Positions 1 to 35,435 of a stretch of DNA of 35,435 nt are shown one piece after another. Source of the stretch: Myxococcales bacterium (GTDB lineage Bacteria > Myxococcota_A > UBA9160 > SMWR01); assembly GCA_013215605.1 (NCBI GenBank), contig JABSQW010000004.1, positions 1 to 35,435 of the forward strand, given 5' to 3'. The position numbers and the translations under genes are program-made. Below the pieces are notes generated by a model. The model worked only from the letters and a program-made list of their open reading frames with translations, ran no database searches and had not been told where the DNA came from. Numbering within the stretch: the first letter of the stretch is position 1; each line of letters begins with the position of its first letter.

Positions 1-956
1 AGGAGAGCATCGCCCTCGATCTGAAGGACGACGCCGACCGCACCATCTTCGAGCAGCTCCTCGCACGCGCTGATGTTCTGATCGAGAACTTTCGACCGGG
101 CGCCATGGCTCGCCTCGGCTACGGCTTCGACGACCTCCGCCCGCGATTTCCGAAGCTCGTATACGCATCGGCTTCGGGATTCGGGCAGACGGGGCCGTAC
201 GCCTCGCGTCCCGCCTACGACATCGTCGTGCAGGCGATGGGCGGCATCATGAGCCTCACGGGGCACGAGGGGACGCCGCCGACGCGTGTCGGCACGTCTG
301 TGGGCGATCTTGCGGCTGGGCTCTTCACCACGATCGGGATCCAGTCCGCGCTGCTCGCGCGGGAGACCTCCGGGCAGGGCACCCACGTCGACGTCGCCAT
401 GCTCGACTCCCAGGTGGCCATACTCGAGAACGCGATCGCGCGTTACGAGGCCACCGGGACGGCCCCCGGTCCCCTCGGCAATCGCCACCCGTCGATCACA
501 CCGTTCGAAGCGCTCGCGACGAACGACGGGTTCGTCGTGATTGCCGCAGGCAACGACGCGCTGTTCGAGGCGCTGTGTCGGGTCCTCGACCGTCCTGAGT
601 TCGCCAGCGATCCGCGCTTCGCCTCCAACGACGACCGCACGGCGAACCAGCCGGCGCTGAAGGAACTCCTCGAGGCGGCGCTCGCCGGCCAAACCACCGA
701 CGCGTGGCTCGCTCGCCTCACCGAAGCGGGCATCCCCTGCGGTCCCGTCAACGACGTACCGGCCGTCCTCGCCCATCCCCAGGTTGCCGCGCGGAACATG
801 CTCGTGACCGTCGACGATCCTGTCGCCGGACCCACGAGGATGGCCGGCAATCCCATCAAGCTCGCCGACTTCCCGGACCCCCCGACCCGACCCCGCGCCC
901 CAACCCTCGACGAACACCGGGCCCAGATCCTCGACTGGCTGAAAACTCCCTCCTGA
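1..956 (+). CDS. CaiB/BaiF class III CoA transferase (5' truncated)
   Basis: The reading frame is open from base 3, so the gene begins upstream of the window; 317 residues are visible. The first visible residues (ESIALDLK, then ADVLIENFRPG) are the typical N-terminal part of the class III CoA-transferase family, which moves CoA between carboxylic acids through an aspartyl-CoA thioester. The segment GQGTHVDVAMLDS carries the Asp (codon 405-407) that aligns with the catalytic Asp of formyl-CoA transferase and CaiB. The C-terminal half (GIPCGPVNDVPAVLAHPQV) is also typical. The internal ATG at 105 is not the start, because family-conserved residues precede it. The gene ends convergently with the methyltransferase, 32 nt away. 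The substrate cannot be read from sequence; the neighbourhood suggests activation of an acyl or lipid-derived acid. Confidence 0.93.
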   Translation, partial: ESIALDLKDDADRTIFEQLLARADVLIENFRPGAMARLGYGFDDLRPRFPKLVYASASGFGQTGPYASRPAYDIVVQAMGGIMSLTGHEGTPPTRVGTSVGDLAAGLFTTIGIQSALLARETSGQGTHVDVAMLDSQVAILENAIARYEATGTAPGPLGNRHPSITPFEALATNDGFVVIAAGNDALFEALCRVLDRPEFASDPRFASNDDRTANQPALKELLEAALAGQTTDAWLARLTEAGIPCGPVNDVPAVLAHPQVAARNMLVTVDDPVAGPTRMAGNPIKLADFPDPPTRPRAPTLDEHRAQILDWLKTPS

Positions 957-988
957 CCCCCCACCCACGTCCCCCAGGTTTCGTTCGG

Positions 989-1858
989 CTAGCGGGCTCG
1001 GGCGGCTACCACCCATGCGGCTGCGTCCATGCGGACTCCCTTTCCCGTGGCGTGGGGGGAGAGCGCGTCGCGAACCGCGTCGCGAATTTCCTGTGTCACG
1101 TCCTGGCCACTCGCTTTCAGCGCCGCCGAGGCGGGTCCCATCTCGAGCGCAAAATCGACGATCTCGTCGAGAGTTCCGCCGCCTCCGAGAGACACCTCGG
1201 TGCGCAGGGGATCGACGTCGATACTCGTGTAGCCCGCATCGCCGAGGATCGCGCGCACCCGGTCCGGGTCGCCCATCGAGAAGGGGCCGGGCGCTCCGGG
1301 CGCGGGACGCGGCGTGTTCGAGAGATCGACGAGGCCGGCGATCGCGGCCATGGGCTCCGACATCCAGGGATTCTCGGAGAGCGGCTGCCAGCACACGAAG
1401 GCGAGTCCGCCGCTGTCCGCGATGCCTCGCCGCAGATTCGCGAACGCCGCGACGGGATCGGCGAAGAACATCACGCCGAAGCGTGAGAACACCGCGTCGA
1501 AGGCTCCCTGGGGAAACGTGTGGGTCTGCGCGTCAGCGTGGACGAACGACACGTTTGCAGCCGGTACCGCTTTCGCTCGCGCCGCCGCGCGCTCGAGCAT
1601 CGGACCGGAGATGTCGGCACCGAGCACCGAGCCCGACTCCCCGACGCGCTCCGCGAGCTGCAGCGACGTCTGCCCGCACCCGCAGCCCACGTCGAGCACC
1701 TTCGCCCCGGCGCCGATCCCGCCGGTCTGCATCGCGGCGAGGCCGAGCGGCGCAATCTGTTCGTCGAGTCGCGTCTCGAGGCGGACCCACTTCGGCCCCG
1801 ACTGTTCGTTCCAGTAGCGGATCTGCTCGCTATTCGGTCCAGAGGCGGATAGGGACAT
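989..1858 (-). CDS. Class I SAM-dependent methyltransferase
   Basis: A 289-residue methyltransferase of the UbiE/Methyltransf_11/25 type. Motif I, VLDVGCGCGQTS (residues 54-65), binds SAM; the acidic residue after strand 2 lies in LGADIS (79-84), and VHADAQ with FDAVFSRFGVMFF follows as motifs II-III. The ATG at 1858 is preferred over an in-frame upstream start at 1981 because GGAGG stands just upstream (1863-1867) and the longer version only adds a low-complexity Arg-rich tail. It is the last gene of a minus-strand operon with aat (35 nt upstream) and the ABM-domain gene. The methyl acceptor is unknown; similar proteins are often annotated loosely as ubiquinone-type or small-molecule methyltransferases. 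It is soluble, with no membrane segment. Confidence 0.88.
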   Translation of the reverse strand: MSLSASGPNSEQIRYWNEQSGPKWVRLETRLDEQIAPLGLAAMQTGGIGAGAKVLDVGCGCGQTSLQLAERVGESGSVLGADISGPMLERAAARAKAVPAANVSFVHADAQTHTFPQGAFDAVFSRFGVMFFADPVAAFANLRRGIADSGGLAFVCWQPLSENPWMSEPMAAIAGLVDLSNTPRPAPGAPGPFSMGDPDRVRAILGDAGYTSIDVDPLRTEVSLGGGGTLDEIVDFALEMGPASAALKASGQDVTQEIRDAVRDALSPHATGKGVRMDAAAWVVAARAR

Positions 1859-1893
1859 GGATCCTCCGTTTTCGACGCGAGAAATCCCTGGTC

Positions 1894-2583
1894 CTAGGGT
1901 GCGTCGAGGGTCCAGCGGCCGCGCCGCGTGGGTTGAGACACGGCTCCCTCGAGCGCGATGAGGAAGCGGTCGCGACTCCACTCCGTGGCGCCAAATCGCT
2001 CGAGGTGATCGGTGTAGACCTGACAGTCTACGAGATCGAACCCCCAGCGCTCGAGCTGCACGACGAGCATCGCGAAGGGGATCTTCGAGGCGTCGTTGCG
2101 CCGCGCGAACATCGACTCGCCGAAGAAGCCGGTGCCGAGCGACACGCCGTAGAGCCCGCCGACGAGCTCATCGCCGTCCCAGGCCTCGGCGCTGTGCGCA
2201 AAGCCGAGCTCGTGGAGCTCGCAGTAACCCTCGATCATCTCCTCGGTGATCCACGTCCCATCCTGTCCGGGACGCGGCACCGCGGCGCACGCGCGAATCA
2301 CGTCTTCGAACGCGGTGTCGAGCGTCAACTGGAACGGCGATCGCTTGAGCGCGCGACGCAGGCTTCGCGACAGCTTGATTTCGCTCGGCAGCAGCACCAT
2401 CCGGGGATCCGGCGAATGCCAGAGGATGGGGAGCCCCTCTTCGTACCAGGGGAAGATGCCCATCGAGTAGGCGATCAAGAGGCGCTCGGGACTCAGGTCG
2501 CCCCCGACGGCGAGCAGCCCCGTCGGATCCGCGTGGTCGGCGGGAGGAAATATCAGCTCGTCCGACAACCGATACACCGGCAT
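1894..2583 (-). CDS. aat: Leucyl/phenylalanyl-tRNA-protein transferase
   Basis: A 229-residue protein of normal family length. Aat transfers Leu or Phe from its aminoacyl-tRNA to N-terminal Arg or Lys of proteins, marking them for ClpAP through ClpS (bacterial N-degron pathway). Diagnostic stretches are visible: [82 protein letters not shown] and [12 protein letters not shown]. The start is the ATG at 2583, 14 nt after the ABM gene stop, with no strong Shine-Dalgarno, so translation may be coupled. It sits between an ABM-domain protein and a methyltransferase. ClpS/ClpA are not in this window. Cytoplasmic; assignment is secure. Confidence 0.97.
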
Positions 2584-2597
2584 GCGTCGCGTCCGCT

Positions 2598-2912
2598 TCA
2601 GCCGCTACGCCCGGGATCCCCGGCGCTGGGCGCGACGTAGTGCTCGACCATCGGAAACGGATCGTAGAAGTGGTGGAGGAGTCGCTTCCACTCCTGGTAC
2701 TCGGGAGATCCGCGAAAGCCCTCGGTGTGATCCTCGAGTGTCTCCCAACGGACCAGAAGAATGTGGCGGTCGCGCTGTTCGACGCACGCGAGCAGCTCGT
2801 GGGAGACGTAGCCGGGCATCGCGGCGATGATCGCCTCCGCGCGATCGAACGCCTCGCGAAACGCTGGCGACTCGCCGGGACAGACGTCGAGAATCGCGAC
2901 TTCGAGCACCAC
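2598..2912 (-). CDS. Antibiotic biosynthesis monooxygenase (ABM) domain protein
   Basis: A 104-residue single-domain protein with the dimeric alpha/beta ABM ferredoxin-like pattern: a first strand [12 protein letters not shown], a helix rich in Ala ([15 protein letters not shown]), then [34 protein letters not shown] split over the next strands, and a C-terminal [10 protein letters not shown] helix. This family includes cofactor-free monooxygenases, haem-degrading enzymes and quinol/aldehyde-acting proteins, so the fold is more certain than the reaction. The start is a GTG at 2912 with an AGGA-type ribosome site upstream. It is the first gene of the minus-strand operon that continues into aat and the methyltransferase. 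A 173-bp gap separates it from the divergent crotonase gene and presumably holds both promoters. Confidence 0.85.
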
Positions 2913-3085
2913 CCCGGGATCCTACCAATTGCTGAACCCTTCGTCGGGGGTCGAAGTCCCCATCCCGTCCCTCTCCGAGCGCAGCGGGTATCGCGACACG
3001 CAGTCCTTGACCGCGTTCGACCCGCCGGAGCATTCTTCGGGTACGCACCCGTATCAGCGGTGCGCCGAAGCTTTGGGGAGAGTTC

Positions 3086-3889
3086 GTGGGAACCATCGAG
3101 ATCACGAAGCCGCGACCGCGCACGACGGTCATCACCATGAACCGCCCGGAGCGGTTGAACTCGATGGCGTTCGAGGTCATGGTTCCGCTCCACGAGGCGT
3201 TCGCCGAGGTCGCAGAGGATCACGACACGGGCGTGGTCATCCTTACGGGAACCGGACGCGGCTTCTGCTCCGGCGCCGACACGGAGGGCGGTGAGCCGCC
3301 CCCGAACATCGAAGGGCTCACGCTCACGCGCATCGCGACGCGGGCGATGAAGATTCTCGCCGACCTCGTTCCGGCGATGCGCCACATGCCGCAGCCCGTG
3401 ATCTGCGCGGTGAATGGCGCGGCCATCGGCGGCGGCATGTGCCTCACCCTCGGTGGCGACGTCCGGATCGCGGGTGAGTCCGCGTACTTTCGCGCGGCGG
3501 GCATCAACAACGGCCTGACGGCCACGGAGCTCGGACTGAGCTTCCTGCTGCCGCGCGCGGTCGGCACTTCTCGCGCGTTCGAGATCATGCTTTCCGGACG
3601 CGACGTATCGGCGAAGGAGGCCGCGGAGATCGGTCTCGTGTCGCGCACGGTCCCCGACGACCAGCTTCTCGACACCGCCCTCGATCTCGCCGACCAGATC
3701 AACGGCTGGAGCACCCAGGGCGTTCAGCTCACGAAGCGCATGATGTGGTCGGGCCTCGAAACCTCGAGCCTCGACGCGGCCATCGAGCTCGAGAGCCACA
3801 CCCAGCTCTACGTCCGCCTGACGACGCAGAACTTCGAAGAGGCGACGCGCGCCCGCAAAGAGGGACGCAAGCCCGTCTTCGTCGATTGA
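3086..3889 (+). CDS. Enoyl-CoA hydratase/isomerase (crotonase) family protein
   Basis: A 267-residue crotonase-fold protein starting at a GTG (3086) with GGGGAG at 3075-3080 as ribosome site. N-terminal ITMNRPERLNSM, the first oxyanion-hole segment GRGFCSGAD (58-65) and the second AVNGAAIGGGMCLTLGGD (109-125) are clear, as is the C-terminal IGLVSRTVP. The position of the first canonical hydratase Glu (in GGGCEL of mitochondrial ECH) is Cys119 here, and the second canonical Glu position is not Glu either; E148 in LTATELG is a candidate acid/base. It could therefore be an isomerase, hydrolase or a divergent hydratase. It leads a plus-strand run; the HpnL-like gene follows after 44 nt. Confidence 0.92.
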   Translation: MGTIEITKPRPRTTVITMNRPERLNSMAFEVMVPLHEAFAEVAEDHDTGVVILTGTGRGFCSGADTEGGEPPPNIEGLTLTRIATRAMKILADLVPAMRHMPQPVICAVNGAAIGGGMCLTLGGDVRIAGESAYFRAAGINNGLTATELGLSFLLPRAVGTSRAFEIMLSGRDVSAKEAAEIGLVSRTVPDDQLLDTALDLADQINGWSTQGVQLTKRMMWSGLETSSLDAAIELESHTQLYVRLTTQNFEEATRARKEGRKPVFVD

Positions 3890-3933
3890 CCCCGGTCCCG
3901 TACCCCACGCGCGCCCACTGCTGAGGTTCCCGG

Positions 3934-4956
3934 TTGAAGCTCGCGATCCGCATCCTCTTGCTCGCGCTGGGCCTCGGGCTCTTCGCGTGGCTCGTCGCGC
4001 GCTCCGATCCGCGCGAGATCTGGGCGACGCTCAGCGTGATGGGCTGGGCGGCGCCGCTGATCCTGTGCCCGTACTTCCTGGTGTACGTGGCGGACACGTT
4101 GGGGTGGCGTTTCGCCTTCGGTGGGGCGTATCCGAAGACGCTCACGTTTCCGCGCCTGTTCCGCATCCGTTGGATGGGCGAGGCGGTCAACAACATCGCG
4201 CCCACCGTGCACATCGGTGGCGAGGCGGTGAAGGTCTACCTGCTGTCGAAGCTCGGCTACCCGACCACCCAGGCCGCCGCGAGCGCGGTGGTCGGCAAGA
4301 CGACGCAATTTCTCGGGCAGGCGATCTTCCTCACACTCGGCGCTGTCGCGTCGATCCAGGTGCTGGGGGCCGCTGGAACCCTGCGGTGGGTGATGCTCGG
4401 CATCATCAGCTTCATCTCGCTGATCGTCGCGACGCTCTTCTGGCTGCAGCGCCGCGGTCTGTTCGGCTCGATCTTTCGCGGCCTCGAGCGCCTCGGCCTG
4501 CGCTCTGCCACGCTCGACCGCCACCGCGTGCGCCTCCTCGAGATCGACACTCAGATCGTCGACTTCTACGCCGGAGAGCGACCGTGGTTTCGCGCGAGTC
4601 TCGCCGCGTTCACGACTGGGTGGTTGCTCGACACCCTCGAGATCTTCTTCGTCGCCTGGCTGATGGACATCGAGCTCGGGTGGGTGCAGGCCCTATCGAT
4701 CGAGGCTTTCATCGGTGTCGCCAAGGGCGTCGGGATGATCTCTCCCGGTGCGATTGGAATTCAAGAAGCCGGCATCGTCCTGCTCTGCCGCCTCGCCGGG
4801 GCGCCGGACGTCTTCGGCGTATCCTACGCGGTGCTGCGCCGTGGCAGAGAGCTCGCCTACGCGGCGGTGGGCTGGGGGATGCTCTTCATCGAGGAGTCGA
4901 CGATTCGGGGAATCACGGAGCGGGTGGTGGCGGGGACGTCCGAGGACGCCTCCTGA
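3934..4956 (+). CDS. HpnL-like / UPF0104 (LPG-synthase flippase-domain) membrane protein
   Basis: A 340-residue polytopic protein with about eight hydrophobic segments, starting at TTG (3934) after a TGAGG ribosome site. Family signatures of the lysylphosphatidylglycerol synthase TM region/UPF0104 group are present: WMGEAVNNIAP, HIGGEAVKVYLL, AAASAVVGKTTQFLG and the C-terminal GMISPGAIGIQEAGIVLL. This family has the flippase half of MprF without the aminoacyl transferase domain; the hopanoid-associated HpnL proteins belong to it. It is followed 113 nt downstream by an HpnN-like RND gene, which supports a role in lipid movement at the inner membrane. The hpnL name is not applied because no hopanoid biosynthesis gene is visible. 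Confidence 0.85.
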   Translation: MKLAIRILLLALGLGLFAWLVARSDPREIWATLSVMGWAAPLILCPYFLVYVADTLGWRFAFGGAYPKTLTFPRLFRIRWMGEAVNNIAPTVHIGGEAVKVYLLSKLGYPTTQAAASAVVGKTTQFLGQAIFLTLGAVASIQVLGAAGTLRWVMLGIISFISLIVATLFWLQRRGLFGSIFRGLERLGLRSATLDRHRVRLLEIDTQIVDFYAGERPWFRASLAAFTTGWLLDTLEIFFVAWLMDIELGWVQALSIEAFIGVAKGVGMISPGAIGIQEAGIVLLCRLAGAPDVFGVSYAVLRRGRELAYAAVGWGMLFIEESTIRGITERVVAGTSEDAS

Positions 4957-4986
4957 GGAGACACCGTCGCCGAGCGGAGGCTGGCA

Positions 4987-5003
4987 GGCGGGCTTTGCCC
5001 GCC
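4987..5003. repeat. Perfect hairpin GGCGGGC-TTT-GCCCGCC
   Basis: A 7-bp perfect inverted repeat (4987-4993 with 4997-5003) with a TTT loop in the gap between the HpnL-like and HpnN-like genes. No T-run follows, so it is not a classical intrinsic terminator. The GGGC-TTT-GCCC core recurs at 7779-7801 and, in altered form, at 12711-12731. Confidence 0.6.
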
Positions 5004-5069
5004 GCTACCCAGCCGGGCTAGCTTCCGCCCCCCACTGGAACTGCCAACAACGGAAGTGGAAGAACCTCT

Positions 5070-7712
5070 TTGAACACCCCGCCGCCCCCCGTGCGCGACG
5101 AGCCCAATCTCTACGTCCGGAAGCTGACGTCCATCGTGGGCGCGGTCGCACGCGTGCCGGGTCTCGCGCTGCTCGTGCTTGGACTGTGGACCGTCGCCAC
5201 CGTCGTCTATTCCGCCCAGACGCTGCGGATCAACTCGGACGATGCGCCGCTCACCCCGCAGGACGCGCCGTTTCGCCTCGACTACCAAACGTATGTAGGA
5301 GCGTTCCCCCAATTCGACGAGACGACGCTCATTGTGCTCACTTCGGACTCGTTCGCCCTCGCAGAGGATGCGATCGAGCGCTTGAGCGCTGCGCTGAAGG
5401 CAAACACGGAAGTCATCTCGACCGTCTTCGCGCCCGGAATCGACGACTTCACGAAGGACCACGCCTTTCTGTATCTCGATCTCGAGGACTTCGAAGAGGT
5501 GGCGCTGAGTCTGGCCGAAGCGCAACCGGCCCTCACCGCGCTCACTTCGGATCCGAGTCTCCGGGGTCTGTTCGGCGAGTTCGAGCTGAGCCTCGATGCG
5601 CTCGTCGAAACGGGCGAGCTGCCCACCGGCTTCGCGCGCATGGCGGACCGCGTCAGCGATGTCGCGGAGTCGCTGCTCGTGGGGGAGCCGCGGAAGATCG
5701 CGTGGATGGACGAGATCCTCGGGCAGGACGACGAGGTCTACCGGGTCATCCTCGTCCAGGGTGTGAAGGACTTCGACCAGTCCGTCTCGACGGCCCGCTT
5801 GATCCACACGATTCGCGACACGGCGCGCGAGCTCGGGATCACGCCGGAGCGCGGCGTCACCCTGCGGCTCACCGGCCAGGTGCCTCTCGCCCACGACGAG
5901 ATCGAGGCGCTCCAGAGCGGGCTCGTCATGGCGGGCAGTCTGTCGGTGCTGCTCCTCACGATCATTCTCGGATTCGGCGTGCGATCGCTGCGCATCGTGG
6001 TCGCGACCTTCGTCACGCTCGGTGCGAGCCTCAGCTGGTCGACGGCCTTCGCAATGGCCACGGTGGGCGAGTTCAACATCATCTCAGCGGCATTCGGCGT
6101 GCTGCTGATCGGGCTGGGTGTCGATTTCGCGCTGCACATCGGCCTTCGGTACGAGGAGGAGACGAGCCGCGGGGTCCCTGTTCCCGAGGCGCTCGAGCGC
6201 GCGGCGACGGGCGTAGGTGGCGCCGTGTCGCTCTGCTCGGTGACGTCCGCCATCGGCTTTCTCTCCTTCGTTCCCACCCGCTACTACGGACTCGGAGCGC
6301 TCGGCATCATCGCGGGCGGCGGCATGCTCATCTCGCTCGCGGCGAGCTTCAGCGTGTTCCCCGCGATGCTCGCGATCATGGGCGCTCCAAGTCGCAAGCC
6401 GGTCGGCGACGGTGGACTCGCGGGTCGCCTGTACCCGGTGCTGCTGCGGAACTCGCGTGCGGTGGTCGCCGTCGCGGGCGTCATCGCGCTGGCCGCCGTT
6501 GGGCTCACGACGCGCACGACCTTCGACTTCAGCACCCTCAGCATGCGCGATCCCGATTCCGAGTCGGTCCGGACGCTGATGGAGCTCCACGAAGAGGGAA
6601 TCGTCACCGACTACGCGGCCATCGCGATCGCCGATGACTTCGAAGCGAGCTTCGAGATGGCAGACCGACTCGGCGTGCTCGAGGAGGTTTCCGAGGTGAG
6701 ACCGCCGTCGTACTACGTCCCCGAGGACCAGGACGAGAAGCTCCTGCAGCTCGACGACGTCACGTTCTTCCTCGAACCGTTCCTGAACCCGCCGCCGGCG
6801 CTGCCGCCTCCTGATCGTTTCCAGCAGCTGGCGGCCTTCGAGAGTCTGCGCGCCCAGATCGGCGAACTACCCGACAGCGATGAGTCGGCGGACCCCGAGA
6901 GCTGGGAGGCCATCCGAAGGCTCGGTGCGAATCTCACGAAGCTCGCGGACCGGCCGGACGTCGCGTCGACGATCGATGTGCTCGACGAACTCGTCGTGTC
7001 CGATCTGCCCGAGCGGATGGAATGGCTGCGCCGCGCGGTAATGCCGAACGAAGTGAACTTCGACGACCTGCCCGCCGAAGTGCGCGAACGCGTCGTCGCG
7101 CCGGGCGGCCAAACGCTCGTGAGTGCAATCCCGCGTGACGACCTGCGCGACCTCGACGCGCTCACGCGCTTCGTCGGCGCGGTAGCGGACGTGGCCCCGC
7201 ATGCAACCGGGCGACCGGCGGTCGAGGCTGGCATCGGTGACATCGTCGTAACCGCCTTTCAGCAGGCGATCGGACTGGCGCTCGTCGTGATCTCCGTGGT
7301 GTTGATCGTCACTCTTCGCGACGCCGTCGACGCGCTGCTCGTGCTCGCGCCGATCACTCTCGCCGCGTTTCTGACCATCGCCACGGGCGTGTTGATCGAC
7401 ATGCCGTTCAACATGACGAACGTGGTGGTCGTGCCTCTCGTACTCGGCCTCGGGGTCGACAACGGGATCCATGTCTTCATGCGGGTGCGGGGCGATCACT
7501 CGCTCTCCGCCGCGATGACGTCGAGCACCCCGCGCGCGGTTTTGCTGAGCGCTCTGACCACCCTCGCTGCGTTTGCTTCGCTCGCGGTATCTGGCCACCC
7601 AGGGATCTACAGCATCGGTGTGCTGCTCTCGGTGGCGGTCGTGGCGCTGATCGTGAGTGCTCTCGTCGTGCTCCCCGCCCTGATCGTCGTCGCCGGACGC
7701 AACGAGGGCTAG
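5070..7712 (+). CDS. HpnN-like MMPL/RND lipid transporter
   Basis: An 880-residue RND-superfamily protein of the MMPL/HpnN branch, starting at TTG (5070) after a GGAAGA ribosome site. Order: membrane segment near residues 30-48; a porter domain (51-280) with FPQFDETTLIVL and DPSLRGLFGEFELSLDAL, very like the hopanoid transporter HpnN; five more membrane segments (about 283-440) with the functional Asp in GLGVDFALHIGLRYEEE (D352); a seventh segment near 462-482; a second porter domain; and a last membrane bundle with GLGVDNGIHVFMR. HpnN proteins carry hopanoids from the inner membrane toward the outer membrane, energised by the proton gradient. The substrate could be another lipid; resemblance to HpnN is judged by eye. 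It ends convergently with the phosphotransferase gene. Confidence 0.88.
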   Translation: MNTPPPPVRDEPNLYVRKLTSIVGAVARVPGLALLVLGLWTVATVVYSAQTLRINSDDAPLTPQDAPFRLDYQTYVGAFPQFDETTLIVLTSDSFALAEDAIERLSAALKANTEVISTVFAPGIDDFTKDHAFLYLDLEDFEEVALSLAEAQPALTALTSDPSLRGLFGEFELSLDALVETGELPTGFARMADRVSDVAESLLVGEPRKIAWMDEILGQDDEVYRVILVQGVKDFDQSVSTARLIHTIRDTARELGITPERGVTLRLTGQVPLAHDEIEALQSGLVMAGSLSVLLLTIILGFGVRSLRIVVATFVTLGASLSWSTAFAMATVGEFNIISAAFGVLLIGLGVDFALHIGLRYEEETSRGVPVPEALERAATGVGGAVSLCSVTSAIGFLSFVPTRYYGLGALGIIAGGGMLISLAASFSVFPAMLAIMGAPSRKPVGDGGLAGRLYPVLLRNSRAVVAVAGVIALAAVGLTTRTTFDFSTLSMRDPDSESVRTLMELHEEGIVTDYAAIAIADDFEASFEMADRLGVLEEVSEVRPPSYYVPEDQDEKLLQLDDVTFFLEPFLNPPPALPPPDRFQQLAAFESLRAQIGELPDSDESADPESWEAIRRLGANLTKLADRPDVASTIDVLDELVVSDLPERMEWLRRAVMPNEVNFDDLPAEVRERVVAPGGQTLVSAIPRDDLRDLDALTRFVGAVADVAPHATGRPAVEAGIGDIVVTAFQQAIGLALVVISVVLIVTLRDAVDALLVLAPITLAAFLTIATGVLIDMPFNMTNVVVVPLVLGLGVDNGIHVFMRVRGDHSLSAAMTSSTPRAVLLSALTTLAAFASLAVSGHPGIYSIGVLLSVAVVALIVSALVVLPALIVVAGRNEG

Positions 7713-7778
7713 CCCGCGCCGCAGGCCGAAGGCAAGCGCGAAGCGCGCGCGGCGAGCCGGAGGTGAACGACGCCGGGT

Positions 7779-7801
7779 CGATCCGGGCTTTGCCCGGATC
7801 G
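7779..7801. terminator. Perfect 10-bp stem hairpin between convergent genes
   Basis: CGATCCGGGC (7779-7788), a TTT loop and GCCCGGATCG (7792-7801) form a very stable hairpin in the 98-bp gap between the stop of the RND gene (7712) and the stop of the convergent phosphotransferase gene (7811). It could end transcription from both sides, although no T-tract follows. The core is shared with 4987-5003 and 12711-12731, so it may instead be a copy of a small dispersed palindrome. Confidence 0.55.
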
Positions 7802-7810
7802 GGGGCCCCG

Positions 7811-8923
7811 CTAACCGGCGAGGCGAAGCTCGGCGCTCGGCTGGCCGTCGACCGGGGGGAGGGGCTCGAGCGTGGTGTCGACCAGGACGGGCTCTCCGCG
7901 CAGGGCCGCGACCGTCGAGGCGAAGTGGCGAAGCGTGATCGCGGCGAGGACCGTTGCGACCGCGTAGGCCGCGGCGTCTTGAGCGATGGGCAGCGCACCG
8001 AATGCCGCGAAACCGGCGGTCGCTGCCAGTGCGCCCACCACGACCCAGTCGAGTCGCGGCGTCGTCTTTCCGAGCAGGCGACCTACCACAGGCCGAGCCG
8101 TGAACACCGGGTTCAGGAAGAACGCCACGGCCAGGTAGGCGACCGGGCTCAAGCCGCCGGTTGCCGCCCAGAGTATCAGCGCGAGGTGCGTGAACAGGAC
8201 GGGCAGGAAATCCGCGCGGGATTCGGTGACGCGGCGTACGGCCGAGAAGAACGTCCACAGTGCCTGGGCGATGACGCCGACGCTCATCCACACCGCGAGG
8301 GACACGCCGGCGATGAAAGTTGCGACGAGTACATCGGCGCCGAAGACCGCCAACACCACGTAGAGGAGGGCAACCGTCGTGTTGCCCTCGATGTCCGCCA
8401 CACGACCGGTGCGGAAGACGCCGGTTTGCCGCAGCTCCCACTGCACGGAGAAGAACGCCAGTGTGCCGAAGCACAGCACGCCGAGTGTGAGCAGCGGGGG
8501 CAGGCCGGCGGCCATACAGCCGCCGAGCACGATGAACCCGTTGTTCAGCGTGTCGAGCCAGTGATCGAGGAACTCGCCGAGGCGCGTACCACGACCGAGG
8601 CGCCGCGCGTGGGCGCCGTCGAGATTGTCGAGCGTCACGTAGGCGAGCACGAGGACGGCCGCCGTGGACAGGGCGAGCGGGTTGTGTCGAAGCGTCGCCG
8701 AAAGGCCGAACGACACCGCGCAACAGAAGGTGGAGATCAGCGTCATCGCGTTCGGGGAAAGCGAGTTCGGCAGCACGTCGAGAATCCGGTTCCACAGGAA
8801 CCGGCGATACAGCGGCCGAAGGATCGACTGCTGGGAGCTCTCGTAGACGTAGTTGGCGCGAGACAAAGAAACGTCTCCACGGGGCACGGACGGGGGGTTG
8901 GAAATTTCACGCTGATTTAGCAT
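7811..8923 (-). CDS. CDP-alcohol phosphotransferase, choline/ethanolamine-phosphotransferase-like
   Basis: A 370-residue membrane protein from the ATG at 8923 (a GTG at 8932 would add three residues). The complete CDP-alcohol phosphotransferase motif is present: D99, D102, G103, A106, R107, G116, D120 and D124 in LDNLDGAHARRLGRG-TRLGEFLDHWLD. The N-terminal part, YVYESSQQSILRPLYRRFLW followed by PNSLSPNAMTLIST, and the length (about ten membrane segments) resemble eukaryotic choline/ethanolamine phosphotransferases (Kennedy pathway) more than the short bacterial PgsA or PssA. The family joins a CDP-linked aminoalcohol to diacylglycerol, or related pairs, at the membrane. The substrate is inferred, not shown. 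It is monocistronic and divergent from the DUF5690-like gene. Confidence 0.88.
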   Translation of the reverse strand: MLNQREISNPPSVPRGDVSLSRANYVYESSQQSILRPLYRRFLWNRILDVLPNSLSPNAMTLISTFCCAVSFGLSATLRHNPLALSTAAVLVLAYVTLDNLDGAHARRLGRGTRLGEFLDHWLDTLNNGFIVLGGCMAAGLPPLLTLGVLCFGTLAFFSVQWELRQTGVFRTGRVADIEGNTTVALLYVVLAVFGADVLVATFIAGVSLAVWMSVGVIAQALWTFFSAVRRVTESRADFLPVLFTHLALILWAATGGLSPVAYLAVAFFLNPVFTARPVVGRLLGKTTPRLDWVVVGALAATAGFAAFGALPIAQDAAAYAVATVLAAITLRHFASTVAALRGEPVLVDTTLEPLPPVDGQPSAELRLAG

Positions 8924-9092
8924 GAACGCCACCCAGACTCTGCACTTTTTTCACCCACGGGGACAACCGGGGCCTCGCCGATTGGGGGGCGCTCGGTCGT
9001 TCGGATGGCCCGGAGTCGCCGAAAATTCGATTCCCCTCGGGGAGTAGCTCGCGGGAGGCCCGGCGTCGCAGCATCCGGCCATCGACGGGCCC

Positions 9093-9107
9093 CGCGATAG
9101 AATCGCG
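9093..9107. promoter_or_regulatory. Palindrome CGCGAT-AGA-ATCGCG upstream of the MFS gene
   Basis: A perfect 6-bp inverted repeat with 3-nt spacer ends 6 nt before the ATG at 9114. It contains TAGAAT (9098-9103), which looks like a -10 element. It may be an operator over the promoter, or a hairpin in a very short leader. No clear -35 is visible. Confidence 0.4.
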
Positions 9108-9113
9108 CCCGCC

Positions 9114-10406
9114 ATGTCCGCGAGCCCGAGCCGCATCACGAGACGCCTGGAGAGCGCTTCGCCCACCGCCTTCGCGGTCTACGCCATCAGCGCCTCGTTT
9201 TGCACGTACTTCTGCATGTACGCGTTCCGAAAGCCCTTCGCGGCCGGGAACTTCGAGGGCGACTTCGGCCTGCTGGGGCTCGATCTCAAGACCGGCCTCG
9301 TGATCTCGCAGATCGTGGGTTACGGGCTGTCCAAGTACATCGGAATCAAGGTCTGCTCGGAGATCGCCCGTGCGCAGCGCGGGCGGGCGCTCGTCGGCCT
9401 CGTCCTGTTCGCCGAGTTCGCGCTCGTCCTGGTGGGCCTCGCGCCGGGCAGCCTGATGGCGGTGGGGCTCTTTCTGAATGGAATGGCCCTCGGAATGATC
9501 TGGGGGCTCGTGGTCTGGTACCTCGAAGGACGCCGGACATCGGAGCTGCTGCTCGCGGGTCTGAGCTGCTCGTTCATCATCGCAAGCGGCGTGGTGAAGG
9601 ACGTCGGACGCTGGCTGATGGGGCTCGGGGTTCCCGAGCCGTGGATGCCCGCGGCGACCGGGCTCTGCTTCCTGCCCCTGTATCTGCTCTCGGTGTGGCA
9701 GCTCGACCAGCTCCCGCCCCCCGGTGACGAGGACGTTGCTGCGCGCATCGAGCGTTCGCCGATGGTGGGCGTCGAGCGGATCGCGTTCATCCGCCGCTTC
9801 CTCCCCGGCCTCCTCTCACTGTTCGTCCTGTACTTCTTCCTGATGGCCTTCCGCGACTTCCGCGACAACTACGCGATCGAGATCTTCCAGGAGCTCGGCT
9901 ACGGGCAGACGCCGGCGCTGTTCACGAAGACCGAGGTACCGATCGCCTTCGCGGTGATGTTCGTGATGTCGCTGCTCGTCCTCGTCAAGGACAACCGCAG
10001 GGGGTTGCTCGGCGCGTTCGCGATCATGTTGAGCGGCATGCTGATGCTGGGAGGGGGCACCGCGCTGCACTCGGCCGGCGTCATCGACGGATTCAGCTGG
10101 ATGATGGTCGTCGGCGCCGGCACGTACTTCGCCTTCGTGCCGTTCAACTCGGTGCTTTTCGACCGGATGATCGCGTCGACCGGAGCCGTGGGGACAGCGG
10201 TGTTCGCCATCTACGTGGCCGACGCGCTGGGATACACGGGATCCGTCTGTATCCAGCTCTACAAGGATCTCGGCCAGCCGAACCTCTCGTTCCTCGGATT
10301 CTTCGAGAGGCTCACCTGGTCGCTCGCAGTCCTCGGCAGCGTATTGCTGACCGCCGCCGCCGCGTATTTCTGGTCCCGTGGACGATCGACTGAAGGCTCC
10401 CGCTAG
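9114..10406 (+). CDS. DUF5690-like MFS membrane protein
   Basis: A 430-residue, roughly 12-segment membrane protein starting at the ATG at 9114. The first segment with CTYFCMYAFRKPFAAGNF, then ISQIVGYGLSKYIGIKVCSE and LNGMALGMIWGLVVWYLEG-RRTSE, match what I recall of the DUF5690 branch of the major facilitator superfamily, best known from Bacteroidetes. FRDFRDNYAIEIFQELGYG follows the mid-protein membrane segment. The substrate is unknown; the YxFRKPF signature is also reminiscent of sugar-phosphate/organophosphate antiporters, an alternative reading. The stop codon (10404-10406) overlaps the stop of the convergent acyl-CoA dehydrogenase gene. The upstream 180 bp is shared with the divergent phosphotransferase gene. 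Confidence 0.82.
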   Translation: MSASPSRITRRLESASPTAFAVYAISASFCTYFCMYAFRKPFAAGNFEGDFGLLGLDLKTGLVISQIVGYGLSKYIGIKVCSEIARAQRGRALVGLVLFAEFALVLVGLAPGSLMAVGLFLNGMALGMIWGLVVWYLEGRRTSELLLAGLSCSFIIASGVVKDVGRWLMGLGVPEPWMPAATGLCFLPLYLLSVWQLDQLPPPGDEDVAARIERSPMVGVERIAFIRRFLPGLLSLFVLYFFLMAFRDFRDNYAIEIFQELGYGQTPALFTKTEVPIAFAVMFVMSLLVLVKDNRRGLLGAFAIMLSGMLMLGGGTALHSAGVIDGFSWMMVVGAGTYFAFVPFNSVLFDRMIASTGAVGTAVFAIYVADALGYTGSVCIQLYKDLGQPNLSFLGFFERLTWSLAVLGSVLLTAAAAYFWSRGRSTEGSR

Positions 10407-11605
10407 CTTGCTCTGAGGTCGCGGGGGAGACCGAGGCCTCGCTCGCCGATGATGTTGCGCTGGATGTTCGAGCTTCCCGCGGCGATCGCGCCTCCCAGCG
10501 AGAACAGGTACTGGTCCACCCAGTCGCTGCTGCGACCCTGGGAGCGGATGCCCCACGTCGCGTCCGTCGGTGCCAGGAGGCCGTCCGAGCCGATGAGGTC
10601 GTAGGCGAGGCGCACGATCAACTCGCTCGTGTCGGTCTGGTAGAGCTTGCCCACCAGCATCGAGAGCCCGACCTTGTCCTCCTCGCGGTTCGCCACGGCC
10701 GACAGGCTGCGCATCCGGCTCGTCTCGATGCAGCGCACGCGGCACTCGATGGCGGCGAGGCGGTCGCGGATCTCCGGATCCTCCACTGCGGGCCGCCCGC
10801 CGCGGGTTGTGCGCCGTGCCAGATCGACGAGGGCGTGGTAGCTGCGGCGCGTGTGGCCTCCGCCGCCGAGGTTGCGCTCGTACTTGAGGTTGACGCGCGC
10901 CACCTGCCAGCCCTGGCCGCGTTCCCCCACGATCCAGTTGGCCGGCGTGCGGACGTTGTCGAAGAAGACCTCGTTGAAGTGCACGGCGCCGGTGAGCTGG
11001 CGCAGCGGCCGCACGTCGATACCCGGTTGGTCCATCTTCAGCAGGAGGTACGAGATGCCCGCGTGCTTCGCGGCCTCGGGCTCGGTGCGAAACATGCCGA
11101 ACATGTAGCTCGCGTCCTGGGCGTCGCTGGTCCAGATCTTGTGCCCATTGATCACCCACTCGTCGCCCTCGAGGCGCGCTGTGCTCCGCAGCGACGCGAG
11201 GTCGCTGCCCGCGCCCGGTTCGCTGTAGCCCTGGCACCAGACGTACTCGCCCTTCAGCGTCGGCTCGACGAACTGCTCGCGCTGCCATTCGGCGCCGACC
11301 TCGAGCAGCGTCGGCACGATCATGCCGACGCCCTGCGCGCCGAGGCGCCACGGCGCACCCGACGCCTCCATCTCCTCGCCGATGATCGCCTCGCGCAGCG
11401 GGTCGGCGGGCTGCTCGCTGCCACCGTACTTCGCGAGAATGTTCCGGTGCATGTAGCCGGCGGCGACCGCCTTCGAAATGAAGTGCTGTTGCTGCTGCCG
11501 GGCGTCGAGGTCCGCTTCGTTGCCATGCGGCGGCCAGCTCTGCGAGAGAAACGCCTGGAGATCTGCGCGGAACGCGTCGTACTCGGGTCCGTAGGAAAGA
11601 TCCAT
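10403..11605 (-). CDS. Acyl-CoA dehydrogenase, alpha-like subunit of a heteromeric pair
   Basis: A 400-residue acyl-CoA dehydrogenase. FAD/substrate segments [17 protein letters not shown] (123-139), [14 protein letters not shown] (147-160) and the C-terminal [17 protein letters not shown] are clear. At the medium-chain-enzyme catalytic Glu position (IYEGTxxIQR) this protein has Ala376 ([10 protein letters not shown]). E243 in [10 protein letters not shown] aligns with the Glu used by isovaleryl-CoA dehydrogenase and by the catalytic subunit of actinobacterial steroid side-chain enzymes (ChsE4 type). The start ATG lies 1 nt after the stop of the partner gene, so translation is coupled. The pair probably forms an alpha2beta2 enzyme acting on a bulky acyl-CoA; substrate unknown. 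Confidence 0.93.
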
Positions 11606-11606
11606 C

Positions 11607-12686
11607 TCAGAGACCTCCGAGGTTGGCGATGCGCCTGCGGTGCCAGGCGGGCGAGCCGAGCCAGGTGCGGTCGAAGAGCGCGCGCTTCAGCCAGAACTGC
11701 ACGTCGCACTCCCATGTGAAACCGATCCCACCGTGGAGCTCGACGCAGGCGCGGGCGATGTCGACCGCGCCGTCCGTGATGTGCGACTTGGCAACGGCCG
11801 CGCTGTGAGCGCGCTCCTTCTCGATGTGGTCGAACGCGTGTGCGGCGTACCAGATGAGCCCGCGCATCGGCTCGGCTTCGGCGGCGAGGTTCGCGAGTTG
11901 GTGCTTCACGCCCTGGAACTGGGCGACCGGCGTTCCGTACTGCACGCGGGTGAGCGTGTATTCGACGGTCGCCCGAATGAGCTTCCACGCTCCACCGAAG
12001 GCATCGGCGGCGAGCAGAATGCGCCCGGCGTCGGCCACCGCGTCGGCTGCGGCCGGGCCGCCCGGCAGGACGTCGGCCGCAGCGCCGTCGAACGACACGC
12101 GCCCGAGGCTGCGCGTGCGGTCGAGCCCCTCGGTTGCTGTGACAGACACGCCGTCGGCATCCGCTTCGACCAGTGCGAGTTGGCCGTCGCTCGCGCCCAC
12201 CACGAAGAGCTTTGCGCCGGTGGCGTGCTCGACGAAATCCTTCGCGCCGCTCGCGACGCCGCCCTCGATCCGGAGCGCCCAGTCTTCTGGATCCCAGATC
12301 GCGTCGCCCTCGGCGATTGCGAAGGAGCCAATGATTTCACCCGACGCCAGTCCCGGCAGCCAGCGCTCGCGCTGGGCGTCACTGCCGCCGGTCACCAGCG
12401 CCAGCGTCGCGAGGGAATGTCCCAGGAAGGGACCGGGCACGGCGTACTCTCCGAGGCACTCGAAGACCAGCGCCAGGTCGAGGAGCGAAAGGTCGACGCC
12501 GCCGTAGCGCTCGGGGACGAAGAGTCCCGTGACGCCGATCTCGGACGCGGCGCGCCAGATCGAGTCGTCGTAGCCGGAACCCTCTTCGAAGATCTCTCGC
12601 AATCGCGCGGCGGGAACCTCGCTCGCCGCGAAGTCGCGAACCGTGTTCTGGAGCAGGTCCTGTTCCTCGGTGAGTCCGAAATGCAT
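11607..12686 (-). CDS. Acyl-CoA dehydrogenase, beta-like subunit of a heteromeric pair
   Basis: A 359-residue acyl-CoA dehydrogenase-fold protein with N-terminal [16 protein letters not shown], then [20 protein letters not shown], and the FAD-contact segment [18 protein letters not shown] with [13 protein letters not shown]. The middle region [14 protein letters not shown] lacks the usual EPxAGSD flavin-site signature, and no catalytic Glu is seen at the two known positions. This degeneration, the short length and the adjacent larger dehydrogenase gene match the non-catalytic subunits of heterotetrameric steroid-catabolic dehydrogenases (ChsE/FadE types). It is the first gene of the two-gene operon. 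It is divergent from the cyclophilin gene, with 93 bp between. Confidence 0.9.
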
Positions 12687-12710
12687 GCGCTCATCTTACC
12701 TTGGGGACCT

Positions 12711-12731
12711 GATCCAGGCGTAGCCCGGATC
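12711..12731. repeat. Imperfect hairpin GATCCAGGC-GTA-GCCCGGATC
   Basis: A 9-bp stem with one mismatch lies in the divergent gap between the acyl-CoA dehydrogenase and cyclophilin genes. It shares the right arm GCCCGGATC exactly with the hairpin at 7779-7801. This supports a family of short dispersed palindromes rather than a dedicated terminator, since no gene ends here. Confidence 0.5.
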
Positions 12732-12779
12732 GCCCCCCGCCCCGTGGCGTTCTCGGGCGGAATCAGTTACCGATGCGCC

Positions 12780-13295
12780 ATGGCCAATCCCACCGCGGTA
12801 CTCAATACGTCGCTCGGCGAGATCACCGTCGAGATCTTCGTCGACCAGATGCCCGCCACTGCGGGCAACTTCCTCGATCTCGCGAAGTCGGGTTTCTACG
12901 ACGGACTCCACTTCCATCGCGTGATCGAGAACTTCATGGTGCAGTTCGGCTGCCCCCACAGTCGCGATCCCGAAAGCTCGCGAGCGGGCACCGGCGACAG
13001 CCCGAATGGCCGCATCGCCGACGAGTTCCCCGACGACGCAAAGCTCTCGAACGAGCCGGGCACGCTCTCGATGGCGAACACCGGCCAACCCGACAGTGGG
13101 GGCTGCCAGTTCTTCATCAACACGGTCCACAACGACTCTCTGGACTGGTTCTCGTCCGGCCGGTCGAAGCACCCGGTGTTTGGACGGGTCGTCGACGGCA
13201 TGGACGTGTTGAAGAAGGTGGAGACCACGCCCACCGACGGAGGCGATCGTCCGATCGAGCCCGTCCAGATGATCACGATCACCGTCTCGGAGTAG
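12780..13295 (+). CDS. Cyclophilin-type peptidyl-prolyl isomerase
   Basis: A 171-residue cyclophilin that catalyses cis-trans isomerisation of prolyl bonds. Catalytic-core motifs are visible: [14 protein letters not shown] (about 43-56, with the essential Arg), [17 protein letters not shown] (about 98-114) and [14 protein letters not shown]. It has no signal peptide, so it is expected in the cytoplasm like PpiB. The start is the ATG at 12780; a longer in-frame reading to 11640 is only a shadow of the opposite acyl-CoA dehydrogenase gene. Small variations (FGCPHS where FQGGDP is usual) do not affect the assignment. It is a single gene, convergent with the RND pump gene. Confidence 0.95.
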
Positions 13296-13313
13296 GTCGC
13301 ACTCGCAGATCGC

Positions 13314-13327
13314 AGCGCCGCGGCGCT
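13314..13327. repeat. 14-bp perfect palindrome AGCGCCGCGGCGCT
   Basis: A self-complementary 14-mer in the 198-bp gap between the convergent cyclophilin and RND pump genes, 19 nt past the cyclophilin stop. It overlaps the stop codon (13326-13328) of the in-frame extension that follows the pump gene. A terminator role is possible but no T-run is present. Confidence 0.35.
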
Positions 13328-13493
13328 ACGACGGGGTCGCGGTCTTGCGACCGGTGATCGGGAAGACGCCTCGCCGGTGGCGTCCGGCGCGCAGATCGTC
13401 GAGTCGGTCTGCTACGAAATCCATCGGGAAGTCACCGGGGGCCGCGCCGATCTGCCACCGATTCTTCCAGAGGCTTCGGGGGCAGCCAAGCCC
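13326..13493 (-). other. In-frame coding-like stretch directly after the RND pump stop
   Basis: After the pump TGA (13494-13496) the same frame stays open for 55 codons to a TAG. Codons keep a GC-rich third position, and the sequence (for example APGDFPMDFVADRLDDLRAG, then VFPITGR) looks protein-like rather than random. It has no obvious start: an internal ATG lies 23 codons in, without a ribosome site. It could be a remnant of a degraded gene, a readthrough tail, or chance openness in GC-rich DNA. No family recognised. Confidence 0.2.
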
Positions 13494-16400
13494 TCAGCTC
13501 GACGTGGCAGGGTCGATCTTCTCGGTCGCGCCGCCGATGCTGCGAACCCGCTCCGTCAGCCGCGCGAATCGGTCCTGTGCCGCGGTGAGCGTCGCGTACG
13601 CGAGCGGGATCACGAAGAGCGTGCCGAACATCGCGAACAACAGGCCGAAGGCGATCGAGGCGGCGAAGGGTCCGTAGGTCTTCGACGAGCCCTGGAGGCC
13701 GATGGCCATGGGGATGAGCGCGACGACCGTCGTGAGTGTCGTGAGCACCACGGGTCGCAGACGGCGCTCTCCAGCCTGTCGCACGGCGTCGACCACACTC
13801 ATTCCCGAGGCGCGGGCGCGATTCACGAAGTCGATGAGAACGATGGCGTCGTTCACGACGACACCGGCGAGCCCCACGGACGCGTAGAGGAGGTTGAAGC
13901 TCACTTTGTACTCCATGAACCCCACGCCGAAGACGATTCCCGCGAAGCCGAGGGGGATCGACGTGAGCACGATGAGGGGCTGCGCGTAGCTTCGGAAGAG
14001 CGCTGCCAGGATCATGTAGATGAGCAGGAGCGCGACGGGAAAGGCGGCGAGCGTGTTGGCCATCGCCTCGTTCGAGTCCTGGTACTCGCCCCCGTAGAGC
14101 ACGTCGACCTCGGGGTAACGCAGGCGGATGTCGGAAAAGCGAGCCTGCAGGTCCCGGTTGACGGAGATGCTCGTCGCGAGGTCGTCGTCGACGTCGGCGA
14201 AGACGGTCACGGCGCGCTTTGCGTCGATGCGCCGGTACGCGAGATAGCCGCGCGTCATCTCGACGTGGGAGACGTCGGCGAGGCGCACGAGGGGACCGTT
14301 GGGCGCGCGCACCTCGACTTCTAGCAGGTCGAGGATGCGGTCCCGCTGGCCGGCCTCGAGCAGGACGCGGATGTCGTCATCCTCCACCGCCGACGGCGAT
14401 CGATAGCTCGACGCGACGATCCCGTCGTTCGCGCCGCGCAGTGCCCGCGCGAGGTCGTCGAAGGTGAGTCCGAACTTTCCGGCGCGCTCCTCGTCGATGC
14501 GCAGCCGGACCTCCCGCGGGCCTTCCTTGAGGTTGTCGTCGATGCCCGACACGCCGGGGAGGGTGCGGAGGTAGCCCTTGATCTCGTCGGCGATGCTCTT
14601 GTTGACCGCGAAGTCCTCGCTCTGGATTCGCACCTCGACCGGGCGCCCCACCGGCGGCCCGTAGCGCCGCGGCTCCACGCGGAGTTCCACGATGTCGGCG
14701 GGGTGCTCTGCGCGGTAGGACTCGAGCTCGCGGTTCACGAGCTGGAGGACGCGCTCGGGTTTCAGCTGGTTCTGCTCCGTCTGCGCGATGGCGACGAAGG
14801 CCATCGCGAGATTCGGCGCGACGACGCGGTCGTAGTTGAGGTCGACGGCCAGGCCCACCGTGGTGTTGAAGTCGTCGATCTGGGTCCCGAGCATGCCTTC
14901 GAGCCTGCGCTCGACGCCCGCCATCACGTCGCTCGTCTTGTCGAGGCTGTAGCTCGGCGGCGACTCGAGGCTGACGGTGAAATCCGAGTACTCGCCCGGG
15001 AAGAGCTCGGTCTGCAGGCGCGTGGCTCCCGCGTACGCAGCGATCACGATCGAGAGGGTCAGCACGTTGAAGGAGAAGCGGTGCTCGATCACGACCGAGA
15101 GCGCCTTCGTGTAGGTACGGCGCAGCGCGTCGAACGCGCGGTCCATGCGGTAGCGCAGGTTCTCGAAGAACAGCGGGATACGCCGCCAGAGAGCGCGTTC
15201 GGAGACTTCTCCCGGCTTGCGGGCGCCGCTGCGACTCCCGAAGTCCATGTAGTGGGCGGGCAGGATGACGAGGCATTCGAAGAGCGATGCGACCAGGCAC
15301 ACCACGACGCACTTGGGGAGCACCGATACGAACTTTCCGGCCGTGCCCTCCACGAGGAGCAGTGGGGCGAAGGCCGCTATCGATGTCGTGACGGCGGCCA
15401 CCACCGGCCACAGCACCTCGTTGGTGCCGTTCACCACTGCGTCGCGCAGGGGTTCGCCCCCCTCGATCCGCCGGTAGATGTTTTCGAGCACGATGATGGC
15501 GTCGTCGACGAGCATTCCAGAGACGAGCAGCATCCCGATCAGCGTGTTCGAGTTGATGCTGATGTCGAGCACGGGAAACAGGATGATGGCCGCGAGGAAG
15601 CTGAAGGGGATCGCGATGATGGTCAGCATCGAGTTGCGGAACCCGATCGTGAACCACAGAAGGCCCGTTACGAACACCATGCCGGTGATGAGGTTGTCGA
15701 TCAGGACACCGATGCGCGGTGCTACGAAGGCAGCGGTATCGAGGGTCTTGTAGAGCTCGATGCCCGGTGGCGACAGAGGGCTGAAACCGTCGAGGAACGC
15801 GTCGACGCGATCCACGAGCGCCTGCACGTCGGTCTTGTCCTTCTTTGCGATGGAGAGTATGGCCGCCGGCTGACCGTTGTAGCGCGTGACGAACTGGAGC
15901 TTCTCGAGGCCGCGCTCGACGCGCGCGACGTCTCGCAACCGCACGCGCGAGCCGGCGCCGTCCTCTCGCACCACGGTGTCGAGGATCTGGGAGGTCGACG
16001 TGTAGTCGCCCGTGGCTCGTAAAGTCGCCTCACCGAAGTCGTCCTGAAAAGTGCCCGCGGGCAGGTTCTGATTCTGGCGCCGCACGCGGTCGGCGACGTC
16101 GGCTACCGTCAGGCCGTAGACCGACGCGCGGGCGCGGTCGACCACGACGCGCACCTCGCGGTCCTGGAGTCCGCGGATCTCGACCCTGCTGACACCGGGT
16201 AGTTCGCGCAGGCGCGACGCGGCCTCCCGAGACACGTCGCGGATCGCCAGTTCGCCTACGCCGCCGACGTCCGTCACGGCGATCATCACGACTGGGCTCA
16301 TCTCGGTCGTGATGATCTCGCGCAGCTCCGGCTCCTCGGCGTCGAGGGGGAGGTCCTGTACGCGGTCGAGCGCGCCGCGAACGTCGTTTACGGCCGACTC

Positions 16401-16712
16401 GTACTCGGCGTCGTCGAGCGTCTCGTCGAACTCGATGTTCAGCACCGAAACGTTCGCCTGGGAGGCTGAGCGGATCTCGTCGATGTTCGTGACGGTCTGG
16501 ATTTCTTCTTCGATCTTCGCGGTGACGAGTCGTTCCACCTCGTCCGCCGATGCTCCGGGCCACGAGGTCGTGACGGTCACCTCGTTGAGCGTGACGTCGT
16601 GGAAGTACTCGACTTCCGTCAGGCGCAACGCGTTGCAGCCGCCGACGATGAAGACCACGAACAGCACGTTGACGAGCACGGCCTGGCGGACGCTGAACTC
16701 GGGAAGGTTCAC
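13494..16712 (-). CDS. RND efflux pump inner-membrane subunit (AcrB/HAE family)
   Basis: A 1072-residue proton-driven RND transporter, normal length for the AcrB/MexB/CusA group. Order: N-terminal membrane segment (about 10-30), porter domain with SWPGASADEVERLVTAKIEE (50-69), membrane segments from about 333 including GMLVDDAIIVLENIYRR (399-415), whose Asp403/Asp404 match the proton-relay pair of AcrB, a second periplasmic porter domain (about 560-860) and a last bundle with GLAGVVVNDAIVLIDFVNRA. It starts with GTG at 16712, overlapping the adaptor stop in a GTGA sequence, so the two are translationally coupled. No outer-membrane factor or regulator gene is adjacent. Acidic residues at the proton relay favour drug/lipophile export over metal export; substrate unknown. 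Confidence 0.95.
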   Translation of the reverse strand: MNLPEFSVRQAVLVNVLFVVFIVGGCNALRLTEVEYFHDVTLNEVTVTTSWPGASADEVERLVTAKIEEEIQTVTNIDEIRSASQANVSVLNIEFDETLDDAEYESAVNDVRGALDRVQDLPLDAEEPELREIITTEMSPVVMIAVTDVGGVGELAIRDVSREAASRLRELPGVSRVEIRGLQDREVRVVVDRARASVYGLTVADVADRVRRQNQNLPAGTFQDDFGEATLRATGDYTSTSQILDTVVREDGAGSRVRLRDVARVERGLEKLQFVTRYNGQPAAILSIAKKDKTDVQALVDRVDAFLDGFSPLSPPGIELYKTLDTAAFVAPRIGVLIDNLITGMVFVTGLLWFTIGFRNSMLTIIAIPFSFLAAIILFPVLDISINSNTLIGMLLVSGMLVDDAIIVLENIYRRIEGGEPLRDAVVNGTNEVLWPVVAAVTTSIAAFAPLLLVEGTAGKFVSVLPKCVVVCLVASLFECLVILPAHYMDFGSRSGARKPGEVSERALWRRIPLFFENLRYRMDRAFDALRRTYTKALSVVIEHRFSFNVLTLSIVIAAYAGATRLQTELFPGEYSDFTVSLESPPSYSLDKTSDVMAGVERRLEGMLGTQIDDFNTTVGLAVDLNYDRVVAPNLAMAFVAIAQTEQNQLKPERVLQLVNRELESYRAEHPADIVELRVEPRRYGPPVGRPVEVRIQSEDFAVNKSIADEIKGYLRTLPGVSGIDDNLKEGPREVRLRIDEERAGKFGLTFDDLARALRGANDGIVASSYRSPSAVEDDDIRVLLEAGQRDRILDLLEVEVRAPNGPLVRLADVSHVEMTRGYLAYRRIDAKRAVTVFADVDDDLATSISVNRDLQARFSDIRLRYPEVDVLYGGEYQDSNEAMANTLAAFPVALLLIYMILAALFRSYAQPLIVLTSIPLGFAGIVFGVGFMEYKVSFNLLYASVGLAGVVVNDAIVLIDFVNRARASGMSVVDAVRQAGERRLRPVVLTTLTTVVALIPMAIGLQGSSKTYGPFAASIAFGLLFAMFGTLFVIPLAYATLTAAQDRFARLTERVRSIGGATEKIDPATSS

Positions 16713-17851
16713 ACGGGGCCTCCGCCCGACACGACACGCACGCGCAGGCCGTCGCGCAGCTGGCTGATGGCCGACACCGCGACGTCGACTCCGTCGTCGA
16801 GGCCGCGGAGCACCTCCACCCAGTCCGGGCGGAAGGGCACGGGACGCGTGTCGATGCGGCGCCGGTAAACGACGCCTTCACCCGGCTTCTCTCCATCCTC
16901 GAGGATGAACACGTAGTCGAGCTCGAACTCGTGGAGCACTGCGCGCGAAGGCACGCGCATCGAATTGGCGCTGCCCACTTCCATCTCGACGTGCGCGAGC
17001 ATGCCCGGGATCAGCCGCCCGTCGGCATTGGCGAGCGCGATCACCACCGGGTAGCGCTGGGTCTTCGAGTTCGGCGCGTGTCCCACCCTTGCAATCGTCC
17101 CCCGGATCACCGAGTTGCCGAGTGGATCGATGCGGACGCGCGCCGGCTGTCCCACGGACAGCGCGCCCACCTGCCGGGCGCTCACGGGAACCGTCACCTC
17201 GATCGACGCGACGTCCAGTACTTCCGCGATGGGGGTTCCCGGCTGGACGTAGGCGCCGGGGTCGAAGTCGAGAGAGTTGACGAGGCCGTCGAAAGGCGCG
17301 TGGATCTCGGTGTGCGCGAGTCTTGTGCGCGCCTCGAGGAGCGACGCATAGGTGTTGCGCTCATCGGCGATGGCCTTGTCGAGCTCGGCCTCGCTGGCAA
17401 CGGACCGCTTGCCGAGCCGCTGCTGTCGCGCGAGCTCCGACTTCGCGAAAACGTGTGCGGCTTCGGCGCGGATCAGTGCGGCGCGCGGAAGCTCCGGGTC
17501 GAGTCGCACGAGCACCTCGTTCGCGACCACGTGAGTGTGCTCGGCCACGGCGATCTCGACGATTCGGCCCGCGTTCTCCGCGGCCACCCACGTCGCCCGA
17601 ACGGGTTCGAGCACTCCCGACAGCTCGACCACCTCGCGGACGGCCGCGTGGCGCACGCGAACGACATTGACCTCGAGGGTCGCCCCCACTTCGGCGGGCC
17701 CGGCTTCCTGCGCCGCCGCGAGGCGCTGCTCCCGCGCCCGGGCCTTCTTCGCGCCATCGGACGTGTAGATTCCGAGACCCGACAGAGCGAGCACGACGGC
17801 CGCAACCCCGAGCACGATCCGGGAAACCCGACTTCCGTTGAGATTCGCCAT
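16709..17851 (-). CDS. RND efflux periplasmic adaptor (HlyD/MFP family)
   Basis: A 380-residue membrane-fusion protein linking the pump to an outer-membrane channel. It has an N-terminal membrane anchor (about residues 9-29), then the barrel-sandwich/lipoyl half-motif AENAGRIVEIAVAEHTHVV, a helical hairpin (LGKRSVASEAELDKAIADER), the second lipoyl half HTEIHAPFDGLVNSLDFDPG and a beta-barrel domain (VRIDPLGN, then IPGMLAHVEMEV). No lipobox Cys is visible, so it is anchored by the uncleaved helix. The ATG at 17851 is taken as start; a GTG at 17866 is also in frame, and neither has a convincing ribosome site. It is the first gene of the adaptor-pump operon. Confidence 0.93.
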   Translation of the reverse strand: MANLNGSRVSRIVLGVAAVVLALSGLGIYTSDGAKKARAREQRLAAAQEAGPAEVGATLEVNVVRVRHAAVREVVELSGVLEPVRATWVAAENAGRIVEIAVAEHTHVVANEVLVRLDPELPRAALIRAEAAHVFAKSELARQQRLGKRSVASEAELDKAIADERNTYASLLEARTRLAHTEIHAPFDGLVNSLDFDPGAYVQPGTPIAEVLDVASIEVTVPVSARQVGALSVGQPARVRIDPLGNSVIRGTIARVGHAPNSKTQRYPVVIALANADGRLIPGMLAHVEMEVGSANSMRVPSRAVLHEFELDYVFILEDGEKPGEGVVYRRRIDTRPVPFRPDWVEVLRGLDDGVDVAVSAISQLRDGLRVRVVSGGGPV

Positions 17852-18019
17852 GCCGGGAGGATGCACGAACGCGCCGCGGCCGGCGACTAAAACGCCATCG
17901 GCGCGCCCGGATGCCCTTTGCGAGCCGGCAGGCCGCCGCAGGGCGTTTCGCGACGCCTGCGAACTAAGGATTCACGCCGGGCGGGCGATGAAGGATGAGC
18001 CGCGCCGTCGCCTCCACAG

Positions 18020-18033
18020 GGCCGGCGCCGGCC
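18020..18033. repeat. 14-bp perfect palindrome just upstream of a ribosome site
   Basis: GGCCGGCGCCGGCC ends 4 nt before the GGAGG (18038-18042) of the secreted Cys-repeat protein gene. It could act as an operator or as an RNA hairpin that modulates access to the ribosome site. In DNA this GC-rich it could also be chance. Confidence 0.35.
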
Positions 18034-18047
18034 ACCTGGAGGAAGCC

Positions 18048-18680
18048 ATGTACCGAATCGCCACTCGAAGCGCCGTCCTGGCGGGGCTCGCCACCTTCTT
18101 GTTCGCGCCGCCGCTTCTGGCGGAGAGCTTCGACGCTCCCGAATGGGTGAAGGACGCGAGCGACGTCTCCTGGTGGGTCGGTGACGTTCCCACGAGCTGC
18201 GTGGAAGTGGCGAAGGACGCTCGCTACTGCACGTGGGTGGTCACGCAGAACGATATCCCGTATCGCAGTCTCGTGGATCGCCTCCCCACGAAGGAGGACG
18301 AGCTCGCCCTCGTGTGCCGCGTGGCGGGGAGCGAGAATCTCGCGGGCTGCAACGTCTTCGCGGGGAAGCGTGCCGCCGACTATGACCGCACGCACCGCGG
18401 CATGAACCGCAGCGACACGCTCGCGAAGAAGAAGCGCGCCCGCAGCGCCGTGCAGGAGAGGCTCGACGGCATCCGCTCGGTCGCCGAGGTGGTCGAGTTC
18501 GTCGGTTCCGCCCCCGACCGCTGCACGCTCGGTCGCTTGCGCCAGTGCTCGTGGCTACTCGACGACAACGAGCCCGGCTACGAGGACCTGCGCCTGGTCG
18601 CGAGCCAGGACAGCGATCAGATCCGGCTCTTCTGCGCCTTCGCGAGGGAGACGAAGTGCCGGACGACACCGCTCCATTAG
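18048..18680 (+). CDS. Secreted protein with two tandem Cys4 repeats, unknown function
   Basis: A 210-residue protein starting at the ATG at 18048 with GGAGG at 18038-18042. Residues 1-25 form a signal peptide (positive start, hydrophobic core AVLAGLATFLFAPPLLA, cleavage likely after Ala25). The mature part contains two alignable repeats. Repeat 1 (about 43-104) has VGDVPTSC and YCTW with C51, C61, C90 and C101; repeat 2 (about 151-210) has VGSAPDRC and QCSW with C159, C167, C196 and C204. The shared pattern is VGxxPxxC-x(7-9)-C[ST]W-x(~28)-C-x(7-10)-C, which suggests two disulphides per repeat. A charged linker (RAADYDRTHRG to KKKRARS) joins them. I do not recognise the family. It is divergent from the RND adaptor operon. 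Confidence 0.8.
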   Translation: MYRIATRSAVLAGLATFLFAPPLLAESFDAPEWVKDASDVSWWVGDVPTSCVEVAKDARYCTWVVTQNDIPYRSLVDRLPTKEDELALVCRVAGSENLAGCNVFAGKRAADYDRTHRGMNRSDTLAKKKRARSAVQERLDGIRSVAEVVEFVGSAPDRCTLGRLRQCSWLLDDNEPGYEDLRLVASQDSDQIRLFCAFARETKCRTTPLH

Positions 18681-18727
18681 AGGCCGAGCAGGACCTCTAG
18701 CGCAAGCGTGGAAAGCGGCCGCGGGGA

Positions 18728-19933
18728 TCAAGCGGTAAACGCGCTCTTCTCCGGCCCGACGGCCGCCGCGATCGACACGAGCTTCTCGCTGTCGAAACCG
18801 TAGAACTCGACCGCGTTGCCGCCGAGGATCGCCGCGATCTCGTCCTCGGGGACGCCGACGAAGGAATCCGCGAGTCGCGCCGCCGTGTTGGGCCAGGTGC
18901 CTTCGGGATGCGGGTAGTCGCTCCCCCACATCAGGCTCGCCACGCCGATCTGGTGGCGCATCATGACCTCCGGCCGTGGGATCGACGCCCCGACCCGGAT
19001 GTTGCGCGCGAAGTACTCGCTCGGCTTCATCGACAGGTGGCTCGTGTAGTCGCCGAGCTTCGAGCTGCCCGGGTGACTCGATGCGCGTTGGTCGAGGAGC
19101 TGCAGGAAGGAGGGGACCCACTGGGCCGTGCCTTCGGTGATTGCCACCCGCAGCTCGGGGTGCTCTTCGAAGATTCCGCCCCAGATCAGGAACGTGAGCG
19201 GGCGGGCCACCCACCAGCAGACCTCCGAGACGTAGATCCCCATCGCGCCGCGCAGCGTGGGCTCGCCGGGATTCGGTGGCCACGCTCCGAAGTACTGCTC
19301 CGAGTCCGCGGGGCCGGAGTGGAAGTGGACGACCGTCTCCAGGTCCTGGCAGGTGGCCCAGAGCGGGTCGTAACAGGGGTGGTGGTAGGGGGCGTGGTCG
19401 CCCCAGATCACGGGGATCATGATCGAGCGGAGCCCGTTCTCGCGCGCCCAGCGCACCTCGCGGATCGCCTCGTCGATGTCCCATGTCGCGGGGACGATGG
19501 CGACGCCCGCGCGGCGTTCCGGCGCCATCTGGCAGAACTCGGCGAGCCAGCGGTTGTGAGCGCGTGCGCCGGCCCACTGCAGCTCGCGATCGGCGCCCTT
19601 GGGGCTGAGTCCGATTCCCGCGCCGAAGGGCGGCGCGTTCATCTCGGTGATGCCGTCGGGGAAGATCACCTCTCCGGCGATGCCGTCGCCGTCGAGCACC
19701 TTGATGCGCTCGCCGTGATCCCACGCCCCGGTGAGCGCGGCTTCGTTCCCCGTGCGCCACTGCGCATTGATGTCGCCGACGAGGAAGTGCTTTTCCAGCT
19801 CGCGGGTGCGTTCGACCTGGATCTTCATGGCCGCGTCGAAGGCGTCGCGGTACTGCGGGTCGAGATACTCGCGGTAGCCGCCCGGCGGCAGTCCGGCGTG
19901 ACAATCGGACGAGATGACGAGATGGCGATCCAT
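18728..19933 (-). CDS. Amidohydrolase family 2 (TIM-barrel metal hydrolase), paralogue A
   Basis: A 401-residue protein of the amidohydrolase_2 group (ACMSD/gamma-resorcylate decarboxylase-like). Candidate metal/catalytic residues are D10 and H12 in ISSDCHAG, H203/H205 in VVHFHSG and D339 in MWGSDYPHPEGTWP. The usual first ligand pair HxH is DxH here, so the metal site is modified. The start at 19933 is backed by GAGGAGAAG just upstream and by the matching N-terminus of paralogue B; a longer frame upstream is a shadow of the neighbouring gene. It is second in an operon, 23 nt after paralogue B. Reactions in this family include decarboxylation and hydrolysis of ring-derived acids; substrate unknown. 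Confidence 0.9.
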   Translation of the reverse strand: MDRHLVISSDCHAGLPPGGYREYLDPQYRDAFDAAMKIQVERTRELEKHFLVGDINAQWRTGNEAALTGAWDHGERIKVLDGDGIAGEVIFPDGITEMNAPPFGAGIGLSPKGADRELQWAGARAHNRWLAEFCQMAPERRAGVAIVPATWDIDEAIREVRWARENGLRSIMIPVIWGDHAPYHHPCYDPLWATCQDLETVVHFHSGPADSEQYFGAWPPNPGEPTLRGAMGIYVSEVCWWVARPLTFLIWGGIFEEHPELRVAITEGTAQWVPSFLQLLDQRASSHPGSSKLGDYTSHLSMKPSEYFARNIRVGASIPRPEVMMRHQIGVASLMWGSDYPHPEGTWPNTAARLADSFVGVPEDEIAAILGGNAVEFYGFDSEKLVSIAAAVGPEKSAFTA

Positions 19934-19956
19934 GGCACTTCTCCTCGAGTTTCGGA

Positions 19957-21138
19957 TCAGTCGATTCCCAGGCTGCTTCGCTCCGGACCGAACTCGGCGG
20001 CCAGCGGCAGGAGCTTGTCGAGATCGAACCCGTAGACCGAAGCGGCCGTGCCGCCGACTATTTTTTCGACCTCGTTCCGCGGCACGTTCTTGAAGGCGTC
20101 GTTCAGCTTCTCCGCGGTGTGGGGCCACGTGCCTTCCATGTGCGGGTAGTCGGAGCCCCACATCAGCTTGTCGACGCCGATCTCGTGGCGCGCCACCGTG
20201 GCGTCGTCGCCCATGAAGGCCGCGCCGATGAAGCCGTTGCGCCGGAAGTACTCGCTCGGCTTCAGCGGGAGCTTGCGTCGAAGGTGGCGGAACATCGGCA
20301 TCTCGTACGTCCGGTCGAGCTGCTCGAGAGCATCGGGGATCCACGTGGCGCCCTGCTCGGTCATCACGAAACGTAGCTTCGGGTGGCGTTCGAAGGCGCC
20401 CGACCACGCGAGGAAGTGGAATGGGCGGTGCGCGAACCAGCCGATCTCGTAGAGGAAGATGCCCAGGGAGCCGTCGAAGTTCCCGTAGTTGGGCGTCCAC
20501 CCGGAGTGGGTGTGGATCGGCATCGCGAGGTCTTCGCACACGGCCCAGAGGGGCTCGTAGCGTGGGTGGTTGTAGAACGGCTGTCCGTTCGTGTCGCCCG
20601 GCAGGATGATCCCGCCGCTGACGTCGTGCTCGCGCAGCCACTTCACTTCGGCGACGGTGACGTCGATGTCGTCGACGGTGATGAGGCCGACGCCGCCGCG
20701 CTGGCCCTTCGCCTCGGCGCAGAAATCCGCGAGCCAGCGGTTGTACGCGCGACAGCCCTCGAGCCAGAGTGCTGCGTCCTGCTCGTACTGATAGGTCATG
20801 AGACCGGCGCCGAAAGGACCGACGGTCTGCATGCTGCCGCCGGGGAAGATCACTTCGGCGACCACGCCATCGCCCTTCATCTCTTCGAGGCGTCGCTTCG
20901 AGTCCCACGCGCCGTCCATGCCACCCCCGGCGACCGCCGACTCGACGTCGAAGTCGCCCATCGCCTCGTCGCCGTAGATCGCCTCGCCGGTGTGGTCCGC
21001 GCGGCGGGCGTTCTTGGCGTCCACGTCGGCGATCCAGGCGTCGAACCGGTCGACGAACTTCGAGTCGACGTAGCTGCGCGCGACGTCGGGTAGGGGGCCC
21101 GCGTGGCAGTCGGCGGAGATGAGGAGATAGCGGTCCAT
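19957..21138 (-). CDS. Amidohydrolase family 2 (TIM-barrel metal hydrolase), paralogue B
   Basis: A 393-residue paralogue of the downstream gene, sharing the whole architecture: MDRYLLISADCHAG at the start, RRLEEMKGDGVVAEVIFPGG, YNRWLADFCAEAKGQR, PIHTHSGW, LPLKPSEYFRRNGF, LMWGSDYPHMEGTWPHT and a C-terminal VYGFDLDKLLPLA. D10/H12, the HTH pair and the Asp of GSDYPH are the likely metal and catalytic residues, again with DxH replacing HxH. The ATG at 21138 has AGGAGT upstream and aligns with the paralogue start, so the longer reading to 21189 is not used. The two may form a heteromer or act on successive substrates. It is divergent from the triple-SnoaL gene, with 161 bp between. Confidence 0.9.
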   Translation of the reverse strand: MDRYLLISADCHAGPLPDVARSYVDSKFVDRFDAWIADVDAKNARRADHTGEAIYGDEAMGDFDVESAVAGGGMDGAWDSKRRLEEMKGDGVVAEVIFPGGSMQTVGPFGAGLMTYQYEQDAALWLEGCRAYNRWLADFCAEAKGQRGGVGLITVDDIDVTVAEVKWLREHDVSGGIILPGDTNGQPFYNHPRYEPLWAVCEDLAMPIHTHSGWTPNYGNFDGSLGIFLYEIGWFAHRPFHFLAWSGAFERHPKLRFVMTEQGATWIPDALEQLDRTYEMPMFRHLRRKLPLKPSEYFRRNGFIGAAFMGDDATVARHEIGVDKLMWGSDYPHMEGTWPHTAEKLNDAFKNVPRNEVEKIVGGTAASVYGFDLDKLLPLAAEFGPERSSLGID

Positions 21139-21299
21139 GGGGTGACTCCTGGAGATTGCACCGGTCGTTGCGGTGGTAGATCGCGTCATTCTGACACGGC
21201 GCGGTGGCGAGCGGGAGTCTCGCCCGGGCGATCCGACGCGCTGCCGCCCGGGCCGCCGTGATAGCTTGCGAGGGCCGCCCTCTTCGCGGTGGAGCCCTC

Positions 21300-22847
21300 A
21301 TGAACTCGCGTCTGGCCCGGCTCGGCGATCAGCAAGCCATCCGAGACGTGCTGGCCCGCTACTGGCGCGGCATCGACCGCGGAGACGCCGATCTCGTTCG
21401 CAGCACCTACCACCCCGACGCCAGGGACGACCACGGCTATGTCAAGGGATCGCTGGACGGGTTCATCGAAACGCTCGAGCCCGGCGTCTGGTCGATCTTC
21501 GACCGCACCCAGCACTTCAGCGGCCACATCGCGGTGGAGCTCAGCGGACCCGACACCGCCCACGCCGAGTCCTACGCCGAGGCTCACCACGTTCGCCAGT
21601 CGGGCGACGGGGGCGACGGGGGCGACGGGCCTGGCAGCGACCTCGTCTTCGGGCTGCGCTACGTCGACCGCTTCGAAAGGCGCGACGACGAGTGGCGGAT
21701 TGCAGACCGCGTTTGCACCTGGGACTGGCACCGGGTCGACGAGGGTCTCGGGATGCCGCTGCCCGATTCGTACTTCCGCGGGTCGCGGGACGCGAGCGAT
21801 CCGGTATTCGGACACCCGCGACGGGTCGGTGTTCGGGTGGCTGCTCGCGACCTCGTGGCCAAGCGCGCCTGCTACGACGCCCTCATGCGCTACGCGCGCG
21901 GCGTCGATCGCTGCGACCCCGAGCTCGTCCGCTCCGGCTATCACCCCGGCGCCTTCGATGACCACGGCGGCTACCAGGGAGACGTCGACGGCTTCATTCC
22001 GTGGGTGAAGGAGATCGTGATGGACGCCTACACGTGCACCATGCACAAGATGGGCAATGTCCTGATCGAGGTCGACGGAGACCAGGCGTACGGCGAGACC
22101 TACGCGATCGCCCACCACGTCGACGCTCGCGCCGCCGAGCCCACCGATCTGATCATGGGCGTGCGCTACCTCGATCGCTTCGAGTGCCGGGGCGGCGACT
22201 GGCGCGTCGTCCACCGCGTCATGAGCTACGAGTGGGAGCGCGTGGCGACGATCGGCGCCCAGAGCTTCGACGCTTCGTACGCGGTGGGGCGCCGAGACGG
22301 CAGCGACACTGCTCTGCAGCCGCCGCGCAACGCGCGACCCACGACCGCGGTGGTGCCGGACGATCTCGAAGCCACCCGGGACCGCGCCGCGATCTACGAC
22401 CAGCTCGTCGCGTACTGTCGGGCGGTGGATCGCTGCGACGAGGCGCTCCTGCGCTCCGTCTACCACCCCGATGCTCACGACGATCACGGCGCCTACCAGG
22501 GCGACCTCGAAGGCTTCGTCGAGTTCGTGAAGACCGAGGTGCAGGCGCGTTTCCGCTCCACCATGCACAAGCTCGGGAACTCGTTCATCGAGCTCGACGG
22601 CGACGTCGCGCACTGCGAGACGCTCGCAATCGGCCACCATGTCCGCGCCGAGGACGGCGTCGACGTCGACGACCTCGTCCTTGGCATTCGCTACCTCGAT
22701 CGCTTCGAGCGGCGACACGGCGAGTGGCGCATCGCCAACCGCCAGCTCGTCTTCGAGTGGCAGCGCCTCGACCGGCTCTCGCCCCTCGACGAAACCTGGA
22801 CCCCTGGTCGCCACGACCCGAGCGACCCCGTCTACGCGCTGCGCTGA
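21300..22847 (+). CDS. Protein of three tandem SnoaL-like (NTF2-fold) domains
   Basis: A 515-residue protein starting at the ATG at 21300 with GGAG at 21291-21294. It is a triplication of one unit of about 165 residues (about 6-171, 184-340, 362-515). Each unit has a Tyr-Arg-Asp start ([YC]xRGxDRxD), an RSxYHPxAxDDHG block (34-46, 211-223, 385-397), an HH pair (H96/97, H272/273, H446/447), a RYxDRFExR strand and a closing GRxDxSDP-like tail; units 2 and 3 also share MHKxGN. This is the SnoaL_4-type cone fold seen in dehydratases, isomerases and some dioxygenase small subunits. Single domains normally act as oligomers; a covalent trimer is unusual. It is convergent with the P450 gene. Confidence 0.88.
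   Translation: MNSRLARLGDQQAIRDVLARYWRGIDRGDADLVRSTYHPDARDDHGYVKGSLDGFIETLEPGVWSIFDRTQHFSGHIAVELSGPDTAHAESYAEAHHVRQSGDGGDGGDGPGSDLVFGLRYVDRFERRDDEWRIADRVCTWDWHRVDEGLGMPLPDSYFRGSRDASDPVFGHPRRVGVRVAARDLVAKRACYDALMRYARGVDRCDPELVRSGYHPGAFDDHGGYQGDVDGFIPWVKEIVMDAYTCTMHKMGNVLIEVDGDQAYGETYAIAHHVDARAAEPTDLIMGVRYLDRFECRGGDWRVVHRVMSYEWERVATIGAQSFDASYAVGRRDGSDTALQPPRNARPTTAVVPDDLEATRDRAAIYDQLVAYCRAVDRCDEALLRSVYHPDAHDDHGAYQGDLEGFVEFVKTEVQARFRSTMHKLGNSFIELDGDVAHCETLAIGHHVRAEDGVDVDDLVLGIRYLDRFERRHGEWRIANRQLVFEWQRLDRLSPLDETWTPGRHDPSDPVYALR
21602..21628 (+). repeat. Three perfect 9-bp tandem repeats (GGGCGACGG)
   Basis: Three head-to-tail copies of GGGCGACGG lie inside domain 1 of the triple-SnoaL gene and encode a Gly-Asp-rich loop (GDGGDGGDG, residues 102-110). 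The loop is absent from domains 2 and 3. The 9-bp period keeps the frame, so copy number can vary without disrupting the protein. Confidence 0.75.
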
Positions 22848-22860
22848 TCGCGAGAGAACT

Positions 22861-24042
22861 TCAGCTGAAGCGCACGGGCACTTTCGAGTAGCCCTGCACG
22901 AACTCCGTCGCGTAGCGCTCGAGACCCGAGCGATCGACCTCGTAGGTCGGGAAGTGCTTCAAGAGCTCGTTGATCGCGACCTCGCCCTCCTTGCGTGCCA
23001 CGTGCAGCCCGATGCAGGCGTGTGCGCCGTGGCTGAATCCCAGCGAGCGCGGCGGCTTGCGGTGCATATCGAAGGCGTCGGGGCGGTCGAACTCGCGCGC
23101 GTCCCGATTCGCGGACGCGTACAGGAGCAGCACCGGCTGTCCCTCGCACATGTCCCGACCGGCGAAGTGGATGTCGCGCGAGAGTGACCGCGCCATCTGC
23201 TGAGTGGGCATGTCGAGGCGGACCGCCTCGTTGAACGCGGCGACGGCATGCTCGGGATGGGCGGCGAGCTCGGCGCGCTGATCCGGGTTCTCCTCGAGGC
23301 GGATCAAGAGATTGGCGAGGACCTTCGGCAGCGTGTCGGTGCCGCCCACGAGGAGGAGCGACAGGTGCGACGCCACCTCGGCGTCGGAGAGCTTGCGGCC
23401 CCGCGAATCCTCCCACGCGTGCAGCACCGAGATCGAATCTTCCGAGTCCGCCGGCCGGTCGCGGCGAGCCTCCGAGATCTTCGCGAGGTAGTCGTTCATC
23501 TCCATCATGGCGGCGAGCCCGCTCTCGCTGAGGCCGGGGTTGCCCTCCTCGCGCAGAAAGAAGCGACCGACGAGGTCGCGCATGTAGCTCGAGTCTTCCG
23601 GCGGCAGGCCGATCACCGTGGCGCCCACGAAGGTGGCGAGCGGCTGCGCGAAGGCGTCGACGAAGTCGTGGACGTCGCCGTCGGCGAACGGCAGGGAGAG
23701 CTCGCGGACGCTGCGCTCGATCAGCGGCGTGAGCTCGCGAATCCGTCGCGGTGAGAAGAACGCGCGGATCCGGCCGCGGAGCTTCGAGTGGTCGGGCGGA
23801 TCCATGCTGTTGAGCATCGCGGTGACGGGCTGGACCTTCGTGAGCAGGTGCGAGAGCGTCGTGCCCTTCGCGACGGAGAAGGCGTCGTGTTGGCAGGCCT
23901 CCCACACGGCGTCGAAGCGCGAGAGCGCCCAGCAGTTCCACTTCTCGCTGTAGTAGACGGGCGCCTCTTCGCGGAGCTTCGCGTAGAGGGCGTACTTGTC
24001 GCCGTAGACGAGCTCGTCGGAAAACGGATCGTATTCGACCAT
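22861..24042 (-). CDS. Cytochrome P450
   Basis: A 393-residue soluble bacterial P450. The I-helix oxygen-activation segment is LVGGTDTLPK (231-240), the ExxR pair is E272/R275 in NEAVRLDMP, and the haem loop is FSHGAHACIG with the proximal Cys343. The ATG at 24042 is chosen because GGAGGGG lies a few nt upstream; an in-frame ATG at 24084 adds 14 residues with no good ribosome site, and a TAGACT (-10-like) lies between the two. Class I P450s need a ferredoxin and reductase, which are not in the window. The stop is 13 nt from that of the convergent triple-SnoaL gene. Substrate unknown; a terpenoid, steroid or fatty acid is plausible from context. Confidence 0.94.
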   Translation of the reverse strand: MVEYDPFSDELVYGDKYALYAKLREEAPVYYSEKWNCWALSRFDAVWEACQHDAFSVAKGTTLSHLLTKVQPVTAMLNSMDPPDHSKLRGRIRAFFSPRRIRELTPLIERSVRELSLPFADGDVHDFVDAFAQPLATFVGATVIGLPPEDSSYMRDLVGRFFLREEGNPGLSESGLAAMMEMNDYLAKISEARRDRPADSEDSISVLHAWEDSRGRKLSDAEVASHLSLLLVGGTDTLPKVLANLLIRLEENPDQRAELAAHPEHAVAAFNEAVRLDMPTQQMARSLSRDIHFAGRDMCEGQPVLLLYASANRDAREFDRPDAFDMHRKPPRSLGFSHGAHACIGLHVARKEGEVAINELLKHFPTYEVDRSGLERYATEFVQGYSKVPVRFS

Positions 24043-24246
24043 CGACCCCTCCGGCTGAAAAGGCGGCTGGAGTCTATCACCCATGCCGACGAGCTCGGGG
24101 GCGCGCGTCAGCGGAACGAAGGCGATTCGAAACCGGCTCCGCGCAGGGTCTCCGCGAGCGTCGCCGTGTAGTCGACGAGCGTCGACACCACGATCGATCC
24201 CAGCAAGCGCCAGTCCCAGCTCGCCTGGCAGGCATCGCTGGCGGAC

Positions 24247-25314
24247 TCACGGTGCGGCTTCGATGGACGCGGCGAGCGCGCGGTGTTCGGCGTAGGGGGG
24301 CGTCGCGCCGCTCGCGAAGCGACCGCCCGAGTGGCGCGCCTTGAACGCGCCCATGCGGCGCAGCGCCGGCTCGAGGAGCGCGTCGGGCAGTCGCTCGAGC
24401 TGGGCGAGCAGCGCCTCGCGGAGATCCGTTTGCGAGCAGACGAGCAGCGCGTCGACACCTGCCCCGAGGGCGCCCCGCGCGATCTGCTCGGGCGTGAAGT
24501 GGTCGGCGATGGCTTTCATTTCGAGGTCGTCGGTGAAGACGAGACCGTCCCACCCGAGCTCGCCGCGCAGTCCGGAGATCACGTCGTGTGAGAGCGTGGC
24601 CGGGCGCTCGCTGTCGATCTGCTCGAGCAGGACATGAGCGGTCATCACACTCGGCACGCCCGCGTCGATGAGCGCCCGAAAGGGAGGAAGCTCGACCTCG
24701 CGGAGGCGCTCCCAGTCACAGGTCAGGTGCGGGAGCTCGAGGTGACTGTCGACCGATGCGTCGCCGTGGCCCGGAAAGTGCTTCGCGCAGGTCGCAACGC
24801 CGGCCTCGTGCATCCCCTCGATGAACGCGCAGGTGTGACGCGACACGCTGGTGGGATCAGCCGCGAAGCTGCGGTCGCCGATGATCGGGTTCGTGGGGTT
24901 CGTCGCGACGTCCGCCGAGGGCGCGAAGTCGAGGTCGATGCGCTGATCGGCGAGTTCGCGCCCCATCGCGAAGCCGACCTGTCGGGTGAGCGCCACGTCG
25001 TCGCGAGCGCCCACGGTCCCCATGGGCGGCCACACCGTCCACGGCTCTCGCAGGCGCTGGACGCGCCCGCCCTCCTGGTCGATCGCGACCGTGAGCGGTG
25101 TACCCGCGGGTGCGCGGGAGTGGGCGTCGTCCACGAGCGCGCGAACCTGTACAGGGTCCCGGACATTGCGCGCGAACAGGATCAAGCCGCCGACGCGGCC
25201 CTCCGAAATGAGAGACGCAACGTCGTCGGGAAGCTCGGTTCCCCCGCAACCGATGAACAAGAGCTGGCCCGGCTGCGTCAGGTCGAGCGCCGGGACCGCC
25301 GCTGCGTCAGCCAT
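24247..25314 (-). CDS. nagZ: Beta-N-acetylhexosaminidase, glycoside hydrolase family 3
   Basis: A 355-residue single-domain GH3 enzyme. NagZ removes GlcNAc from 1,6-anhydro-MurNAc muropeptides in the cytoplasm during cell-wall recycling. Hallmarks: [10 protein letters not shown] (42-51), [12 protein letters not shown] (77-88), the NagZ signature [18 protein letters not shown] (178-195), in which D189 and H191 form the catalytic acid/base dyad, and [11 protein letters not shown] with the nucleophile Asp262. No signal peptide is visible, as expected. The ATG at 25314 has GGGAGGA upstream. It is divergent from typA (75 bp). Most AmpG/AmpD partners would be elsewhere in the genome. Confidence 0.95.
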
Positions 25315-25389
25315 GGTCCTCCCGTAAGGCGAGCAGGGTAGCGCGAGCATCCGCATTTCCCCTGCTTCTCTGCTAGGTTGCCGCGCCAC

Positions 25390-27192
25390 GTGAAAGAGCC
25401 TCGCAAGAATCTCCGCAACCTCGCGATCATCGCGCACGTCGACCACGGCAAGACGACGCTCGTGGACGGACTGCTGCGCCAGACGGGCGCCTTCCGTGCG
25501 AACCAGCAGGTCGAAGAGCGCGTGATGGACAGCGAGGACATCGAACGCGAGCGCGGCATCACGATTCGCGCCAAGGACACGTCGATCGAGTTCGAGGGCG
25601 TGCGGATCCACCTGGTCGACACGCCGGGGCACGCCGATTTCGGGGGCGAGGTCGAACGGGTGCTTGGCATGGTCGACGCGGTGCTGCTGCTCGTCGACGC
25701 CGTCGAGGGCGTCATGCCACAGACGCGCTTCGTCGTGGGGAAGGCGCTCGCGCGCGGTCTGAAGCCGATCCTCGTGGTCAACAAGATCGACCGCCCGGAG
25801 CAGCGCGCAGGCGAGGTGATCGACGAGGTCTTCGACCTGCTCGTGGACCTCGGGGCGAACGACGACCAGCTCGAATTCCCCATCATCTACGCGTCGGCGA
25901 AGCATGGCTCCGCAGCGCTCGAGGTCGACGGCCCCATGGAAGACCTCCGCCCGCTCCTCGAGACGATCCTGGAACATGCGCCGGCGCCGAAGGTGGACCC
26001 CCTGGGGCCGCTGCAGTTCCAGGCGGTCACCCTCGACTACGACGACTACATCGGCCGCCTCGTGATCGGCCGCGTCGAGCGGGGGAGGCTCGAACGAGGC
26101 AAGACGGTCGCGCGCCTCGCCGAGGACGGAACGTCGGAGACCTTTCGCGTCACGAAGCTCCTCGGTGCACGCGGCCTCCAGCGCGTGGAGCTCGACGTCG
26201 CCGAGCCGGGTGAACTCGCCGTGATCGCCGGCATCGACTCGATCGAGATCGGCGACACCATCTGCGCCACGGACACCCTCGAGTCGCTGCCCCGCATCGC
26301 CATCGACCCCCCGACCATCGAGGTGCGCTTTTCGGTCAACACGTCGCCCTTCGCCGGACTGGCCGGCCGCTTCCTCACGAGTCGCCAGATCGCCGAACGC
26401 CTGCAGCGCGAGGTGCTCGGCAACGTATCCATCCACGTTTCAGCCTCGGATTCCCCGGACACGTTCGTGGTGGCGGGTCGCGGCGAGCTGCAGATCGCGG
26501 TGCTCATCGAGACGCTGCGCCGCGAGAGCTACGAGATCGCCGTGTCGCGCCCCGAGATCATCAAACGCCAGATCGACGGTGTGAGCTCCGAGCCCGTCGA
26601 AGACGTCGTGGCCGACGTGCCCGACATCTACACGGGCACCGTGATCGAGAAGCTTGCACAGCGGAAGGGCCGCATGGAGACGATGGAGCAACGGGACGGG
26701 CGCACACGTCTCACGTTCGTCTGCCCGAGTCGCGGACTCTTCGGCTACCGCAGCGAGTTTCTCTCGGACACGCGCGGCGACGGCATCCTCCACCGCACCG
26801 TGCGCGGATACGAGCCCTGGGCGGGCGACCTCCCGACGCGCACCACCGGTGCCATGGTGGCGACCGAGCAGGGCAAGACCACTGCGTACAGCCTCTACAA
26901 CATCCAGGAGCGCGCCAACCTCTTCGTCGGGGCGGGTGTCGCCGTCTACGAGGGACAGGTGGTCGGAGAGAACCGCCGTCCCGGCGACATCAACGTGAAC
27001 GCCGTTCGCGCGAAGAAGCTGACGAACATCCGCGCCGCAGGGAAGGACGAGTCGAACGTGCTCTCGCCGCCGCGCGAGGTAGGCATCGAGTGGGCGCTCG
27101 AGTGGATGGCCGAGGACGAACTCCTCGAGGTCACGCCAACGGCACTGCGTCTGCGCAAGCGCGTGCTGCCCAGGAACCTGCGCAAGCGGTAG
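25390..27192 (+). CDS. typA: Ribosome-associated GTPase TypA/BipA
   Basis: A 600-residue translational GTPase of typical TypA/BipA length. Order: G domain with HVDHGKTT (16-23), switch Thr58 in ERGITI, DTPGH (77-81), NKID (131-134) and SAKHGS; a beta-barrel domain II; EF-G-like domains III and V ([19 protein letters not shown] and [15 protein letters not shown]); and the BipA-specific C-terminal domain ([20 protein letters not shown] and [13 protein letters not shown]). It acts in ribosome assembly and stress adaptation. A TTG at 25378 is also in frame, but it overlaps a TAGGTT (25374-25379) that resembles a -10 element; the GTG at 25390 better matches the short N-terminus of other TypA proteins. 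Confidence 0.97.
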
Positions 27193-27435
27193 CGCGCTGG
27201 GACCGCGCTCGATCTCGCCGGGCGAGCTTTGCGCGCAGCCCTCCCAAGCGGCTGAGATCCTCATTCCGGACCTCGACCTCATCCGCGAGGCCCTCTCCTG
27301 GGGCACGGGTGAACCCCCATCACCCGGGGCTGCTCGCCTGGACGAATTCCAGATGTTCATCCGCCTCGGTGAGTTTTCAGCCGCTGAGCCGCGCTGGGAG
27401 TGTGTGGCCGTTACCTTTCGTCTTGGGGGGTCGCC

Positions 27436-28884
27436 ATGGCGGAAGGTCGAGGGGACAAGGGCGTCGTCTACCGCGACGTCGATGCGGCGTACTTCGAGAA
27501 GCGCCGCCTCAAGCGCCACGCGGGTGTCGTGTCGCTGTGGGCGCTCGGTGTGGGCGCCGTGATCTCCGGCGACTTCTTCGGCTGGAACTTCGGCATCGCC
27601 GCGGGCGGCTTCGGGGGGCTCCTGATCGCCACCGTCGTCATTACGCTGATGTACATCGGCCTGTGTTTCTCGATCGCCGAGATGTCCGCCGCGCTCCCAC
27701 ACGCCGGCGGCGCCTACTCGTTCGCGCGATCCTCCATGGGACCGTGGGGCGCCTACGTGACGGGGCTCGCGGAGAACATGGAGTACATCCTCACGCCGGC
27801 GACCATCGTGGTGGGTATCGGCGGTTATCTGGGGGCCATCTTCGGCACGAACCCCGATGCGGCTCCACTCTGGTGGCTCGGCGCCTACGTGGTGTTCGTG
27901 GGGCTCAACATGGCGGGCGCGGCGCTGACCTTCCGTTTCACCGTGCTGATTACGCTGCTCGCGCTCGGCATTCTCGGCGTGTTCTACGTCGGTGCGATCC
28001 CGCACTTCGACCTGGCGCACGCGCTCGACGTCGAACCCGAGGTGGGGGGCACGCGTTGGCTGCCTTTCGGTGTGGCGGGTGTCTTCGCGGCGCTGCCGTT
28101 CGCCATCTGGTTCTACCTCGCCATCGAGGAGCTTCCCCTCGCCGCGGAGGAGGCCCAGGCCCCGCAGCGCGACATGCCGCGCGGCATCCTCGTCGGCCTC
28201 GCCACCCTCGTGGTGTGCGCCTTTCTCACCCTGTTCCTGAACGCGGGGATCTCCCCGGGCGCCGCGGCCCTCGGCGCGTCCGACGAGCCGCTCTTCGAGG
28301 GCTTCAAGACGATCTTCGGAGTGGGCATCGGCTCGCAGGTGCTGGCGCTGATGGCCGTGGCGGGCCTCGTCGCGAGCTTCCACACCATCGTATTCGCATA
28401 CGGGCGTCAGATCTTCTCGCTGTCGCGGGCGGGTTACTTCCCCGGGTGGCTTTCGCTCACGAACTCGCGCGACGCGCCCCACGTGGCCCTCGCCGTGGGG
28501 GGCTTGCTCGGCTACGCGGTGGCTCTCGTGATTCACGGCCTCGGCCCCGACCATCCGGTGGGCGCCGTCCTGCTCAACATGGCCGTGTTCGGTGCGGTGC
28601 TCTCGTACTGCCTCCAGATGATCTCCTTCATCCTGCTACGCGTGAACCTGCCGAACATCGAGCGTCCGTACCGGAGCCCGTTCGGGATTCCGGGAGCCGT
28701 GGTCGCGCTCGCGATCGCGGCCACCACGCTCGTCGCGCTCTTCGTGAGCGACCCCGTGTATCAGAAGGTCGTGGTGGGCGCGGCGATCTGGTACGCGCTC
28801 GGCCTCGTCTACTTCGCGCTCCACGGGCGGCACAATCTCGTGCTGTCGCCCGAGGAGACGTTTGCGGTGACGAGCCGCAAGTAG
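27436..28884 (+). CDS. Ethanolamine permease-type APC transporter
   Basis: A 482-residue, about 12-segment transporter of the amino acid-polyamine-organocation superfamily. The ATG at 27436 follows GGGGGG (27425-27430). The stretch LWALGVGAVISGDFFGWNFG, then FSIAEMSAALPHAGGAYSFA and GPWGAYVTGLAENMEYILTP, is the hallmark of ethanolamine permeases (Eat, Eut-type) rather than generic amino-acid permeases. Later AIWFYLAIEELPLAAEEA and YGRQIFSLSRAGYFP also fit. No ethanolamine ammonia-lyase genes are nearby, so the imported ethanolamine could serve nitrogen nutrition through genes elsewhere or phospholipid synthesis. It is a single gene, 243 bp after typA and 69 bp before the M18 gene. Confidence 0.88.
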   Translation: MAEGRGDKGVVYRDVDAAYFEKRRLKRHAGVVSLWALGVGAVISGDFFGWNFGIAAGGFGGLLIATVVITLMYIGLCFSIAEMSAALPHAGGAYSFARSSMGPWGAYVTGLAENMEYILTPATIVVGIGGYLGAIFGTNPDAAPLWWLGAYVVFVGLNMAGAALTFRFTVLITLLALGILGVFYVGAIPHFDLAHALDVEPEVGGTRWLPFGVAGVFAALPFAIWFYLAIEELPLAAEEAQAPQRDMPRGILVGLATLVVCAFLTLFLNAGISPGAAALGASDEPLFEGFKTIFGVGIGSQVLALMAVAGLVASFHTIVFAYGRQIFSLSRAGYFPGWLSLTNSRDAPHVALAVGGLLGYAVALVIHGLGPDHPVGAVLLNMAVFGAVLSYCLQMISFILLRVNLPNIERPYRSPFGIPGAVVALAIAATTLVALFVSDPVYQKVVVGAAIWYALGLVYFALHGRHNLVLSPEETFAVTSRK

Positions 28885-28953
28885 AGGCCGGGCCTCCCTC
28901 CGGTCGGACTTTCGGCGCCGCGCACGCCGGGCGACAGCGCTATCCTGCGCCGA

Positions 28954-30267
28954 ATGTCGGACAGTGTCGCCGATCTCCTTGCGTACATCGATCGTTCGCC
29001 CACGCCCTACCACGCCGTCGCCGAGACGCGCCGCCGCCTCTCGGCCGACGGCTACACGGAGCTCCTCGAGTCGTCGGTGTGGGACCTCTCGCCCGGCGAC
29101 CGGCGCTTCGTCGTGCGCGGCGAGAGCAGCATCTCGGCGTTCCAGGTCGGCAGCACGACGCCCGCCGAGGGCGGCTTCCACATCGTCGGCGCCCATACCG
29201 ATTCGCCGAACCTCCGCCTCAAGCCCCTCGCCGATGTCCGCGCACACGGTTACCACCAATTCGGCGTCGAGACCTACGGGGCTGTGCTGCTCCACACCTG
29301 GCTCGACCGCGACCTCTCGCTTGCCGGTCGGGTGACGCTCCGCGACGGCGACGCGCGCAAGAGCGTGCTCATCGACTTCGGCCGCCCGCTGCTGCGCGTT
29401 CCGAACCTCGCCATTCACCTGCAGCGCGAAGTGACGACCGACGGCGTCAAGCTCAACGCGCAGACCCACGGCGTGCCGGTCACCGGCCTCGGCGACACGC
29501 CCGACCTCGCCGAGCTTCTCGCCACCGAGCTCAAGGCCCAGAAGATCGCCGACGTCGCAGCCGACCAGGTGCTGGCTTTCGAGCTCATGACCTACGACGT
29601 GCAGCCCTCCAGCGTGGCCGGCGGCCGCGGCGAGTTCATCTTCGCGCCGCGCCTCGACAATCTCGCGTCCTGCCACGCGGCGGTGTCCGCGCTCGTGGCG
29701 GCGGGCGAAGGCGGGTCCGAGCTGCCTCGCTTCACGCGAGCGATCGTTCTCTTCGACCACGAGGAGGTCGGCAGCCGCAGCGCCCAGGGCGCCGCGGGCT
29801 CGCTGTTGGCGGACGTCCTCGAGCGTTGCGTCTCCGGCTTCAAGGGCGGCGCGCCGCAGGGCCTCGCCCGCGCCCTCGCCGCATCCACCTTGATCTCCGC
29901 CGATATGGCGCACGCGGTGCATCCCAACTACGCCGACCGCCACGAGCCCAGTCACCGCCCCGTCCTGGGGGGCGGCCCCGTCATCAAGCTCAATGCCAAC
30001 CAGAGCTACGCGAGCGATGCCCACACGGTGGGCCACTTCAACGATCTCTGCAGCAGCGCTGGCGTGACGCCCCAGCACTTCGTCTCCCGCAGCGATCTGG
30101 CCTGCGGCTCGACGATCGGACCGATCTCCGCCGCGCGCGTCGGTATCCGCACGGTCGACATCGGCAATCCGATGCTCTCGATGCACTCGTGCCGCGAGAT
30201 GGCGGGCACGGCGGACGTTCAGCCGATGATCGACGTGCTGAAGCTCTTCTACGCCGCCGCCGGTTGA
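28954..30267 (+). CDS. M18 family aminopeptidase (aspartyl aminopeptidase type)
   Basis: A 437-residue dizinc aminopeptidase. Metal-site residues are visible in order: H81 and D83 in GAHTDSPN, the bridging Asp in FAPRLDNL, the catalytic Glu and ligand Glu in LFDHEEVGS, the Asp in SADMAHAVHPNY and the C-terminal His in SMHSCREMAG. The N-terminal DLLAYIDRSPTPYHAV is also typical. Family members are cytosolic dodecamers that remove N-terminal acidic or neutral residues. It starts at the ATG at 28954 with no clear ribosome site, but a TATCCT (28941-28946) lies 7 nt upstream and may be a -10 of a near-leaderless transcript. It is convergent with the glycosyltransferase gene, 17 nt away. Confidence 0.95.
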   Translation: MSDSVADLLAYIDRSPTPYHAVAETRRRLSADGYTELLESSVWDLSPGDRRFVVRGESSISAFQVGSTTPAEGGFHIVGAHTDSPNLRLKPLADVRAHGYHQFGVETYGAVLLHTWLDRDLSLAGRVTLRDGDARKSVLIDFGRPLLRVPNLAIHLQREVTTDGVKLNAQTHGVPVTGLGDTPDLAELLATELKAQKIADVAADQVLAFELMTYDVQPSSVAGGRGEFIFAPRLDNLASCHAAVSALVAAGEGGSELPRFTRAIVLFDHEEVGSRSAQGAAGSLLADVLERCVSGFKGGAPQGLARALAASTLISADMAHAVHPNYADRHEPSHRPVLGGGPVIKLNANQSYASDAHTVGHFNDLCSSAGVTPQHFVSRSDLACGSTIGPISAARVGIRTVDIGNPMLSMHSCREMAGTADVQPMIDVLKLFYAAAG

Positions 30268-30284
30268 ACCCCCCTCGGTTCCTC

Positions 30285-31829
30285 TCAGTTCCGATCGCCG
30301 AGCGATTCCTGCTCCCAGAATCCTATCCACAGCGGCGGCTGGTCCGACAGCGCCACGGTGCGCCAGCGGAACCCCATGTCGCCCCAGCGCCGTCGCACCG
30401 GCTTCGGCGGGGTCTCCGCGATGTTGGGGTGGTAGACGAGGTAGTCGACGCCGCGCTCGAGGAGGTACGCGTCGGGTGCCTGGCGGGTGTGGCCGGCGCG
30501 GAGGATGCTGGGCGGGACGGAGTGGGCGATCCATTCGTCGGTGAGTCCCAGGATGTCGATGGTGGTGAGACCCGAGTAGTAGGGAATCGCTCCTGCGGCC
30601 GTGATCGCCAGCGATGCATCCGCCGGTGCGTGGTCGGCGAACCAGCGACCGGCGAGGGTCCATTGGTCGCTGTAGCGGCGCAGGAGTCCGACCGAATCGA
30701 TCCCGAACTCGATGCGCGGGACGAGGGTGTCGCGCGCGACGAAGACGGCCTGCGCGAGCAGCGCCGCCGCGAAGACCGCCGCCGCCGAGCGCAACAGGAG
30801 CGGAGCCCGGGGCGACCGCGCGGCGAGGACGCGACGCGAGAGCGCTCGTGCACCGCGGACCGCAGCGAGCGCGAGGAGCGGGAGTAGCGGGACGAGATAG
30901 CGGTGAAGGGCCATGAAGTCGCCGCCGACGCGCGCGACGTGCAGCGCGAAGGCCAGTGTGACGATCAACGCGAAGCCGGTGATGCGTGCGTCGCGCCGAT
31001 CGTCGATCGGTCGGAGCCACGCGCCAATCGCCATCAGAACCACGAGGTGTTGACTCTGCACGAGGAAATCGAGCACGTACAACGCGCCGGGCCACCACAG
31101 CTCGAGACCCGACGACTTCGCGTAGAAGGTGTTCGGGAAGAACCAGCCGTAGTAGATCCAACGCCACACGAAGTACGGCGCGTAGACCGCGCCGAACGCC
31201 GCGATGAAGCGGAGGCTGGCAGCGTTCGATGCCTCGCGGTCGGGGCCGCGCCGAGCGCCGATCAGGCTCCACAGCGTGGCGGCAGCGGCGAAGAGGACGC
31301 CCTCGGGCCGCGCCAAGGCGGCCAGGCCGGCCCACACCCCACCCCAACCCGCGGCGCGCGTCTCGCCGTCGTGGCGCGCGGCCCACAGCGTCATGGAGGC
31401 AAGCGTGAGGAGCAGCGTGAACAGCGCGGTCTCGAGCCCGCCGCTGGTCCAACACGCGAATGCGGAGCTCGACGCGAGGAGCAGCGGCGCGAGCGCGTCC
31501 CAACCTGAAGTTCGACGGGATCCCGGGCGGTCGAGGCGCCGGTGGAACGCGGCCGTGACGGCCAGCGTGCCGAGGCTTGCGGCGAGGCCGGCAACCTGGC
31601 TTCCGGGCACCGGATCGAGGTCGAGCCACAGGAGCAGCGCCATCGCGACGGTCCACAGGAAGTTCGAATAGCCCTCGACGCGCTCGCCCACATTGAAAAC
31701 GAGCTCGCCGTGCTCCACGAGGTTGGCGGCGTAGCGGAACGAGATGAACGCGTCGTCACAGACGAAGTCGAAGACCTGAACGTGACCGACGAGTAGAAAA
31801 GCGGCCGCCACGAGCCCAATTGCGCGCAT
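30285..31829 (-). CDS. GT-C fold integral-membrane glycosyltransferase (AftB/PMT-like)
   Basis: A 514-residue polytopic protein with about 10-12 hydrophobic segments and a C-terminal soluble domain (about 420-514). After the first membrane segment it has CDDAFISFRYAANLVEHG (24-41) and NVGERVEGYSNFLW (46-59). A di-acidic DD (D25/D26) in the first periplasmic loop is the mark of GT-C enzymes, which transfer sugars from polyprenyl phosphates on the periplasmic side. The arrangement resembles mycobacterial AftB and related uncharacterised proteins. The ATG at 31829 is used; a GTG at 31874 with GGAG upstream is an alternative adding 15 residues. It is divergent from the GMC operon. Confidence 0.82.
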   Translation of the reverse strand: MRAIGLVAAAFLLVGHVQVFDFVCDDAFISFRYAANLVEHGELVFNVGERVEGYSNFLWTVAMALLLWLDLDPVPGSQVAGLAASLGTLAVTAAFHRRLDRPGSRRTSGWDALAPLLLASSSAFACWTSGGLETALFTLLLTLASMTLWAARHDGETRAAGWGGVWAGLAALARPEGVLFAAAATLWSLIGARRGPDREASNAASLRFIAAFGAVYAPYFVWRWIYYGWFFPNTFYAKSSGLELWWPGALYVLDFLVQSQHLVVLMAIGAWLRPIDDRRDARITGFALIVTLAFALHVARVGGDFMALHRYLVPLLPLLALAAVRGARALSRRVLAARSPRAPLLLRSAAAVFAAALLAQAVFVARDTLVPRIEFGIDSVGLLRRYSDQWTLAGRWFADHAPADASLAITAAGAIPYYSGLTTIDILGLTDEWIAHSVPPSILRAGHTRQAPDAYLLERGVDYLVYHPNIAETPPKPVRRRWGDMGFRWRTVALSDQPPLWIGFWEQESLGDRN

Positions 31830-31930
31830 CGGGGCCAACCCTCTCCTGAACGCCGCCGCGACGACCCCCTCCACTCCAGTCTCCGAAAGGGGTCTCGTGC
31901 GGTCTTGTCGAGTTCCCGCGCGATCCTACC

Positions 31931-33442
31931 ATGAGGTCTGCGGTATCTCGGGGGTCCGCGGTGGCGGATCGGCAGAGCGGCGCGCCCGCGAGGCGCGTAC
32001 GGGCGGGAGGCGGCGATCTGGCGTCAGCGGACGGATACGATCTCGTAGTTGCGGGCTCCGGGTTCGGATCGGCGTTCTTCCTCCACGAGTACCTGCGCCA
32101 CGCTCGCCGCGATGCACGGGTCCTCGTGCTCGAGAAGGGCGTCGCGCGCAACCACGCGTGGCAGCTCGAGCACCCGCTGGGCCTGCAGCGGGAGGCGCAG
32201 CGCGCGATCGACAACCGGACGAGCAAGCTCTGGGTGTTCAACCTCGCGCTGGGGGGTGGCTCGAACTGCTGGTGGGCGGCCACGCCGCGCATGCTGCCCG
32301 CCGACTTCGAGCTCCGTACGCGCTACGGCGTGGGGCGGGACTGGCCGCTTGGCTACGACGATCTCGAGCCCTACTACGGCGACGCCGAGCACCTCATGCA
32401 GGTGGCCGGGCCGAGCGACGACACGCCCTTCACCCGCAGTCGACCCTATCCGCAACCGCCGCACACGCTGAGCCGCGTCGATGAGCTCCTCAAGGCCTCC
32501 TTCCCCGACAAGTTCTTCCACCTGCCGTGCGCGCGACCGACCCGCGCTACCGGCAAGCGTCCGCCGTGCTGTGGGAGCGGCGTGTGCGGGCTCTGTCCCG
32601 TGGATGCGAAGTTCACCATCGCGAACGGGCTGCCCGGTCTTTTTTCGGATCCGCGCGTCACGCTCGAAACCGGGGCGAGCGTCGACGCCGTCGACGTGCA
32701 GGCCGGTCAGGCGACGTCGTTGATCTACCGATCCGGCGGGCGCGAGCAGCGAGCGCGAGGTGAGCTGTTCGTGCTCGGTACGAATGGCCTGTTCAATCCG
32801 CATATCCTGCTGCGCTCCTCGCTCGACGGCCCGGCGGTGGGGCGCGGTCTCGTCGAACAGCTGTCGGTCGACGTCGACGTCCCGCTGGCCGAAGGCGCGT
32901 TCCCCCTCGGATCGACGAGCATGACCGGACACGGCTACGCGTTCTACGACGGGCCACACCGGCGCCGCCGGGGAGCGGCGCTCGTCGAGACCTGGAGCGT
33001 TCCGCTGTTCGCGTCGCCCGGCGGTCCGCTGCGGCAGCGCGTGAAGCTCAAGTTCATCATCGAAGACCTCCCGCTGCCGAACAACCGTGTGGAGGTGTCG
33101 CCCGACGACCCGACGCGGCCGCTCGTCGTTTTCGAGGAGCGATCCGACTATGCGATGGCGACGCTGCGGCGTGTCGGCCGCGACGCCGAGACGCTGCTGG
33201 CAAGTCTGCCCGTCGAGAAGGAGGTGCGCCGGAAGGTGAACAACACCGAGTCGCACATTCTCGGCACGACGGCGATGGGCGTCGATCCGGCGTCGAGCGT
33301 CGTAGACGCGGGCCTCGTGCATCACACGGTACGCAACCTCGTGGTGGTCGGGTCGAGCGTCTTCCCCACGGCTCCTCCCGCGAATCCCAGCTTGACGCTG
33401 TGCGCGCTGTCGCTGCGCGCGGCGCGTCGGCTGCTTTCGTGA
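31931..33442 (+). CDS. GMC-family FAD oxidoreductase with a probable 3Fe-4S motif
   Basis: A 503-residue flavoprotein. YDLVVAGSGFGSAFFLHEYL (36-55) is the FAD-binding Rossmann start; NLALGGGSNCWWAATPRM is the GMC signature region. His442 in ESHILGTTAMG and Asn485 in PTAPPANPSLT match the catalytic His/Asn pair. RPPCCGSGVCGLCPVDA (210-226) has C213, C214, C219 and C222, very close to the cysteine cluster that binds 3Fe-4S in bacterial FAD-glucose dehydrogenases. It has no Tat or Sec signal of its own, so it may be carried out with the next gene product. The start at 31931 is uncertain; a GTG at 31961 has a better ribosome site. Substrate unknown (sugar, sterol or alcohol). Confidence 0.9.
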   Translation: MRSAVSRGSAVADRQSGAPARRVRAGGGDLASADGYDLVVAGSGFGSAFFLHEYLRHARRDARVLVLEKGVARNHAWQLEHPLGLQREAQRAIDNRTSKLWVFNLALGGGSNCWWAATPRMLPADFELRTRYGVGRDWPLGYDDLEPYYGDAEHLMQVAGPSDDTPFTRSRPYPQPPHTLSRVDELLKASFPDKFFHLPCARPTRATGKRPPCCGSGVCGLCPVDAKFTIANGLPGLFSDPRVTLETGASVDAVDVQAGQATSLIYRSGGREQRARGELFVLGTNGLFNPHILLRSSLDGPAVGRGLVEQLSVDVDVPLAEGAFPLGSTSMTGHGYAFYDGPHRRRRGAALVETWSVPLFASPGGPLRQRVKLKFIIEDLPLPNNRVEVSPDDPTRPLVVFEERSDYAMATLRRVGRDAETLLASLPVEKEVRRKVNNTESHILGTTAMGVDPASSVVDAGLVHHTVRNLVVVGSSVFPTAPPANPSLTLCALSLRAARRLLS

Positions 33443-33470
33443 CGCCGGCGAAGCAGCGCAGGCGCGAACC

Positions 33471-33845
33471 GTGAGCGGCACCCGTCGGCGTTTCCTACAG
33501 CTCGCGGCCGCCGTTGCCGCGCTCGCGGCCGCCGGTTTTGCGGTTCTCCGCGTTCGCCTCGCCAGGAGCGACCGCGCGCTGGCGCGAAAGATTCGCAGCG
33601 CGCTGCCGGATCTCGACATCGAAGACGACGTCCTCACTGCCTTCGCGAAGGACCACCGGCGCTTCGGCGACCGCCCGGACTACGCGGCCATCGGCCACCG
33701 CGTCGAGCTGCACGGCGCCTTCCTGCTCTCCACCAACTTCTACGAGAACGGCGAGCGTACCGATCGGAAGCTCGCCTACGTGCGCTATTACGACCCGTGG
33801 GCGTCGCCCTGCTACAACCCGCTGATCCGGCGCACCCGGACCTGA
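33471..33845 (+). CDS. Tat-exported small subunit, gluconate 2-dehydrogenase subunit 3-like
   Basis: A 124-residue protein starting at GTG 33471, 28 nt after the GMC gene. The N-terminus TRRRFLQLAAAVAALAAAGF is a twin-arginine signal (RRxFLQ) with a hydrophobic core. The rest is a short helical domain ending with FYENGERTDRKLAYVRYYDP. In FAD-dependent gluconate, sorbitol and glucose dehydrogenases the small subunit carries the Tat signal and hitchhikes the flavoprotein into the periplasm; the position and signal here fit that role. Sequence similarity to the known small subunits is weak by eye, so the call leans on context. Confidence 0.75.
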   Translation: MSGTRRRFLQLAAAVAALAAAGFAVLRVRLARSDRALARKIRSALPDLDIEDDVLTAFAKDHRRFGDRPDYAAIGHRVELHGAFLLSTNFYENGERTDRKLAYVRYYDPWASPCYNPLIRRTRT

Positions 33846-33870
33846 GCGGCCGGGACCTCCAGGAGTTCGC

Positions 33871-35259
33871 TTGTCGCCCGAGGGATCGCAATCGGAGCAA
33901 ACGGCTCGAGCGCCCGCCGCGGCACCCGAGCGCTGGTTCGCCATCGCCTGGGCGGCGGCGCTGCTCTTCCACCACCGCTTCTCGATCCCCTGGCCCGATC
34001 ATCCGGCCGGCGCCGCGGACCTCGTCGCGGTCGCGGCTGCCATCGTCACGCTCGTTCGCCCCGATCTCGCCCTTCCCCTCGCCGTGCTGGCGGCGAGCCA
34101 GCTCGCGGGCTACGCGCTCTCGTCGCCGGTCACGTCGAACCACTACACGCTCGCCGCGTTCGTGAACGTCGCGGTGTTGCTGGCCCTCGTCGCTCGGCGC
34201 GACCCGAAGTCGGCGTTCGCGTGCTACGCGCCGGTGGGTCGCGGCATCGTCGTGCTCCTCTACTTCTGGAGCTTCTTCCACAAGCTCAACGAGGGCTTCC
34301 TCGATCCCGGTGCCAGCTGCGCGGTCGCGCTGTCCGACGGTATCGCGCGGGGTCTCGGTGCCAGCGCCTTTCCGCTGCACGCGGGACTCGCGATCTACGG
34401 GACCCTCGCCATCGAGGGGCTGGCGGCGCTGCTGCTGCTGACGCGGCGCGGCTGGCCCATCGCGGTGCTCATCGTACTGCCATTCCACTACGCGATCCCG
34501 TTCTCGGGCTTCGCGTTCTACATCGACTTCTCGACCGCGCTGCTCGCGCTGCTCACGCTCTTCATCGGCGCGGAAAGGCTCGCGGCGTTCACTTCGGCGG
34601 TTTGGGGGCAGCGTTCGGCGGCCCCTGGCAGCCCGCGTCTGCGACGTCTCTGCACCGGGATCGCCGTCGCGTTGGGTTTCGCGGTGGCGTCGCTCGTCTC
34701 GGACGATCGCGCGTCCGAAGTCCACCTCGGTCTGTTCTCGCTCTACGCGGCGCCCCTGAGCGTGTTCCTCGGGGGCTGCGCGGTGCAGGCGTGGCGGGCG
34801 CGCGAGCCGCTCGCGCTGCCGCGCTTCGGGAGCGGGGCGTGGCTCGCGATTCCGCTGCTGTTCTTCATCAACGGGGCGAGTCCGTACCTGGGGCTTCGCA
34901 CGGAGAACGCGATGGCGATGTTCAGCAACCTCCGCACGGAGGGCGCCACGGCCAACCACCTCTTGATGGGGCGATCGGCGGACCGGACCGACGCCCAGCG
35001 CCCTGTGCGCATCCTCGCGTCGGACCTGGCGTCGCTCGCCGCCTTCGCGGGAAATCCGGACCGCGGCCTCGCGTGGTTCGAGTTCTGGCGCCGCGTCGGA
35101 GACGCCCGGGGAGGAACGATCCGCTACGAGGTCGCTGGAGAGCGCTTCGAGCATCGGGTTGGAAGCGACGTGCCACGCTACCGACCGCCAACCTGGCTCG
35201 TCCCCATCGCCGTCTTCCGCCCCGTCGAGCTCCGCGTCCCGTCCCCCTGCTCCCACTAG
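33871..35259 (+). CDS. HTTM-like polytopic membrane protein
   Basis: A 462-residue protein starting at TTG 33871, with AGGAG at 33861-33865, 25 nt after the Tat subunit gene. About eight to nine hydrophobic segments cover residues 22-335. YFWSFFHKLNEGFLDPGASC (131-150) resembles the loop of HTTM (vitamin K-dependent gamma-carboxylase-related) proteins, and NGASPYLGLRTENAMAMFSN (334-353) resembles the segment after the last membrane helix in that group. A C-terminal soluble region (about 355-462) follows. HTTM proteins often act beside oxidases or reductases, but their reactions are mostly unknown. Its tight linkage to the flavoprotein operon suggests an accessory or electron-accepting role; this is inference. 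Confidence 0.72.
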   Translation: MSPEGSQSEQTARAPAAAPERWFAIAWAAALLFHHRFSIPWPDHPAGAADLVAVAAAIVTLVRPDLALPLAVLAASQLAGYALSSPVTSNHYTLAAFVNVAVLLALVARRDPKSAFACYAPVGRGIVVLLYFWSFFHKLNEGFLDPGASCAVALSDGIARGLGASAFPLHAGLAIYGTLAIEGLAALLLLTRRGWPIAVLIVLPFHYAIPFSGFAFYIDFSTALLALLTLFIGAERLAAFTSAVWGQRSAAPGSPRLRRLCTGIAVALGFAVASLVSDDRASEVHLGLFSLYAAPLSVFLGGCAVQAWRAREPLALPRFGSGAWLAIPLLFFINGASPYLGLRTENAMAMFSNLRTEGATANHLLMGRSADRTDAQRPVRILASDLASLAAFAGNPDRGLAWFEFWRRVGDARGGTIRYEVAGERFEHRVGSDVPRYRPPTWLVPIAVFRPVELRVPSPCSH

Positions 35260-35277
35260 CCAGGCCAACCCGGGTTC

Positions 35278-35435
35278 TCACTCGTTGGGGGTCAGCGCGG
35301 GGGCGCCGAGCGTGTCGAGGTCCTTGCGGGCTTCGCGACAGCGGGGGTCGTCGCACGCGTCGAAGATCTCGATGAGGCGGTCCCTGTGAAAGGGAAGGGC
35401 GTGGAAATAGCCGTCCCGAAACGTCTCGTGGAGCC
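35278..35435 (-). CDS. C-terminal fragment of an unidentified protein (5' part outside window)
   Basis: The minus-strand frame is open from the window edge to a TGA at 35278-35280, giving the last 52 residues, for example LHETFRDGYFHALPFHRDR, IEIFDACDDPRCREARKDL and DTLGAPALTPNE. Codon use is GC-rich at third positions and the sequence looks protein-like. The gene ends convergently 18 nt from the HTTM-like gene. The family cannot be told from this tail. Confidence 0.5.
   Translation of the reverse strand, partial: LHETFRDGYFHALPFHRDRLIEIFDACDDPRCREARKDLDTLGAPALTPNE

Follow-up and report, generated by a model that had tools for sequence, protein, structure and literature searches.

The 35,435-nucleotide stretch of a Myxococcales genome analyzed here (contig JABSQW010000004.1, hereafter the window) encodes a protein with three tandem SnoaL_4 units that may well be a single-chain pseudo-trimer, consisting of three barrels of the LinA, BaiE and scytalone dehydratase type, each with its own Asp-His dyad; the probability given to this reading is roughly 0.6. 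In the proposed origin, one SnoaL_4 gene would have been duplicated in tandem and its barrels fused head to tail; what had been the C-terminal tail of a monomer would now link it to the following barrel, and the packing would correspond to a LinA or BaiE trimer made covalent. Each site may perform cofactor-free general acid-base chemistry (as a dehydratase, an isomerase or an enzyme of another elimination), with ring compounds from nearby oxidases as substrates, and the three sites could conceivably have diverged in specificity. If true, single-chain trimers would have evolved naturally and repeatedly among enzymes that are otherwise known as non-covalent homotrimers, and two questions would become open to test: what leads a homotrimeric enzyme to be joined into one chain, and whether its symmetric sites diverge afterwards. 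The point of interest is the repeated triple fusion within a group whose solved members are trimeric; tandem NTF2-like barrels are known from other families, and the novelty is thereby limited.

Three SnoaL_4 units in one open reading frame

The presence of three SnoaL_4 units in one real open reading frame is confirmed. The frame begins with an ATG at position 21300, ends with a stop codon at 22847 and contains no internal stops (Table 1). The three tandem units reported in a preliminary description of the window are each significant when scanned alone against PF13577 (SnoaL_4), with scores of 77.1, 67.1 and 75.1 bits for units 1, 2 and 3 (E 1.5e-21, 1.9e-18 and 6.2e-21), far above the curated cut-off of 24 bits. 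The motifs named in that description are present in every unit, namely the RSxYHPxAxDDHG block (RSTYHPDARDDHG, RSGYHPGAFDDHG and RSVYHPDAHDDHG in units 1, 2 and 3), the HH pair (AHHV, AHHV and GHHV), the RYxDRFE strand (RYVDRFE, RYLDRFE and RYLDRFE) and the GRxDxSDP-like tail (GSRDASDP, GRRDGSDT and GRHDPSDP), and MHKxGN is limited, as described, to units 2 and 3 (MHKMGN and MHKLGN). The repetition itself stands, and the repeat length, given earlier as approximately 165 residues, is slightly larger, successive units being spaced by 177 residues (D26 to D203) and 174 residues (D203 to D377). Pairwise identities between the units are 38% (1-2), 41% (1-3) and 45% (2-3); units 2 and 3, already noted as the closest pair, are sisters in the tree (support 97/89, and 92/39 in a larger tree). 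Judged from these sequences, the three units share common descent.

Table 1. Features of the three-unit gene and its neighbors (window coordinates)
Feature	Position	Strand	Basis or remark
Three-unit SnoaL_4 CDS	21300..22847	+	515 aa plus stop; orthologs known
GGAG, possible ribosome-binding site	21291..21294	+	read from sequence; six bases upstream of ATG
Unit 1 barrel, residues 1-148	21300..21743	+	PF13577 E 1.5e-21; AF2 secondary structure
D26, aligned to catalytic Asp25 of LinA	21375..21377	+	alignment
H72, aligned to catalytic His73 of LinA	21513..21515	+	alignment
Linker 1, residues 149-181 (GSRDASDP)	21744..21842	+	corresponds to C-terminal tail of single-unit homologues (alignment); pLDDT about 70-80
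Unit 2 barrel, residues 182-317	21843..22250	+	PF13577 E 1.9e-18; AF2 secondary structure
D203, LinA Asp25 position	21906..21908	+	alignment
H249, LinA His73 position	22044..22046	+	alignment
Linker 2, residues 318-355, retained tail (GRRDGSDT)	22251..22364	+	alignment; pLDDT 44-71 over most
Unit 3 barrel, residues 356-492	22365..22775	+	PF13577 E 6.2e-21; AF2 secondary structure
D377, LinA Asp25 position	22428..22430	+	alignment
H423, LinA His73 position	22566..22568	+	alignment
C-terminal tail, residues 493-515 (GRHDPSDP)	22776..22844	+	sequence and alignment
Amidohydro_2 protein, divergent from three-unit gene	19957..21138	-	PF04909 E 6e-30; start taken at MDRYLLIS methionine
Second Amidohydro_2 protein	18728..19870	-	PF04909 E 1e-23; frame as scanned
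Cytochrome P450, convergent, 13 bp from three-unit gene	22861..24084	-	PF00067 E 8e-21

No NCBIfam family scores above its own cut-off for the three-unit protein, and membership in SgcJ/EcaC (TIGR02246) was rejected (13.9 bits for the whole chain and 18.6 for unit 1, versus a cut-off of 33.95). The nearest solved protein by sequence for the whole chain is LinA, a weak match (best E 0.001). Searched against solved proteins, a profile built from 23 units finds Rv3472, Saro_3538 and LinA (E 2e-9 to 3e-6), and the two best of these, Rv3472 (2chc, E 2e-9) and Saro_3538 (3b8l, E 3e-8), have a single barrel per chain. The bile acid 7-alpha-dehydratase BaiE (4leh, 4n3v, 4l8o, 4l8p) and scytalone dehydratase (1idp, 3std, 4std) share the fold, also with a single barrel per chain, and neither has a sequence match to the unit profile at E <= 0.001.

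Predicted fold and domain arrangement

The preliminary description regarded NTF2/SnoaL enzymes as usually working as non-covalent oligomers, and this holds for solved members of the fold group, LinA and BaiE both being homotrimers (PMC3507683, PMC13101464). LinA has the catalytic dyad H73/D25, a K26-D93' bridge between subunits that is also kept in scytalone dehydratase, and a C-terminal tail that extends to the neighboring subunit (PMC3507683); BaiE and the related steroid dehydratase SteC are SnoaL-like trimeric dehydratases (PMC13101464). One barrel of the AlphaFold2 model matches LinA with a Foldseek TMt of 0.76-0.82, BaiE with 0.72-0.75 and scytalone dehydratase with 0.71-0.77, so the alpha+beta barrel fold of this group is present in the model (TMt 0.71-0.82 overall). 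Helices and strands of unit 1 (e.g., helix 2-27, strand 69-83 and strand 131-148) follow those of LinA (alpha1 3-26, beta3 68-82 and beta6 123-138; PMC3507683) in order and nearly in number. The window protein therefore shares with LinA (gamma-hexachlorocyclohexane dehydrochlorinase; 3a76, 3s5c, 5kvb) the barrel fold, the order of secondary structure, the Asp-His dyad and the K26-D93' pair in the form of R and E, whereas LinA has one barrel per chain and forms a non-covalent trimer; the trimeric group of LinA, BaiE and scytalone dehydratase as a whole has one barrel per polypeptide, and the window protein has three.

For the whole window chain, AlphaFold2 gives a mean pLDDT of 84.4 and a pTM of 0.89, and for a separately evolved three-unit protein from the same genome (the C78 type, described below) 86.3 and 0.89, both from input alignments of only 9-10 rows. 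Since each barrel makes up approximately one third of the chain, a pTM close to 0.9 implies confidence in how the barrels are placed relative to one another; a much lower score would be expected had the predictor been unable to place them. A fixed arrangement of the three domains is thus predicted, and the pTM leaves open which arrangement this would be. Of the earlier suggestion that a fused chain may fix a trimer geometry, the fixed domain arrangement is supported at the level of prediction, in two separately evolved types. In alignments, both linkers coincide with the tails found in single-unit homologues, and at the LinA K26 and D93 positions every unit of the eight window-type chains has R and E, respectively. 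Taken together, linkers that appear to be retained tails, a LinA tail that reaches its neighbor, the R-E pair and the pTM are consistent with a covalent version of the known trimer. Against the pseudo-trimer, the LinA inter-subunit bridge D19-R79' is not kept in window-type units, and the R-E pair also occurs in 42 of 83 single-unit proteins and is therefore a family trait. In the orthologs, unit 1 has E at the LinA R10 position and unit 3 mostly lacks Asp at D15, a pattern that fits unit 3 meeting unit 1 in a ring; as a sign of such a ring the R10-D15' loss was set aside, since it amounts to one change on the tree and since, in one genome, the C78 type has a K26-D93' pair pointing to the opposite ring direction.

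A rather unlikely alternative is that the barrels are beads on a string with flexible linkers, or that the chains pair in another way, as in the dimeric three-domain iota-carbonic anhydrase, so that fusion raises local concentration or fixes stoichiometry with no closed trimer. Confidence in the model is lowest at the two linkers (pLDDT 44-81), and the iota-carbonic anhydrase Bn86287 (7c5x, 7c5y), which belongs to another NTF2-like family (COG4337) and is a precedent for three tandem barrels per chain, is a dimer in solution (PMC8132391) and provides the top Foldseek match by E-value (7c5y, 3.7e-9). However, whole-chain superposition on iota-carbonic anhydrase is poor (TMq 0.16-0.18, with 0.16 for 7c5y; rmsd 33 A), and its barrel arrangement was rejected for the window model; the pTM of 0.89 in two separate types and the trimeric state of the next solved relatives also argue against such assemblies. 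Amongst the polyether epoxide hydrolases Lsd19 and MonB (3rga, 4rzm, 9kw6), Lsd19 shows that two NTF2-like barrels can be fused in one chain, and its arrangement was likewise rejected, the matched Lsd19 chains containing two barrels and superposing with an rmsd of 15-18 A over the whole. No paper on tandem SnoaL proteins of a comparable kind was found in the open-access literature.

Active sites and pockets

The positions of the LinA Asp25-His73 dyad are filled in each unit (D26/H72, D203/H249 and D377/H423 by alignment), and none of these six residues varies across ten aligned three-unit chains from three types, in agreement with the earlier statement that all three putative active sites are kept. 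Beyond the dyad, the LinA pocket is mostly not kept: K20 is replaced by Y, W42 has no counterpart, and L21, I109, A111 and A131 differ. The three units resemble one another and differ from LinA in having Y at 20, T at 71 and Y at 113 (LinA numbering), and share with LinA the R at 129; these four residues are invariant in all eight window-type orthologs. Other pocket residues are unit-specific (in units 1/2/3, W/A/C at 21, A/A/C at 96, L/V/I at 111 and C/M/L at 131), and these four differences are fixed in at least seven of the eight orthologs. Such fixed differences are not enriched in the pocket (by hand count, 4 of 13 conserved columns there versus 15 of 45 in the rest of the protein), so the idea of three specialized sites, raised in the preliminary description, is permitted by the differences between units and not demonstrated by them.

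A bolder proposal, which is tentative and somewhat doubtful, holds that the trimeric SnoaL_4 barrel became covalent on several independent occasions owing to the freedom that fusion gives each site of a trimer to specialize; the window protein would then be a single-chain heterotrimer of fixed order, with three Asp-His sites acting on different substrates or on successive steps.

The SnoaL/NTF2 fold serves both binding and catalysis, and the protein might accordingly be a binding or carrier protein with three NTF2-like pockets holding a hydrophobic ligand rather than an enzyme. The changes from the LinA pocket noted above (K20 to Y and the missing W42 in particular) suit this improbable reading, but the invariance of the dyad Asp and His in every unit of ten chains, and of T71, R129, Y20 and Y113 in all eight window-type orthologs, argues against it. 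On the evidence of fold and dyad, the likeliest activity of the pseudo-trimer is probably that of a cofactor-free dehydratase or isomerase.

The neighboring genes provide a loose guide. The window gene lies beside two Amidohydro_2 genes (divergent) and one cytochrome P450 gene (convergent). In g38, a genus containing most of the orthologs, a luciferase-like (F420/LLM-type) oxidoreductase gene follows the three-unit gene on the same strand at all six loci with downstream sequence (L096, L097, L098, L099, L101 and L102), and in most loci the three-unit gene is preceded by genes including alternative complex III components. Genes of the C78 type occur near amidohydrolase, short-chain dehydrogenase and aminotransferase genes, and a further type from Novosphingobium lies beside a P450 and short-chain dehydrogenases. 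Such neighborhoods hint at oxidative ring-compound metabolism, by analogy with BaiE and SteC, and at no particular pathway. There is no conserved neighborhood to guide a functional assignment, since the neighbors of the window gene and of its orthologs differ, which counts against the pseudo-trimer.

Distribution and origins of three-unit chains

The window-type gene was found in 9 of 91 genomes of the class (the window genome, seven of genus g38, and G083), with no further cases in 379 genomes drawn from the phylum. Intact orthologs, 57-62% identical to the window protein, are present in seven of nine genomes of g38, which represents another family of the order. In G083, from a third family, the gene lies in two overlapping frames and is broken between units 1 and 2 (L020:908-2448), which may reflect a pseudogene, an error in sequencing or a genuine split. 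In a tree of 93 units, units 1, 2 and 3 form separate groups across genomes (support 100/99, 100/98 and 99/98), which indicates that the chain was already triple before spreading. The window-type units form one clade (support 86/84) within which units 2 and 3 are sisters, suggesting that the chain arose by one duplication and then a second. The preliminary description would have lost its point had most close homologues been three-domain proteins of assigned function; the closest homologues are indeed three-domain proteins, and in the sources searched an assigned function was found for none. Its word "unusual" does not hold in the sense of isolated, as the three-unit architecture recurs in several SnoaL_4 lineages.

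The window genome itself contains a second, distinct three-unit protein of 433 aa (contig C78) with relatives in G042, G081 and G072, and a metagenome-assembled genome (MAG) of Novosphingobium (L042) contains a third type of 529 aa. The units of each type group together in the tree, and a single clade for all three types is rejected (AU test, p-AU 0.0023), so triple fusion arose on two or more occasions, or on three if every group is accepted as it stands. These separate types offer ready-made replicates, the window type keeping three dyads and the C78 type having a third site that has decayed in two genomes: the dyad His of unit 3 is lost in G042, and much of the barrel is missing in G072 (L093:910-2778 and L095:562-1947). 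This decay counts against the pseudo-trimer, and it favors a reading in which the tandem duplication was near-neutral and extra units were kept for dosage, with no structural or chemical meaning; so does the expansion of SnoaL_4 in the class (up to 60 domains per genome), where duplications are frequent. Near-neutrality is nevertheless very improbable for the window type, whose units form the separate ortholog groups described above, show no decay in eight intact chains and are all under purifying selection, dN being well below dS wherever the dS of an ortholog pair is unsaturated. An assembly or annotation artefact joining separate genes, to which the fragmented draft source genome (713 contigs) and the two frames of G083 might have pointed, is refuted by seven other draft genomes, in which the chain is likewise uninterrupted (57-62% identity).

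Unit counts were compared in four genomes of the class (G000, G066, G077 and G087) by grouping SnoaL_4 domains by contig, strand and frame (by script for G000 and by eye for the other three). The 190 domains comprise 178 single-unit and 4 three-unit frames, and the Pfam scan found no two-unit frame amongst them. In three sphingomonad-type MAGs, 121 SnoaL_4 domains include 3 three-unit and 2 two-unit frames; the genomes were picked because they contain relatives, and the predominance of three over two should be read as a lead rather than a rate. The two-unit chains of the sphingomonad MAGs count against the pseudo-trimer, as three is not the sole number. SnoaL_4 genes cannot safely be assumed to encode one barrel each. 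In the plasmid tblastn search, listed places of approximately 0.4-0.6 kb represent one unit matched by three query units, and the printed coverage is misleading.

Several further SnoaL_4 arrangements were observed. The family is strongly expanded in the class: the window genome has 42 domains, G066 has 46 and G077 has 60. In a MAG of the genus Novosphingobium (L050), two three-unit ORFs (715 and 716 aa, 47-48% identical, apparently exported) lie next to each other (L116:1595-3739 and L116:3708-5855, - strand); the Pfam scan finds three SnoaL_4 matches in each, and their third units score poorly against the unit profile. Alphaproteobacterial MAGs contain dense arrays of SnoaL_4-like ORFs, with up to approximately 10 domains per 10 kb (L049:826-10998, L050:2083-6546 and L054:527-10997), and two-unit ORFs lie inside such arrays (L049:3152-4600 and L050:3034-4602). 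At L109:1378-3177 (- strand), a two-unit SnoaL_4 ORF is followed by one TAA and then, in frame, by a single-unit ORF, an arrangement that resembles a fusion intermediate.
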